Shown here in pieces: positions 1 through 50,122 of a stretch of DNA of 50,122 nt. The notes under the pieces were generated by a model that was not told the DNA's origin, searched no databases, and was given only the letters and a program-made list of their open reading frames with translations. This DNA is from Akkermansiaceae bacterium (GTDB lineage Bacteria; Verrucomicrobiota; Verrucomicrobiia; Verrucomicrobiales; Akkermansiaceae). The translations under genes and the position numbers were made by a program. The stretch lies in contig JANXMQ010000066.1 of the NCBI GenBank assembly GCA_025354565.1, forward strand, positions 1 to 50,122, written 5' to 3'. Numbering within the stretch: position 1 is the first letter of the stretch; each line of letters starts with the position of its first letter.

Positions 1-316
1 CTTCGCCCTCCCCCTCCTCAACCGCGCCCACCCCGCCGAGTTCGTCAAGCGGCTTGACGACCGCCGCCAGCTCGGAAACGTCTATTCCCAACGCCGCAAC
101 CTAGACAACGCAACCAATCACCCCACCGCCTTCTACGTCGAGTTCCCTGCCGACTCCGGTTACTTTCAGGAAGTGGACGCAGGCCGTCTCGCCCGCACAC
201 TTGGCCACTCGAATGGCCGAGGAAATTTCACCCGCGAAAACGTCGCCCGCCTCATCGACGCCATTGCCGCCGATAACGACCTCCTGAAATTCCTCCACGC
301 CTGCCGTCCGCAATAA
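1..316 (+). CDS. C-terminal end of an unrecognised protein (partial)
   Basis: The window opens inside this gene. The frame runs from base 2 to a TAA at 314-316 and gives the last 104 residues, ending LLKFLHACRPQ. I do not recognise the family. The visible part is soluble, rich in Arg and Asp, with no membrane segment. Codons end overwhelmingly in C, as in ssb, which starts 41 bp downstream on the same strand, so the two may be cotranscribed. A role in replication or in a phage-like island is possible but rests only on the neighbour. Confidence 0.6.
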   Translation, partial: FALPLLNRAHPAEFVKRLDDRRQLGNVYSQRRNLDNATNHPTAFYVEFPADSGYFQEVDAGRLARTLGHSNGRGNFTRENVARLIDAIAADNDLLKFLHACRPQ

Positions 317-327
317 ATCAAATCAGT

Positions 328-359
328 CCCATAAATCCCATAAATCCCATAAATCCCAT
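328..359 (+). repeat. Four-copy 9-bp tandem repeat forming the ssb start
   Basis: The unit CCCATAAAT is repeated three times exactly and a fourth, partial copy runs into CCCATGG. The ATG of ssb is therefore the mutated end of the last unit. No Shine-Dalgarno sequence lies in or before the array. The repeat is AT-rich in a GC-rich context and could change copy number by slippage. Confidence 0.9.
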
Positions 360-843
360 GGCCAACCTCAATAAAGTCCAACTCATCGGCAATCTCACTC
401 GCGATCCCGAAATCCGCTACACCCCCAAGGGCACCGCCCTCGCCGAAATCGGCCTCGCCATCAACCGCACTTGGAAAGACGACAACAACCAAAAGCAGGA
501 AGATACCACCTTCGTCGATGTCACACTCTGGGGCCGCACCGCAGAGCTCGCCAAGCAATACCTCTTCAAGGGCAATCCCGTTTACATCGAAGGCCGACTC
601 ACTCTCGACACCTGGGACGACAAGGAAACCGGCAAGAAGCGCAGCAAGCTCAAGGTCGTCGGCGAAACCATGCAGTTCCTCGGCTCCCGCGAAAGCGCCA
701 ACCGCGACACTAACAACGGCGGCATGTCCCGCGAAGAATCCTCCGCCCGCGCCAGGGCGACCGCTTCCTCAAACCCACCCGCCAGCCAGTCCGCCACCAG
801 CGACTTCCTCGACGAAAATCCCGACGACGACATCCCATTCTAA
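358..843 (+). CDS. ssb: Single-stranded DNA-binding protein
   Basis: 161 residues. SSB coats single-stranded DNA as a tetramer during replication, recombination and repair, and recruits partner proteins through its C-terminal tip. The N-terminal OB fold is clear: NKVQLIGNLTRDPEIRYTP at the start, then WKDD, TTFVDVTLWGRTAELA and GRLTLDTW. A low-complexity Ser/Ala/Asn linker follows from about residue 112, and the protein ends in DDDIPF, the standard acidic interaction tip, so it is full length. The start ATG lies at the end of a 9-bp repeat and has no visible ribosome-binding site. Downstream genes run the opposite way. The setting among unrecognised genes suggests this may be an accessory, mobile-element SSB rather than the housekeeping copy. 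Confidence 0.95.
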   Translation: MANLNKVQLIGNLTRDPEIRYTPKGTALAEIGLAINRTWKDDNNQKQEDTTFVDVTLWGRTAELAKQYLFKGNPVYIEGRLTLDTWDDKETGKKRSKLKVVGETMQFLGSRESANRDTNNGGMSREESSARARATASSNPPASQSATSDFLDENPDDDIPF

Positions 844-845
844 TC

Positions 846-869
846 AAGGAGCGTGGGCGTCTCGCCCAC
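846..869. repeat. AAGGAG plus GTGGGCG/CGCCCAC hairpin
   Basis: AAGGAG at 846-851 is followed by a perfect 7-bp inverted repeat, GTGGGCG at 853-859 and CGCCCAC at 863-869, with a 3-base loop. It starts right after the ssb stop, in the spacer between convergent genes. It is one of a family of like-built hairpins at about 1.56, 2.12, 3.6, 4.75 and 10.64 kb. The AT-rich, CAATC-like low-complexity stretch at 890-936 follows it. Confidence 0.85.
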
Positions 870-936
870 TCTTCCTCTTCTCTCCCCCAATCAACAATCA
901 AAAATCATCAATCATCAATCCTCAATCTTCAATCCT

Positions 937-1560
937 TTACCCCACCACCTCGTCCACCCACTTCTCAAAATCCCGCTCCACCACCGGACAAAGTGCGTTA
1001 TACCACGCTTCCAGCACCGCCTCCAACAGCAGATCCATATCTCCCGCCAGCACCCGCGAGTTCACCCATTCTTCAAGGCGGGCAGTGATCCGCCCGTAGT
1101 CCTTTTTCTCAAATCCCAAATGATGCTGATTGATCGCCGTGATAACATCATAGGCGATTTGCTTGGGATCGCGGCCACGCACCAGCTCCGCATCCGTCAT
1201 GTCCTTCCCTCCATTTTCTTGCCCCGCATTCACCCACTCCCAAACATCATCGTAAGTGATTGCCGTGTAAGACACCAAACCCGCCGCCTCCTCCTCGCGC
1301 AATCCCGTCCGGCCCGCGTAAAGGATTTCCAACCCGCCGGCGAGCGTGCGGGAAAACACCAGATCCGTGAAGTTCGCCACATTCTCCGCCCATGCGTCCG
1401 AATCCATCTCCGGCGGCCGCATCGCCAGCAACGTCTGCCGCCCCACCTGCCTCGCCATCTCCAGATACCCCGCCTCATAAGTGGCGAAAAACGCCGTGGC
1501 ATCCCCCAGCGCAGACTGTATCCGCTCCAGATCGCCAATGAAATCATCAAGCTCGTTCAT
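937..1560 (-). CDS. Unrecognised soluble helical protein
   Basis: 207 residues from the ATG at 1560; an in-frame ATG lies 12 codons earlier, inside the spacer hairpin repeat. I do not recognise the family. The protein is acidic and mostly helical (MNELDDFIGDLERI at the start, VVERDFEKWVDEVVG at the end), with no signal peptide or membrane segment. No Shine-Dalgarno sequence precedes either start; the coding strand instead reads CTCCTTGAT just before the ATG. It is the last of a run of minus-strand genes and lies tail to tail with ssb. It could be a phage-derived structural or assembly protein, but nothing in the sequence proves this. Confidence 0.65.
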   Translation of the reverse strand: MNELDDFIGDLERIQSALGDATAFFATYEAGYLEMARQVGRQTLLAMRPPEMDSDAWAENVANFTDLVFSRTLAGGLEILYAGRTGLREEEAAGLVSYTAITYDDVWEWVNAGQENGGKDMTDAELVRGRDPKQIAYDVITAINQHHLGFEKKDYGRITARLEEWVNSRVLAGDMDLLLEAVLEAWYNALCPVVERDFEKWVDEVVG

Positions 1561-1563
1561 ATC

Positions 1564-1587
1564 AAGGAGTGTGGGCGTCTCGCCCAC
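1564..1587. repeat. AAGGAG plus GTGGGCG/CGCCCAC hairpin before a start codon
   Basis: AAGGAG at 1564-1569, then GTGGGCG (1571-1577) and CGCCCAC (1581-1587) around a 3-base loop. It is nearly identical to the copy at 846-869. It lies immediately upstream of the ATG at 1560 on the minus strand. It is followed on the plus strand by CATTCATTCATTTTCTT and then, at 1612-1636, by several AAATCTC units. Confidence 0.85.
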
Positions 1588-1639
1588 CGCATTCATTCAT
1601 TTTCTTTCTCTCAAATCTCAAATCTCAAATCTCAACCTC

Positions 1640-2062
1640 TTACGCCGCAGGCGAAAGAATCAAAATCTTCCCCGCTCCCGCCGTGCTACTACGGTTGCCC
1701 ACGAATTCCAACAACTCCTTCCCGGCAGATTTTTGCACATAGAATTTCCCGCCGATCTCGATGCGCGGGTCTTCCTTCCCCGTCAGCGCAAGGTCCGCCA
1801 GATAGTCCAGTATCATATCCCCCGTCTGGATCTCCGCAAACCGCTGGTAGCCGGAAAGCCGGTCGATTTCATAACATAAGCAACGGAACTCCTGCGTGAA
1901 ATTCTCCACCGTCCCCCCGGCGGCACTCGTCTCGCTATTCGGGTTATACCCCAGCGGACGGGTCACCACCCGCCAATGCAACACCGCATCCGTCCCCGTA
2001 TCCGGCGAGGCAATGAGCATGGCAAGGTGTTTTCTGCGAACGATTTGAATTCCTGGAAGCAT
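1640..2062 (-). CDS. Unrecognised protein of the island
   Basis: 140 residues, no signal peptide. The central part includes a GDMILDYLADLAL stretch and a short beta-rich segment IEIGGKFYVQKS, then a Gly/Ala-rich end (GAGKILILSPAA). Small all-beta proteins of this size are common as phage head-tail joining proteins, and the neighbours are compatible with that, but I see no diagnostic motif. The ATG at 2062 has no clear ribosome-binding site; upstream lies an AT-rich stretch, two hairpins and a long heptamer array, so this start is unusually isolated from the preceding gene. Confidence 0.6.
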   Translation of the reverse strand: MLPGIQIVRRKHLAMLIASPDTGTDAVLHWRVVTRPLGYNPNSETSAAGGTVENFTQEFRCLCYEIDRLSGYQRFAEIQTGDMILDYLADLALTGKEDPRIEIGGKFYVQKSAGKELLEFVGNRSSTAGAGKILILSPAA

Positions 2063-2121
2063 AGAAGTGATAGTTAAAAGTTAATGGTTAAGAGCAAAAG
2101 CACAGCGCAAGAAAAAGTGGC

Positions 2122-2166
2122 TGGGACATCCTGTCCCAGACCGTCAAGGGGAGCGTCCAGCTCCCC
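2122..2166. repeat. Double hairpin repeat
   Basis: Two perfect 7-bp inverted repeats in a row: TGGGACA (2122-2128) with TGTCCCA (2132-2138), and GGGGAGC (2148-2154) with GCTCCCC (2160-2166). The second is preceded by CAAGG, as in the other members. On the plus strand it runs into GCATTCATTCATTTATTG, the shared downstream block. Confidence 0.85.
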
Positions 2167-2204
2167 GCATTCATTCATTTATTGATTCTTCATTTTCTTT
2201 TTAT

Positions 2205-2371
2205 CAAATCTCAATTCTCAATTCTCAATTCTCAATTCTCAATTCTCAATTCTCAATTCTCAATTCTCAATTCTCAAATTCTCAATTCTCAAATCTCAAA
2301 TTCTCAAATCTCAAATTCTCAATTCTCAATTCTCAAATTCTCAAATCTCAAATTCTCAAATTCTCAAATTC
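2205..2371. repeat. Heptamer tandem array (CTCAATT / CTCAAAT / CTCAAATT)
   Basis: About 165 bp of short units. The first part has about nine copies of the 7-mer ATTCTCA in perfect register. The rest mixes the 7-mers AAATCTC and ATTCTCA with the 8-mer AAATTCTC. It begins next to the stop codon (2373) of the following minus-strand gene. On the minus strand it reads GAATTGA/GATTTGA. There is no spacer structure, so it is not CRISPR. Together with the hairpins it fills the 310-bp gap 2063-2372. Confidence 0.95.
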
Positions 2372-2372
2372 T

Positions 2373-3611
2373 TCAAAACACCCCAATCGGTGCCGCCGCC
2401 GGAGCCCGCTGCATCTGCCCCCCAATCGCCGGTCCTGCCTCTCCGATTGGCACCGAGTTCACATCGTCCGCCACGCCGCTTTCCTCCTCGTCATCATCCT
2501 CATCCTCGTGAGTTTCGAGCAGGGGTTCCGCATCCTCTGGAATATCGCGCAGGCGGTTATACATCCGTGCCAGCTCCTCGCAGACCCGCCGCGTCACCTT
2601 GGTCGGCATATACTTCGGATTCCACAGGTTCTCCGGTTTCATCGCCTCATTGGCCACTATCACGATGTCCATCCGGTATTGCGGCTTGCGGTCCCCCTTC
2701 GGTTCAAGTTGCCAATCAATTTCCTCTGCCGTGAAAACCCCATCCGGCCTCCAGTTCTCTGGATCTTCCTCAAACTTCCGGCATTGATCGATCAGATAGG
2801 TCACCGTCTCCACGTAGATCCGCTTCCGCGCCGCCATGTCCAAGTCATTCGCATTGATCGCCTTTTGTTTCTCGGCATGTGCCTCCGAGGTTTGACGCAT
2901 TTGGGTCTCCTGAACGCCGATCTTTTTCCGTAAATCATCAATGGCCGTGCTGTTATCCACCACCGAATCCGCCTCCTCCTCCGCGATGTGTTTGGCAAGG
3001 CGGTTGCGATCCCGGATCAAGAAAGCGTCCATCGTGTGCATGGCGATTTCCATCCGGATCAAGTCCCGCGCACTAGCCCGCGTGTGCGGGGAATTCAGCC
3101 AATCCTTCAAGGAAATAATCCGGCTCGCCACCTCCGCCCGCAGCACGGCATCCTTCTGGATGTGGTCAAAACTAAACGCCTTCAAAAGCCGGGAAATTTC
3201 TTCTTCAGTCATCCCCTCACCGCTCGAAAATCGCGTGAGGTGATTCATTTCCTCCTCAGAGATCAAGGCCAGCCCCTGCTTCACATTCGCCCGCGCACGG
3301 GAAATTCCCCACTCCTTCACCGCATTGCTTATCTCATCCTCGACGATCGCCTCACTGATCCCATATTTCTCCGCAATCTCCTGCCGGGTCCACTCCCGCA
3401 CGTCATCCGCACCCGGCTCCAGCACGCAGAACACCCGGAACAAGCGACGGATGATTTCCCAAGCCCGCGCCTGCCCCGCCATCACATCATGCCACCGCGG
3501 CAAATCCTCATCCGGATTCTTAAACCCAAACACCGAAGCCAGCTCCGGCAGCCGTATAACCCTCCAGTATTCCTCCCCGGAGGTTTCATATTCAAAAGGT
3601 TCAGTTTCCAT
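2373..3611 (-). CDS. Unrecognised acidic helical protein, possible phage-type DNA-binding protein
   Basis: 412 residues from the ATG at 3611 (METEPFEYETSG). I do not recognise the family. After an N-terminal region there is a helix-turn-helix-like stretch (EIAEKYGISEAIVEDEI), then long charged helices that look like a coiled coil (about residues 205-270). The tail is strongly acidic (ETHEDEDDDEEESG) and is followed by a Pro/Ala/Gly-rich end (PAAAPIGVF). The HTH plus coiled coil resembles terminase small subunits or replication initiators, but this is only a resemblance. An in-frame ATG lies 12 codons upstream in the spacer hairpin. It precedes the 1640-2062 gene on the same strand, with the heptamer array between. 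Confidence 0.65.
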   Translation of the reverse strand: METEPFEYETSGEEYWRVIRLPELASVFGFKNPDEDLPRWHDVMAGQARAWEIIRRLFRVFCVLEPGADDVREWTRQEIAEKYGISEAIVEDEISNAVKEWGISRARANVKQGLALISEEEMNHLTRFSSGEGMTEEEISRLLKAFSFDHIQKDAVLRAEVASRIISLKDWLNSPHTRASARDLIRMEIAMHTMDAFLIRDRNRLAKHIAEEEADSVVDNSTAIDDLRKKIGVQETQMRQTSEAHAEKQKAINANDLDMAARKRIYVETVTYLIDQCRKFEEDPENWRPDGVFTAEEIDWQLEPKGDRKPQYRMDIVIVANEAMKPENLWNPKYMPTKVTRRVCEELARMYNRLRDIPEDAEPLLETHEDEDDDEEESGVADDVNSVPIGEAGPAIGGQMQRAPAAAPIGVF

Positions 3612-3614
3612 AAT

Positions 3615-3668
3615 AAGGAGTAGGGACATTGCTGTCCCTGTATTCATTCATTCATTCATTCATTCATT
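3615..3668. repeat. AAGGAG hairpin plus (ATTC)n tetramer repeat
   Basis: AAGGAG at 3615-3620, then AGGGACA (3622-3628) and TGTCCCT (3633-3639) around a 4-base loop, then about seven ATTC units at 3641-3668 and TTTCTTCC. Same plan as the other spacers, with different stem bases that still pair. It lies between the stop at 3692 and the ATG at 3611 of two minus-strand genes. Confidence 0.85.
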
Positions 3669-3691
3669 TTCTTCCTCTTAACTCTCACCCA

Positions 3692-4738
3692 TCAACTCCC
3701 CTCCGGCAGCACCCAAGCCCCATCCGGCAGCAACACCAAGCGCCCAATCCGAATCGGAAAATCAAACGGCTCCACTGCCCCGGCGGATAGACTCGGCACA
3801 CAGAAAAGCCCATGGGAAAGCGTCGCGTAGATTCTCCCCAGAAACCGGAATACCACCTGCGGATGTTCCCAACGCCGCCCGCTTGGCGGCAAAGTAATCG
3901 GTTCCGCCGCCCCCTCTTGAACCGCCCAGCCCGGCTCCATCGTCAAGCCACTTGACCCCGCATCCAGCACTTGCAATGCCCGCGCGTCCACCCAGCCAAT
4001 CCCCACTCCCGGCAGACCCGCCACCAGATCCACCGTCGCCACCGTTCGCGCCGCCATGTAACTGATCTTCATCCCGTCATCCTCCGTCTCCAGCGAAACA
4101 TAGCGCACCGCCTCATCACCCGAGTCATCCAGATTCTCCGGGTTTTCCGTCCAGGCGTTCGCATCCGCATCGAAATACCAGCACGGCACATAGCGCCCGA
4201 GATGCCGCCACTCGATCACCCCGCGCAGCCTTGGCACCATCGGCGGCAACGTACCAGCGGACGATCCCGTCAGATCCTCCCGCCAGCCCGCGCGGAACTG
4301 CGCCACCTGCATCATGTTTTCCGAAGCATCCCCCGCATTCACCGGCCCGATCTCGCAGTCATGGAACTCGAACATCCTCCACCGCCCCGTCTCCGTAGAA
4401 TAGAACCGCACCATCAGGATCAACGGCGCCCCCGCAGGCAATAGCGAGGCCACCTGCACCCCACCCTCGAACAACGCCGCCAGCGGCGCGGACGTCTCCA
4501 CCGTCCACAACACCGGCACCTTCGCACCGGGAAATTTCCGCCACTCACCAAAACCCGGCGCTGGCATCTCGCCATCCGGCACCCCGGAAATTTTCAGCCC
4601 CGTCGTGAACTTAGCGATCAACCCACAAGCCAGATGCCGGTCCAGCGGTCCATTCACCGCCCGCCCGTCACGCCACCCATGGAACAAAGCGAAATCCGCC
4701 TCATTCACCGTATAATGTTCCATTCCAAGTTCACTCAT
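3692..4738 (-). CDS. Unrecognised protein, possible phage structural protein
   Basis: 348 residues from MSELGMEHYTVNEADF at 4738. No signal peptide. The sequence is rich in beta-type stretches and aromatic residues (RFYSTETGRWRMFEFHDCEI, VPCWYFDADANAWTENPENL, VVFRFLGRIYATLSHG), as in phage tail or fibre-associated proteins; I do not recognise a named family. The ATG has no Shine-Dalgarno sequence, and CTCCTT lies just upstream on the coding strand. A start 12 codons earlier (4774) is in frame and lies within the hairpin repeat; I judge it spurious. Confidence 0.65.
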   Translation of the reverse strand: MSELGMEHYTVNEADFALFHGWRDGRAVNGPLDRHLACGLIAKFTTGLKISGVPDGEMPAPGFGEWRKFPGAKVPVLWTVETSAPLAALFEGGVQVASLLPAGAPLILMVRFYSTETGRWRMFEFHDCEIGPVNAGDASENMMQVAQFRAGWREDLTGSSAGTLPPMVPRLRGVIEWRHLGRYVPCWYFDADANAWTENPENLDDSGDEAVRYVSLETEDDGMKISYMAARTVATVDLVAGLPGVGIGWVDARALQVLDAGSSGLTMEPGWAVQEGAAEPITLPPSGRRWEHPQVVFRFLGRIYATLSHGLFCVPSLSAGAVEPFDFPIRIGRLVLLPDGAWVLPEGS

Positions 4739-4745
4739 AAAATTT

Positions 4746-4795
4746 AAGGAGGGGGGACATTCCTGTCCCCGCATTCATTCATTTTCTTCACTTCA
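4746..4795. repeat. AAGGAG hairpin plus GCATTCATTCATTTTCTT block
   Basis: AAGGAG at 4746-4751, GGGGACA (4753-4759) and TGTCCCC (4764-4770) with a 4-base loop, then GCATTCATTCATTTTCTTC. It fills the gap between the stop at 4816 and the start at 4738. Confidence 0.85.
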
Positions 4796-4815
4796 ATCTT
4801 CATGTCCAATATCCC

Positions 4816-5325
4816 TCATACCAGCCGCTCCGAATAAACCGTAGGGGATAGCGGCGATGAGAAATCCTGGCAAATTCCCATGTATGCCGTCGGGCACAGC
4901 GCGTTTTGCAAATCCTGCCAGATTCCCAGACAAGCCACTCGCCCCGTCCCATGCGGATCGCCCGCTGACTCCAGCCGCTTAATCTGGAGGCGGATGTGGT
5001 CCAGCGTCATCGCCCGCTCCTGCGGATGATACGTCACCGCCAGCCCGCGCGATTTATGGGAAAACAAGACATTCCCTCCCAGCATGATCAACGCCGTTTG
5101 GAACACCAGATAGCCTCGGGCATCATAGTTCTCCACATTCGCCACGATCACGATCTTCGTCTTATCCTCGGACAACGACATCGTCTTCGACCCCAGCCCC
5201 GTCTGCACCGTCGTCAACAAGCCGCCCGCCAGTTGCTCGTCCGCCCACGCATACGCCCCGGCCACCCCCGGATCCGCCAGCGCCGTTCGCAAGTTCAGAA
5301 AATAATCTGTCAACGGAATTTCCAT
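4816..5325 (-). CDS. Unrecognised protein of the island
   Basis: 169 residues starting MEIPLTDYFLNLRTAL at 5325. A helical N-terminus leads to a beta-rich core (KTKIVIVANVENYDARGYLV) and a polar C-terminus. No signal peptide or membrane segment, no motif I can name. Position 9 bp after the next gene's stop and similar style to its neighbours suggest a shared transcript. Phage morphogenesis is a guess from context only. Confidence 0.6.
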   Translation of the reverse strand: MEIPLTDYFLNLRTALADPGVAGAYAWADEQLAGGLLTTVQTGLGSKTMSLSEDKTKIVIVANVENYDARGYLVFQTALIMLGGNVLFSHKSRGLAVTYHPQERAMTLDHIRLQIKRLESAGDPHGTGRVACLGIWQDLQNALCPTAYMGICQDFSSPLSPTVYSERLV

Positions 5326-5334
5326 GTCCGTAAT

Positions 5335-5610
5335 TTATACTTTTGCCGCAAAGACGCAAGCATTGAAACCTTCAACCGAGTCCGACTCTTGAAACCGCGC
5401 CTTCCACTCCACCGGCCTCTCCAGCCGGTCCAACATCCGCAAGCCCGCCAGTTCATCTTCCCTCGCCTTCGCTTCCAGTGCCGCCGCCCTCGCAAACTCA
5501 TGCGCCGCCTCCGCCTCATGCGCCAGCACCCGCTTGAAGTCCCGCCGCGCAAACGATTCGAACGCCTGCACTTCCAACAACACATCCGGCATCATCTTAA
5601 AATCACTCAT
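5335..5610 (-). CDS. Small helical protein of the island
   Basis: 91 residues if translation starts at the ATG at 5610 (MSDFKMMPDVLLEV). A longer frame to 5676 exists, but its first 22 codons run through AT-rich, repeat-like spacer DNA (ATGATGGGAATGATG) and look non-coding. The middle is an Ala/Glu/Arg-rich helix, probably coiled coil (HEAEAAHEFARAAALEAKAREDEL). Function unknown. It lies upstream of the 4816-5325 gene with a 9-bp gap, on the same strand. Confidence 0.55.
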   Translation of the reverse strand: MSDFKMMPDVLLEVQAFESFARRDFKRVLAHEAEAAHEFARAAALEAKAREDELAGLRMLDRLERPVEWKARFQESDSVEGFNACVFAAKV

Positions 5611-5685
5611 TTTGTTAGTTCGGTTATTGGTTGGAAAATTTTCCCTCATCATTCCCATCATTCCTATCAATCCCATTCTTCATCT

Positions 5686-6444
5686 TCAGAACCCAAGCTC
5701 TCTCTGCGCCAGACGCCTAACGATCTCATCACACTGGCTCTCCCTGCTTTCAATTCCTACCGCACGCTTGCCCTGTGACCTTGCCACGGCGAGCACCGTC
5801 CCACTTCCCGCAAAGCAGTCCAGTACCGCTCCACCGGGCGGAACGGCGTATTCCAATAGCGGCGCGACGATTCCCTCGGGCTTTTGCGTTTCATTAACCG
5901 CATAACCATGGCAACTCCGGGAATAGATGATGGACTGCATCAACCTTGGCCCACCCTCTTCGGAGGCGAAACTTGAGTTCCCAATGTCCGACCAATGTCC
6001 CGGTTTTTGCCTCCGGTTTGCCGTGATTTTTCGGGCATCCATCGTAACAGGAGTCGCTTTGTGAATCTCCTCCCATTGACCGCGATACAAATGGATGGCA
6101 AGTTCATGGATTCGACGAAACCGGTCGGTCCTTGCCCCGCTGCCGTTATGCTTTTCCCAAACAACGTCTTGGGCCAGCTTCCAATCAGCGAACTCATCCC
6201 TTCGTTCCCAGAACATCCGGAATGACCCGAAGCACCATAACGAATCGGTCAGCCGCGCAACCATGGCTGGCCAGCCAACAGGCCACACATCCCACTCGCA
6301 ACTCGTTTCATTGTAAGGTGGATCTGTCACAACCGCGTCAAAAGAACCAAGCAAAGGCAGTATCTCCATGCTGTCTCCATGAAACAAAGTGATCCCTTCT
6401 CCTTGATAAAAGGGCTTAGGTAGAACCCGCTTCAGCCCCTTCAC
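5686..6444 (-). CDS. Site-specific DNA methyltransferase (N4-cytosine or N6-adenine type)
   Basis: 252 residues. It should transfer a methyl group from S-adenosylmethionine to an exocyclic amino group in DNA. The catalytic motif IV is TDPPYNET (DPPY at 41-44) and the SAM-binding motif I is DCFAGSGTV (FAGSG near 211-215), so motif IV comes first, as in the beta class. No target-recognition domain of large size is present; short enzymes like this are typical of phage orphan methyltransferases. The GTG start at 6444 overlaps the upstream gene's stop by four bases (GTGA) and has a good Shine-Dalgarno sequence (GGGAGGTGA). No restriction endonuclease gene is seen next to it. Confidence 0.9.
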   Translation of the reverse strand: MKGLKRVLPKPFYQGEGITLFHGDSMEILPLLGSFDAVVTDPPYNETSCEWDVWPVGWPAMVARLTDSLWCFGSFRMFWERRDEFADWKLAQDVVWEKHNGSGARTDRFRRIHELAIHLYRGQWEEIHKATPVTMDARKITANRRQKPGHWSDIGNSSFASEEGGPRLMQSIIYSRSCHGYAVNETQKPEGIVAPLLEYAVPPGGAVLDCFAGSGTVLAVARSQGKRAVGIESRESQCDEIVRRLAQRELGF

Positions 6445-6821
6445 CCTTCACCTCCCGTTTCCGAATGGCCCGTGTCTGGAATTCCAGACACCTCGCGCAA
6501 CGCATTCAGTGCCGCCAGCAAATTCGCCAAGGCCGTTTCATTAACCCCGGCCACCACCAAGTCCGCCGCCCCGATCAACCGCTCCACTTGCGCCATCAGT
6601 TCCGGCAGCAGATTTCTCGACAGCGTCACAAACTCATAAGTCCGCGCCGTCTCAGCCGGATCCCGGCCCCAACACCCAAACACCTGCCCATGCGCCGACC
6701 GCCCCTCTAACGGCACCGTCATCCACTCATCCATCCTGCCATGCGAAACATGCCAAGGTCGTCCCTCGATCGAAGCCTCCAGCCACTTCAGCCGCTCCCA
6801 CCGCTCCAGCAAAGAGCTCAC
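6441..6821 (-). CDS. Small phage-like hypothetical protein
   Basis: 126 residues from a GTG at 6821, preceded by GGGAGGTGAGG, a strong Shine-Dalgarno match. The layout, LLERWERLKWLEASIEGRPW near the start and a TLSRNLLPELMAQVERLIGA helix in the middle, resembles small phage proteins in which an Ala/Leu-rich helix follows an ARTYEFVTLSR-like segment. Its role is unknown. Its stop overlaps the GTG of the methyltransferase gene, so the two are translationally coupled. It is the first gene of the minus-strand run. Confidence 0.65.
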   Translation of the reverse strand: MSSLLERWERLKWLEASIEGRPWHVSHGRMDEWMTVPLEGRSAHGQVFGCWGRDPAETARTYEFVTLSRNLLPELMAQVERLIGAADLVVAGVNETALANLLAALNALREVSGIPDTGHSETGGEG

Positions 6822-7205
6822 CCCTCACCTCCCAATGCTACATCAAATGTTACATTCTTACATAAACCTCTATGAGTTAATGACTTAAAAAGCGAAGAAC
6901 AGAAAAGCACATTCTTTTAAATGATTTCGGTTGCGGGAAGGCAGCGGGGCGGTAGTCTGCATCTGACTGCTGTGTACGACTAATTTGGTAGCTGGCCCGA
7001 ACCGATATGATTGAACCGGGGTCATCCTCCTGCGGACGATGTCATGCCTTTTTAGGAAGACGGAAAACCGCTGGAAGACCCCACTTATTGAGTTTACGGA
7101 ACGTGGCTCACAGCGCCAAGGACGGCACAGCGGTTTTTTCATTTCCTACGGTGCGAGTGGTAGGGCTTGCCTGAGTATGGCTTGCGCGGCATGGTCCCGG
7201 CCGTG
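6822..7205. other. Gene-free gap at the right edge of the island
   Basis: 384 bp between divergent genes. It holds an AT-rich stretch with TTACAT-like repeats (6840-6900), which may carry the promoter of the island genes, and a structured segment at 7018-7140 described separately. I see no convincing gene: the 85-codon minus-strand frame here lacks coding character. The composition change suggests the island boundary lies within this gap, but no attachment-site duplication is visible. Confidence 0.5.
7018..7140 (+). promoter_or_regulatory. Possible attenuator or terminator upstream of the MBL-fold gene
   Basis: AAAACCGCTG at 7064-7073 pairs perfectly with CAGCGGTTTT at 7128-7137, followed by more T residues, as in an intrinsic terminator with a long loop. 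A second CAGCG at 7111-7115 competes for CGCTG, and CCAC/GTGG could extend that alternative. GGGGTC (7018-7023) and GACCCC (7077-7082) also pair. Mutually exclusive pairings are what an attenuator needs, but no known ligand motif is recognised. Confidence 0.35.
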
Positions 7206-7982
7206 ATGCGATTTGCGGTATTGGGCAGTGGAAGTGGAGGAAATGCGGCAGTCGTCGAATGCGGCGGACTGCGCCTGATGATCGACGCCGGACTGAGCGC
7301 GAAACAACTGATGCTGCGACTCCGCCAGGTGGGGATCGACCCGGCGTCGTTAGGTGGGATTTTGCTTACCCACGAGCACGGCGATCACGTCCGCGGGCTG
7401 AAGGTTTTTCTCAAACAGCATCCGGTGCCAGTATTCTCAACCGCAGACACAGCCAGGGTCGTGCGGGAGGCTGGGATCGAGGGCGCGACGTGGAAATTTT
7501 TCGAAGCGGGCCAAGTTTTTGCAATCGGTGGTGTCGCAGTGGAAACCTTCGCGATTCAGCATGACGCGGTGGATCCGGTGGGTTTCGTGATCGGTCATGC
7601 GCAGCGACGCTTGGGATTTCTATCAGATGCAGGCCACGTCACCCGCAGTATGACCGAACGGCTGCGTGGGCTGACCAGTCTCTTCGTGGAGGCCAACTAC
7701 GATGAGGACCTGCTAGAAGCCGACACCAAGCGCCCGTGGTCGATCAAACAGCGAATCAGCTCGCAACACGGGCACTTGTCGAACCGCCAGGTGACCGCGC
7801 TGATCCGTGACATCGCCAACCCCGCGCTTGGACGGGTAGTGTTAGGGCATCTCAGTTCTGACTGCAACACGCCAGAGATCATCCTAGCACGATTGCGCGA
7901 GTGCCTAACAGAGCTCGGGCATGACCATGTCGGACTGCATTGCGCGGGCCAGCACGAACCTTCTGACTGGTTCGATTTTTGA
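7206..7982 (+). CDS. MBL-fold metallohydrolase, YycJ/WalJ-like
   Basis: 258 residues from the ATG at 7206 (MRFAVLGSGSGGNAAVVE). The N-terminal GSGSGGN and the metal-binding LTHEHGDH motif (HxHxDH), with a later LGHLSSDCNT and a C-terminal HCAGQHE region, match the YycJ/WalJ group of metallo-beta-lactamase-fold proteins. These are cytoplasmic metal-dependent nucleases or hydrolases linked in other bacteria to DNA repair and cell-wall signalling. An upstream ATG at 7167 would add a poor N-terminus. It converges with the anti-sigma gene; their stops are 2 bp apart. CTTGCC at 7166-7171 may be promoter sequence. Confidence 0.88.
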   Translation: MRFAVLGSGSGGNAAVVECGGLRLMIDAGLSAKQLMLRLRQVGIDPASLGGILLTHEHGDHVRGLKVFLKQHPVPVFSTADTARVVREAGIEGATWKFFEAGQVFAIGGVAVETFAIQHDAVDPVGFVIGHAQRRLGFLSDAGHVTRSMTERLRGLTSLFVEANYDEDLLEADTKRPWSIKQRISSQHGHLSNRQVTALIRDIANPALGRVVLGHLSSDCNTPEIILARLRECLTELGHDHVGLHCAGQHEPSDWFDF

Positions 7983-7984
7983 AA

Positions 7985-8860
7985 TCACGGCGGCCCATCA
8001 CCGGCGCGGATCACCAGTGAACCAACAGCCAGGGCAGCGCTCGACGACGCACCGATGCGGATTTCATCAAAGGTCAATCCGGCGGGAATCTTGCCACGGC
8101 AGAAGGCGGGGCCGAGCGCGAATTTCCCCTCATGCAAACTCACCTCGCCCGTCCGGCGATCATAGCGAAGCGTCACAGTCTTCGGGCCGATCACGGGCTT
8201 GCCGGGCAAAATGATAGGAATCCGCTGTTTCACATCCAAGGCCCAAGTGCGCTCCGGGCCGTAGCAGTCGCCGAAGAACAGCCGCTCGATCCCCTGGCTG
8301 TAAAAACTCATGCCTGCCCAGCCGTCGGTATGAAATTGGCCGCTTGCGGGACTTTCCACCCGGAGAGTCGCGCAGATTACCGGGCTAGCCGCAGTGGGTT
8401 CGGGCTGGACCAGTCGCCGGAAAATCGAGTAATTTTCGCCGTCGATGCGGTCCAGGGAAATTTCAGGATTGCCATAATCCGCCCGCCAGTCCGCACGTTG
8501 GAACGGGCCTTCTAGGATCGCGGTAAATTGTCCGATATTTCCCCCCACCAGCGGTCCGGGGGCCGGGGAGGCAGTCGATTTCCGATGGATCGAAACCGCC
8601 ACAATCACCACGATGAGCACCAATGCAGCTAACAAGAAAAGCCGGGCCGGTGCATTCCATTTGTCGCTCGGCATCGTCGGTTCACCAGGCGCGTGGTCCT
8701 CGAATTCCTCACTAAGCGTGTGGTGCAGCATGGCATACTCGCCATACAGTTTCACGATTTCCGGTTCCTCGCGCATCCGCTGTTGGAAGGCCGCGAAGGC
8801 CTCCGTGGAAACCGAGCCATCTAACACCTCTTGCACCAGTTCGTGATCCGCCCGTTTCAT
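7985..8860 (-). CDS. Membrane anti-sigma-like protein with extracytoplasmic domain
   Basis: 291 residues. The N-terminal cytoplasmic part (about 1-70, with LVQEVLDGSVSTEAFAAFQQ) looks like the short anti-sigma/FecR-like segment common in PVC bacteria. One membrane helix follows (FLLAALVLIVVIVAVSI, about 75-91). The rest, about 200 residues, is beta-rich and exported (GQFTAILEGPFQRADWR, then ILPGKPVIGPKTVTLRYD), possibly a concanavalin-like fold. The start overlaps the sigma-factor stop (ATGA, 8857-8860), so the pair is translationally coupled. I infer it holds the sigma factor at the membrane; no cleavage site is recognisable. Confidence 0.75.
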   Translation of the reverse strand: MKRADHELVQEVLDGSVSTEAFAAFQQRMREEPEIVKLYGEYAMLHHTLSEEFEDHAPGEPTMPSDKWNAPARLFLLAALVLIVVIVAVSIHRKSTASPAPGPLVGGNIGQFTAILEGPFQRADWRADYGNPEISLDRIDGENYSIFRRLVQPEPTAASPVICATLRVESPASGQFHTDGWAGMSFYSQGIERLFFGDCYGPERTWALDVKQRIPIILPGKPVIGPKTVTLRYDRRTGEVSLHEGKFALGPAFCRGKIPAGLTFDEIRIGASSSAALAVGSLVIRAGDGPP

Positions 8861-9405
8861 CTTGCGTTGCGTGAGGTTTCCTGAATCCGCCGCTCAATGC
8901 AGCGTTTCAGCGCCGCGCGGAGGTTGAACAGAATGGCTTTGAGAGTGCCAGCGCTGCGGCTCGTCGCGGTCGCATATTGCTGGAGGGACGAAGTGGTCGC
9001 ATAGCGGTGATGAAGGAGTTCCCGATCCTTGGGTCGCAGGCGCTGCATGCAGGTCCGCAGCGCGAGGTGGCGCTCCTCAAGGTCGTCCGGCTCGATCTCC
9101 AAGGCGGGCGAGAGGCGCTCTATCAAGTCGTCGTCAAACACCAGCCAACCCTGCGAAATCAGGCGGCGGCGGTGGTTCAGGATGTGATAGCGGATCGTTT
9201 GAAACGCCCATGCCTTGAAATTCGTGCCCAGTTCGAAGACCTCGCGTTTCTGCCACAGCGTGATGTTCACCTCTTGCAGCAAGTCGCGTGCGCCGGAACT
9301 GCCGGGCGCGAGGGAGCGGATGTAAGCCAGCATGGAGGTCTGGTGATTCGTCAACTCGGTGACGAACGACTCCGAGCCTGCATCATTGCGTGGATTTTCG
9401 CTCAT
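8857..9405 (-). CDS. ECF-type RNA polymerase sigma factor, Rhodopirellula/Verrucomicrobium group
   Basis: 182 residues. Region 2 is clear: ARDLLQEVNITLWQKREVFELGTNFKAWAFQTIRYHILNHRR holds the DLLQEV and FKAWAF signatures. Region 4 is LRPKDRELLHHRYATTSSLQQYATATSRSAGTLKAILFNLR, a helix-turn-helix that should bind the -35 element. The family directs envelope or stress genes and is usually paired with a membrane partner; here that partner is encoded next, with a 4-base overlap. Upstream on the minus strand CTTGCC (9436-9431) and TAGGGA (9414-9409) could be its promoter, which would put the transcript start at the ATG. Confidence 0.9.
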   Translation of the reverse strand: MSENPRNDAGSESFVTELTNHQTSMLAYIRSLAPGSSGARDLLQEVNITLWQKREVFELGTNFKAWAFQTIRYHILNHRRRLISQGWLVFDDDLIERLSPALEIEPDDLEERHLALRTCMQRLRPKDRELLHHRYATTSSLQQYATATSRSAGTLKAILFNLRAALKRCIERRIQETSRNAR

Positions 9406-9408
9406 GCT

Positions 9409-9436
9409 TCCCTAGCATCTGGAAATGTCGGGCAAG
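9409..9436 (-). promoter_or_regulatory. Candidate promoter of the sigma-factor gene
   Basis: On the minus strand CTTGCC (9436-9431) and TAGGGA (9414-9409) are 16 bp apart, and the ATG follows after three bases. If real, the transcript would be leaderless. A second CTTGCC lies at 9442-9437. The -10 match is weak. Confidence 0.3.
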
Positions 9437-9477
9437 GGCAAGTGGTTTAATTTTGGTGGCACTGGAAGTGCTTGGTA

Positions 9478-10521
9478 TTAGAGAAATACTCGTTCCCCGC
9501 CCGCTGTCGCGCTTTGATAGATTGCTTGGATCAGCGCGACGGATTTTCTAGCTTCCAAAGCGGAGACGCTTGGTGCGCGCCCCTCATGGATGGCGTTGAC
9601 GACATCCTCGAAGTTCCGCTGGTGCTGGAGAAAATGGATGGCCTTCGGATCATTCGCGCCAAGGCCGGTTTCATTCCCTCGCGTGAGGGTCCGGCGGATT
9701 TCCGCGTCTTCAGGGTGAGGAGTTTTAAAATCCCAAAGCTCGAAAGATTCGTCAGCCAGAAACACCGAACCTTCCGTCCCACAAAGCTGGATGCGTGCCG
9801 GATGGCCGTCACTTGACCAGTTGCAAGTCGAGCCTTCGATCACGCCACGCGCACCATTTTCAAACTCTAACAGCGCTATGCCACAGTCCTCGACCTCGAT
9901 CCGTTCATGCGCGAGGCAGGCGGTGTCCGCCCGCACCGATTTGACGGGTCCAGCCAAATAGAGCAGCGCGTCGATGCTGTGGATGCCCTGATTCATCAAG
10001 GCCCCGCCGCCGTCCAACGCCCAAGTCCCGCGCCAGTCGGCGGAGTCGTAGTAGGCTTGATCGCGGAACCATTTCACATAACAGGATGCAGAAGTAAGCA
10101 TGCCGAACCGACCTTGCCCGCAGGCTTGTTTGAATGTGGCCATCGCTGGGTTGAAGCGGCGGTTGAGGATGGCCGCCAGCATTTTCCCGTTGGCGGCGGC
10201 GGTCTCTATCAGTTCATCAATGCGGGCGGTGGTGATTTCTAACGGCTTCTCACAGAGCACATGCTTGCCCGCTTTCAAGGCGGCCATCGCGGGTGCGAAA
10301 TGTGCACCGGATGGCGTGGCGATGGTGACGATTTCCAGCTCGGGGTCGGCGAGGAATGCATCGATGTTAGAAAACGCCTTTACGCCATATTCTGCGGCGA
10401 GTTTTTCCGCGCTGGCGAGTCGATGGTTGAATACCGAGTGAAGCGCGGAGCCGTCCATCGCGGTGATCGCCTGGGCGTGAATCCGGCTGATGCTGCCGGT
10501 GCCGATGATGCCGAATTTCAT
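9478..10521 (-). CDS. Gfo/Idh/MocA-family oxidoreductase
   Basis: 347 residues from MKFGIIGTGSISRIHAQAI at 10521. The GIIGTGSI segment is the N-terminal Rossmann nucleotide-binding motif, and HVLCEKPLEIT (near residue 90) is the EKP motif holding the catalytic lysine of this family, which oxidises or reduces sugar-like substrates with NAD(P). The C-terminal alpha/beta dimer domain includes DGGGALMNQGIHSIDALLYL. The substrate cannot be told. It is cytoplasmic, with no export signal, and stands alone between other minus-strand genes. An upstream in-frame ATG at 10602 would read through hairpin-bearing spacer and is rejected. Confidence 0.92.
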   Translation of the reverse strand: MKFGIIGTGSISRIHAQAITAMDGSALHSVFNHRLASAEKLAAEYGVKAFSNIDAFLADPELEIVTIATPSGAHFAPAMAALKAGKHVLCEKPLEITTARIDELIETAAANGKMLAAILNRRFNPAMATFKQACGQGRFGMLTSASCYVKWFRDQAYYDSADWRGTWALDGGGALMNQGIHSIDALLYLAGPVKSVRADTACLAHERIEVEDCGIALLEFENGARGVIEGSTCNWSSDGHPARIQLCGTEGSVFLADESFELWDFKTPHPEDAEIRRTLTRGNETGLGANDPKAIHFLQHQRNFEDVVNAIHEGRAPSVSALEARKSVALIQAIYQSATAGGERVFL

Positions 10522-10530
10522 AAGACTGGG

Positions 10531-10559
10531 ATTTAGCCGTAGCGGGCGTTTAGGGCAAG
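10531..10559 (-). promoter_or_regulatory. Candidate promoter of the oxidoreductase gene
   Basis: On the minus strand CTTGCC (10559-10554) and CTAAAT (10536-10531) are 17 bp apart, and the ATG begins nine bases after the second box. An AGCGGGC/GCCCGCT inverted repeat overlaps the first box and spacer (about 10540-10563). Confidence 0.35.
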
Positions 10560-10639
10560 CCCGCTGTTTTTCCGCGCATGATGCACGGAGGCCGTTTGCC
10601 AAAAGTCATTGCCGGAATATCAGAGAACATCTGGCAGCT

Positions 10640-10665
10640 CAAGGAGCGGCGGACTCCGCTCCTTG
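10640..10665. repeat. CAAGGAGCGG/CCGCTCCTTG hairpin
   Basis: A perfect 10-bp inverted repeat, 10640-10649 and 10656-10665, with a 6-base loop CGGACT. It begins with CAAGGAG, like the hairpins of the left island, so this repeat family is not confined to the island. No T-run follows, so it is unlikely to be a terminator. Confidence 0.75.
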
Positions 10666-10743
10666 GTTTCAAGACTACGCAACCATTGCCGCGAGCTAAC
10701 GGAAAATTCTTTTGGCAACCGATCTATGGAGAAATAGAAATTT

Positions 10744-12069
10744 TCACAAATGATTCTGATCGGGCGGCGTTAAGGGGGCTTTTGCGGCGCTGGCTTTTCT
10801 CAGGTCGCGGATCCGCTCCTGGATGGCGAGGCCGAAGCGGTCATAGTCCACGACATATTTCCACTGCGAAGCGTCGTCGCCCGTCTTTTGGGAGAGGGCC
10901 AGCCACTCAGCTTCGCGGCTTGGACGTATGACTTCGCTGCGGCCCACCATGACGCGGATGGTTTTGTCTGGTGCAGGACTAACTGATAGCGGTAGCAGTT
11001 TGTCGGTGGTAGCGGCGGGTAGCACCCAGAAAACACGGAGTCCCTCGGTTTCAAAATAGCTGGACCACCACGTCTGGACCATCGCGTTCGCTTCGGATTC
11101 CAGCAAGCCGCAACCAGCGAGGCCGGTGCGCATGGCATCGTAAATGGGCGTGTTATCGTAGTAACCGCCCGTGGCGCTGTAAGTGGGACTGTTATTGGCT
11201 CCGGCACGAGTGAGGGCGGATTTGGAAATTTCCAGAGCTTCGCCCGCTTTGAGGCCGGGGCGAGCGGTCCAGTGGACGCCGCTGCTGTCTTGTTCAAAAA
11301 CGAGCAGATAAGGGATGTCGCCGCCAGTTAGATTTTTCAGGTGCAAGGTATCATCCGGGGAAACGGTGGTCTGGAGGCCGGGAGTAAAATTGCCGACGCC
11401 GCGATAGAAGAGGTAGTTTTCGGTTTCGCCTTTCGTGGTGCGGACGGTGTTAGCTTCTGGCACGCGGGCGCGCATCCAGTTGAGGGTGTCGCGCGGCTTG
11501 AAGCCGAGGGCGGCTTTGGAATCCGCCGGGGAGAGGACATCCACATCCCACGCGATGGCACCGTGATAGGGCTTCGCGAAATCGAGATTCCAAAGCGCGA
11601 CAGGGACTGGATGTTTCTCGGGATCGGCGGAAGGCGGTGGCTCGGGCAGGGTCTCGCCGCCACTGCGGTTAGGATACCACTGGCTGATCGTGCCGCCCTC
11701 GAAGCCGACCTTCACCGTCGCGTGGAAGGCCGTGTCTGAGTGGAAATAGATAACCGGCGTTTCCATTTTCACCGTCACCCCGGAAACAGGACGCTTGCCG
11801 AGGCCTTTGTCGCGGCTGGGAAATGCGGGATAGCCCTGCGTCTTCAGCACACTTGCGAATTTTTCTGCCTCGGGTTGCTGGCCGTTTTCAAAACCGAAAT
11901 GCGCGTGGACAAAAGACGGCAGCTCGACTTCTTCGCGCTGGAGTCCGGGAAGTAGCACCCCGTCCGAACCGGCGACGGTGGTGAAAGTTCCCCACTCGTG
12001 GAGGTCATAAGCACTGGCGGTAGGGAACGAAAGTGCGAACAAGGCGCTGAGGTGGATGCATGTTTTCAT
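10744..12069 (-). CDS. Secreted protein with HEWGTFT motif, function unknown
   Basis: 441 residues with a signal peptide (MKTCIHLSALFALSFPTASA). The mature protein begins YDLHEWGTFTTVAGSDG, a motif I associate with uncharacterised secreted proteins of planctomycetes and verrucomicrobia. Further beta-rich stretches include TPVIYFHSDTAFHATVKVGF and a repeated Trp/Tyr-rich middle. No catalytic motif of a known enzyme is visible. It should act outside the cytoplasmic membrane. It stands alone, 222 bp upstream of the oxidoreductase gene on the same strand. Confidence 0.8.
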   Translation of the reverse strand: MKTCIHLSALFALSFPTASAYDLHEWGTFTTVAGSDGVLLPGLQREEVELPSFVHAHFGFENGQQPEAEKFASVLKTQGYPAFPSRDKGLGKRPVSGVTVKMETPVIYFHSDTAFHATVKVGFEGGTISQWYPNRSGGETLPEPPPSADPEKHPVPVALWNLDFAKPYHGAIAWDVDVLSPADSKAALGFKPRDTLNWMRARVPEANTVRTTKGETENYLFYRGVGNFTPGLQTTVSPDDTLHLKNLTGGDIPYLLVFEQDSSGVHWTARPGLKAGEALEISKSALTRAGANNSPTYSATGGYYDNTPIYDAMRTGLAGCGLLESEANAMVQTWWSSYFETEGLRVFWVLPAATTDKLLPLSVSPAPDKTIRVMVGRSEVIRPSREAEWLALSQKTGDDASQWKYVVDYDRFGLAIQERIRDLRKASAAKAPLTPPDQNHL

Positions 12070-12161
12070 GACATCCGGTAGCCTATTTGATTGAAGCGCT
12101 GTGCCAAGTCACTTCCGTCGCGTTGACAGAGAATTTACAGACGGAGCTGGATTGATCGTAC

Positions 12162-12623
12162 TCACTTTTTCACTTCAGAAGGCAGTGGCGGAGTACCGAG
12201 AGTCATCGTGCCATCCGGCTGAGGTCTGGCTTGACGAGCAAATGGATCGGGTGGCGGCACGGGTTTTCCTGCGGTGGCTTGGCAACCCGAGTGATTCCGG
12301 TCCGTGCATGAAGCCAGCGCGGCGGGCAGGAAAATGGCAAGCATCGCAGCGATCCTCGGCACCTTTCCCGAGAGACGCATCACCAACCGCTCGATCCGGT
12401 TCGGCGCGTGGATCAATCCATGCGTCGCCGTAACGTAAGCCACACATTCACTGCCTTGGGTTTCATCGGCGAAGACCTGGGCCTCACCCACGGTCATCGA
12501 GGAAAGATTGAAAACGTGCTTGCCGCATAGCTCGCAGAAGCGTTTCCGTTCGTCGCCCGCCATGACGTTCCAATTCGCAGTGCAGGGATGGGCAATCTTC
12601 AAGGCGGGTTCAATGACTTTCAT
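12162..12623 (-). CDS. Membrane-anchored protein with Cys-pair N-terminal domain
   Basis: 153 residues from MKVIEPALKIAHPCTANW at 12623. The cytoplasmic N-terminal domain has the pattern ERKRFCELCGKHVFNLSSMT, with a CxxC pair that may bind zinc; this small domain is found at the start of many otherwise unrelated bacterial membrane proteins. After a segment ending RLVMRLSGK comes a hydrophobic stretch IAAMLAIFLPAALASC that is either a membrane helix or lipid-attachment-like, followed by a Pro/Thr-rich tail. Function unknown. A longer frame to 12722 has no coding look upstream of this ATG. Confidence 0.7.
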   Translation of the reverse strand: MKVIEPALKIAHPCTANWNVMAGDERKRFCELCGKHVFNLSSMTVGEAQVFADETQGSECVAYVTATHGLIHAPNRIERLVMRLSGKVPRIAAMLAIFLPAALASCTDRNHSGCQATAGKPVPPPDPFARQARPQPDGTMTLGTPPLPSEVKK

Positions 12624-12726
12624 TCCCAAATAGGTATCATCGTGAATCCTGGAAGGAAATCCCAATGTCGCCAATATGGTATTCCCCTTCCCTGATTTCC
12701 CGACTCTGCTGGCCTTTCTCAATCGC

Positions 12727-12882
12727 TACGAAGTTTCCATCGCCAAGAACTACCTCTCGGATTCCGCGCTGGAGCAAATGCAGCGCATTGTCGCCGCCTA
12801 TCTCGACATGGCCGAATTGCAGGCCATGCGGAAAATCCCGATGACCATGGAAGACTGGGAAAAGCGCTTGAGCGGATTTTAG
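12727..12882 (+). pseudogene. Internal fragment of a RhuM-family gene
   Basis: About 52 codons, from EVSIAKNYLSDSALEQ through AAYLDMAELQAMRKIPM to MEDWEKRLSGF and a TAG. This matches the C-terminal third of RhuM-type proteins (normally about 300 residues), where AKNYL, YLDxAExQA and MxMxDWxxRLDxFL are conserved. The N-terminal two thirds and the last 40 or so residues are missing. The open frame extends to an ATG at 12676, but those first codons are unlike the family. RhuM genes often sit near restriction or toxin loci, so this is a remnant of a lost accessory gene. Confidence 0.7.
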
Positions 12883-13628
12883 GAAATTTCCTTAAGCGTC
12901 GCCTGTCCACGTTGCTTAGTTTCGGGGTCATCCTTCTCTTTATTGGGCATGGCGAGGCCCTTGGTCAGGTATTTCAAGGCTTCTGCCTTGTTGCCCATCA
13001 TGGCGTAGGTGCGGCCCAATTCGACGACGTGGACGAGGCGCTTGGGATTGAGGGCGATGGCTTTTTTGAAACAATCCACCGCCTCCTCATTCGACGCCGC
13101 CGGGAGACCGCCGTAAATGATCGAGGCCATGGCGCGGGTGACGCCGCCGATGTTCGCAAGGGACTGGTGCCAACGCCCTAGCAGGTGCCAGGCGTAGTCG
13201 TTCTTCGGGTCGATTTTGAGTGCCTTGTCCGTGGCTTCTTTGATTTTCCGCGAGGCTTCGACTTTTTCCTTGGCCCCGAGGTAGGGCGTAATCTTGCCGA
13301 GGCAAATGGCGACGCAGAGGTTCGGATCACACTCATTCGGTGCAGCGGCGATGGCCCGCTCGGCGTAGTTCAGGGCCTTGCGACCGGAGGCGAGTTTATC
13401 GGCATCCTTGGGCAGGTCGCTCATGCGGAGAGCGTATTGGCGGGAAATTTTCACTAACAGCGCGACATTTCCCGGCTCCAGTTTTTCGGCGGGTAGGTAG
13501 GACTCGAGGGCTTGGTCGAACTCGAACTTCGCCTCGTGGGCGTCGCCGGTTTTCACAAGTTCTTGGAAATCGGCCCGGGCGGGAAGCCAAGCTAACAGGC
13601 CGAGGATGGGGATGAGGAGAATTTTCAT
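12879..13628 (-). CDS. Secreted tetratricopeptide-repeat protein
   Basis: 249 residues with a signal peptide (MKILLIPILGLLAWLPARA). The mature part is a helical solenoid of TPR-like pairs: AKFEFDQALESYLPAEKLEP, RKALNYAERAIAAAPNECDP, IKEATDKALKIDPKNDYAWH, AVDCFKKAIALNPKRLVHVV and AEALKYLTKGLAMP. The spacing resembles the RMD1-like group found in bacteria and eukaryotes, whose bacterial role is unknown. It probably acts as a protein-protein interaction scaffold in the periplasm. It ends against the RhuM remnant on the other strand. Confidence 0.82.
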   Translation of the reverse strand: MKILLIPILGLLAWLPARADFQELVKTGDAHEAKFEFDQALESYLPAEKLEPGNVALLVKISRQYALRMSDLPKDADKLASGRKALNYAERAIAAAPNECDPNLCVAICLGKITPYLGAKEKVEASRKIKEATDKALKIDPKNDYAWHLLGRWHQSLANIGGVTRAMASIIYGGLPAASNEEAVDCFKKAIALNPKRLVHVVELGRTYAMMGNKAEALKYLTKGLAMPNKEKDDPETKQRGQATLKEIS

Positions 13629-13754
13629 GGCAGTGAGGATTTCCGCATCATAGTAAGGCTTGCAGATTTTTCCATGAGAGAATGTGGCGGCGGCAGCGCG
13701 AGTTCTTAAACTACGGATGCGGCCTGAAGCAGATGGGAGATTCTGCCAGAGGCG

Positions 13755-14072
13755 TTATTGCGAGAGGACGATGACGACGGCACCGATGATGGCAGGTGTG
13801 AGAGTGACTGCGATGAGCGCCCGGACACTACGAAATGGAAACATCACGATGATGAAGTAAAGTATGCAGAGGACGCCAAGCACAATCACAGTTGCCGTCG
13901 CATGACCGAGGCCTTCGAAGCCGCCCTCTGGACCGGAAGTGCGCGGGCGGCTTTGATTAAAGATGGCAATGGCACTAATCAAAAGCCCGACCGGCAAGAG
14001 CCAACCCATAGCGAAACGCTTGCCAAAAGAGAGGGACCGTTTAAGTCCGCGTGGCTTGTAATCGTCTTTCAT
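13755..14072 (-). CDS. Small integral membrane protein
   Basis: 105 residues from MKDDYKPRGLKRSLSFGK at 14072; an ATG nine codons earlier is possible. Three hydrophobic helices are visible: GWLLPVGLLISAIAIF, ATVIVLGVLCILYFIIVMF and ALIAVTLTPAIIGAVVIVL. The N-terminus is basic, so it likely faces the cytoplasm. No family recognised. It follows the prepilin gene by 42 bp on the same strand, so they may be cotranscribed. Confidence 0.6.
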   Translation of the reverse strand: MKDDYKPRGLKRSLSFGKRFAMGWLLPVGLLISAIAIFNQSRPRTSGPEGGFEGLGHATATVIVLGVLCILYFIIVMFPFRSVRALIAVTLTPAIIGAVVIVLSQ

Positions 14073-14114
14073 AGGATGTCCAGTATGGGACCGAATCACA
14101 CCCAGCGGCGTGCG

Positions 14115-14867
14115 TTATTTGAATTTCCGCGAGTCAATGGGGGCCTTGAGCAACTCAACGTGGCCGTCGAGGAAGGATGCCAGAGCGTTACGGGTTGGCA
14201 GGAAGAGGATGCTATTACCGAGCGTTTTCCCGTCTGTGGGCAAAGGAACGTAGGTTTTCCCAGCGTTTGCGTCGATATACAACGATCCAAAGGTGAAATG
14301 GATCATCCGAAATGAATCGGTGATGCCGCCGATTTTCATGGTTTGATCCGGTGTGTGAACGAGCGGATTGCTGTTGAAACCAAATGGGACCGGAAGCCCT
14401 GATGTGTCATGATGAAGTTTCACACCGCTAATTGAGGTCTTGATCATCGTATCGCAATTTGGGGTGTTCAGAAGCTGATTCAGACCCACGCGCATATCGC
14501 TAAGGAGCTGAGTCATATTAGAGTTTGAGGCGTTAGGGAAAAGATACGGCTGGAGCACACCCCAGAAAGAGCTGGTTAAGTTTCCAGGTGCTTTGGCTAC
14601 CAGCTTATCATTATCGTCACGGAGGACATCGATGTCGCCGTTGTTTTCCACCGAGTAAGCGGCACAGGCGGTCGCGACCTGACGGATGGAGGCCAAGGCG
14701 TTGGCCTGATACGCCATGTCCCTCATCCTGCGGGCCTGGGCAAAGGAGAGCAGCACCAAAACGGCGATGATCGCGATCACGACCATGAGCTCGACTAAGG
14801 TGAAGCCTTGGTGAGGGTGTCTTCCGGTGGACCGGGTGTGGATGGGGAGGTTAGCTGGGGTTTTCAT
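14115..14867 (-). CDS. Prepilin-type protein (type II secretion/type IV pilus pseudopilin-like)
   Basis: 250 residues. The N-terminal leader ends at the cleavage motif HPHQG|FTLVELMVVIAIIAVLVLLSF, with Glu at +5 of the mature protein, and continues as one long hydrophobic helix, as in all type IV pilin-like proteins. The globular part ends with ALASFLDGHVELLK, similar to the DG-containing end of the large PVC pseudopilin families. It should be cut by prepilin peptidase and held in the inner membrane or built into a pseudopilus. No assembly ATPase or secretin genes are nearby. It is separate from the cassette at 18-24 kb. Confidence 0.88.
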   Translation of the reverse strand: MKTPANLPIHTRSTGRHPHQGFTLVELMVVIAIIAVLVLLSFAQARRMRDMAYQANALASIRQVATACAAYSVENNGDIDVLRDDNDKLVAKAPGNLTSSFWGVLQPYLFPNASNSNMTQLLSDMRVGLNQLLNTPNCDTMIKTSISGVKLHHDTSGLPVPFGFNSNPLVHTPDQTMKIGGITDSFRMIHFTFGSLYIDANAGKTYVPLPTDGKTLGNSILFLPTRNALASFLDGHVELLKAPIDSRKFK

Positions 14868-15045
14868 GGGCTATGGGTTACTTTCGTAGAATGCGATGTA
14901 CGTCTTTAATCCTAAAGGATAGGGCGGAGTCAAGAAATGTCTGCGTGGATAGCTGAGTCAAGAAGCATTTCATGGAGGCCAACTCGACTTGGCGACGAGT
15001 GATGCCACGCGATTGAGGAAGCGACATAACCCGAAACGGTACTTC

Positions 15046-16482
15046 TCAGGCGAGGGGCAAGGTGAGCGTGGCCCGTGTTCCCCCGCCGTCCGCAAGCTCC
15101 AGGGTGATCGTGCCGCTGTGGAGTTCTGCAGTTTCTCTGACGAGCGTCAGTCCAAGGCCGGTGCCCTTGCGCTTCGAGGTGTGATGGCGTAGCGAGTAGA
15201 AGCGCTCGAAGATTTTTTCCCGTGCGTAGTCCGGGATACCGGGGCCGTGGTCGCGAATGGCGAGGACGACGTTTTTATCCGAAACAAGAACCGCAATGTT
15301 GACCACGCCATCACGCGGGGAAAAGTCGATGGCGTTTTCCAACAGATTCGTCACCGCCGCCCGCAGGATGTAGGCATCGCCCCGCAGGCGGGCGGGAACT
15401 GTGCCGGATTGAAGTTCCAATGTGACACCAGCGAGTTCCGCCATGGGTCGAGTTTGGTCGATAGCTCCGGCGACGATGGCGTGGAAATCGAGTTCATCGC
15501 GGACTTCAAGACTGGCCCGGCCTTCGATGGCGGAGAGTTCCAGCAGTCGATTGATCAAGCGCTCACTGCGGGCGGTCTCTGCGCGGATGTTTTCAATGAA
15601 TCGCTTGCGGGCTGCCACCGGCATTTCCTCATCCAAGAGTTCCGCCGCGCCACGGATCGCGGCGAGCGGGCTTTTCATCTCGTGGGTGAGCGTCTGGATG
15701 TAGCGCTCCGCATATTGGCGGCCTTCGAGGGCGGCCCGCATCGAGTCGAGCGCGTTGGCCAGCGTATTGACCTCGCGCCCGATGCCGAGCTTCGGCCTAG
15801 ACGGTCGCTCGCCGCGCTCGATGGCCCGCGCATAGGCGGTGATTTTTCCGAGTGGATGGAATAACCACAAAAACACCGCGATGATGAGAATCAGAATACC
15901 GCCGCCGATCAGCCCGCATGCGGTGTAAATGATCCTTCGCCGCTCGTAAACTAGCGGCAGCACGTCCGCTTGCGGCTTGTAAACTGTTAGCACTCCCTCG
16001 GGCATGGCCGGATTCCCAACCGGGGCGGCGACGAAGAGCACCGAGCCGTTGGGATCGTCCACATTTTCCTTGCTACTGCGCGCGCCGTAATGCCCGGCCA
16101 GGGTCCGCGACACATCCAGTTTCTGCGAGAGATCCTGGCCCTCGCGGCGGCCACCGTCCGAGTCGAAGATGACGACACCCTTTACATCCGTTAGATAAGC
16201 ATGGATGCCGACCTTGCGTTTCAGGTGTTTGAAAATCAACGCCTCAAGCACCCGCCCGTGAGCCCCGGCGAAGGCGTTGCGGAGTTCTTCCGGTTGGAAA
16301 TCATGCCCGCGCACATCCTTCGTGACGATTTCCGCCAGCAGGTTCGCCGTGTCCACCATCACCTCCTCGGTGGCCTGATAGGTCTGCGGCGCTACCTCTG
16401 CGAGAAAGCTTCGTGCCAGTTCATAGAACCCAAGCGTGATGATGAAGGCGACGAAAAACAGGGTGACACGGGTGAAACGCAT
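15046..16482 (-). CDS. creC: Sensor histidine kinase CreC
   Basis: 478 residues from MRFTRVTLFFVAFIITLGFYE at 16482. Two membrane helices (about 7-25 and 187-207) enclose an extracytoplasmic sensor domain with HAYLTDVKGVVIFDSDG and GHYGARSS, closely matching E. coli CreC. A HAMP-like linker leads to the phospho-acceptor motif LTHEMKSPLAAIRGAAELLDE (His near 273) and the ATP-binding N, G1 and G2 boxes (NLLENAIDFS, RDHGPGIPD, GTGLGL). It phosphorylates CreB in response to an unknown metabolic or envelope signal. It follows creB by 5 bp. A 529-codon frame to 16635 exists, but its N-terminus lies within creB. Confidence 0.93.
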   Translation of the reverse strand: MRFTRVTLFFVAFIITLGFYELARSFLAEVAPQTYQATEEVMVDTANLLAEIVTKDVRGHDFQPEELRNAFAGAHGRVLEALIFKHLKRKVGIHAYLTDVKGVVIFDSDGGRREGQDLSQKLDVSRTLAGHYGARSSKENVDDPNGSVLFVAAPVGNPAMPEGVLTVYKPQADVLPLVYERRRIIYTACGLIGGGILILIIAVFLWLFHPLGKITAYARAIERGERPSRPKLGIGREVNTLANALDSMRAALEGRQYAERYIQTLTHEMKSPLAAIRGAAELLDEEMPVAARKRFIENIRAETARSERLINRLLELSAIEGRASLEVRDELDFHAIVAGAIDQTRPMAELAGVTLELQSGTVPARLRGDAYILRAAVTNLLENAIDFSPRDGVVNIAVLVSDKNVVLAIRDHGPGIPDYAREKIFERFYSLRHHTSKRKGTGLGLTLVRETAELHSGTITLELADGGGTRATLTLPLA

Positions 16483-16487
16483 GACCG

Positions 16488-17183
16488 TCAAATTTCGCTG
16501 GCCAACAGGTAGCCAAGGCCACGGCGGGTCTGGATGAGGTCCTCCGCCCCCACGCGGACGGCCCGCAGCTTGGCGCGGATGGATTTCACGTGGGCGTCGA
16601 TGGTGCGGTCGGTGACGGCACCGGGATCCTGCCACGCGTATTCGAGCAATTGGTCGCGGGTGAACACCCGGCCCGGCCGGCCTAACAGCACAAGCAGCAG
16701 CTTGTATTCGTGGGCCGTTAGATCAAGCGGCTCGCCGTGGCAATGGACGCGCATGGCGGCACTGTCGTGATGCAAGACTTTACCTTCTCCGACAATCGGC
16801 TCTGCTTGCGGCGTGGGTGATGGCTGCGAACGACGCAGGATCGCCCGCACGCGAGCGACGATCTCACGCGGGGAAAATGGCTTGGTCACATAGTCGTCGC
16901 CGCCCAATTCCAAGCCCAAAATCCGGTCCACCTCGCCCGCGCGAGCCGTCAGGAACAACACCGGAATCACCGAGTTTTCGCGCAAGCGGCGACAGACATC
17001 CAGCCCGGTCATGTCCGGCAACCCGATGTCGAGGATCGCGAAGTCGAACGTCTCCCGCGCCGCCGCCGCCAAGGCCTCTGCACCGGTCAAGGCGTGACGC
17101 ACCTCGAAGCACTCGGTTTCAAGCGCATAAACGAGGGTATCGGCGATTGCCGGTTCATCTTCGACCAATAGGACGCGGGGCAT
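16488..17183 (-). CDS. creB: Response regulator CreB (OmpR/PhoB family)
   Basis: 231 residues. The receiver domain starts MPRVLLVEDEPAIADTLVYAL, with the phospho-acceptor Asp in LDIGLPDMTGLD (near 53) and KPFSPREIVARV, all close to E. coli CreB, including EVDRILGLELGGDDYV. The C-terminal winged-helix domain carries LDLTAHEYKLLLVLLGRPGRVFTRDQLL and RTIDAHVKSIRAKL. It should bind TTCAC direct repeats; three such elements lie just upstream of its own start, so autoregulation is likely. It leads a two-gene creBC operon; creA and creD are not in view. Confidence 0.94.
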   Translation of the reverse strand: MPRVLLVEDEPAIADTLVYALETECFEVRHALTGAEALAAAARETFDFAILDIGLPDMTGLDVCRRLRENSVIPVLFLTARAGEVDRILGLELGGDDYVTKPFSPREIVARVRAILRRSQPSPTPQAEPIVGEGKVLHHDSAAMRVHCHGEPLDLTAHEYKLLLVLLGRPGRVFTRDQLLEYAWQDPGAVTDRTIDAHVKSIRAKLRAVRVGAEDLIQTRRGLGYLLASEI

Positions 17184-17184
17184 T

Positions 17185-17246
17185 GCGGGATTTCAACCAC
17201 TCCGCGTGAAATGCCAATGAAGAAAGCGTGAAATTTCAAATCCCGC
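17185..17246 (-). promoter_or_regulatory. cre-tag-like triple direct repeat inside an inverted repeat
   Basis: On the minus strand TTCAC (17232-17228), TTCAT (17221-17217) and TTCAC (17210-17206) follow one another with exactly six bases between, an 11-bp period. The E. coli CreB site is TTCAC-N6-TTCAC. The array lies inside a perfect 9-bp inverted repeat, GCGGGATTT at 17185-17193 and AAATCCCGC at 17238-17246. The creB ATG is at 17183. TTGAAAT near 17191-17197 could be the -10. Confidence 0.65.
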
Positions 17247-17481
17247 CTCAGGCCCGCTCTGATCCCACTCGTATTGTCCTAAGATGAATGGCGTAACCCG
17301 CAACCGGATCGCGCGGGATAATGTGCCGATCTGAGCAGCGCCAAGCCGTTACATGCGGGCGCTGGTGACAGAAGACCCTGACGAGCGAGTGCAGGGCAGG
17401 AGGATTTCCGCCAATATGGGCGGCGAGATGGGCCACCAATTCAAGCGGACCCGCCGTCCCTTTTGTTATCGACAAGCAATC

Positions 17482-17509
17482 CTTGCCGTGGCGGGTCGGG
17501 CCGTTTAAC
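17482..17509 (+). promoter_or_regulatory. Candidate promoter of the zinc-ribbon gene
   Basis: CTTGCC (17482-17487) and TTTAAC (17504-17509) are 16 bp apart. The transcript would begin close to the second in-frame ATG at 17518, so a leaderless message starting at MQDEVRALLILQ is plausible; the first ATG at 17512 would then lie upstream of the transcript. Confidence 0.35.
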
Positions 17510-17511
17510 CA

Positions 17512-18222
17512 ATGGCCATGCAAGATGAAGTTCGCGCGTTGTTAATTCTTCAGGATCGTGACCGCCGGTTGTTGGCGCTAGCCAAGGATTTGGAAAAGCT
17601 GCCTCAGGACGAGGCCCGGGCGAAGGCAAAGCTGGCGGGTGACGAGGCCGCAGTGACGAAGGCCCACCAGGCTCTGCTGGATTGCGAACTGCGGGTAAAA
17701 AAGATCGAACTCGATGCCGAAACCCGGCGGACCACAATCAAGCGGCTTAAATTGCAGCAATTCGAGACGCGCAAGAACGAGGAGTTCGTCGCTCTGGGAC
17801 ATGAAATCACCCGCTACGAGAAAGATTTGGACGCATTTGAAACTCAGGAACTGGAGGCCATGGAGGAGGTGGACGGCTATCGCAGCGCCCACAAGGCCGC
17901 CGAAGCCGCTCGCGCGGTTACCCGCAAGTTGGTGGAAGAAGATCTGGCCACCGTCAGTCGCCGCCATACGCAGATGGCGGCCAACCGGACGGAAATTCTC
18001 GCAGAACGGGAGGCTCTCGTCGCCAAGGTGCCGGAAAATCTCATCCCGCTCTACGACCGCCTGATGAAGACCAAAGCAGGCCTCGCCATCGCGCCGTTGC
18101 GGGAGGGAAAATGCGAGGGTTGTCACATGAAGCTCATCGCCTCCACGGTGATGAAGGTCCATTCCAGCAAGGAAATCGCCCAATGCGAGGACTGCGGACG
18201 CATCCTTTACGTCGAGGAGTGA
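17512..18222 (+). CDS. Coiled-coil protein with C-terminal C4 zinc ribbon
   Basis: 236 residues; the start may instead be the ATG at 17518. The first 180 residues form a long antiparallel coiled coil (LILQDRDRRLLALAKDLEKL, then heptads with QFETRKNEEFVALGHEITRYEKDLD). The end is a zinc ribbon with two Cys pairs, CEGCHMKL and CEDCGRIL. This widespread bacterial family (zinc ribbon, formerly DUF164-like) is thought to bind nucleic acid; its exact role is not settled. It is convergent with the large pseudopilin gene, with an 8-bp gap between stops. Confidence 0.88.
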   Translation: MAMQDEVRALLILQDRDRRLLALAKDLEKLPQDEARAKAKLAGDEAAVTKAHQALLDCELRVKKIELDAETRRTTIKRLKLQQFETRKNEEFVALGHEITRYEKDLDAFETQELEAMEEVDGYRSAHKAAEAARAVTRKLVEEDLATVSRRHTQMAANRTEILAEREALVAKVPENLIPLYDRLMKTKAGLAIAPLREGKCEGCHMKLIASTVMKVHSSKEIAQCEDCGRILYVEE

Positions 18223-18229
18223 GAGGCTG

Positions 18230-20413
18230 TTAGTAGAAGTCCTTGTTGCGTTCTTCAAGCACCACTAGCCAGTTCATCATCGAAATCGGCGGCAGATCGG
18301 CAGGATGGAGGATCGGGCGCAGATTTACAGTGACTTGCGTAGCGCCAAGCGTATAGCCGTTGAGAGTTTTCGACTCCAGCGGCCTGATTGCGGTAGTGAT
18401 GGTGTCACTGGCGAGCGAGCCGATTTGACCCGTTAGAACAACGCTAAACGGATCAACATCCGTGCCATAGCGCTTCTCCGGTGCGAACAAGGAGCATGGA
18501 GGGAAATAAAGTCCCCCGGGATTGGTGAGTGTGACGGCGGGGGTGTATCCGGTGGGTGGAGCAGTGGCTACGTTGTTGAAATCATCGCCGATATAAAGTC
18601 GCAAGTTGGTCACAAGTGAGAACCCTTTGGTAAAACTTGTCAGGTTGGCGCATTCCCGAAGAATGCAGCCATAGTCGTTCAACGTGCAGGGAATGGATGG
18701 TTTTTTGGCGGGATTGTTCAGCCCGGTCACTGAGTAGTCAACATTGACGACCAATGAATTGTTAACCGCTGAAGTGGCAGCACTAATATTTGTTAGAAAT
18801 GCCGGAATTCGCTGCGGATAAACCGTGACACAGTTCTGGCCGCTGGGTAGGGCAATGATTGCAAAAGGAGATGCCGGACGCCAATAGCCAGAGGAATGGG
18901 TACCAGAACTGGGGAGAGGATCGCCTAATGTTGCATTATTGAATTTAATGGTGCCTGTAACGCCTTGTTTGAAAATATAGCCCCCACTGGTGCCATAGGC
19001 GATATCCACAGGAACTGTGGATGAGAAGGTGTAGCTATCGCCCTCATCCGCGACTTTGACGTAGCCCGCTGGCAAAGTGGTCTGGATCGCAGAAGTCAGC
19101 GGGATGTTCATGCTGGCCCGTGCGCCGCTAGCCAGATAGTAGGCGAAACGCAACATCGTGGGAGTGCTGTTTGAAACGCTCTGCACTTGGGTGACGTCCA
19201 ACTGCATGGCACATTGGAGTGCGCCGATGGTATAGTTGTTCCAAGTGGTGGTGGACAGGACATTGGACTCTGTGGTTTGGGAAAATCGATCGAAGTAATC
19301 CGAACCGCGATTGATCGGAACAAAGGCGGCACGGCCACTTTCCGAGGCCAACGACACGGGGAAAAACGGCCCGGTCGTAACTTGATAGGACTCCCGAACG
19401 CCAGGGCTAAACGGGCTGGAAGTAAAGCTCTGCCCGCCGATGGTGGTGCCCGTGGACAGGGTCATCCCACGGCGGCTCGAGAGAGCGCTGAGTGCGGTGG
19501 TCCCTTGGACATCCGCTTTGCCGACGAACATGCCGCCGTCGATGGTCACATTCTGCCATGCGGAACCCGACGCGTATTGTCCTAATGACATGAAGGCTGA
19601 AGAAGAAATAGCGAGCTGTGACGGGATTTCATAAATCGAGAGCACAAAATTTCGCCTCACATTGGCAAGATAGGTCAAGGCATCATCATGGTCCGCGACA
19701 TTCATGGAGAAGGCCCACCAATTCCGCTTGGCCACGAAATTGCTCCCCGGTGTGGCGTAGCCGAAGTTGATCTGCGGATAGGGCAGAATGTTAAAATTCG
19801 GATAAGTCGCCACGGGTAGTCCTACACCCGACTGCGCAAGAGTACCATAGGCTTTATAACTTGAGATGATCGGATAACTCGCATCGCGGGTGGTGGTGGT
19901 CGAATCGCTTGATGTCAAAGGAACTGGATAGCCAGTGCCGAGACTGCGATTAATTCCAGCCGAGGCATATCCAGTATCCGGGGAAATCGCCGAAAAAATC
20001 GTGCTGGGAGTGCCAAGCGCGGAATCCCCGAGATTGGCGCTTTTGAGATTTGCTATATTTAAGCTAGTTAGAAGATTGCTGGGAATGGAGCTTCGTGCGT
20101 TCGCAGCATCCAAGGATTCCGTAAAAATATTCTGCCAGCGTAGCGGATCGCTAACGGTCGAACTCGCGTTGGAACCGGATTGCATTGCGAGGATTGCGCG
20201 GTTTGGCGTGATCGCGACGATCGAGCGCAGGATCGCCTCTTCTTTTTCGGCGTAGTCCACGCGGAGCTGCACCTGCCCTTGGATCGCTTGGGATTCGACG
20301 GCCCGACGGAAGGCATAAATCATCAGAATCGAAAGTACCGTGCCGACGGCGAGCACAAGAACAATCGAGATATATCCCGACGGGTGACGTCTAGAAAAGG
20401 AGGTTTTCATCAT
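18230..20413 (-). CDS. Large pseudopilin-like protein (PilX-like N-terminus)
   Basis: 727 residues. The N-terminus is short and basic (MMKTSFSRRHPSG), followed by a single hydrophobic helix YISIVLVLAVGTVLSILMIYAF and then a helix AVESQAIQGQVQLRVDYAEKEE, the layout of PilX/GspK-type minor pseudopilins, although the usual Glu at +5 is absent. The remaining 640 residues are rich in Ser, Thr and Asn, beta-type, and probably extracellular. No family name is certain; it resembles the large member of PVC pseudopilin cassettes. Its ATG overlaps the stop of the preceding gene (20410-20413), so it is coupled to it. Confidence 0.75.
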   Translation of the reverse strand: MMKTSFSRRHPSGYISIVLVLAVGTVLSILMIYAFRRAVESQAIQGQVQLRVDYAEKEEAILRSIVAITPNRAILAMQSGSNASSTVSDPLRWQNIFTESLDAANARSSIPSNLLTSLNIANLKSANLGDSALGTPSTIFSAISPDTGYASAGINRSLGTGYPVPLTSSDSTTTTRDASYPIISSYKAYGTLAQSGVGLPVATYPNFNILPYPQINFGYATPGSNFVAKRNWWAFSMNVADHDDALTYLANVRRNFVLSIYEIPSQLAISSSAFMSLGQYASGSAWQNVTIDGGMFVGKADVQGTTALSALSSRRGMTLSTGTTIGGQSFTSSPFSPGVRESYQVTTGPFFPVSLASESGRAAFVPINRGSDYFDRFSQTTESNVLSTTTWNNYTIGALQCAMQLDVTQVQSVSNSTPTMLRFAYYLASGARASMNIPLTSAIQTTLPAGYVKVADEGDSYTFSSTVPVDIAYGTSGGYIFKQGVTGTIKFNNATLGDPLPSSGTHSSGYWRPASPFAIIALPSGQNCVTVYPQRIPAFLTNISAATSAVNNSLVVNVDYSVTGLNNPAKKPSIPCTLNDYGCILRECANLTSFTKGFSLVTNLRLYIGDDFNNVATAPPTGYTPAVTLTNPGGLYFPPCSLFAPEKRYGTDVDPFSVVLTGQIGSLASDTITTAIRPLESKTLNGYTLGATQVTVNLRPILHPADLPPISMMNWLVVLEERNKDFY

Positions 20414-20937
20414 TGCATGGTTCCCGAATAGGTAATTTCTTCACTGTTAGGTCCGGTTAAGGTCATTCTGAGAACACCGTTTACCATGGCGAACGACACA
20501 TTGGCCGCTGTATGGGTTACCGTCCACTGAGGCGTCCCAAGCGCCCCACTGACCGGAACGAGGTAATAGTAAAGCGCATTTCCGGTCCCCTTGTTTTCAA
20601 AGGACAAAATAGCTGCCCGCATCACTCCATCTGGCTGCCGGAAGTTCAACAAGAGCACTGGCGACGCAGTCAACTGCGCATTATTTCCTGCCAGCGCGTC
20701 GTTGACCGTGTTATGCAGCCGGAAGCGCTCGGCCTTGCCCACCATGCGGCTCACATACATGCTGATGATCGGTGCTTCCTCCGTGAGAAATCCCTGGGCC
20801 TTGAAAATTGTCAGGAAACTAAGTTGTTGGTTAAACAACGATAAAACCATAGTTCCGGTTGCCAAACCAAGCATGATGGCAAGAGCCAATTCAATCAACG
20901 TGAAGCCGCGGCGCAGGCGATGTGACATGGTTTTCAT
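20410..20937 (-). CDS. Prepilin-type protein (PilW/GspJ-like)
   Basis: 175 residues. The leader MKTMSHRLRRG|FTLIELALAIMLGLATGTMVLSLF contains a textbook prepilin peptidase site with Glu at +5. The globular domain includes FLTEEAPIISMYVSRMVGKAERF, as in PilW/GspJ-like minor pseudopilins. It overlaps both neighbours by four bases (20934-20937 and 20410-20413), which shows tight translational coupling of the three pseudopilin genes. The protein would sit in the inner membrane before assembly into a pseudopilus or secretion complex encoded elsewhere. Confidence 0.87.
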   Translation of the reverse strand: MKTMSHRLRRGFTLIELALAIMLGLATGTMVLSLFNQQLSFLTIFKAQGFLTEEAPIISMYVSRMVGKAERFRLHNTVNDALAGNNAQLTASPVLLLNFRQPDGVMRAAILSFENKGTGNALYYYLVPVSGALGTPQWTVTHTAANVSFAMVNGVLRMTLTGPNSEEITYSGTMQ

Positions 20938-21416
20938 TGGGAACGCAGGACGGTTCTGGATTTCTCATAGGTCAGCGAGCCAACCGTGAAGGTCAGGACA
21001 CTTTGCGCCTTCCACACTTTCATCGCCGCAGGATTGGTGGCCACCGTGCCGGAGCCTCCGTCGATCGGATAGTTGTTCGCATCGGCGAAACGGGTGCGCA
21101 CCACGGTCCCGGTGATCGAGGCACCGCCGGGCAGCTTGCCAACCGTCACCACGCTCGATGCCGTCGTCGGATAGGCCGGCCATGGGGAATCCGTGGCTAA
21201 CAAATTCTCAAACGGAATCCGCTGGGCGTAAGCCCGCTCGTAGGTCATGTAAGCGTCTGTCACCGACTGCTTGAGGATCCATTGTCGCGGGGCCAGGATA
21301 TTCAGCGAGAGTTTGAGCAGGACGAGTCCTAAAACCGTGATCATGGACAACGCAATCATCGCTTCCACCATGACAAAGCCCGCACGCAGAGATCGCGCCT
21401 TGCGAAACGGCTTCAG
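20934..21416 (-). CDS. Prepilin-type protein (PilV/GspI-like) with non-ATG start
   Basis: About 160 residues. The motif RAG|FVMVEAMIALSMITVLGLVLLKL is a prepilin cleavage site with Glu at +5. An ATG-initiated protein would begin at 21371 inside the motif, after the cleavage point, and would have no leader. The frame is open far upstream, but there it overlaps the plus-strand gene. The best start is a CTG at 21416, giving the basic leader KPFRKARSLRAG, preceded by AGGAG ten bases upstream. The stop overlaps the next gene's ATG. PilV/GspI-like members are usually needed to start pilus tips. Confidence 0.72.
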   Translation of the reverse strand: MKPFRKARSLRAGFVMVEAMIALSMITVLGLVLLKLSLNILAPRQWILKQSVTDAYMTYERAYAQRIPFENLLATDSPWPAYPTTASSVVTVGKLPGGASITGTVVRTRFADANNYPIDGGSGTVATNPAAMKVWKAQSVLTFTVGSLTYEKSRTVLRSQ

Positions 21417-21434
21417 ACACCGGATGCTCCTGCC

Positions 21435-22031
21435 ATGGACGTGTACCTCAGCAAATTGGCATGTGGCCTCGGCTTGCTCTGGTTGATGGCCGGGCTGGCC
21501 ATGGCGCAGGCCGTTCTCGAACCGCCCTTCGGCTTGCGCTGGGGAGATTCTCCGGAAAAATTGATTGCTTGGGCAGCCCGACATACGCTGGATGTTAACA
21601 TTTCCCTGCCTGGAGATCAACCCGCAATGCGGATTTTGAAAATCCAGCCAAAAAAAGGCTTCTTGCCGGAGACTCAAGCGGGCGCGGTGGAGGGGCGATT
21701 CCTGGAGGGCAAGCTGTATGAACTGACCGTCCATTACTTCGATCCCGAGGCCTCGACCGATCTGATGGAAGCCCGTTTCGAGGCGTTGCGGAAACAAGTC
21801 GCTCTGGAACATGGTCCGCTCCTGACCAACCAGCAGCAGCGGGCGGTGGAGGACCAATTCGTGACGCGGACTCAATCGTTTCATCGGGAGCCGGTAAAGG
21901 GCTTGTTCCTCCTGTTGGCTTTCACCGAGGTGGAGGATTTGTTACGGAAATCAAAGGATGCTAGGTTTTCGCTGATCTATCGAAATGACAATTACAGGAA
22001 CGAGTTACTGAAAGAATTGAAAGGCCCGTGA
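21435..22031 (+). CDS. Secreted protein of unknown function inside the pseudopilin locus
   Basis: 198 residues with a convincing signal peptide (MDVYLSKLACGLGLLWLMAGLAMAQA). The mature protein begins VLEPPFGLRWGDSPEKLIAW and is a mixed alpha/beta domain of 170 residues. I recognise no family, but GLRWGDSPEKL-type starts are frequent in verrucomicrobial secreted proteins. It runs opposite to the pseudopilin genes: its ATG is 18 bp from the CTG start of 20934-21416, and its stop is 1 bp from the stop of 22033-23103. Confidence 0.8.
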   Translation: MDVYLSKLACGLGLLWLMAGLAMAQAVLEPPFGLRWGDSPEKLIAWAARHTLDVNISLPGDQPAMRILKIQPKKGFLPETQAGAVEGRFLEGKLYELTVHYFDPEASTDLMEARFEALRKQVALEHGPLLTNQQQRAVEDQFVTRTQSFHREPVKGLFLLLAFTEVEDLLRKSKDARFSLIYRNDNYRNELLKELKGP

Positions 22032-22032
22032 T

Positions 22033-23103
22033 TCACTCGATGGTGGTGACGGTGCCATTCACTTCAATCGTCCGGTTGAGAGTGAAACTGACATAAGCCA
22101 AGCGATCGACTCCGAACGGGGTTACTGTCAATAACTCCATCGTCCAAAGACCATCACCGCTAAACGCGGTATCATAGTTTGACACCGTGAGAACCCGACT
22201 GTTAGGCACAGAATCATTGACGTTCAAGTGGGATCCAGACACAAGAGTTCCCGTAGTCCCCAGTACCGGATTGCCTTTGTAAACTTGAAGATAGGTGCTT
22301 GATGTCGGATAGAGATCATTCAAAGTGAGAGTCAGCGTGGGCATCGAAAACCGGATGAGTTGGTTTTGGGCGACGCCTGAGATCGTGCCGTCGGCAACTG
22401 GCCAGATCTGAATATAGCGTGAAGCCACTTGGGAGGCGGGTGCTTGGTAATCATCAAGCGTGAAGACGGAAAACCGTTCTTCGCCTCTTACCTTTGATCG
22501 GTTCGAGCCGGGTACGGCATTGATGCTATAGTTCAGGGTTTGCAGTCCATTCTGAGCGACCGACACTTGGGTAAGAATAGTGGCTTGGGTGCGGTCGAGA
22601 TTCACCCCGGTCCCACCCACCCCGTAGGATTGGACATGGTGAAATAGATTCACACTTTTCTCGGCGACTGGATCCGTCACGCCGTTGAGCAGGCCACTGA
22701 CCGTCACATAGACAGTGAAAGGGCGGTCAGCACGGGTCCGCCGCACCATCGCCGGCAAGGTCACCGGGATGGTGGAGGTGTTAGTGAGATCCTCCCCATA
22801 GGTGTCTTCGGAGTCAATTTGGACAGCGGCGATTGGGACGTAAGTGCCGACGTATTCGGTGTCCAACAAATAACTAACCACTGTGGGTGAGCTGACAGTC
22901 CACAATTCAAACCGCGCACCGCCCGGGTTAATTGCCAAGGAAGAAAGACCGCTTCCGGTGGGCGCGACGGAAGCGTCATACTGAACCCCAGTTGGCAATT
23001 GCACCTGCCGGACGAAGTTTGTGTAGGTCGTCACAGATTGGCCCGAGGCCAGGGAAACCGCCGCACAGGCAGCGGCTAACATTCTTAATAGGATGGGTTT
23101 CAT
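22033..23103 (-). CDS. Secreted beta-rich protein of the pseudopilin locus
   Basis: 356 residues with a signal peptide (MKPILLRMLAAACAAVSLASG). The mature part is rich in Ser, Thr and Val with alternating beta strands (SVTTYTNFVRQVQLPTGVQY, RFSMPTLTLTLNDLYPTSST) and ends VNGTVTTIE. It probably contains immunoglobulin-like folds and acts outside the cytoplasm. No known family. Its gene is third in a minus-strand block with the next two (gaps 12 and 4 bp). Confidence 0.78.
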   Translation of the reverse strand: MKPILLRMLAAACAAVSLASGQSVTTYTNFVRQVQLPTGVQYDASVAPTGSGLSSLAINPGGARFELWTVSSPTVVSYLLDTEYVGTYVPIAAVQIDSEDTYGEDLTNTSTIPVTLPAMVRRTRADRPFTVYVTVSGLLNGVTDPVAEKSVNLFHHVQSYGVGGTGVNLDRTQATILTQVSVAQNGLQTLNYSINAVPGSNRSKVRGEERFSVFTLDDYQAPASQVASRYIQIWPVADGTISGVAQNQLIRFSMPTLTLTLNDLYPTSSTYLQVYKGNPVLGTTGTLVSGSHLNVNDSVPNSRVLTVSNYDTAFSGDGLWTMELLTVTPFGVDRLAYVSFTLNRTIEVNGTVTTIE

Positions 23104-23115
23104 GGTTGTTTGGTT

Positions 23116-23700
23116 TTATTTTTTAGCTGGCACTTTGAGCGGCAGTACTGAGATTGGACCACCTAAGTAGGTGGCAACAACCAGATTACCACTCAAGGAC
23201 ATCTGCCGAAAGGTTTGATCTGCAATCGGGACATTACCTTCCGCCTGAGCACGACTCACCTCGACGGTGGTGATCCAACCACGGTTAGCCGAGTAAAAAT
23301 CAGCCCAACCTTGGATGATAGCACCCGGTTGCAAGTGAATACGGTCGAAATAATTTTTCGGAATCATTAAGATCGCACGCTTGGGAACAAGCGTGGCAAA
23401 TTTGCGGAAACACACGATGTCCGACTCAGTTAGAATATCTTTTGGCCGATTCAACACTGAAGGATCCGGTCCAAACATTGGCTTGAGATTGCGCATCGGA
23501 TCCACTTGTTGGCTTTGCTGATAAACTACAGTGAGTTGCTCGTGGGTGGCCGCGTCACGCCAGACTACATCGCCGTTGGTCACATCATGCCACGCCACCG
23601 GGGCCGCAGGTGGCACGGCAAACGTGACCAAAGACGTGAGGCCTAGCAGGCAAAGCAGCGCGCAGCCGATCCTAAAGTTATGGATTTTGCATGTTTTCAT
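23116..23700 (-). CDS. Secreted protein of the pseudopilin locus
   Basis: 194 residues. An N-terminal signal (MKTCKIHNFRIGCALLCLLGLTSLVTFA) is followed by PPAAPVAWHDVTNGDVVWRD. The middle has HLQPGAIIQGWADFYSANRGW and the end SGNLVVATYLGGPISVLPLK, suggesting a small beta domain. Not recognised. It lies 4 bp downstream of the 23705-24454 gene and 12 bp upstream of the 22033-23103 gene in the same operon. Confidence 0.75.
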   Translation of the reverse strand: MKTCKIHNFRIGCALLCLLGLTSLVTFAVPPAAPVAWHDVTNGDVVWRDAATHEQLTVVYQQSQQVDPMRNLKPMFGPDPSVLNRPKDILTESDIVCFRKFATLVPKRAILMIPKNYFDRIHLQPGAIIQGWADFYSANRGWITTVEVSRAQAEGNVPIADQTFRQMSLSGNLVVATYLGGPISVLPLKVPAKK

Positions 23701-23704
23701 GAGT

Positions 23705-24454
23705 TCAGCTCGTACGGAAGGTTACCAGAAGCACCATGTCTTGAAAGTCATAACCGACATTGGATGGGTCAGTATGGGTCAATTCCATGAAAACGATGAC
23801 ATCCATCGGTCCGAGTTGCACATGTCCCGTAGTATCAAGGTAAGGCTTCAGGAAGCTCGCGAGAGACGGCGCGCCATAAGCAGGAAGATACGGCGGTGGA
23901 ACATCACCATGAACCAAAGTCCGGATGTTGGTCGTGCCGTCACTCGAGTAAAATGCAGGCCCCCAAGCTCCGTTATAATAATATCGTCCGCCAAAACGAA
24001 GTGGCATGTTCGCAGCAACTTGGGAATTCGTAAGAATGCTCGAGGTTGAGACGATCGACGACGGATTCACATCGAGGTTAGTGCCATAGAAAATCCGCTT
24101 GTAGTTGGAGGTCGATGTGCTGTTATAACTCATCGAGGCTTCAGTCGGCACAAATGAGTATCCGCTGCCATTTTGCACGGTAACCCCCTGCCCCAGTATC
24201 CGAATGTCCATATATAGCGCTTGCTTTGGAGTGATGGTGGCAGGCGCAGTAATGGTGACGTAGTCCTTGACGATCGATGGGTAACTGATACTCCAAGTCA
24301 GGGTCGGCTTGGTCCCCGTCTGCACGACGGTCGGATAAGCCGTTAGCGAACCGATCGGGATCGCAGGGATCGTCTGGGAGTTTACGCGAGTTGACACGAG
24401 GGTGCAGATGGAGATGAGGACTACCGGTAAGGTAGCCAATTGGCTGGTTTTCAT
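23705..24454 (-). CDS. Secreted protein leading the pseudopilin-associated operon
   Basis: 249 residues from MKTSQLATLPVVLISICTLV at 24454; an ATG 11 codons upstream is in spacer. After the signal peptide the protein reads TIPAIPIGSLTAYPTVVQTG, and TKPTLTWSISYPSIV forms a typical extracellular beta sandwich start. The C-terminus is MDVIVFMELTHTD and a hydrophobic strand. I have an impression that such IPIGxLxAYPTxVQTGTxP proteins recur in verrucomicrobia, always secreted. It is first in a three-gene operon, directly downstream of a strongly structured leader. Confidence 0.75.
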   Translation of the reverse strand: MKTSQLATLPVVLISICTLVSTRVNSQTIPAIPIGSLTAYPTVVQTGTKPTLTWSISYPSIVKDYVTITAPATITPKQALYMDIRILGQGVTVQNGSGYSFVPTEASMSYNSTSTSNYKRIFYGTNLDVNPSSIVSTSSILTNSQVAANMPLRFGGRYYYNGAWGPAFYSSDGTTNIRTLVHGDVPPPYLPAYGAPSLASFLKPYLDTTGHVQLGPMDVIVFMELTHTDPSNVGYDFQDMVLLVTFRTS

Positions 24455-24471
24455 GGCTGGTTGTAAGGGTT

Positions 24472-24649
24472 GGGTGTTTAGAAACACCCTCCATCGGGAA
24501 CCTCAAAGGTGGGACGACCTTGGAGCGATGTGCGGCCCGGTTCGGGCAAGGGCACGGGGTCAACGAGGGAAACTCGATGGACCGTGCCGATTCGGGACAG
24601 AATCCCGATCCGGGCCGCCTGAGGAGCTATCGGGACAATAGCGCCTCAG
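24472..24649 (-). promoter_or_regulatory. Multi-hairpin structured leader or ncRNA candidate
   Basis: Plus-strand coordinates of pairing arms: GGGTGTTT 24472-24479 with AAACACCC 24482-24489; CATCG 24492-24496 with CGATG 24526-24530, enclosing CTC/GAG and AAGGT 24506-24510 with ACCTT 24517-24521; GCGGCCCGG 24532-24540 with CCGGGCCGC 24610-24618 closing a multibranch that holds GGCACGG/CCGTGCC, CGAG/CTCG and GATTC/GAATC; and CTGAGG 24619-24624 with CCTCAG 24644-24649 around GCTAT/ATAGC. Three loops share GGGAC(A/G). The strand of transcription is not known; it precedes the 24454 gene on the minus strand. Confidence 0.5.
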
Positions 24650-24733
24650 AAAGGGTGTGGTTGATGCAAATAACGGGTGTGGGTCGGTTGGATCGGGTTA
24701 GGGGTTGAACAGCAGTTGTCTAGGGGTGAATTT

Positions 24734-25528
24734 TCAGTGTTGTGGCAGTCCGGAGTCGCTGGACCAGTTTTTCCAAGGTCCACGCGGCACTTCGCGATCT
24801 TCCGCGAATCGCCATTCGACGGTTTCGCCACTGCGGAGATTGAGGAAATCGCGGACAGCGGGACTCAGATCAATGCCAGCGCCTTGGTTGCGATTGGGCC
24901 GCGGGGATTCATTGCCAAAAACATATTGCCAATGGTCCACCTCGAAGGGGCCGACGTCCTCCCACTGCGCGTAACAGACCTTGCCTTGGTGATGCACCGC
25001 GACCCAGCGGCCCTTGCAAACGGAAATCCCGTCGCCGCGATAGTTTTGCCAGAACCAGGGAATCACCTTGGATGCTTCCGGACGGTGGCCGCCACCTTTC
25101 GCGACATCGTTGTAGGGCAGGGCGATGTAAAACGGATTGAGCGCGGGGACAAAACCTGCGGGGCAATAGTCGGTCCGCCGGTCCGGAGCATCGCAACCGC
25201 CAAAATTCGCCTGCCAATTCCGGTCCCAGGCACTCGCGGTATTCGGCGTCGGGTTATTCTCGGTTGCCTGTTCGCCGACCCAAAACACGGTCGCAGTCAC
25301 GTTGCGCTTCCAGTCGGCCGCAGCGCGGAAACTGTCGCGCGGTTGCTCGATCACGACGCGTGCCACTGCCGGCACCCCGAACGGATCACGGAGCGACGGC
25401 AACACCTCGCGGCGACTCTCTAGAAAACTCTCATGCACGCTCGCCACGCGCTCCGACAAACGGCTTCCAGCGGCAGCCCCGATCAGGGCCGCGCTGGCAA
25501 TTCCGACTGTGAACCACTGGTTTCTCAT
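24734..25528 (-). CDS. Secreted double-psi beta-barrel-like protein
   Basis: 264 residues. A short N-terminal hydrophobic segment (WFTVGIASAALIGAAAG) acts as a signal or anchor. The C-terminal part carries VCYAQWEDVGPFEVDHWQYV and GAGIDLSPAVRDFLNL, an arrangement reminiscent of RlpA/expansin-like double-psi barrels, where WxDVGPF and GxDLSPA line the substrate groove. Such proteins bind or cut cell-wall glycans. Several Cys (GGCDAPDRRTDYC, VCKGRW, KVCYAQW) could form disulfides. The assignment is by resemblance. The promoter should lie in the AT-rich gap 25529-25700. Confidence 0.6.
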   Translation of the reverse strand: MRNQWFTVGIASAALIGAAAGSRLSERVASVHESFLESRREVLPSLRDPFGVPAVARVVIEQPRDSFRAAADWKRNVTATVFWVGEQATENNPTPNTASAWDRNWQANFGGCDAPDRRTDYCPAGFVPALNPFYIALPYNDVAKGGGHRPEASKVIPWFWQNYRGDGISVCKGRWVAVHHQGKVCYAQWEDVGPFEVDHWQYVFGNESPRPNRNQGAGIDLSPAVRDFLNLRSGETVEWRFAEDREVPRGPWKNWSSDSGLPQH

Positions 25529-25850
25529 GTCTTCTGAAAGTTGGGTTGAAGCTCTAGATGGCTTAAACTTGCCGACATAGTAAAACTTTAAGGAAACTTA
25601 ACAAGAAAAATTTTAAACATTTTTGAACGGATTCAAAATTTTAATGTCGTGGTCAATTTTCCCTATAAATAAAAGGATTTATGCCGATTGCTCCAGCGGT
25701 TTTTTCCCGCTTCGATCCCGAACTCAGGATAAAATTGATCCATATCCGGTCTTTTCGCGCCCTTCTTCTACCCGATACAGGACGGAAACTCAACTAATTT
25801 TTACAAATATTGAACGAATCCGAAATTAATTTTTGAGCCACTTTACCCCC
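25529..25850. other. AT-rich gap between mutL and the beta-barrel gene
   Basis: 322 bp, much more AT-rich than its surroundings. I see no gene. Two similar segments, TTTTTGAACGGATTC near 25620 and ATATTGAACGAATCC near 25809, may be operators or chance. TTGAA/TTCAA in the first can pair. The left part probably carries the promoter of the 24734-25528 gene. Confidence 0.5.
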
Positions 25851-27599
25851 CTACCCTTTACCGATCCCAAAACGCCGGTCCAGCTCCCTCATGCCGAATT
25901 CCGTGAGCGTCGGTCGCCCGTCAGCCGCACAATACGGCAATTCACAGGCGAATAAATCCTTCAGCAACGGACCGGTTTCGGCCAGCCGGGGAATGACCGC
26001 CGCCGCCGCCCGGCGTGCCAGCACCCGCGCCAGCCGATCAAGGGCAAACCTTGCCCCCGGCGCGGCGTCATGGAGCAGATCGTCCATCAAGGCTCCCAAA
26101 AAAGACCGCGGATCATCCACCGGCAGGCAGGCAGGCAAGCACCTGATTTGCAGCGTGTTGCCGCCAAATGCCTCGACCTCGATACCAGCCTCTGCCAGCG
26201 CCATCCGCTCACGCAACACCAGGTCCAAATCGCGCGGGTCCAGCTCCAGCAGGACCGGCACCAACAGTCCCTGCGTTTCCACCACGCCCTCGCCGTGGTT
26301 CAGAAGTTTCTCATAATAAATGCGTTCCCGCGCCGCTTTCGGATCGAATAGCACCAAACCGTCCGCACTCTCCATCAGCACAAAGCGATGGTGCAGCATT
26401 CCGAGAACTCGAAACTCAGGAACTCCCCCACCCGCCGCCAGTGGAGCCGGTTCAATCGGGGAAATCGATGGTTCGGGACTTTTTCCTGCCCAGTCCGACA
26501 GGCTCGGATGGGGTGCCGGAAAATTCGCGAGCATGGCTGTGACCACCTCCGCATCGGTGGCCGGACCAGTAGCAACAGGCGCGTCCACTCGTGTCGGCAG
26601 TGCAGTTACGGCTGGCCGCATACCGACCGCCACTGCCTCAAGAATCGCGTCCCGCACATCGACCGGCCGATGAAACCTCACCTCGCGCTTCGCCGGATGC
26701 ACATTCACATCCACCAGCGTCGGCTCCAGTTCGATCCACAACCACGCCGCCGGATACATTCCGTCCGCTACTGCCCCACGAAATCCCTCTGCCAAGGCTC
26801 GGGAAATCACCGTGTCCTCCACCGGTCGGCCGTTGAGAAAGACGAACTGATGCCGACGCCCCTTCCGCGCATGACTGGCGGGCAGCACGAAACCCTCCAC
26901 GGAAATCCCGTTGCCATGCGTCAGCGGCAGCCCGATCAACTCCCGCGAAAGCTCCGTTCCTAGCAACTGCCGCACCCGATCCACCGCTTTCGCCGCCGGT
27001 GGCAGATCGAAAATCTCTCGCTCATCCCGCCGCAGCCGGAACCGCACCTGCGGCGCAGCCAGCGCGTGCAGCCGCAACTGATGCTCGACGTGCGCCGCCT
27101 CAGTCGTCTCCGCCCGCAAAAATTTCCGCCGCGCCGGCATGTTGTAAAACAGCGACTTCGCCTCGATCACCGTGCCCGGCGCACACCCCGCATCCCGCAC
27201 GTCGCGGATTTTTCCCCCGTCCACCAGGATCTCCGTCCCGGAAATCGCATCCCGTTCCCGCGTCACCAAGCGGAACCGTGAAACGCTGGCAATGCTCGGC
27301 ACCGCTTCCCCGCGAAAGCCGAGGGTCAAAATCGCCGCCAAATCCCCTGCCGTCCGCAATTTGCTGGTGGCATGACGTTCCAGCGAAAGCAACGCATCCT
27401 CGCGCGACATGCCGCAACCGTCATCGCTCACCCGGATCAGTCCCGAGCCACCGCGATCCATGTCCACCCGGATTTCACGCGCCCCGGCATCGATGCTGTT
27501 TTCCACAAGTTCCTTCACCACCGAGGCCGGGCGCTCCACTACTTCACCCGCCGCCACTTGGCTGGCGAGAATGTCGGGGAGCACTCGGATTTTTGGCAT
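25851..27599 (-). CDS. mutL: DNA mismatch repair protein MutL, lacking endonuclease motifs
   Basis: 582 residues. MutL couples mismatch recognition by MutS to strand removal. The GHKL ATPase domain is complete: LVENSIDAGA (32-41), DDGCGM (59-64), TLGFRGEA (92-99) and the NVHPAKREVRFH segment (299-310). The C-terminal dimerisation domain is present, but the metal-binding endonuclease motif DQHAxxExxxxE reads DPKAARERIYYE (419-430) and the CPHGRP box reads CAADGRPT (557-564), so nicking activity is doubtful. It is the second gene of a probable operon with the 27664-28803 gene (64-bp gap). Confidence 0.93.
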   Translation of the reverse strand: MPKIRVLPDILASQVAAGEVVERPASVVKELVENSIDAGAREIRVDMDRGGSGLIRVSDDGCGMSREDALLSLERHATSKLRTAGDLAAILTLGFRGEAVPSIASVSRFRLVTRERDAISGTEILVDGGKIRDVRDAGCAPGTVIEAKSLFYNMPARRKFLRAETTEAAHVEHQLRLHALAAPQVRFRLRRDEREIFDLPPAAKAVDRVRQLLGTELSRELIGLPLTHGNGISVEGFVLPASHARKGRRHQFVFLNGRPVEDTVISRALAEGFRGAVADGMYPAAWLWIELEPTLVDVNVHPAKREVRFHRPVDVRDAILEAVAVGMRPAVTALPTRVDAPVATGPATDAEVVTAMLANFPAPHPSLSDWAGKSPEPSISPIEPAPLAAGGGVPEFRVLGMLHHRFVLMESADGLVLFDPKAARERIYYEKLLNHGEGVVETQGLLVPVLLELDPRDLDLVLRERMALAEAGIEVEAFGGNTLQIRCLPACLPVDDPRSFLGALMDDLLHDAAPGARFALDRLARVLARRAAAAVIPRLAETGPLLKDLFACELPYCAADGRPTLTEFGMRELDRRFGIGKG

Positions 27600-27663
27600 C
27601 GGCTTGGCCAGACTAGCGACTTCGACCCGCTCCGCAACCCGCTTTCCGGGTTATGCCGGACAG

Positions 27664-28803
27664 TTACCGAGGGGGTATTCGCAACTCATCTTCCAATTTC
27701 GCCCGGATGACGGCCCGGTCGATTTCCTGCAAGGCCAACGCCTCGAAAATCCCCCGAGTTATATAAAAGATCGCGTGCCCGAATTCCTCCGCAGTTGCCT
27801 CATTTTTGCGGGCCGCCATGTCGTCGCCAAACCGCTTCCACCGGGCAGGATCAATCGACGTCAGCAGTTTTCCTGCGTGGGAGAGAATCGCTTCCTGCAG
27901 TTCCTCGCACAATGCCAATTTCGATTGGGCGAAATAACGGCGTTGGATCTGTAGCAGCCTCGAAACGGAAATTCGCACCGCCGGAGATTTTTCCAAAGTT
28001 GCGATCATTTCCAAATAAAGACCGCGCTCCGCCCGCAATGCCGCAGCGAACTCGTCCGCAGGTGGCCGTTTCCTGAAATCCAAGGCGGCGATCCATTTCT
28101 CCATTTCGGTGTTCGGCCACTTCCTCGATGCGGGGATGCTGCCAAGCGCCGTATAAGCACTCGATTCAAACCCGGCTCCCACGACCAACCCTATCAAAGA
28201 ATTCGTTCCACGCAATTTCTCCCCCGCCTTCAGTTGCATCACTGTGAAACGGGAAAACGCAGCAGAGTCGTCCCGCGCAATCGCGGCGTGGGCCAGCGCA
28301 TCCAGAAGCTTTGAAACGACCGCCAGTTTGTTCACCCACAAGAAATTAGCCACGCTATTGCTTGGTTTCGTGACCAAAACACGATAACCCGGCCTCCCCA
28401 ATGCCTCTTCGAACGCGGCGAGATCCGTTTGAAATTCCTCCCCGTGAATCCGCACCCGTTCCGCCAGATCCTCCGGCATGGTCGGCAAAACGCCGTCCTC
28501 TCCGGCCGAACTCTGCCACGCCTCGTAACCTTCGACGCTTTCGGGATTCATTTTCGCCAGTTGCGCCAAGCTCGCCCGGTCGCCCGTGGCGATCGCGTGA
28601 ATCCACGGGTGGGCCGCAAACTCCTGCAAGTCCGGCAATGCGGGTGGCAGATTCGCCTCGACGCCGAACGCTTCGCCTTTTGATTCCCATTTCTCGACAA
28701 ATTCGCTCCACCGTCCTTCTAGGCTGCGGGCGCGAACTTCCAGTGCGACCCATACCAGTGTCATCAGCCCCACCAACAGAACCAACCACGCCCAAGACTT
28801 CAT
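27664..28803 (-). CDS. Membrane-anchored helical protein, function unknown
   Basis: 379 residues. An N-terminal hydrophobic helix (AWLVLLVGLMTLVWVALEVRA) anchors or exports the protein; the rest is helical and charged, without a named motif (EEFQTDLAAFEEALGRPGYR, LAVVSKLLDALAHAAIARDD). Similar architecture occurs in many uncharacterised verrucomicrobial proteins that begin with the same hydrophobic-Arg pattern. It lies 64 bp upstream of mutL on the same strand and is divergent from ftsY, whose start is 96 bp away. Confidence 0.72.
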   Translation of the reverse strand: MKSWAWLVLLVGLMTLVWVALEVRARSLEGRWSEFVEKWESKGEAFGVEANLPPALPDLQEFAAHPWIHAIATGDRASLAQLAKMNPESVEGYEAWQSSAGEDGVLPTMPEDLAERVRIHGEEFQTDLAAFEEALGRPGYRVLVTKPSNSVANFLWVNKLAVVSKLLDALAHAAIARDDSAAFSRFTVMQLKAGEKLRGTNSLIGLVVGAGFESSAYTALGSIPASRKWPNTEMEKWIAALDFRKRPPADEFAAALRAERGLYLEMIATLEKSPAVRISVSRLLQIQRRYFAQSKLALCEELQEAILSHAGKLLTSIDPARWKRFGDDMAARKNEATAEEFGHAIFYITRGIFEALALQEIDRAVIRAKLEDELRIPPR

Positions 28804-28899
28804 GCCTCAAGACTTAAGAATCAGGAATCCACAGTCCAGAGTTTTCGCCTCTTGTTTCTTGTCTCTGGTCTCTGGCCTCTCCAATCTCCCGCCGCACCC

Positions 28900-29751
28900 A
28901 TGGCCGGCTTTTTCAAATCCCTTCTCAATAAGATCACCAACCGCGCGGAAATCGACTGGGATGACCTCGAGGCCGACCTCATCAGCTCGGATCTCGGCAT
29001 CCGTCTCACCACGTCGATCATCGATGAACTCCGCGCCCTCGGCCGCGAAATTTCCGGCGAGGATGTCATCGCCGTCACCCGCCGCCAGCTCGCCAACCGC
29101 CTACCCGCCGATTTCCTCCCGCCTGCCCCGCGCACCGATGGCAAGCCCTTCGTCATTCTCATCGTCGGCGTCAATGGCACCGGTAAAACCACCTCCTCCG
29201 CCAAGCTCGGCCTCTGGCTCAAGCAGCGCAAGCACAGTGTCATGCTCGCCGCCGCGGATACCTTCCGTGCTGCAGCGGTCGCGCAACTCCAACGCTGGGG
29301 CGAGCGCCTGGAGCTCACCGTCGTCACCGGAAATCCCAATGCCGATCCCTCCTCCGTCTGCTTCCACGCCCATCAGAAAGCCCTCGCCGCCCACACGGAT
29401 TTCCTCATCTGCGACACCGCCGGCCGCATCCACACCCGCCACAATCTGATGGAAGAACTCGGAAAAATCCGCCGCACCCTCGCCAAGCAGGATCCCTCCG
29501 CGCCCCACCTCACGCTCTTAGTCGTCGATGCCACCACCGGCGCAAACGCCCTCCAGCAAGCCAAGGAATTCCACAAAGCCAGCCCGCTCGACGGCCTCAT
29601 CGTCACCAAACTCGACGGCTCAGGAAAAGGTGGCATCGCCGTCACCATCCAAGACCAGCTCGGCATTCCCCCCCGCTTCCTCGGCACCGGCGAAGAGCCC
29701 GAAGCCTTCGCGATTTTCCAAAAGGACTCCTTCGTCCAGGAAATCCTCTAA
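28900..29751 (+). CDS. ftsY: Signal recognition particle receptor FtsY
   Basis: 283 residues from MAGFFKSLLNKITNRAEIDW at 28900. The NG domain is intact: G1 LIVGVNGTGKTTSSAKL, the AADTFRAAAVAQL box, G3 CDTAGRIHTRHNLMEEL, G4 TKLDGSGKGG and GTGEEPEAF near the end. FtsY docks the SRP-ribosome complex at the membrane. The acidic A domain of E. coli FtsY is missing, as in many bacteria with short FtsY. No clear ribosome-binding site is visible; the preceding 50 bases are a low-complexity TCTCTGG-rich stretch. An in-frame ATG at 28852 is less likely. Confidence 0.95.
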   Translation: MAGFFKSLLNKITNRAEIDWDDLEADLISSDLGIRLTTSIIDELRALGREISGEDVIAVTRRQLANRLPADFLPPAPRTDGKPFVILIVGVNGTGKTTSSAKLGLWLKQRKHSVMLAAADTFRAAAVAQLQRWGERLELTVVTGNPNADPSSVCFHAHQKALAAHTDFLICDTAGRIHTRHNLMEELGKIRRTLAKQDPSAPHLTLLVVDATTGANALQQAKEFHKASPLDGLIVTKLDGSGKGGIAVTIQDQLGIPPRFLGTGEEPEAFAIFQKDSFVQEIL

Positions 29752-30067
29752 CGGACCGTATCCCGAATAAGAATGGACCTCCATTCCCCTAATTTTGACC
29801 AAATCGGCGCAAAATTTCCCTTTCCGCATGAGCGCATCGTTTACCATTTCGCTCCATTTGGAGAAACCGCCCCACGACCGCTGATTTCGCAGATCCAGCC
29901 GGTGCGATGGCTGCTTATCCGTGATCCGCAAAGCCTTGGGCAACGGATCTTACCAAGTAGTTACAATTTCTTAATGGAAAAAATGGGCGCTCATGGCAAA
30001 TCATGGGCACGCCATTTCGGATGAGGCTCTCAACCAGCATTTGGAATTCACTTTCACCACCACTTTC
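29752..30067. other. Gap upstream of the DUF3570-apbE operon
   Basis: 316 bp. It probably carries the operon promoter. CATGGC and GCCAT near 29994 and 30012 could form a weak hairpin. The 83-codon plus-strand frame at 29773 shows no domain or good start and is not called. No strong terminator for ftsY is seen. Confidence 0.5.
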
Positions 30068-31243
30068 ATGCGCAATCGCCAGCAACTCGTCATCGCCACG
30101 CTTCTCTGTCCGGGTTTCCAAGCTCAGGCGGAAAACATCCCGCAAAGCTATGACACCAGTTTCCAGCTCTATCAGGAGGATTCTGACCGGATCAAAGTGG
30201 AGTCCTATTATGCCCGCGGCCAAGTTGACATCAATGACTCGACTTCATTCCGCTTCCAGTGGCTGAGAGACGCGATCAGCGGAGCCTCGCCCACGGGCGT
30301 CCTGCCAGGTGCCGCGGGTGGCGGGCAGCCTTTCCTGTCGTCACTGCATGATGTCCGTTACGGCATCCTCGGCGCATTGTCCGAGCAGTTCGGAGACCAT
30401 CGGGTGGAACTCGAAATGTCGAGGAGCACCGAGCATGACTATGCCTCAAATGGCTTTGCGCTATCCGACACCCTTGAGCTGAACCAAAAAAACACGACCC
30501 TAGCCTATGGGTTGAACTATCTTCACGATACGGTTGACGTGCCGCGTCACCCCAGCGAGCTGAAGGAGAGCTTTGATTTATTTACCGGAGTCTCCCAGAT
30601 TCTGGACAAGGATACCATCATTTCCGCCAACCTAACAGTGGGATACGCCCATGGCTATCTGAATGATCCTTACAAGGTGGTCCAGCGGGATGAAACCGTC
30701 AGCATCCCAGATGGCTCGGGGGGCTTCATCACTTTTCCGGTGACGAACATTTACCCGGAAAATCGCCCAGACAAGCGCTTGCGCGAGGTCTTGCAATTCG
30801 AGGGGAAACACTACTTCCAGCAGGCGGACGGTGCCGCAGATGCAGTGTTGCGTTTTTCACACGACGATTACGGAATTTTGTCAGAAACCGCCGAGCTCGA
30901 ATGGCGTCAGAACTTGGGTGAGCATTTCCAAGCCATCCCATTTTTCCGCTACTATCACCAGAGCGCTGCGGACTTTTACATGACCACCCTCGACTCGCTC
31001 GCCATCGGCACCCCACCAAGCTCCCCGAATGGCAGCAGTCCTAACTATTCTGCGGACTATCGGCTGTCCTCGTTCGACACGCTGGGCGTCGGGCTCCGCC
31101 TGCGCTATCAATTCACTGACAATTTCTCAGCCACCGCTGCTTACGAACGCTACACCATGACGGGCAGCGGTTCCGACGCGGCACCGGAACAGGCCTACAC
31201 GGAGGCCAACATCTGGACCATCGGCCTGAACGCCAAATTCTAA
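30068..31243 (+). CDS. DUF3570 outer-membrane beta-barrel protein
   Basis: 391 residues from MRNRQQLVIATLLCPGFQAQA (signal peptide) at 30068. The mature protein begins ENIPQSYDTSFQLYQEDSDRI and shows alternating strands (YYARGQVDINDSTSFRFQWL, TTLAYGLNYLHDTVDV) up to the aromatic last strand TEANIWTIGLNAKF, as expected for an outer-membrane barrel. It matches the DUF3570 family, which is found next to ApbE, DUF4266 and thioredoxin-like genes. Its function is unknown; a channel or anchor for the exported redox proteins of the operon is my inference. It is the first gene; apbE follows 19 bp later. Confidence 0.85.
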   Translation: MRNRQQLVIATLLCPGFQAQAENIPQSYDTSFQLYQEDSDRIKVESYYARGQVDINDSTSFRFQWLRDAISGASPTGVLPGAAGGGQPFLSSLHDVRYGILGALSEQFGDHRVELEMSRSTEHDYASNGFALSDTLELNQKNTTLAYGLNYLHDTVDVPRHPSELKESFDLFTGVSQILDKDTIISANLTVGYAHGYLNDPYKVVQRDETVSIPDGSGGFITFPVTNIYPENRPDKRLREVLQFEGKHYFQQADGAADAVLRFSHDDYGILSETAELEWRQNLGEHFQAIPFFRYYHQSAADFYMTTLDSLAIGTPPSSPNGSSPNYSADYRLSSFDTLGVGLRLRYQFTDNFSATAAYERYTMTGSGSDAAPEQAYTEANIWTIGLNAKF

Positions 31244-31262
31244 CTTGTTTCCCTCTGACGCT

Positions 31263-32234
31263 ATGAGTTCAACGCTAACAAATCCTGTCCTGCCTGCCGA
31301 TGCACTCGGCATGAGGCTGCTTGATTTCAATGCGCTCGGCACTCAATGTTTGGTCAAATTCAAACAGCCGGATGAACGCAAGGCATTGGAATTCGCCGCC
31401 GAGGCGCTCGGTTGGATCGAGAGATTTGAAGCCAAGTTCTCACGCTTCCGGCCTGACTCGCTGGTTTCCCGCATCAATGCGGCCGCCGGACACGAGTGGG
31501 TGAAAACCGACCGCGCGATGGAGGAGCTCCTCGACATTGCCGATGGATTATTCACCCGGACCCATGGTATTCTGGACTCCACGATGTTGCCCTTGATGCA
31601 ATTATGGAACTGGAAAGTCGCCCACGCCGCGCTTCCGGAAAGCAACGAAGTGAAGGCCACGCTGGCGCTAACAGGCTGGAAAAAGGTGCAACGCCGCACG
31701 GGTGGAATTTTTCTCCCTATAGCAGGTATGGGCTTGGATTTCGGGGGCTTCGGCAAGGAATTCGCCGTGGACAGCGTGGCCAAGATCGCCCGGCAATTCG
31801 GGATCAAGGATGCACTTATTGATCTGGGACGCGACATCTACGCCATGGGTGGAAATGGTTCACATCCCTTCTGGCACATCGGTATTGAGGACGGCAACAA
31901 GCCCGGCAATTGCTGGGGCGGATTGGCTGTTAGCGATCTCGCGGTTTCCGCTTCCGGCGATTATGCCCGTCATTTCACCCACGCCGGCGTACGCTACGGC
32001 CACATCCTCGATCCCCGCACTGGCTGGCCCGTAACCAACGGCATGCGCGCCGTCACCGTGGTGGCCAACTCGTGCCTGGAAGCCGGAATCTACAGCACCT
32101 CGGTCTTCGTGCTGGGCACCCGCGAAGGACTCCATCTCGCGTCACTCGCCCGTGGCGTCGAGGTCTGCGCCCAAAGCGAACACGGCATCGACGGCACCCG
32201 CGGTTTCGGCAAATGGCTGGTAAAAAGCGCATGA
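31263..32234 (+). CDS. apbE: ApbE-family FMN transferase, variant active site
   Basis: 323 residues. ApbE uses FAD to attach FMN to Thr (or Ser) of target proteins, with Mg2+. Family signatures are present: DFGGFGKEFAVD (159-170) and HILDPRTGWPV (247-257). The C-terminal metal motif, ADxxxT in typical ApbE, reads CLEAGIYST (271-279), with Gly in place of Asp, as I recall for the DUF3570-linked clade. There is no signal peptide or lipobox, so it may act in the cytoplasm. A TTG at 31245 adds six codons, but the ATG is better. The neighbours make an exported flavoprotein the probable target. Confidence 0.9.
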   Translation: MSSTLTNPVLPADALGMRLLDFNALGTQCLVKFKQPDERKALEFAAEALGWIERFEAKFSRFRPDSLVSRINAAAGHEWVKTDRAMEELLDIADGLFTRTHGILDSTMLPLMQLWNWKVAHAALPESNEVKATLALTGWKKVQRRTGGIFLPIAGMGLDFGGFGKEFAVDSVAKIARQFGIKDALIDLGRDIYAMGGNGSHPFWHIGIEDGNKPGNCWGGLAVSDLAVSASGDYARHFTHAGVRYGHILDPRTGWPVTNGMRAVTVVANSCLEAGIYSTSVFVLGTREGLHLASLARGVEVCAQSEHGIDGTRGFGKWLVKSA

Positions 32235-32262
32235 ACGATCTCTCTCAACCAACTAAACACTT

Positions 32263-32757
32263 ATGAAAAACATCATCACGGCATTCCTCCTCACCTGTTC
32301 AGCCCCGATTCTATCAGCCGCCGATGGCGCCAAGGTCGGTCGGCCAGTCCCGAATCTATCCCAACTGCTACCCGGTGCCTCTGTCCCCAATACTGCGGGA
32401 AAGGTGGCGTTGGTTGATTTCTGGGCATCATGGTGCGGCCCCTGCATCCAATCATTTCCCGTTCTTAACAAACTCCAGTCCAAATACGGCTCAAAAGGGC
32501 TCGTCATCATTGGCGTTGGGGTGGACGAGGATGCGGCGAAATACAAAGCCTTCGCGGATAAGATGAAGGTGTCCTTCACCATCGTTCACGACGCCTCTCA
32601 TAAGGCCGCGGATTTTTTCGGCCCACCTTCGATGCCAACCAGCTATCTTGTGGATCGTAAGGGCATGATTCGCTATCTCCACACGGGATTCAAAGGAGCC
32701 AAGACCGAGGCTGAATACGTCACCGAAATTGAAAGCCTACTCGCCGAAGGCAAGTGA
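32263..32757 (+). CDS. TlpA-like thioredoxin, exported
   Basis: 164 residues with signal peptide (MKNIITAFLLTCSAPILSA). The redox motif is FWASWCGPCIQSFPVL (WCGPC), and the cis-proline region reads GPPSMPTSYLVDRKGMIRYLH, so it is a TlpA/ResA-like thioredoxin acting outside the cytoplasm to reduce disulfides. It lies 28 bp after apbE and 16 bp before the DUF4266 gene. In this operon it could keep the Cys of the DUF4266 tail reduced; this is inference. Confidence 0.93.
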   Translation: MKNIITAFLLTCSAPILSAADGAKVGRPVPNLSQLLPGASVPNTAGKVALVDFWASWCGPCIQSFPVLNKLQSKYGSKGLVIIGVGVDEDAAKYKAFADKMKVSFTIVHDASHKAADFFGPPSMPTSYLVDRKGMIRYLHTGFKGAKTEAEYVTEIESLLAEGK

Positions 32758-32773
32758 AACACCACCCACAACG

Positions 32774-33004
32774 ATGAACTCACCATTTTTTTTACTAACA
32801 TTAACGGCTGCATTCATCTGCCTTAGCAGTTGTTCCGATCAGCTTGTACGGGTGAAACCTTACGAGCGCGGCAATCTAGCAAAACCCGTCATGTCCGATA
32901 ATATGACGCCCTTGATCAAGGCCATGACCGAACACGCTTATTTCTCCCGTGAAGCGGCATTCGGTGGTGGTGGTGTGGGCGGCGGTGGTTGCGGATGCAA
33001 CTGA
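32774..33004 (+). CDS. DUF4266 small lipoprotein with Gly/Cys tail
   Basis: 76 residues from MNSPFFLLTLTAAFICLSSC at 32774. A lipobox (LSSC, Cys20) marks a lipoprotein. The conserved body contains RVKPYERGNLAKPVMSDN and EHAYFSREA, matching DUF4266. The C-terminus is GGGGVGGGGCGCN, with two Cys in a Gly-rich tail. The tail may bind a metal or be modified; nothing proves this. It belongs to the same operon as the preceding three genes. Confidence 0.88.
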   Translation: MNSPFFLLTLTAAFICLSSCSDQLVRVKPYERGNLAKPVMSDNMTPLIKAMTEHAYFSREAAFGGGGVGGGGCGCN

Positions 33005-33048
33005 TAAATTCTCAATCATTAAAACAAAAGACAACTAAAAACAAGATC

Positions 33049-33837
33049 GTGAAAACACCAACTGAAATGCATCGCAAGGCTCGCCAGTTTTTCTCCAAAC
33101 TCGGCTCACTACTGCTGCTATTCCAACGCACACCTATCGTCCAAATGATCCTGCCAGAAGCCCGGGTACTGGGCACCTCAGGCATGGGTGAGCTCGCAAA
33201 ATGGAGCGTCGCCTCCGTCGTGGGTCTCTGTGCTTTCGATTCCATCGCAGGCGCGTCCACCATCACCCAGCTTCAGCCGACTCCCGGATCTTTAACTGTA
33301 AACGCAACCCAAAACAAAAGCCTGGCTTTTGTATTCCAGGTGACCGGCGTTGACAGCCGTCCGGGCAGTTGGCAAATCATCGGTGCTTTGCCTAACGGTC
33401 TTAATCATAATAATGCGGCCTTCAACAGTGTGGACTCCATTTCGGGTATCCCAACTCAAGCCGGCAGCTTCCCCATCACGGTCAAAGCATGGGAATTCTC
33501 AGGCTTCGCCGGCCCCTCCACCTCCAAAGCGTTCACAATTGTCGTGGGCAATGGCGGTATCGCGCCTCTTCCGACCATCACGAAACAGCCAGCATCCTTC
33601 ACCATCAAGACCGGTAATTTTGTAACCCTTTCGGTTACGGCATCCGGCACGGGTCTCACCTATCAATGGTATAAAGGCGCAAGCGGTATCACTACCAGAC
33701 CTATCCTCACAGCCTCTGCCAAGACCGCCGCTTATAAAACACCCATTCTCACCACCACTAGCAAATACTGGGTACAGGTCAAAAACGCCGGGGGCACTGT
33801 CAATTCCAATACTGTCACGGTGAAGGTCACTCCTTGA
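33049..33837 (+). CDS. Exported Ig-like protein, copy 1 (candidate ApbE target)
   Basis: 262 residues with a GTG start at 33049, chosen by alignment with copy 2, where a TTG sits at the same place. N-terminal segment: RQFFSKLGSLLLLFQRTPIV, then GMGELAKWSVASVVGLCAFDSIAGAS. D64-S70 (DSIAGAS) resembles the ApbE flavinylation motif DxxSGAT, but AGA|S also fits a signal peptidase site. A putative-Ig domain (SISGIPTQAGSFPITVKA) and a second Ig-like domain (TITKQPASFTIKTGNFVTLS, YWVQVKNAGG) follow. Function unknown. It lies 44 bp after the DUF4266 gene. Confidence 0.8.
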   Translation: MKTPTEMHRKARQFFSKLGSLLLLFQRTPIVQMILPEARVLGTSGMGELAKWSVASVVGLCAFDSIAGASTITQLQPTPGSLTVNATQNKSLAFVFQVTGVDSRPGSWQIIGALPNGLNHNNAAFNSVDSISGIPTQAGSFPITVKAWEFSGFAGPSTSKAFTIVVGNGGIAPLPTITKQPASFTIKTGNFVTLSVTASGTGLTYQWYKGASGITTRPILTASAKTAAYKTPILTTTSKYWVQVKNAGGTVNSNTVTVKVTP

Positions 33838-33927
33838 TCCCCATTCTGTCTTGGGCCCAAGCCGCGCTTGCCAGCATGTGTAACGCGGATGGTGAGGGAA
33901 AGTAAGTGATCTACGTTTTCATTTCTA

Positions 33928-33966
33928 AACGCCCGTCTCCCCCGTGGAGTCGGGCGTTTTTTATTT
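33928..33966 (+). terminator. Intrinsic terminator after Ig-like copy 1
   Basis: Arms AAACGCCCG (33928-33936) and CGGGCGTTT (33952-33960) are perfect; an inner CTCC/GGAG stem is separated from them by a T-T mismatch. It runs into TTTTTTATTTT. It ends the DUF3570-apbE-TlpA-DUF4266-Ig1 transcript before the second copy, so Ig2 probably has its own promoter or relies on readthrough. Confidence 0.92.
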
Positions 33967-34029
33967 TCTATATGATCCAAATCCTCCCCCTTTGCCGGAT
34001 TGATTCACGATCCTTCTAAATCAAAAAAT

Positions 34030-34818
34030 TTGAGAACCCCAAATAAACTCAATCGTAACGTTCGCCAGTTTTTCTCAAAACTCGGCTCGTTGCTGCTGTT
34101 ATTCCAACGCACGCCCATCGTCCAAATCATCCTGCCAGAGTCCCGTGTGTTGGGCGTCTCAGGCATGGGTGAACTCGCAAAATGGAGCATCGCCTCCGTC
34201 GTTGGGCTCTGCGCCTTCGATTCCATTGCTGGCGCGTCCACCATCACCCAGCTTCAGCCCTCACCCGGATCGGCAACCGTGAAAGCAACCATAGACAAAA
34301 ACCTATCTTTTGTCTTTCAAGCGGTGGGTACTCTCAGACCACCGGGAAGTTGGCAAATCATCGGGGCTTTGCCCGCTGGCCTTATACATAGCAATGCCAC
34401 CTTCAGCAACGTGGACTCCATTTCCGGAATCCCGACTCAAACCGGCAGCTTCCCCATCACCGTCAGAGCATTGGTATCTCAGACCCTCATTGGTCCATCC
34501 CTCTCCCAATCATTCACGATTGTCGTCGCCAATGGTACTGGCACGCCCCTTCCAACCATCACGAAACAGCCTGCATCCCTCACTATCAAGACTGGCAATT
34601 TTGCGACCCTCTCAGTTACGGCATCCGGCACGGGTCTCACCTATCAATGGTATAAAGGCGCAAGCGGCAATACCATCAGACCCATCAAAACTGTCTCAGC
34701 CAAGACTGCCACCTTTAAAACATCCAACCTCACGACTACTTCCAAATACTGGGTGCAGATCAAAAACGCCGGTGGCATTGTCAACTCCAAGACGGTCACC
34801 GTGACAGTCACTCCTTGA
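34030..34818 (+). CDS. Exported Ig-like protein, copy 2
   Basis: 262 residues, exactly the length of copy 1, from a TTG at 34030 aligned to the GTG of copy 1. The N-terminal segment and the motif CAFDSIAGASTITQLQP are identical or nearly so; divergence is concentrated in the middle (residues about 85-170). The last domain again reads TITKQPASLTIKTGNF and YWVQIKNAGG. The similarity extends past the stop (CCCAAGCCGCGCTTGCCAG at both copies, 979 bp apart), so this is a tandem duplication. The terminator between the copies suggests the two are now controlled separately. Confidence 0.8.
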   Translation: MRTPNKLNRNVRQFFSKLGSLLLLFQRTPIVQIILPESRVLGVSGMGELAKWSIASVVGLCAFDSIAGASTITQLQPSPGSATVKATIDKNLSFVFQAVGTLRPPGSWQIIGALPAGLIHSNATFSNVDSISGIPTQTGSFPITVRALVSQTLIGPSLSQSFTIVVANGTGTPLPTITKQPASLTIKTGNFATLSVTASGTGLTYQWYKGASGNTIRPIKTVSAKTATFKTSNLTTTSKYWVQIKNAGGIVNSKTVTVTVTP

Positions 34819-34882
34819 TCCAGATTTTATCTGCGCCCAAGCCGCGCTTGCCAGATTAGGAAACACGGCAGACTGTGGGCGC

Positions 34883-35488
34883 ATGACAGATTGGGATCAG
34901 CGCTATCTAGCGGGCGATACGCCATGGGAAAAAGGCCAAGCCGCGCCGCCGTTGGTGGAATTGTTAGGAAAACTGGAGCCATCAACGTGGGGCGCGGGGC
35001 CGGTCCTCGTGCCGGGCTGCGGACTGGGACATGATGTGCGAGCGCTGGCGATGTTAGGACTACCGGTGCTGGGCGTGGATTTATCCCCGACGGCAGTGGC
35101 GCGGGCCGGAGAATTTCCTAACACGGGAAAGGAAACTTATGCATTGGGAAATTTCCTCGATCCTGCATGGTGGGCGGGACGCGAGTTTTCGGCTTTGTGG
35201 GAGCATACCTGTTTTTGCGCGATCGACCCCAGTGAGCGGGGCCGGTATGCGGAAGCGGCAGCAGAGTGCCTCTGCGAGGGAGGCTTGCTGGCGGGTGTAT
35301 TTTTCCTGAATCCCTTCGATCCAGGCGAGGTGGCGAGCGGCCCTCCGTTCGGCGTCACACTCGCGGAGCTGGAGGCGTGGTTCGCCCCATGGTTCGTGCT
35401 GCTGGACGGCTGGGTGCCAACATTGGCCTATCCCGGACGCGAGGGGCGGGAGTGGCTCGGATTATTTCGTCGGGTCGCGCAGGCATAA
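34883..35488 (+). CDS. TPMT-family SAM-dependent methyltransferase
   Basis: 201 residues. The SAM-binding core is clear: WDQRYLAGDTPWEKGQAAPP at the N-terminus, motif I LVPGCGLGHDVRALAMLG and motif II LGVDLSPTAVARA. This is the thiopurine-methyltransferase-like group, which methylates sulfur, selenium or halide-type small molecules; the native substrate cannot be named. Cytoplasmic. It is preceded by CTTGCC at 34847-34852 and lies 64 bp downstream of Ig-like copy 2 and 48 bp upstream of the protease gene. Confidence 0.9.
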   Translation: MTDWDQRYLAGDTPWEKGQAAPPLVELLGKLEPSTWGAGPVLVPGCGLGHDVRALAMLGLPVLGVDLSPTAVARAGEFPNTGKETYALGNFLDPAWWAGREFSALWEHTCFCAIDPSERGRYAEAAAECLCEGGLLAGVFFLNPFDPGEVASGPPFGVTLAELEAWFAPWFVLLDGWVPTLAYPGREGREWLGLFRRVAQA

Positions 35489-35536
35489 GTTGCGGAAAAC
35501 TCGGCTTGCCCTTAGCCTGCCGCCAAGCCGACCCCG

Positions 35537-36517
35537 ATGAAGTTACCTCTGATTTTCCCAATGCTGGCCCTGCTGCCATGGTGCGCCTTCGCCGATGACG
35601 CGCGCCCGTACGTGAATGACCTCAAAGCGCCGCAAAATCGCAAGGACTTGGAAGCCATCCAAAACGCAGTGGCCTCCGCTCTGCCCAAGGCGCGGGCGGC
35701 GACGGTGTGCATCGAGATCAAGGAAGGCTCTGGCAGCGGAGTAATCGTTTCCGCCGATGGATTGGTTCTAACAGCAGCGCATGTCGCTCAAGGAGTGAAG
35801 AAAAAAGTGACGGTGATTCTCGAAGACGGCACACGCCTGAAGGGGGAAACGCTGGGACTGGTCGCGGACAAGGACGCGGCGATGATCCAGATCACCGAGA
35901 AGGGAACCTATCCGTTTGTGGAAATCGATCGGGCGGAAACGACCAAGCTGGCGGACTGGGTGTTCGCGCTCGGGCACTCCGGCGGCTTCGACAAGGACCG
36001 GGGCTCGGTGGTGCGACTGGGGCGGTTAGTGCGGATCGCAGGCTCGACCTTTCAATCCGACTGCAAGTTGATCGGCGGTGATTCGGGCGGGCCGTTGTTT
36101 GATCTAACTGGTAAACTGATCGGCATCCACTCGCGGGTCGGCGCGCAGCTCGAGTCGAACATGCATGTGCCGATGACCGAATTCATCGCGAACTGGGACG
36201 GGCTACAGAAGGCGGAATTCATTGGCGAGGGGCCCTACGCGCAGAAGCCGGTGAAGGGCACGGGATTTCTCGGCATCGCCACCGAACCACGACCGGAAGG
36301 TGGCCTGCGGGTGACGAAAGTGGGCGAAAAAAGCCCGGCGGCGGAAGCGGGAATCAAGGAGGGCGACGCCTTGCTGAAAATGAACGGCGTGGCCTTGGAA
36401 AAACGCGAACAGATGCAGGATTTGCTCAAGGAAATGTCAGCGGGCGACGAACTAACACTGGAGACGGAACACGCAGGAAAACCGAAAACGCTAACTCTCA
36501 ACCTTGGTGCACGCTAA
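35537..36517 (+). CDS. HtrA-like trypsin-fold serine protease with PDZ domain
   Basis: 326 residues with signal peptide (MKLPLIFPMLALLPWCAFA). The protease triad is intact: His82 in LTAAHVAQG, Asp113 in DKDAAMIQI and Ser183 in GGDSGGPLFDL. A PDZ domain occupies about residues 235-325 (GFLGIATEPRP, KSPAAEAGIKEGDALLKMNG). It should degrade or process misfolded envelope proteins. A TCGGCTTG/CAAGCCGA hairpin (35501-35531) lies just before the start. The next gene, encoding a related but degenerate protein, overlaps its end by 11 bp. Confidence 0.93.
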   Translation: MKLPLIFPMLALLPWCAFADDARPYVNDLKAPQNRKDLEAIQNAVASALPKARAATVCIEIKEGSGSGVIVSADGLVLTAAHVAQGVKKKVTVILEDGTRLKGETLGLVADKDAAMIQITEKGTYPFVEIDRAETTKLADWVFALGHSGGFDKDRGSVVRLGRLVRIAGSTFQSDCKLIGGDSGGPLFDLTGKLIGIHSRVGAQLESNMHVPMTEFIANWDGLQKAEFIGEGPYAQKPVKGTGFLGIATEPRPEGGLRVTKVGEKSPAAEAGIKEGDALLKMNGVALEKREQMQDLLKEMSAGDELTLETEHAGKPKTLTLNLGAR

Positions 36518-37508
36518 CAAATATTCACTCATCCTTGCCGCGCTGCTGGTGCTGCCTGTGGCGGCGCAGCAGAGCCTGGAATCCGCCTATCGGACCACCG
36601 GCACGGCGGTCGTCGCAGCCTTCGAGGCGCAGCGGCAGGTCTTACAAACATCGAGCGCGGTGATTCTCGATGACCGCAAAGAGATCGCTTACGGCGTGGT
36701 GATTTCCGCCGAAGGCTACATTCTAACTAAGGCGAGCGAACTGTTGGAGGCGAAGACCTTGGGCGTGACGGTGGACCAGAAAAACTACCCGGAAGCGAAG
36801 GTGCTGATGGTGGATCCGACGTGGGATGTGGCGCTTTTGAAAGTCGAAGCCAGCGGGTTGGTGCCGGTGGTTTACGCCCCAACCAGCGCGGTACCGCAAG
36901 GAACCTGGGTGGTGGCGAACGGCGTGACGTCCCGCCTCACGCGACGTTTGTTAGCGGGCATCATCAGTGCGAAACCCCGTGAAATCCCCGCTTCCGGCGG
37001 CGCGGCGCTCGGGGTGATCCTGAATGCAAAATCCAAAGTGCTCGAAGTGGACGACGTGAATGAAAAAAGCGGCGCAAAGGAAGCCGGTTTGCAAAAGGGC
37101 GATGTGATTCTAACCATCGAAGGCAAGAAGGTGGCCAACGTCACGGACATCGCGGACGCACTCAAAGAACGCAAGGCCGGCACTCAGGTAAAGCTGACCT
37201 ATCGCCGCAAAGGCGCAGAAACCACAGTCGATGTCCGACTGGCAGCGCGTGGCGAATTGTTCACCGAGCAAATGAACCGCAACGACCAGATGAGCGGCGA
37301 TTTTTCCCCACACCGCAGCGGCTTTCCACGGGTGATCCAGCACGACATTCTCGGCAGCCGCACGGTGGAAGGCGGCCCCTTGCTCGATTTCGATGGCCAC
37401 TGCATCGGCATGAACATCGCCCGCGCGAATCGCGCAGAGAATTTCGCAATCCCAGTGGAGGAACTCAAGGAACTGGCGGCACGGCTGATGAAACAAGGCG
37501 GGAAATAG
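36507..37508 (+). CDS. Degenerate HtrA-like protein with PDZ inserted in the protease domain
   Basis: 333 residues from the GTG at 36507 (or TTG at 36504), with signal peptide HANKYSLILAALLVLPVAA. The first protease lobe is present, but the catalytic His position reads ILTKASEL (72-79) instead of LTAAHVV. Asp107 in DPTWDVALL is kept. After VISAKPRE-type strands a PDZ domain (about 160-247, with GLQKGDVILTIEGKKV) interrupts the fold. The last strands resume at PRVIQHDILG and TVEGGPLLDFDG (286-297), where the catalytic Ser is Glu288. It should be inactive as a protease and may regulate or present substrates to its neighbour. Confidence 0.85.
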   Translation: MHANKYSLILAALLVLPVAAQQSLESAYRTTGTAVVAAFEAQRQVLQTSSAVILDDRKEIAYGVVISAEGYILTKASELLEAKTLGVTVDQKNYPEAKVLMVDPTWDVALLKVEASGLVPVVYAPTSAVPQGTWVVANGVTSRLTRRLLAGIISAKPREIPASGGAALGVILNAKSKVLEVDDVNEKSGAKEAGLQKGDVILTIEGKKVANVTDIADALKERKAGTQVKLTYRRKGAETTVDVRLAARGELFTEQMNRNDQMSGDFSPHRSGFPRVIQHDILGSRTVEGGPLLDFDGHCIGMNIARANRAENFAIPVEELKELAARLMKQGGK

Positions 37509-37527
37509 TTTCATGGAGGATCTCGCT

Positions 37528-38805
37528 GTGAAGTGGAAGGCGATATACTTGAGGGTGGGCGTATTGATCACTTGTCTATCGCTTGCATCATGCCAGCGGC
37601 CCACCACTCGACTAACACATGAGATCTATATCTGGCAACGGGTTTGGAACTCAGACTTGCGTGAAGCCGCCGCAGCCGCCAAGTCAGACAGCAGTGGTTT
37701 TTGTCCGCTCGCCGCATGGCTGGAGTGGCAGGGGGGAGTTCCCAAAGTGAAATGGGCAGACGTACCGTGGCACGACCTTGCCGGGCAAAACCGCCACGTC
37801 TTTGCAGCGATTCGTGTCGAACCCCGGGCCGGGTCTGATCTTCCGGTGGTAAATGAAGTTCTAACTGCGACCTCCCGTGAATGTGTGAGGCGGGCAGCGC
37901 TGCAAGGCGTCACGCTGGATGAGATTCAGCTCGATTTCGATGCGGCGGAGTCACAGCTAACTATCTATACTGGCTGGCTAGGCCAAATTCGCGCGGCAGT
38001 TGCTCCGGTGCGCGTGACATTCACCGCGCTGCCCTGTTGGTTGAACCAACCGAATTTTGTGAAGCTCGCGCACGCTGCTGATGGATATGTATTGCAAGTC
38101 CACGCCGCCGAGAAGCCGACTCCCGAATCGACCTTGTTATGTGATCCCGCCAAAGCCCGGCAATGGGTGAATCAGGCATCCCGCGCTGCACCCGGCGTGC
38201 CATTCCGGGTAGCGCTCCCGACTTATACTTATGAACTCGCCTTTGGCACGGACAATCACTGCATCGGAGTTGTTGCCGAAGGGGAATCCCGCGACTGGCC
38301 GGAAGCGAGTCGTGTCATCTATCTAAAAGCAGATCCCGCCGCGCTTGCTGACCTGTTGAAAACTTGGAACGTCAATCGTCCGGCGGAACTCACTGGAGTT
38401 TTATGGTTCCGCCTGCCCACTGACAGCGATACCCATAATTGGCGCATGACCACGCTGCGCAGCTTGATTCACGGCATCGATCCGCGACCCGTGTTAAGCA
38501 CCCGGGCGAGTCTCGATTCCGACGGTAAACTATGCGATCTAACCCTTCTCAACAGCGGCGATGCCGATGCCAATCCGCCCGCATGGATTACTGTAAGTTG
38601 GCAGAACGCGAAAATGGAAGCGGGTGAAGCGCTGGCTGGCTATGCGATGACTGCAACGGATTCGTCGGCGGAATTCCACCCGCGCGGCGCGGTGGGTGCC
38701 GGAGCGATGCGGGTGATTCGTCCCGGGCAGGCCATACCGCTGGGCTGGTTGCGTTTTTCCGATCCAATCACCAATCCCAAGATAACAATTTCTAACAATG
38801 AATAA
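37528..38805 (+). CDS. DUF3142 lipoprotein
   Basis: 425 residues from the GTG at 37528, chosen because GGAGGA at 37515-37520 is an ideal ribosome-binding site; the ATG at 37513 overlaps that site. The signal ends in a lipobox LASC. The body carries THEIYIWQRVWNSDLREA, LDEIQLDFDAAESQL and TFTALPCWLNQPNFVKLA, the TIM-barrel-like hallmarks of DUF3142. Its role is unknown, but the fold suggests glycoside-type chemistry in the envelope. Its stop overlaps the start of the next gene by 8 bp. Confidence 0.82.
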   Translation: MKWKAIYLRVGVLITCLSLASCQRPTTRLTHEIYIWQRVWNSDLREAAAAAKSDSSGFCPLAAWLEWQGGVPKVKWADVPWHDLAGQNRHVFAAIRVEPRAGSDLPVVNEVLTATSRECVRRAALQGVTLDEIQLDFDAAESQLTIYTGWLGQIRAAVAPVRVTFTALPCWLNQPNFVKLAHAADGYVLQVHAAEKPTPESTLLCDPAKARQWVNQASRAAPGVPFRVALPTYTYELAFGTDNHCIGVVAEGESRDWPEASRVIYLKADPAALADLLKTWNVNRPAELTGVLWFRLPTDSDTHNWRMTTLRSLIHGIDPRPVLSTRASLDSDGKLCDLTLLNSGDADANPPAWITVSWQNAKMEAGEALAGYAMTATDSSAEFHPRGAVGAGAMRVIRPGQAIPLGWLRFSDPITNPKITISNNE

Positions 38806-41062
38806 TTTGTTTTCCGAGCGCCCTCTACAGACTCTGCTGGTTGCTTTGCTTTTCTGCGTGCCCGGCGGGTCCGCACAAGCCAGTGGTCCGATGTTACCAG
38901 AACCATTGCTTGCCGCCGGTGGGGAATCTGTCTCACGTGCGCCGGAGTTTTATTATGCGAGCGAACTTCGGATTCTTGCTGAAAAATATAGGGCCAAGTT
39001 TCCGCAGATAAAACCAACATCGGCCAATGGCAGCAAAGCAACGGCTCTAGCAGATGAGACGGATTATGACGCCGCGATCCGGGAAAAGGTTTTGAATCCG
39101 CCGGATGTCGAACTGGCCCGGAAACAAAACAAGGAAGCACGGGCATTTCTAGCGTCCAGTCCAGACAAGGAGGCGCGGATGCCAGACGAGTATCCGAGTG
39201 AATTCCGTGATTATCACGTGGGAGCACTCGCCTATTGTCGTCAGGATATGGACGCAGCTCGAAAGGCGTTTGATGCCCTTCTTGCCAGGCCGCCTGCGGA
39301 ACGTCATTACCGGACGATTTGGGCTCTCTACATGCTTGCTCGAATGGAAGGAGATGCTGAGAAGACAGATGCCGACAAGGTGATCGCGAGGTGTCGGGAG
39401 ATCCGGCAGGTGGCGGCGACGGGTTTTGCCGATTCCACGGATTGCTATTCAGCGAGCTTCCGCCTTGAGGCGGACTACAACGACGAACTCGCCGGTGAGT
39501 TGATGCTCTGGAAGATCGCACAAATCCCGTCTAGCGAGATTCCTGATAATGTGTTCACCGATTTTTCAAAGGAGGATCTCGAAGCTGCGGCCCGCAGTCC
39601 GGTTTGGCGTGAGATTACCTCCTGCAAACTGATGGGTACGGCATCAGCCGGCTATGTCGAGCATGGAGCCAAGGCGTGTGCGCGATGGCTCGCCGCCGTG
39701 GAAGCCGCAGAAGTTAGAAATCCCAGTGATGCGGACCGGTTAGGCTGGATCGCCTATCTGGCCGGAGACTATGCGGCTGCCGCCAAGTGGCTGAAGATGG
39801 TGGCCCAACCGACTTATCTTTCCTATTGGTTGCAGGCGAAACTCGAATTGCGTGCTGGCCACAGATCATTCGCCCTTGTTGCCATGAAACAATGCCTGCG
39901 CATCCTTCCCAATCAGGAATTTCATAACGAGGGGGATCAATGGCAGGAGGAGATATTAGTGAGCACCGGCGAAACCGCATACGCCGATAAGGCCATGCTG
40001 GCACTGGCTTGCGGAAATTTCCGTGAATCCATGACGAGCTTTTTAGAGGGAAAATGCTGGCTGGACTCCGCATGGGTGGCCGAGCAACTCATGACCACCA
40101 CGGAACTCAAAACCTTTGTGGATCAGCAGCCATGGGATCTCAGCAGGGAAGAACAAGCGCTCAAATTTGAAGCTGAAACCCACGAAAGTTACGGGCCCCT
40201 GTTTGTTTTGGGTTTGTTTGGATATGATCGGGCGAGGATTCCAGAGAGTTTTTATACTTACCGGCTGCGTTGGTTATTGGCTAGGCGCATGACTCGCGAA
40301 GACCGCGGCGAAATCGCGCTGCGCTATTTTCCAAAATGGCTGTGTCCGGAAGCGCTCACCTATTTCAAGTCGATGGAGATGGGTCGAAATACCAAACTGC
40401 CCAAACCCCAGCGCGCCCGGGCATGGTGGGATGCCGCGTGGTTGGCGCGAGTGCGCGGACTCGAACTCATGGGCACCGAACGCGAACCTGACAATGCCGC
40501 CACCAGCGGCCAGTTCGACGCTCCACCGACCCGCAAGGAGAGACTAACCGGAAAATATGAAACCTATGACTATGCCAGCAATAAGTCGTTAGTCAAAGTG
40601 GTGGAGACGCCAGCCACGAAGCTGGAAAAGCAGCGTCTGCTTGCCATTCCTCAAGCGCATACCCAACGCTGGCATTATCGAATCACTGCGTCCGACCATG
40701 CATGGAGTGCTGCGAAACTGCTCCCCAATGGCAGCGATGAACTCAAGGATGTGCTTCAATCGGCTGCGAGGTGGCTCATTAAAATGGACGTCAGCTTACC
40801 GTTCTTCAGGAAGTTTGAGGATTCCCTGGATTTGAGATGTCCCGGCTGGAGAAAGAAACCATGGGCTACGGGTTCCGCGCCGTGGAGTGGTCCGCTGATT
40901 GAGCAATTGGAGGCGAAGGATCGAGCTGAGCAGGAGCACCGGGAGGCCAAGTATCAAGCGGAGCAGGAGCAACGGGAGGCGAAGTATCAAGCGGAGCAGG
41001 CGGCTCTGAAACAGCAGCGCGAAGAGGCTGACCAAAAAGAGCGACAGAAGGAGTCAGATTGA
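38798..41062 (+). CDS. Large secreted helical-repeat protein
   Basis: 754 residues with signal peptide (TLLVALLFCVPGGSAQA). Most of the protein is helical and TPR-like (YHVGALAYCRQDMDAARKAF, AGDYAAAAKWLKMVAQPTYL). The C-terminus is a coiled coil built on two exact-register 11-residue repeats, EQEHREAKYQA and EQEQREAKYQA, encoded by a 33-bp direct repeat at 40928-40993. No enzyme motif. It is found with DUF3142 here and probably acts with it. It overlaps the DUF3142 gene by 8 bp, so translation is coupled. Confidence 0.8.
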   Translation: MNNLFSERPLQTLLVALLFCVPGGSAQASGPMLPEPLLAAGGESVSRAPEFYYASELRILAEKYRAKFPQIKPTSANGSKATALADETDYDAAIREKVLNPPDVELARKQNKEARAFLASSPDKEARMPDEYPSEFRDYHVGALAYCRQDMDAARKAFDALLARPPAERHYRTIWALYMLARMEGDAEKTDADKVIARCREIRQVAATGFADSTDCYSASFRLEADYNDELAGELMLWKIAQIPSSEIPDNVFTDFSKEDLEAAARSPVWREITSCKLMGTASAGYVEHGAKACARWLAAVEAAEVRNPSDADRLGWIAYLAGDYAAAAKWLKMVAQPTYLSYWLQAKLELRAGHRSFALVAMKQCLRILPNQEFHNEGDQWQEEILVSTGETAYADKAMLALACGNFRESMTSFLEGKCWLDSAWVAEQLMTTTELKTFVDQQPWDLSREEQALKFEAETHESYGPLFVLGLFGYDRARIPESFYTYRLRWLLARRMTREDRGEIALRYFPKWLCPEALTYFKSMEMGRNTKLPKPQRARAWWDAAWLARVRGLELMGTEREPDNAATSGQFDAPPTRKERLTGKYETYDYASNKSLVKVVETPATKLEKQRLLAIPQAHTQRWHYRITASDHAWSAAKLLPNGSDELKDVLQSAARWLIKMDVSLPFFRKFEDSLDLRCPGWRKKPWATGSAPWSGPLIEQLEAKDRAEQEHREAKYQAEQEQREAKYQAEQAALKQQREEADQKERQKESD

Positions 41063-41157
41063 CGAGTTTTTCCCGGAACGGAAAAGACTTCGATATGCTT
41101 TTGAGCGTTTGGTGGTCTTGCAAGGTGCGGATGCCTTCCGGCGTATCGGTCAGCCCG

Positions 41158-42975
41158 ATGAAACTCCTGTGTTTGCCATTATTCGCCGCCTTATTCGGAG
41201 TGCCAATCGCCATGGCCCTGCCATCCGCAGTCGAGCAGCGGGCACTTGATGCGATGTTTGCCAAGATCGAGGCCGCCGATGCCCGGTTGGACGCCCGTTC
41301 GATCATGAAAACTATTCTTGAGGCAGCAGTGGTCGGGGAGAATGACGGCAGGTTGGCCAAAGCGATTCAGACGCTCCGGGAGCAGCAGGAGTTGCGGGAA
41401 GGCAACGTGAACTTTGGTAACTTCCGCTGGTATCGCGGGCAGCCCGAGGTCAAGGATCGCAACGCCGTGCAGTTTGTGAGTCAGAACGCGATGGCCCTCG
41501 CACTAGGCCATCCCGGCGTGCTCAGTGCCGCCAACGAGGTGAGCTTTCGGGCAATGATGAAGGACGCGGCCCAAGGCGCGTTGAACCAAAAAGTCGGGCC
41601 TGACTATACCAACATCTATCTGATGAAGGCGGCCAATCTCGTTCTGCTCGGCCAATATCTACAGCAGCCGGAACTTTCCCAACAAGGTCGCGCGAATCTC
41701 AGCGCGTGGTTTAACTATGCCAAGCTCAACGGCATCACCGAATACAACAGCACCACCTACACCGGCGTGGATATGGATTGTGCCATCTCGCTGGTGCGCC
41801 TGTCGAAGGATCCGCACGATCAAGAAATCGGCCGCGCCATTCTCCAGATGCTGTGGACCGAGGTGGCGGCTAACTGGTTTACGCCTGCCCAGCGCCTCGG
41901 CGGATCTCACAGCCGCGACTACAACTATTTGTTAGGGACCGGATCGCTCGACGTTCAACTAACAAGCAATGGCTGGCTCCCTGCAGGCAAGCCGGAAACA
42001 CTCACTGCCGAGGCAGCCTCGCGGATCTGGCTGGCACCCAAACCGTGGACCGATCCACTGCGGGCCATCGTGCCACGCGAAGTCGTCCAGCGCTGGGGAA
42101 CCGGACTCGGGCAAACTGCGACCCAATGGATGACCCAGAGTTATTGCATCGGGACCTGTGGCCGCAGCAAGGCCTACGACGACAAGGTGTTTGCCATGCA
42201 ATTCCCTGGGGATCGCCTCACGCCGATGGTCTATTATGTCATGGACCCTCGCAACGACCCCTACGGGATTTCCAAGGAGCCCGATAGCAACGGCCACAGC
42301 AAAGCCCTGCATCTGCGGCCGAACCTCGCGAGCGTGCAAAAGCGCGATCGCGTGCTGCTGCTTGCTGCGGATGACACCGAGAAACCCAAACATCTCCGTC
42401 CGATGCCCGAGCTGCGCGGCCTCTGGTCGCACTGGGTTTTCCCTGCCGATGCGACGGTCCACTACGCGGATGGATCGCTCGTCCCTCCCGGCCCGCTTGC
42501 GCCGGACAAGGCGGTCTTCATCTGGAAAAGCGGCGTGGTCTTGGGGTTGCGCATTCACGAAGCCCGCAAGGAATGGCACAACGGTGCACGGCTCACCGTG
42601 AATCTCGTTAGAGATGGCGACTCCGTCAAAGCGGCGCGACTCACGGTGGAACACGGCACCGGCACTCATCCGGGCCAAGGCTTGGTGGCGTTCTCCGCTG
42701 AGACCGCGCTCGCGGCCGATGATGCGGCATTGAAAAAGTTCGCAGAAAAGTTTTCGACCTACCCCGCGCGCTTCACCATTGATGACAAGGGTTTGGCTGA
42801 AATCCGCGTCGGTGAACCGGAGCGAGTCCAAACCGTCGCCCTCGATCTAGAGCGAGGCACGGCCACCAAGCTCGAAGGTGGCGCTGAGTTTTCGTTAGGA
42901 AATGTGCTCACCGTGAATGGCAAGGAGCTTTGGCAGCCGATCATCGCACAAACGCTTCGTGAAGGGGGAAAATAA
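41158..42975 (+). CDS. Secreted alpha/alpha-toroid lyase-like protein
   Basis: 605 residues from MKLLCLPLFAALFGVPIAMA at 41158; a frame open to 41059 has no export signal, so this start is preferred. The helical N-terminal half contains NGITEYNSTTYTGVDMDCAI, and later SRDYNYLLGTGSLD and MTQSYCIGTCGRSKAY, a pattern typical of alpha/alpha-toroid polysaccharide lyases and related enzymes. The C-terminal 200 residues are beta-rich (ADATVHYADGSLVPP, KAVFIWKSGVVLGLRIHEA). The substrate cannot be named. It ends the envelope operon that starts with the HtrA-like protease. Confidence 0.72.
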   Translation: MKLLCLPLFAALFGVPIAMALPSAVEQRALDAMFAKIEAADARLDARSIMKTILEAAVVGENDGRLAKAIQTLREQQELREGNVNFGNFRWYRGQPEVKDRNAVQFVSQNAMALALGHPGVLSAANEVSFRAMMKDAAQGALNQKVGPDYTNIYLMKAANLVLLGQYLQQPELSQQGRANLSAWFNYAKLNGITEYNSTTYTGVDMDCAISLVRLSKDPHDQEIGRAILQMLWTEVAANWFTPAQRLGGSHSRDYNYLLGTGSLDVQLTSNGWLPAGKPETLTAEAASRIWLAPKPWTDPLRAIVPREVVQRWGTGLGQTATQWMTQSYCIGTCGRSKAYDDKVFAMQFPGDRLTPMVYYVMDPRNDPYGISKEPDSNGHSKALHLRPNLASVQKRDRVLLLAADDTEKPKHLRPMPELRGLWSHWVFPADATVHYADGSLVPPGPLAPDKAVFIWKSGVVLGLRIHEARKEWHNGARLTVNLVRDGDSVKAARLTVEHGTGTHPGQGLVAFSAETALAADDAALKKFAEKFSTYPARFTIDDKGLAEIRVGEPERVQTVALDLERGTATKLEGGAEFSLGNVLTVNGKELWQPIIAQTLREGGK

Positions 42976-43112
42976 AACCAGCATCGCAGGGTCCTTCCAC
43001 TAGGGCTCACACACTTCAGAATTCGGCCGCAAAGAGGCGCGAGAAGAGTGCAAGAAACTGAGGGTTAGTTGACTTCGCATGTGGCGAGAAAACAACGGAA
43101 ATGTTGATCTTT

Positions 43113-43118
43113 TATAAA
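43113..43118 (+). promoter_or_regulatory. Possible -10 element of the repair operon
   Basis: TATAAA within TTTATAAATT. With this -10, both LexA-like boxes lie between the transcript start and the ATG. No convincing -35 is seen at the normal distance. Confidence 0.3.
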
Positions 43119-43128
43119 TTCCGGCTGG

Positions 43129-43142
43129 CGTTCCGAAGAACA
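43129..43142 (+). promoter_or_regulatory. LexA operator-like box 1
   Basis: CGTTC-CGAA-GAACA. It matches nine of ten fixed positions of TGTTC-N4-GAACA, the LexA operator reported for Verrucomicrobium spinosum. It is centred exactly 22 bp from box 2. Confidence 0.7.
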
Positions 43143-43150
43143 CCTTTTAA

Positions 43151-43164
43151 TGTTCGCTTGAACT
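43151..43164 (+). promoter_or_regulatory. LexA operator-like box 2
   Basis: TGTTC-GCTT-GAACT. Nine of ten fixed positions match the same consensus. It ends one base before the ATG of the radical-SAM gene, so bound LexA would cover the translation start region. Confidence 0.75.
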
Positions 43165-43165
43165 T

Positions 43166-44407
43166 ATGGAACTTGACACGAAGCTCGCCATCCTCGCCGA
43201 CGCCGCCAAATACGATGCGTCCTGCGCCAGCTCGGGAGCCATGCGAGGAAATTCCCTCGGCGGAAAGGGCGTGGGCTCCACCGGCGGCGCGGGAATCTGC
43301 CACAGTTATGCGCCCGACGGGCGCTGCATTTCCCTGCTCAAATTGTTACTTACCAATCTCTGCATTTACGACTGTCATTACTGCATCAACCGCCGGTCCA
43401 GCAACGTCCGCCGTGCGGCGTTCACCGCGGAGGAGGTGGTGAAACTCACGCTGGATTTCTATAAACGGAACTACATCGAAGGGTTGTTCCTTAGTTCCGG
43501 CATCATTCGGAATGCGGATTACACCATGGAAATGGTCATCGCCGTAGCCCGCACCTTGCGGGAAACCCACGATTTTCGCGGTTACATCCACTTGAAAACC
43601 ATCCCGGAGGCATCGCCGGAGTTGATAGAAACCGCCGCCCGTTATGCCGACCGGATCAGCATCAATCTGGAGTTGCCGACACAGAAATCGCTCGATGTGC
43701 TGGCTCCAGAAAAAAGCATCGTCCGCACCCAACATGCGATGGGGCGCATTCGAAATAAGTTGGACGAGGCGCATGAGCGCCGGAAGGGCGGGGACAAAAA
43801 AAACCGCCACGCCACCGGCCAGAGCACGCAGGTGATCGTCGGCGCGGACGCATCCACGGATGCGGATTTCCTTGCGCGATCAGACGATCTTTACGGCAAC
43901 TATAAGATGCGTCGGGTGTATTATTCCGCATTCAGCCCGATCCCGGAGCCGTCGAGTCTGCTGCCGCTCAAAGCCCCGCCGCTGGTCCGCGAGCACCGGC
44001 TCTATCAGGCGGATTGGCTGATGCGTTTCTACGGATTCAAGACCTCAGAGATCCTCTCGCCCGAGACGCCGAACCTCGATCTCGAGCTGGATCCGAAACT
44101 CGCATGGGCGCTGCGAAACCGCCATGATTTTCCAGTGGATGTCCAGACGGCCACTCGCGAGACACTGCTGCGCGTGCCCGGCCTCGGGGTGCGCAACGTG
44201 CAGCGCATCTTGCAAATCCGCCGCTTCACCCGCATCCGTCTAGCAGATCTGGTCAAGCTGCGGGTTTCCCTGCCTAAGGTCCAGGCATTCCTGAAAACCG
44301 CCGATTTCAATCCTGCCAGCCTTCTGCTAGACTCAGACTCGCTGCGCGCCCGCTTCCTGCCGAAACCGCAACAACTCGAACTGTTTTCCGCCGATGAGAT
44401 GCGTTGA
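43166..44407 (+). CDS. Putative DNA modification/repair radical SAM protein
   Basis: 413 residues. The radical-SAM cluster motif is CIYDCHYC (Cys66, Cys70, Cys73), placed after a conserved N-terminus (YDASCASSGAMRGN, GICHSYAPDGRCISLLK). The C-terminal part contains a helix-hairpin-helix-type stretch (RETLLRVPGLGVRNVQRILQ), expected for DNA binding. The family always occurs with the DUF4130-type partner encoded next, and is thought to repair an unknown lesion. The ATG at 43166 lies one base after a LexA-like box. The stop overlaps the next gene by 14 bp. Confidence 0.92.
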   Translation: MELDTKLAILADAAKYDASCASSGAMRGNSLGGKGVGSTGGAGICHSYAPDGRCISLLKLLLTNLCIYDCHYCINRRSSNVRRAAFTAEEVVKLTLDFYKRNYIEGLFLSSGIIRNADYTMEMVIAVARTLRETHDFRGYIHLKTIPEASPELIETAARYADRISINLELPTQKSLDVLAPEKSIVRTQHAMGRIRNKLDEAHERRKGGDKKNRHATGQSTQVIVGADASTDADFLARSDDLYGNYKMRRVYYSAFSPIPEPSSLLPLKAPPLVREHRLYQADWLMRFYGFKTSEILSPETPNLDLELDPKLAWALRNRHDFPVDVQTATRETLLRVPGLGVRNVQRILQIRRFTRIRLADLVKLRVSLPKVQAFLKTADFNPASLLLDSDSLRARFLPKPQQLELFSADEMR

Positions 44408-45239
44408 CCCGGGAACTGACTTCAGCTCGTGGCGGGATGCCGCGCGTGATTTACTGGCAGCGAATATCCCGCCGCATGAAGTGATGTGGGAAAAAGCGGG
44501 CGGGCTTTTTTCCTCCATGGTCTGCGAGGAACCGCCGCCGTCCTTGCGGATAAAGGTTCCCGCCGCGTTTGTCGAACTGGCGCATTCCGTCGCCTGCCAC
44601 CGCGAGCCTGCACGGTGGGCGCTGCTCTATCGGATTCTCTGGCGGCTCGTCCGTGAGGGTGAACGGCATTTGTTAGTGATGGCCAACGATGCCGACATGG
44701 CGGCGGCGCGAAATTTAGAGAAGAACGTGCATCGCGAGATTCACAAAATGCACGCCTTCGTGCGCTTCAAGTTGATTGATACCGATGCGGAGACCGGACG
44801 CGAGCGGTATGCGGCGTGGTTTGAGCCGGATCATTACATCGTCGCGGATGGTGCGCCGTTTTTCAAAAAACGCTTTGCGAACATGGATTGGAGCATCTTC
44901 ACGCCGAAAGGATGTGCGCACTGGAACGGCACCTTGCTCACGCTCACTGCCGGAATACCGCACAATCCGGTAGAAAATCCCGACGCGCTCGAAGCGGCGT
45001 GGCGCACCTATTATCGCAACATTTTCAACCCCGCGCGGCTTAAAGTGAAGGCCATGCAGACGGAAATGCCAAAACGTTATTGGAAAAACCTGCCGGAAGC
45101 GGATCTCATTGAAGAACTCATCGGCGAGAGCGGACAACGCGTCAACGCCATGTTAGCTGAAGCACCTCGCCCAGTAAAACCGAGACCAAAGAACGCGTAT
45201 CTCGACAAACTGCGTGAACAATCGGCAGGAGAGTCCTAG
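44394..45239 (+). CDS. DUF4130-type DNA metabolism protein, partner of the radical SAM protein
   Basis: 281 residues. RHLLVMANDADMAAARNLEKN, then VHREIHKMHAFVRFKLI, are the conserved core of this family (DUF4130). In many genomes it is fused to a uracil-DNA-glycosylase-like domain; here the protein ends soon after the core, with a basic tail (PRPVKPRPKNAYLDKLRE), so it is the unfused form. It should act with the radical SAM enzyme on damaged DNA. It overlaps that gene by 14 bp in another frame, so the two are coupled and share the LexA-like boxes. Confidence 0.88.
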   Translation: MRCVDPGTDFSSWRDAARDLLAANIPPHEVMWEKAGGLFSSMVCEEPPPSLRIKVPAAFVELAHSVACHREPARWALLYRILWRLVREGERHLLVMANDADMAAARNLEKNVHREIHKMHAFVRFKLIDTDAETGRERYAAWFEPDHYIVADGAPFFKKRFANMDWSIFTPKGCAHWNGTLLTLTAGIPHNPVENPDALEAAWRTYYRNIFNPARLKVKAMQTEMPKRYWKNLPEADLIEELIGESGQRVNAMLAEAPRPVKPRPKNAYLDKLREQSAGES

Positions 45240-45467
45240 GCCTAGAGACTTTAAGTTCCATAAACTCAGATTGACGGATGGCCTTGCCCATATGTAGCTG
45301 CGGCGTCACGCCACAACCACGTCCGAGAAAGAGAAGCGTTGCGGCGAGACGTAACAACCACGTCCGCAGATGCTGCCCATCATATTCAAACTTACAGAAC
45401 CCAAGATGGCTTCAAGGCATTACGGACTCAGGATTTTTTTTACCGAAAAGCCCGATTCCGCCGCGAA
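45240..45467. repeat. Convergent spacer with a 26-bp direct repeat
   Basis: The two copies at 45300-45325 and 45341-45366 share GCGGCG and ACAACCACGTCCG, 21 of 26 bases identical, at a 41-bp period. CTAGGCCTAG just after the stop of the DUF4130 gene is a perfect palindrome. No gene is seen in this gap, and no clear terminator. Confidence 0.55.
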
Positions 45468-45791
45468 TCACAGACCAAGCATGGCCTCGATCTCGTCTTT
45501 CGATAGATAGCGGTCATGGTTCTTGTTGTATTGGTCAAATTTCTTGCCAGCGGCATCGGCATCCGCCTCGCCCACGAGGTATTCATCGCGAGTCAATGAA
45601 CCATCCTGATTGGTGTCCTTGGCGTCCAACACCGCTTTCACGGCAAGGCGTTTCTTGTCCCGTGCTTCTTGCTCGGCCTTTTGCTTTGCTTTGGCGGCTT
45701 CGGCGGCCTTGTTGCCACCCTTATTGTTCTGTTTGGCTTCGACAGTGGCGACGAGCGAGCAGGCGGCGAGTAGAAAAACGAGTGGTTTCAT
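45468..45791 (-). CDS. Secreted EF-hand protein
   Basis: 107 residues with an N-terminal export signal (MKPLVFLLAACSLVATVEA), which could be a signal peptidase I site or a lipobox (LAAC). A Lys/Ala/Glu-rich helix follows. Two EF-hand loops are visible, DTNQDGSLTRDE (59-70) and a variant NKNHDRYLSKDE (89-100) in which the first Asp is Asn. It should bind calcium outside the cytoplasm. Its partners are unknown. Confidence 0.87.
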   Translation of the reverse strand: MKPLVFLLAACSLVATVEAKQNNKGGNKAAEAAKAKQKAEQEARDKKRLAVKAVLDAKDTNQDGSLTRDEYLVGEADADAAGKKFDQYNKNHDRYLSKDEIEAMLGL

Positions 45792-46191
45792 GGTGTTTGG
45801 TTTATTATTTGTGCTTCAAGACGCATTGACGTTTCTTGCGGAGGTGGGCCTTGTCAATCGGAAATTTTGCGTTTGGCGGCCACGAGATGAGTTTTTTGCA
45901 CCGTTCTTTTCAGGCATGATGCTTGGTGAAGCAAGTTTCCATGCGATGATGGAGATCGTCGTGGAGCATACGATGGATGCGGAGGGCGGAGGGGACGAGC
46001 ACGCTCGCACCGAAGGCTAGATATTACTGCGGCTCCCAGACCGGGCATTGTTACTAAGTCACAGTCCAGACCCCGGAGAGCCAAAAGAACGCGCGTTTGA
46101 TAATGTGTGAGAAATGGCAGAGGGGGAATCTGATCACTACTAGCAAGGGCGACTGTTAGGTTCTGATCCGCCATTTTTGTTGGGAATCGGT
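45792..46191. other. Gap of 400 bp, nothing supportable
   Basis: It lies between the EF-hand start and the dehydrogenase stop, both on the minus strand. Open frames on both strands (45854-46219 minus, and one on plus ending at 46020) show no domain, no export signal and no good start. The promoter of the EF-hand gene should be at the left end. Confidence 0.5.
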
Positions 46192-48492
46192 CTATTTCAT
46201 CAATTCCGCTGCAGTCCACGCTTTGCCGGCCCGGCCCTTGGTCGCCTCGCGCTGGTGCTTGAAGACCGCCTCGGGAACCGCTGCCGCTTGGTTGGTCCAG
46301 GTGTTGCGAATGTAGGTCGCGATGTCGGCCAGCGTTTGGTCGGTCATGGTGGGATTCATATACAGGCCGGGCATGTCCGCTTCCGGTTTGTAGTTTTCAC
46401 CATCGACGGTGACGGCACCTGTTAGTCCGTGCAGTAAAATACTGGCCAAGATTTCCGGCTTGCCGGTCACCCACTGCGAGGCGTCGAGCGGCGGGCCGAG
46501 ATTGGGCATCCCCGCGCCATCGCTGCCGTGACAACCGAAGCAGGCGGCCTCGCCATTGAACAAGGCTTTGCCTCGCTCGTATGAGGCCAATTCCGGTCCC
46601 TTCAAACCGGATGTTGCGGGCCCGTCCGGTTGCTTGTCCTTGCTGCCTTGGGCCAGCCATTCCAGCAATTGAGGATCTTTCATGGCCTGCATTTGAGAGT
46701 CACGAAATTCGTTTTCATGATGATCCAAGCCGGAAACCGCCGCCTCGCGGAGAAAGCTGATTTTACCCTGGGTCTTGAGTAATCCGGCCAACCGGGAAAA
46801 GGCCTTGGCGGTGCCCAAGGGACCCAGCGCGCGGGCGAGATAAGGGGCCACTTCCGGTGCCGCCGGATTCACGGCTAACAGCGTGGGTTCCAATTTTGCC
46901 AGTTCTGAGGGTGCGAGGCGGGTGCTGGCCCAGAGCGCGGAGGACTGGAGCTTCGCATCGCTGCTTTGGATCGCGTCAGACAAATTTTCGGCTTTCAAGG
47001 CGCCCATGCCTTCGAGCGTCCAGATGGCGTGGATCCGCGCCAGCGTCGAACCACCTACTGTTAGCTTGGCCAGATAGGGAACCGTGGTGGCATCCTTGCG
47101 ACTGACCAAGAGGCGCTGGGCAGTCTCGCGCTGCCAAGCATTCGGGTGCATGAGGACTTTCACCAAATCGAGGCCTTGGAGCGCGGCGAGGTTTTTCAGG
47201 GTTTCCAATTTCCCGTTAGTGCTTCTGATCCGATAGATCCGACCAAAGCCGGTGGCCGGTTTTTCCAATCCACGACTGAGCGTCTGGCTCCTGAGATAGG
47301 GGGTCATGTAGGTCTTGTGCTGGATGATGCCGTGATACATATCCAACAGATAGAGCGAGCCATCCGGCGCGGTGTAGGCATTGACCGGGCGGAAGCGTTC
47401 GTCAGTCGAGGCCAGGAATTCACTCTCACCCAGCGGGTGCTCGCCGGTGAGTTTGCCGTCTTTCGCGACGATGCGGATGGCCTTGACCAGATTCGCGACG
47501 GGTTCCGTGGTGAAGGCGGTGCCATACCACTCCGGCGGAAAATTCGTCCCACGATAGACCGTCATGCCCGCCGCTGCGGTGGTATTGATGAGTTTGAAGG
47601 TCTGCGGGTCCAGCGTGTCGCTGCCGAAACCATGGGCTTTTGAAATGTAGCCACGGTTGACTGCCGGGGTGACGCGGGCCGGCCAGACCCGGTTGCTACC
47701 GAGCTGCGTGGAGTCCTTGAGTTTCATTTTAACACCGGGATTTCCTTGAAGCAGATTCGGCGCTAACAGATCACCGAACAGCAGGGTCGAATTGTTATTG
47801 TGATAGAGATGGCCGAAGTCGTCGCGGGCGATCCCCCATTGGCCGCGAAATGAAGTAGGTTCGATTTCCCAATGATCGCCCACACGCTGAATCCGCCTGT
47901 CCGATTTCGCCAGATAGTAGCGGTTGTCGAGATTGGCTAACAGTCCGTTAGGCTTGTGCTCGACGTTGCCCGCAGCGACGATTTTTGTATCAAGCGGCTG
48001 CGGCTCACCAAGCGGCACATCGCCACTGCGCTTGACCCAGCACAAGCGTTTATCGTCCATGAACAGCACGCCGTCTTCGAACACGGTGAGCGCGCGGGGC
48101 AACAACAGTTTATCAAGGAAAACCGTGCGTTTGTCGGCCTTTCCATCATGGTCCGTGTCCTCGAGGATAACGATTCGGCCCTGAGGATCGCCCTCGCCCT
48201 TGCCATCGATGTCCGGCATGTAGCCGAGCATTTCACAGACCCACATCCGACCCGTAGAGTCGAAGTCCAAGCAGACCGGACTATCCACGAGCGGCTCGGC
48301 AGCCACCGCTTCGATGACAAAGCCGGGGGCCAACCGAAAGGTTTTCAAGGCCTGCGCCAGCGGCAGCACCGGGCTGGGCGGGATCAGTTTTTCTGGGACA
48401 ACCGATTCCATGCGATTGCCCTCTTGATCGCCATGTTTCGCGGCAACAATGAGTGAGCAAAGCAACGACAGAATGAACAATCTTTTGAACAT
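46192..48492 (-). CDS. PVC-type membrane-bound dehydrogenase with heme-binding domain
   Basis: 766 residues from MFKRLFILSLLCSLIVAAK at 48492. The N-terminal half is a beta-propeller (FVIEAVAAEPLVDSPVCLDF, RMWVCEMLGYMPDI, GRIVILEDTDHDGKAD) of the kind called PVC-type or Pirellula/Verrucomicrobium dehydrogenase. A HEAT-like helical middle follows. The C-terminal cytochrome c domain has CFGCH at 651-655 and a likely Met ligand in MPNLGPPLD. It should oxidise a sugar or alcohol and pass electrons to the respiratory chain from outside the membrane. It begins 72 bp after the rsmH stop. Confidence 0.9.
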   Translation of the reverse strand: MFKRLFILSLLCSLIVAAKHGDQEGNRMESVVPEKLIPPSPVLPLAQALKTFRLAPGFVIEAVAAEPLVDSPVCLDFDSTGRMWVCEMLGYMPDIDGKGEGDPQGRIVILEDTDHDGKADKRTVFLDKLLLPRALTVFEDGVLFMDDKRLCWVKRSGDVPLGEPQPLDTKIVAAGNVEHKPNGLLANLDNRYYLAKSDRRIQRVGDHWEIEPTSFRGQWGIARDDFGHLYHNNNSTLLFGDLLAPNLLQGNPGVKMKLKDSTQLGSNRVWPARVTPAVNRGYISKAHGFGSDTLDPQTFKLINTTAAAGMTVYRGTNFPPEWYGTAFTTEPVANLVKAIRIVAKDGKLTGEHPLGESEFLASTDERFRPVNAYTAPDGSLYLLDMYHGIIQHKTYMTPYLRSQTLSRGLEKPATGFGRIYRIRSTNGKLETLKNLAALQGLDLVKVLMHPNAWQRETAQRLLVSRKDATTVPYLAKLTVGGSTLARIHAIWTLEGMGALKAENLSDAIQSSDAKLQSSALWASTRLAPSELAKLEPTLLAVNPAAPEVAPYLARALGPLGTAKAFSRLAGLLKTQGKISFLREAAVSGLDHHENEFRDSQMQAMKDPQLLEWLAQGSKDKQPDGPATSGLKGPELASYERGKALFNGEAACFGCHGSDGAGMPNLGPPLDASQWVTGKPEILASILLHGLTGAVTVDGENYKPEADMPGLYMNPTMTDQTLADIATYIRNTWTNQAAAVPEAVFKHQREATKGRAGKAWTAAELMK

Positions 48493-48564
48493 GGTTGAAA
48501 TGGATATGATGTCGGCCAGCAAACTATTCTGCGAATTTATCGAGCATGGGCACTTTTCAAGTCG

Positions 48565-49593
48565 TTATGCACGAATCGCCCAGCGCAATTTGGCAGCGCT
48601 GCTGCGGGGATTCAGTCGGCGTTCCTCGGGGCTGGCCGTCAGCGGTCCCTCACATGTTGTAGCGAACAGGCCATCGCGGACACCGGCCTTAAGTGCCTGT
48701 TTTACCCTTCGATCCTCGCCCGAGTGGAAAGTAAGAATGGCCACCCGACCGCCGGGTTTCAGGCACTCTGGCAGCGTGCGCAAAAAGGCATCGAGCGCGG
48801 AAAATTCCTCGTTCACTGCGATTCTAACCGCCTGAAACACCCGGCGCACCGTCAGTTCACGCACGTCTTCATCGCTCACCCGGATCGCCTCGCGAATCGC
48901 ATGGGCGAAGGCAAGGGTATCGGGAAAATGGCGACCCGCGAGTGCCTCGGCGAGAGATTCCGCGCGGGGTTCGTCGGCGTGTTCATGCAGGGCTGCTGCC
49001 AGTTTCACCACACTCACCTTCGCCAGCCAATCGGCGGCGGATTGTCCGCGCTCTGGATTCATTCGCATGTCGAGCGGGCCGGCGGTTTTGAAACTGAAGC
49101 CGCGTGCAGGATCGTCGAACTGCATTGAGGAGCATCCGAGATCGGCGAATATGAAATCCACACCCGCCAAACTGCGCTCGGTTAGAATTTTAGCGAGTCC
49201 GGCGTAGTTGGATCTAACAGCCTCGAAACAATCATCGCCGAAGCGGGTATTTCGCAGACGGGCCAGGGTTTTCGGCATTTCTAACGGATCGACATCCAGT
49301 CCGATAAGTTTCCCGTTAGGTGAAATTGCCCTGAGGATTCGCAAAGCGTGGCCGCCATAGCCGAGGGTGGCATCCACGCCGGTCATGCCGGGCTCGAGGC
49401 CCAACGCATTAAGGCACTCCGCCACCATGATCGGCAGGTGCGAACCTGCGGGAGTTTTCCCGGAAGCGATTACTTTAGCGACCGTCTCGCCATATCGCGC
49501 CGGGTCATGCTCCTTGTATTTGTCCTCGAAACGCCGGGGATTTTTTCCGCTGTAGCGCTTGCGGCGCCGCGGGCGCGGGGCTTCCTCGCTCAC
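48565..49593 (-). CDS. rsmH: 16S rRNA (cytosine1402-N4)-methyltransferase RsmH
   Basis: 342 residues. RsmH methylates N4 of C1402 in 16S rRNA. After a basic N-terminal extension (RPRRRKRYSGKNPRRFEDKY), unusual in length, the conserved core begins PIMVAECLNALGL, then VDATLGYGGHALRIL, GLDVDPLEM, DLGCSSMQFDDPARGFSF and GRVAILTFHSGEDRRVK. The end, NPRSSAAKLRWAIRA, is typical. In most bacteria rsmH leads the dcw division cluster; here ftsL, ftsI and the mur genes are not next to it. Its start overlaps the stop of the MazG-like gene by 4 bp. Confidence 0.95.
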   Translation of the reverse strand: MSEEAPRPRRRKRYSGKNPRRFEDKYKEHDPARYGETVAKVIASGKTPAGSHLPIMVAECLNALGLEPGMTGVDATLGYGGHALRILRAISPNGKLIGLDVDPLEMPKTLARLRNTRFGDDCFEAVRSNYAGLAKILTERSLAGVDFIFADLGCSSMQFDDPARGFSFKTAGPLDMRMNPERGQSAADWLAKVSVVKLAAALHEHADEPRAESLAEALAGRHFPDTLAFAHAIREAIRVSDEDVRELTVRRVFQAVRIAVNEEFSALDAFLRTLPECLKPGGRVAILTFHSGEDRRVKQALKAGVRDGLFATTCEGPLTASPEERRLNPRSSAAKLRWAIRA

Positions 49594-49940
49594 AGTTCGG
49601 AGTATTTCAGGTTATTGCCCCGCGATTTTTCAACCGGATAGCGCACCTCGTTGCGGGCGATTTTAGCCTCCATCACATCCCCAAGCTTGTAGCCCAGATT
49701 ATCGGCGAATTCGAACAACAGGATCGCGACATCGGCAATTTCCGAGGCGATTTCATCGCGGTGTTCCACCAACCGCCGTTCAATCTGTTCGTTCTGCTGC
49801 CAGACGAAATGCTGCATCAACTCACCTGCCTCGGCATTGATGGCGACGGCGAGATCCTTCGCGTTGTGGAATTTCCGCCACTCGCGGGCATCCACAAAGG
49901 TTTGAATCTTGGCTGTTAGTTCGGCTATGGAATCGCTCAT
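49590..49940 (-). CDS. MazG-like nucleotide pyrophosphohydrolase
   Basis: 116 residues. The metal-binding helices are visible: INAEAGELMQHFVW (ExxE type) and EIASEIADVAILLFEFAD (ExxD type), the signature of the small all-alpha NTP pyrophosphohydrolases, which remove non-canonical or excess nucleotides such as dCTP derivatives. Full length for the single-domain type. It is translationally coupled to rsmH (ATGA-type overlap at 49590-49593). Confidence 0.9.
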   Translation of the reverse strand: MSDSIAELTAKIQTFVDAREWRKFHNAKDLAVAINAEAGELMQHFVWQQNEQIERRLVEHRDEIASEIADVAILLFEFADNLGYKLGDVMEAKIARNEVRYPVEKSRGNNLKYSEL

Positions 49941-49974
49941 GGCGAGGTTTTAGACAAGTCGTGCGTCATGGGCG

Positions 49975-50122
49975 AGAATTTATAGCCTCCTCCGCTAAAT
50001 CCGTGGGTAAAACCGGGGGCTAACCGCCGCGAAGCGGCGTGAGCCTCTTGAAAGTTGTCCACGACAGACCGCTTCGAGAATGGGTCTGTAACTCGTCGGA
50101 GAAGTGGACTGTTGTGGGCAAC
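49975..50122. other. Terminal gap with inverted repeats
   Basis: CGCCGC-GAA-GCGGCG lies at about 50028-50042. Further right, ACAGACC (50064-50070) pairs with GGTCTGT (50083-50089), and GTCCAC (50057-50062) with GTGGAC (50104-50109). The window ends before the structure can be judged. No coding region is seen. Confidence 0.45.

Follow-up and report, generated by a model that had tools for sequence, protein, structure and literature searches.

Flavinylation by ApbE has already been demonstrated for the DUF3570 family (PMC8238504), and the gene clusters described in that work (Meheust et al. 2021) bring together DUF3570, ApbE, a thioredoxin-like protein and DUF4266, the same four families as those found here. 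The textbook motif of ApbE targets is D-x-x-[S/T]-G-A-[S/T]; in the mutants described, flavinylation is little affected by removal of the Asp and is lost without the Thr (PMC12052999). The same source gives a Ser-His-Asp triad for active ApbE and describes the cytosolic ApbE/fumarate reductase system of Klebsiella pneumoniae, in which ApbE is devoid of a signal peptide, as seems to be the case here, but the substrate stays in the cytosol, whereas the presumed substrates in the present case are exported. The Flavodoxin_4 and FMN_red substrates were likewise recognized from an apbE neighbourhood and a motif, and were then confirmed at the bench by the same authors (PMC11334425). With each new ApbE substrate family, the view of electron transfer beyond the cytosol has broadened.

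Here, we analysed a stretch of 50,122 nucleotides from an Akkermansiaceae bacterium (hereafter, the window), focusing on genes of its forward strand. The DUF3570 gene (30068..31243; Pfam 2.7e-71) is followed by apbE, encoding an FAD:protein FMN transferase (31263..32234; Pfam 6.2e-69, comparison with solved ApbEs, alignment and N-termini), a gene for a TlpA/ResA-like thioredoxin with a signal-like N-terminus (32263..32757; Pfam Redoxin 1.2e-21, AhpC-TSA 2.2e-17) and one for a small, lipoprotein-like DUF4266 protein with the C-terminal end GGGGCGCN (32774..33004; Pfam 5.6e-21 and alignment). The TlpA-like protein matches the ResA model at 3.1e-23, under the cut-off of that model. Two Ig-like genes come next, and Pfam confirms both the order and the identities proposed in a sequence-only reading of this DNA. 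That reading missed DUF3570 as a known ApbE target and left the published finding (PMC8238504) unused. Because the family has already been shown to be flavinylated by ApbE, the operon is of a known kind, and the Ig-like protein is its new part. Compared with the clusters as described in PMC8238504, the DUF3570 site is kept; the differences are a fifth gene, for an Ig-like protein with a motif in its leader, found only in the class of the host, and the lack of DsbD in the cluster. DsbD is encoded elsewhere in the genome, outside the operon. Judging from operon linkage and the motif, the operon's ApbE probably has a lineage-specific substrate in the Ig-like protein, in addition to DUF3570. The latter is predicted to form an 18-strand outer-membrane barrel (model pLDDT 88.7; porin, FadL and OmpG matches) and carries the presumed target site DAISGAS (30269..30289), located by sequence and aligned with homologues.

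Ig-like protein A (33049..33837; start at GTG 33049 or ATG 33067) consists of a leader segment and two Ig-like domains, as suggested by Pfam (Ig_7, 5.5e-10), the structural model and tandem-Ig matches. Its duplicate, protein B (34000..34818; Ig_7, 2.7e-11), has a TTG as the first possible start, with no in-frame ATG upstream of the segment. All these genes had been placed on one transcript, but a terminator-like hairpin with a T-run 3' of A (33927..33959; -22.3 kcal/mol, z -5.8) lies between the two Ig-like genes, so that copy B need not share the transcript. A simple terminator scan did not list this hairpin.

The conserved N-terminal segments of A (33082..33276) and B (34063..34257), pointed out previously, are indeed common to both proteins, with 94% identity over 65 residues and CAFDSIAGASTITQLQ in each. 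The segment is under purifying selection, with dN of 0.035 and dS of 0.50 between the two copies, compared to 0.177 and 0.60, respectively, for the body of the protein. Only two copies were found in the genome, both at this locus, and we therefore rejected the idea that the segment is a general export leader of the organism. The Ig-like proteins are modular, with open frames ranging from roughly 200 to 1376 residues and one of 2604. No flavin-binding fold is among the structure matches listed for the Ig-like protein, which differs in this respect from Flavodoxin_4 and FMN_red (PMC11334425). A multi-flavin protein with further motifs in the Ig bodies was also considered and rejected, since the bodies contain 3 matches in 46,598 residues; this is under the background of 0.126 per 1000 residues, obtained for D..[STA]GA[ST] in 844 other long open frames, DUF3570 included (50 matches, 397,692 residues).

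The candidate flavinylation motif, DSIAGAS, is located at 33238..33258 in A (Ser at 33256-33258) and at 34219..34239 in B, and was delineated by column conservation, together with covariation with the DUF3570 site for A and the sequence itself for B. As previously proposed, its Asp, Gly, Ala and Ser fit the ApbE motif, but Ala occupies position 4, which is Ser or Thr in the textbook motif. Across the 86 distinct segments, decayed ones included, this position is Ala in 60 and Ser or Thr in 24; apart from one decayed copy, only A, S, T and V occur there, and many relatives display the textbook motif (e.g., DAVSGAT, DSVSGAT, and DTVTGAT). AGAT in place of SGAT need be no obstacle to flavinylation, because DUF3570 itself has AGAT, and once VGAT, in the same operons as the Ig-like segment. 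In homologues, the DUF3570 site often reads D-x-I-A-G-A-T and once D-A-I-V-G-A-T, with Ala being common at position 4 in other orders.

The anticipated invariance of the motif residues holds for the hydroxyl residue, loss of which was looked for and not found (Thr or Ser in 86/86 distinct segments), and nearly so for Gly and Ala (84/86 each); SAAT is found in a second copy of L170, and GQS in the L067 copy. When the decayed-looking L068 and L069 are omitted (truncated; fused with a DUF3570 fragment and without apbE), the 76 segment rows give Gly in 76, Ala in 75 and Thr or Ser in 76; the 78-row alignment lacks seven weaker segments (L170 twice, L171, L172, L201, L202, and L204). The Asp is invariant only within the order of the host (53/53). 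At this position, the 23 segments from other orders have D (7), H (11), N (4) or Q (1), and we rejected the notion that the Asp is invariant everywhere. G-A-[T/S] ranks with the best-conserved positions of the segment, but the motif does not stand alone, because G48 and L49, which precede it, are just as invariant in the host's order.

The position of the motif also accommodates a different explanation, namely, that the segment is an unusually long conserved export leader, with AGA|[S/T] being a signal peptidase I site and the likeness to the ApbE motif accidental. The Ig-like protein would then serve the operon otherwise, e.g., as a partner of the DUF3570 barrel in adhesion or docking. The small residues at position 4 suit -3, with Ala at -1; the motif is preceded by a hydrophobic run (median of 12 residues) with a median upstream net charge of +3; and in the structural model, the first folded strand starts directly after the motif. 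By simple counts, the leader displays the positive stretch, the core of 7-15 residues and the small -3/-1 residues of an ordinary Sec signal peptide (the presence or absence of a signal peptide was assessed by visual inspection). However, such a peptide is expected to show little constraint at -2 and +1, which here correspond to the Gly (84/86) and Thr/Ser (86/86), and a cut site needs neither these residues nor an Asp at -6, yet the latter is found in 53/53 segments of the host's order. The signal peptides of TlpA and DUF3570 from the same loci, taken as controls, vary freely, although part of this variability may be due to poor alignment. The signal-peptidase explanation, which we consider a serious but rather unlikely alternative, also leaves the tie to apbE and the covariation with the DUF3570 site unexplained.

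Of 195 related genomes, 35 contain the segment, which almost always lies next to the DUF3570/apbE operon: 33 genomes have both the segment and DUF3570, 2 the segment alone, 11 DUF3570 alone, and 149 neither. The Fisher and shuffle tests used in this work take no account of kinship. In a wider sample, 26 same-class genomes have DUF4266, and 25 of these contain the segment. The Ig-like protein is encoded with or near apbE, as expected for an ApbE substrate: apbE occurs at 32/36 loci of the host's order, 30/34 named loci and 16/21 loci of other orders (loci L119-L152 partly duplicate contigs of L036-L071). The suggested co-occurrence with an apbE clade is thus supported class-wide, mainly for one apbE group, with few copies away from apbE (in the apbE tree, the distance rule mislabels L155, L037_5469, L043_9785, and L047_12589; for L090, the segment lies on a different contig (L061); and L211 is from G458). 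Four of the loci, L154, L156, L165 and L166, are extra copies, each from a genome with a further copy next to DUF3570/DUF4266 genes; in one of these genomes, G458, apbE is absent from the 15 kb stretch read, but a different contig carries one of the same group; L064 is in a genome whose operon copy is decayed. Such off-operon homologues were rejected as a refutation of the apbE link, since their genomes hold the operon (for L064, the decayed copy). Weak matches of the phylum search (G465, G479, and G381) were dropped, with no segment upon re-scan at E 1e-3.

Position 4 of the Ig-like motif covaries with that of the DUF3570 site, the two agreeing in 29/66 pairs (shuffle p 0.00025, in a test that ignores kinship; several of the pairs are tandem copies of one operon or come from near-identical genomes, and L150-L152 are excluded from the count for other orders). 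The single Val in the Ig-like motif pairs with the single Val of the DUF3570 site. Collectively, the original proposal that this ApbE flavinylates the Ig-like proteins is partly supported: operon linkage, hydroxyl conservation and the textbook motif of many relatives speak for it, whereas the variable Asp, the predominance of Ala at position 4, the equally invariant G48 and L49, the deviating L170 and L067 copies, the Gly in the ApbE, the lack of a flavin-binding fold among the listed matches and the signal-peptidase-like position of the motif speak against it.

If the Ig-like protein is flavinylated, the final Ser/Thr of D-x-x-[A/S/T]-G-A-[S/T] would receive FMN from FAD through ApbE, presumably in the cytosol, while the precursor is still unfolded. 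After export, one FMN would be situated behind the leader and ahead of the first Ig domain. From there, it might relay electrons between the thiols of the TlpA-like protein and the C-x-C DUF4266 protein on one side and, on the other, either the DUF3570 barrel with its flavin or external acceptors, along a path that is likewise presumed. Such a protein would represent a new kind of electron-carrying surface protein in bacteria related to Prosthecobacter and Akkermansia, and an ApbE substrate without a known flavin-binding fold, in which conservation resides in a motif-bearing export leader.

Extended signal peptides, e.g., those of autotransporters, combine an ordinary hydrophobic core with a lengthy conserved region ahead of it and are found on proteins of very variable length. 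The Ig-like leader resembles them in layout, but differs in its QRxP...GA[T/S] and its tie to the apbE operon. Conserved parts of the leader beyond the motif, most notably Q-R-x-P (of 75 columns, Q15 and P18 belong to the four that vary least), are explained by neither flavinylation nor signal peptidase cleavage. They would fit a leader recognized by some other factor dedicated to export or processing, which would process the protein at G-A-[T/S] and have no link to flavin. We deem this very improbable: no other travelling gene was seen at the loci, which were scanned solely for the operon's own families, and the covariation with the DUF3570 site would have to be due to chance.

No signal peptide was seen by eye at the N-terminus of the window ApbE. 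In the alignment with solved ApbEs, the Ser and His are kept, but Gly replaces the catalytic Asp, so that the Ser-His-Asp triad (PMC12052999) is incomplete, and because of this replacement, we call the enzyme putative rather than proven active. Flavinylation of the Ig-like protein could take a more particular form, in which ApbE without a signal peptide or the usual catalytic Asp attaches FMN, in the cytosol, at position +1 of a signal peptidase site. The bulky flavin would then either block cleavage, yielding a leader-anchored Ig-like protein, or result in an N-terminal flavin-threonine. We regard this as an improbable scenario; if true, flavin loading would decide whether and how the Ig-like protein is released. 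The more general question raised is how a signal-peptide-less ApbE can flavinylate exported proteins. The Gly in place of the catalytic Asp is shared by 47/51 aligned ApbEs, and operons with the same Gly in ApbE are widespread.

Gene identities in the window bear out the gene order and the Ig-like duplication put forward in the sequence-only reading. In the 5.1 Mb draft genome that includes the window as contig C141, DUF3570, apbE (31263-32234), a TlpA/ResA-like thioredoxin, DUF4266 (32774-33004) and an Ig-like gene are five consecutive genes, and the duplicate Ig-like gene sits 3' of a strong terminator-like hairpin. A genome search found no third copy of the N-terminal segment, the conserved leader of about 65 residues common to both Ig-like proteins; ApbE matches also lie on two further contigs and a DsbD_TM match on a separate one. 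DUF4266 proteins of the window and of other loci vary except at a nearly invariant C-terminus (H-x-[YFW]-F-[ST]-[RK]-E ... GGGGCGCN). In two relatives, DUF3570 occupies two reading frames (locus L054, 6180-7468; locus L048, 10569-11650), through either a frameshift or an assembly error.

Of 195 related genomes, 35 have the segment and 44 have DUF3570: 33 have both, 2 the segment only, 11 DUF3570 only and 149 neither (Fisher p 1.6e-25, kinship ignored). The two segment-only exceptions have an adjoining apbE (locus L067) or lie near a contig end (L039), and in the 11 DUF3570-only genomes the DUF3570 operon is a more distant one (26-35% identity), the contig is cut or the match is partial. The expectation that homologues of the segment accompany apbE held for most loci, with apbE nearby at 32 of the 36 loci within the order Verrucomicrobiales, at 30 of 34 named loci (a set overlapping the 36) and at 16 of 21 loci from a phylum profile search, but not for a few. 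The four without apbE in the order are two contig ends (L039 and L061), a relocated locus (L064) and a collapsed one (L069); of the five from the phylum search, one is at a contig start and retains TlpA and DUF4266, and the others are extra copies in genomes that also hold an operon-linked copy. The segment gene usually lies directly 3' of DUF4266, with a different gene order at L063, L066, L071 and L148 and a distance of about 4.7 kb at L163. In a sample of 387 genomes of the phylum, DUF4266 is present in 42, of which 26 belong to the class, and 25 of these 26 carry the segment; no segment was found near DUF4266 in the 16 genomes outside the class, where some stretches end at contig ends. Some of the segment-bearing relatives are named MAGs assigned to Verrucomicrobiaceae, Prosthecobacter and Akkermansiaceae, so the window's genome presumably belongs to Verrucomicrobiales.

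We file the operon as one of a known kind and the Ig gene as a new, class-specific component. A literature search on DUF3570 and DUF4266 returned PMC8238504 alone, the accessible main text of which contains zero occurrences of Verrucomicrobia or Ig-like proteins; the sole match for flavinylation, ApbE and Verrucomicrobi concerns another phylum.

The Ig-like proteins had been proposed to be flavinylated by the operon ApbE, an FAD:protein FMN transferase; the candidate site is the final Ser/Thr of the motif D-x-x-[A/S/T]-G-A-[S/T] (DSIAGAS in the window). Sequence comparison backs this guess without proving it, and the Ig-like protein is a candidate ApbE substrate. Among 76 distinct segments (78 before two decayed rows were removed), the Gly is present in 76, the Ala in 75 and Thr/Ser in 76; of 75 columns ranked by variability, Gly and Ala are the two lowest and Thr/Ser the fifth lowest. 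In a wider set of 86 segments, none removed, the respective counts are 84, 84 and 86, with departures GQS (L067), GVT (truncated L068), motif loss (L069) and SAAT (second copy of L170). The hydroxyl residue is retained throughout and Gly and Ala are nearly invariant, but the Asp is invariant only within the order (53 of 53), the column in 23 segments outside it reading D 7, H 11, N 4 and Q 1. Position 4 of the motif is A in 60 of the 86 segments, S in 20, T in 4, P in 1 and V in 1. Conservation within the order is not unique to the motif, because the preceding G48 and L49 are equally invariant there. A Q-R-x-P at segment residues 15-18 is kept across orders. In genome G054, with a collapsed operon in which the segment is joined to a fragment of DUF3570, the motif is absent and a genome search found one distant apbE only; this single case, from a possibly mixed MAG of 12.6 Mb, agrees with an apbE-linked reading.

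Alternatively, the segment could be only a long conserved export leader, with AGA|[S/T] as its signal peptidase site. A hydrophobic core, whose median of 12 residues is short for a membrane anchor, precedes the motif, and the leader carries a positive charge (median +3); together with that site, these features make a good signal peptide. However, the segment is more constrained than the signal peptides that TlpA (54 sequences) and DUF3570 (64) are predicted to carry at the segment-bearing loci. Entropies of these controls are at least 1.35 bits, mostly 2 to 3.5, across the hydrophobic core and cut region, to which poor alignment may contribute. Between the two window copies, dN and dS are 0.035 and 0.50 in the segment, and 0.177 and 0.60 in the body. 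Taken together, the entropy controls and these rates indicate that the most leader-like part is the most constrained, unlike in a plain signal peptide, and we consider a mere leader possible but less likely than flavinylation. Flavinylation and cleavage need not exclude each other, provided that modification precedes.

No signal peptide was visible by eye in the operon ApbEs of the order or of other orders, so that modification would be cytosolic, with FMN attached there to proteins that are subsequently exported. These ApbEs adjoin an exported DUF3570 (window; L036-L090, L153-L173). When E. coli was used to produce DUF3570 (PMC8238504), most of the protein was in the pellet fraction and it was flavinylated, from which we infer that an unfolded chain in the cytosol may act as substrate.

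DUF3570, a family already shown to be flavinylated, offers a yardstick for the motif. Its site reads DAISGAS, DAISGSS and similar in this order, D-x-I-A-G-A-T at about half of the loci of other orders, D-A-I-V-G-A-T at one, and N-x-I-S-G-A-[S/T] at most loci outside the class. A family known to be flavinylated therefore has members with Ala or Val in the fourth position and members with Asn instead of the Asp, although not all of these variants are proven targets. When the segment and DUF3570 were paired by operon, with S and T pooled, position 4 was identical in 29 of all 66 pairs (p 0.00025 by shuffling); for the other orders by themselves, the figure was 16 of 23 pairs (p 0.00125). Kinship was ignored in both. 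An Ala in DUF3570 is matched by Ala in the segment in 11 of 11 pairs and the lone Val by Val; where DUF3570 has Ser/Thr, the segment has Ala in 36 pairs and Ser/Thr in 17. Position 7 follows a weak trend (p 0.03, kinship ignored).

The association of the segment with a particular apbE clade was borne out for the most part: in a tree of 89 rows, the segment-linked operon ApbEs, that of L170 excepted, fall into one group of 57 rows (support 100/98), within which the real operons devoid of the segment form one subclade of five. These five (L076, L078-L081) have lost the Ig gene and have an altered DUF3570 site, DSLTGMTP or DSLSGETP. We mapped the catalytic triad by alignment to solved ApbEs and to the triad named in the accessible part of PMC12052999. 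The window ApbE retains the His of HILDP and the Ser 16 residues before it, and Gly replaces the triad Asp 28 residues after it, a change that we count as a weakness of the enzyme for the flavinylation reading. Of 51 aligned ApbEs, 47 share this Gly; the remaining four are from other systems. Since the operons nearest the Pfam DUF3570 model (L075 and L077) also have it, the Gly may mark a DUF3570-linked ApbE branch rather than inactivation. Such ApbEs adjoin DUF3570 in the window, L036-L090 and L153-L173.

In the AlphaFold2 model (pLDDT 88.7), DUF3570 forms an 18-strand barrel whose strands are joined by short turns on one side and by longer loops on the other, and its Foldseek matches are porins, FadL and OmpG. 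The short turns of such barrels are usually on the periplasmic side; if so here, the DUF3570 motif (residues 68-74) would lie at the outer end of strand 3. For the Ig-like protein, no flavin protein was among the 50 structural matches listed; its beta domains are well predicted by AlphaFold2 and resemble the tandem Ig domains of titin or DLAR. Confidence is low for the leader (pLDDT 51-58); in the model, the motif closes the last leader helix, immediately ahead of the first strand. The Ig-like frames of L157, L158, L161 and L168 end in a Gly-rich stretch followed by a run of hydrophobic residues and a cluster of Arg, much like a C-terminal sorting tag.
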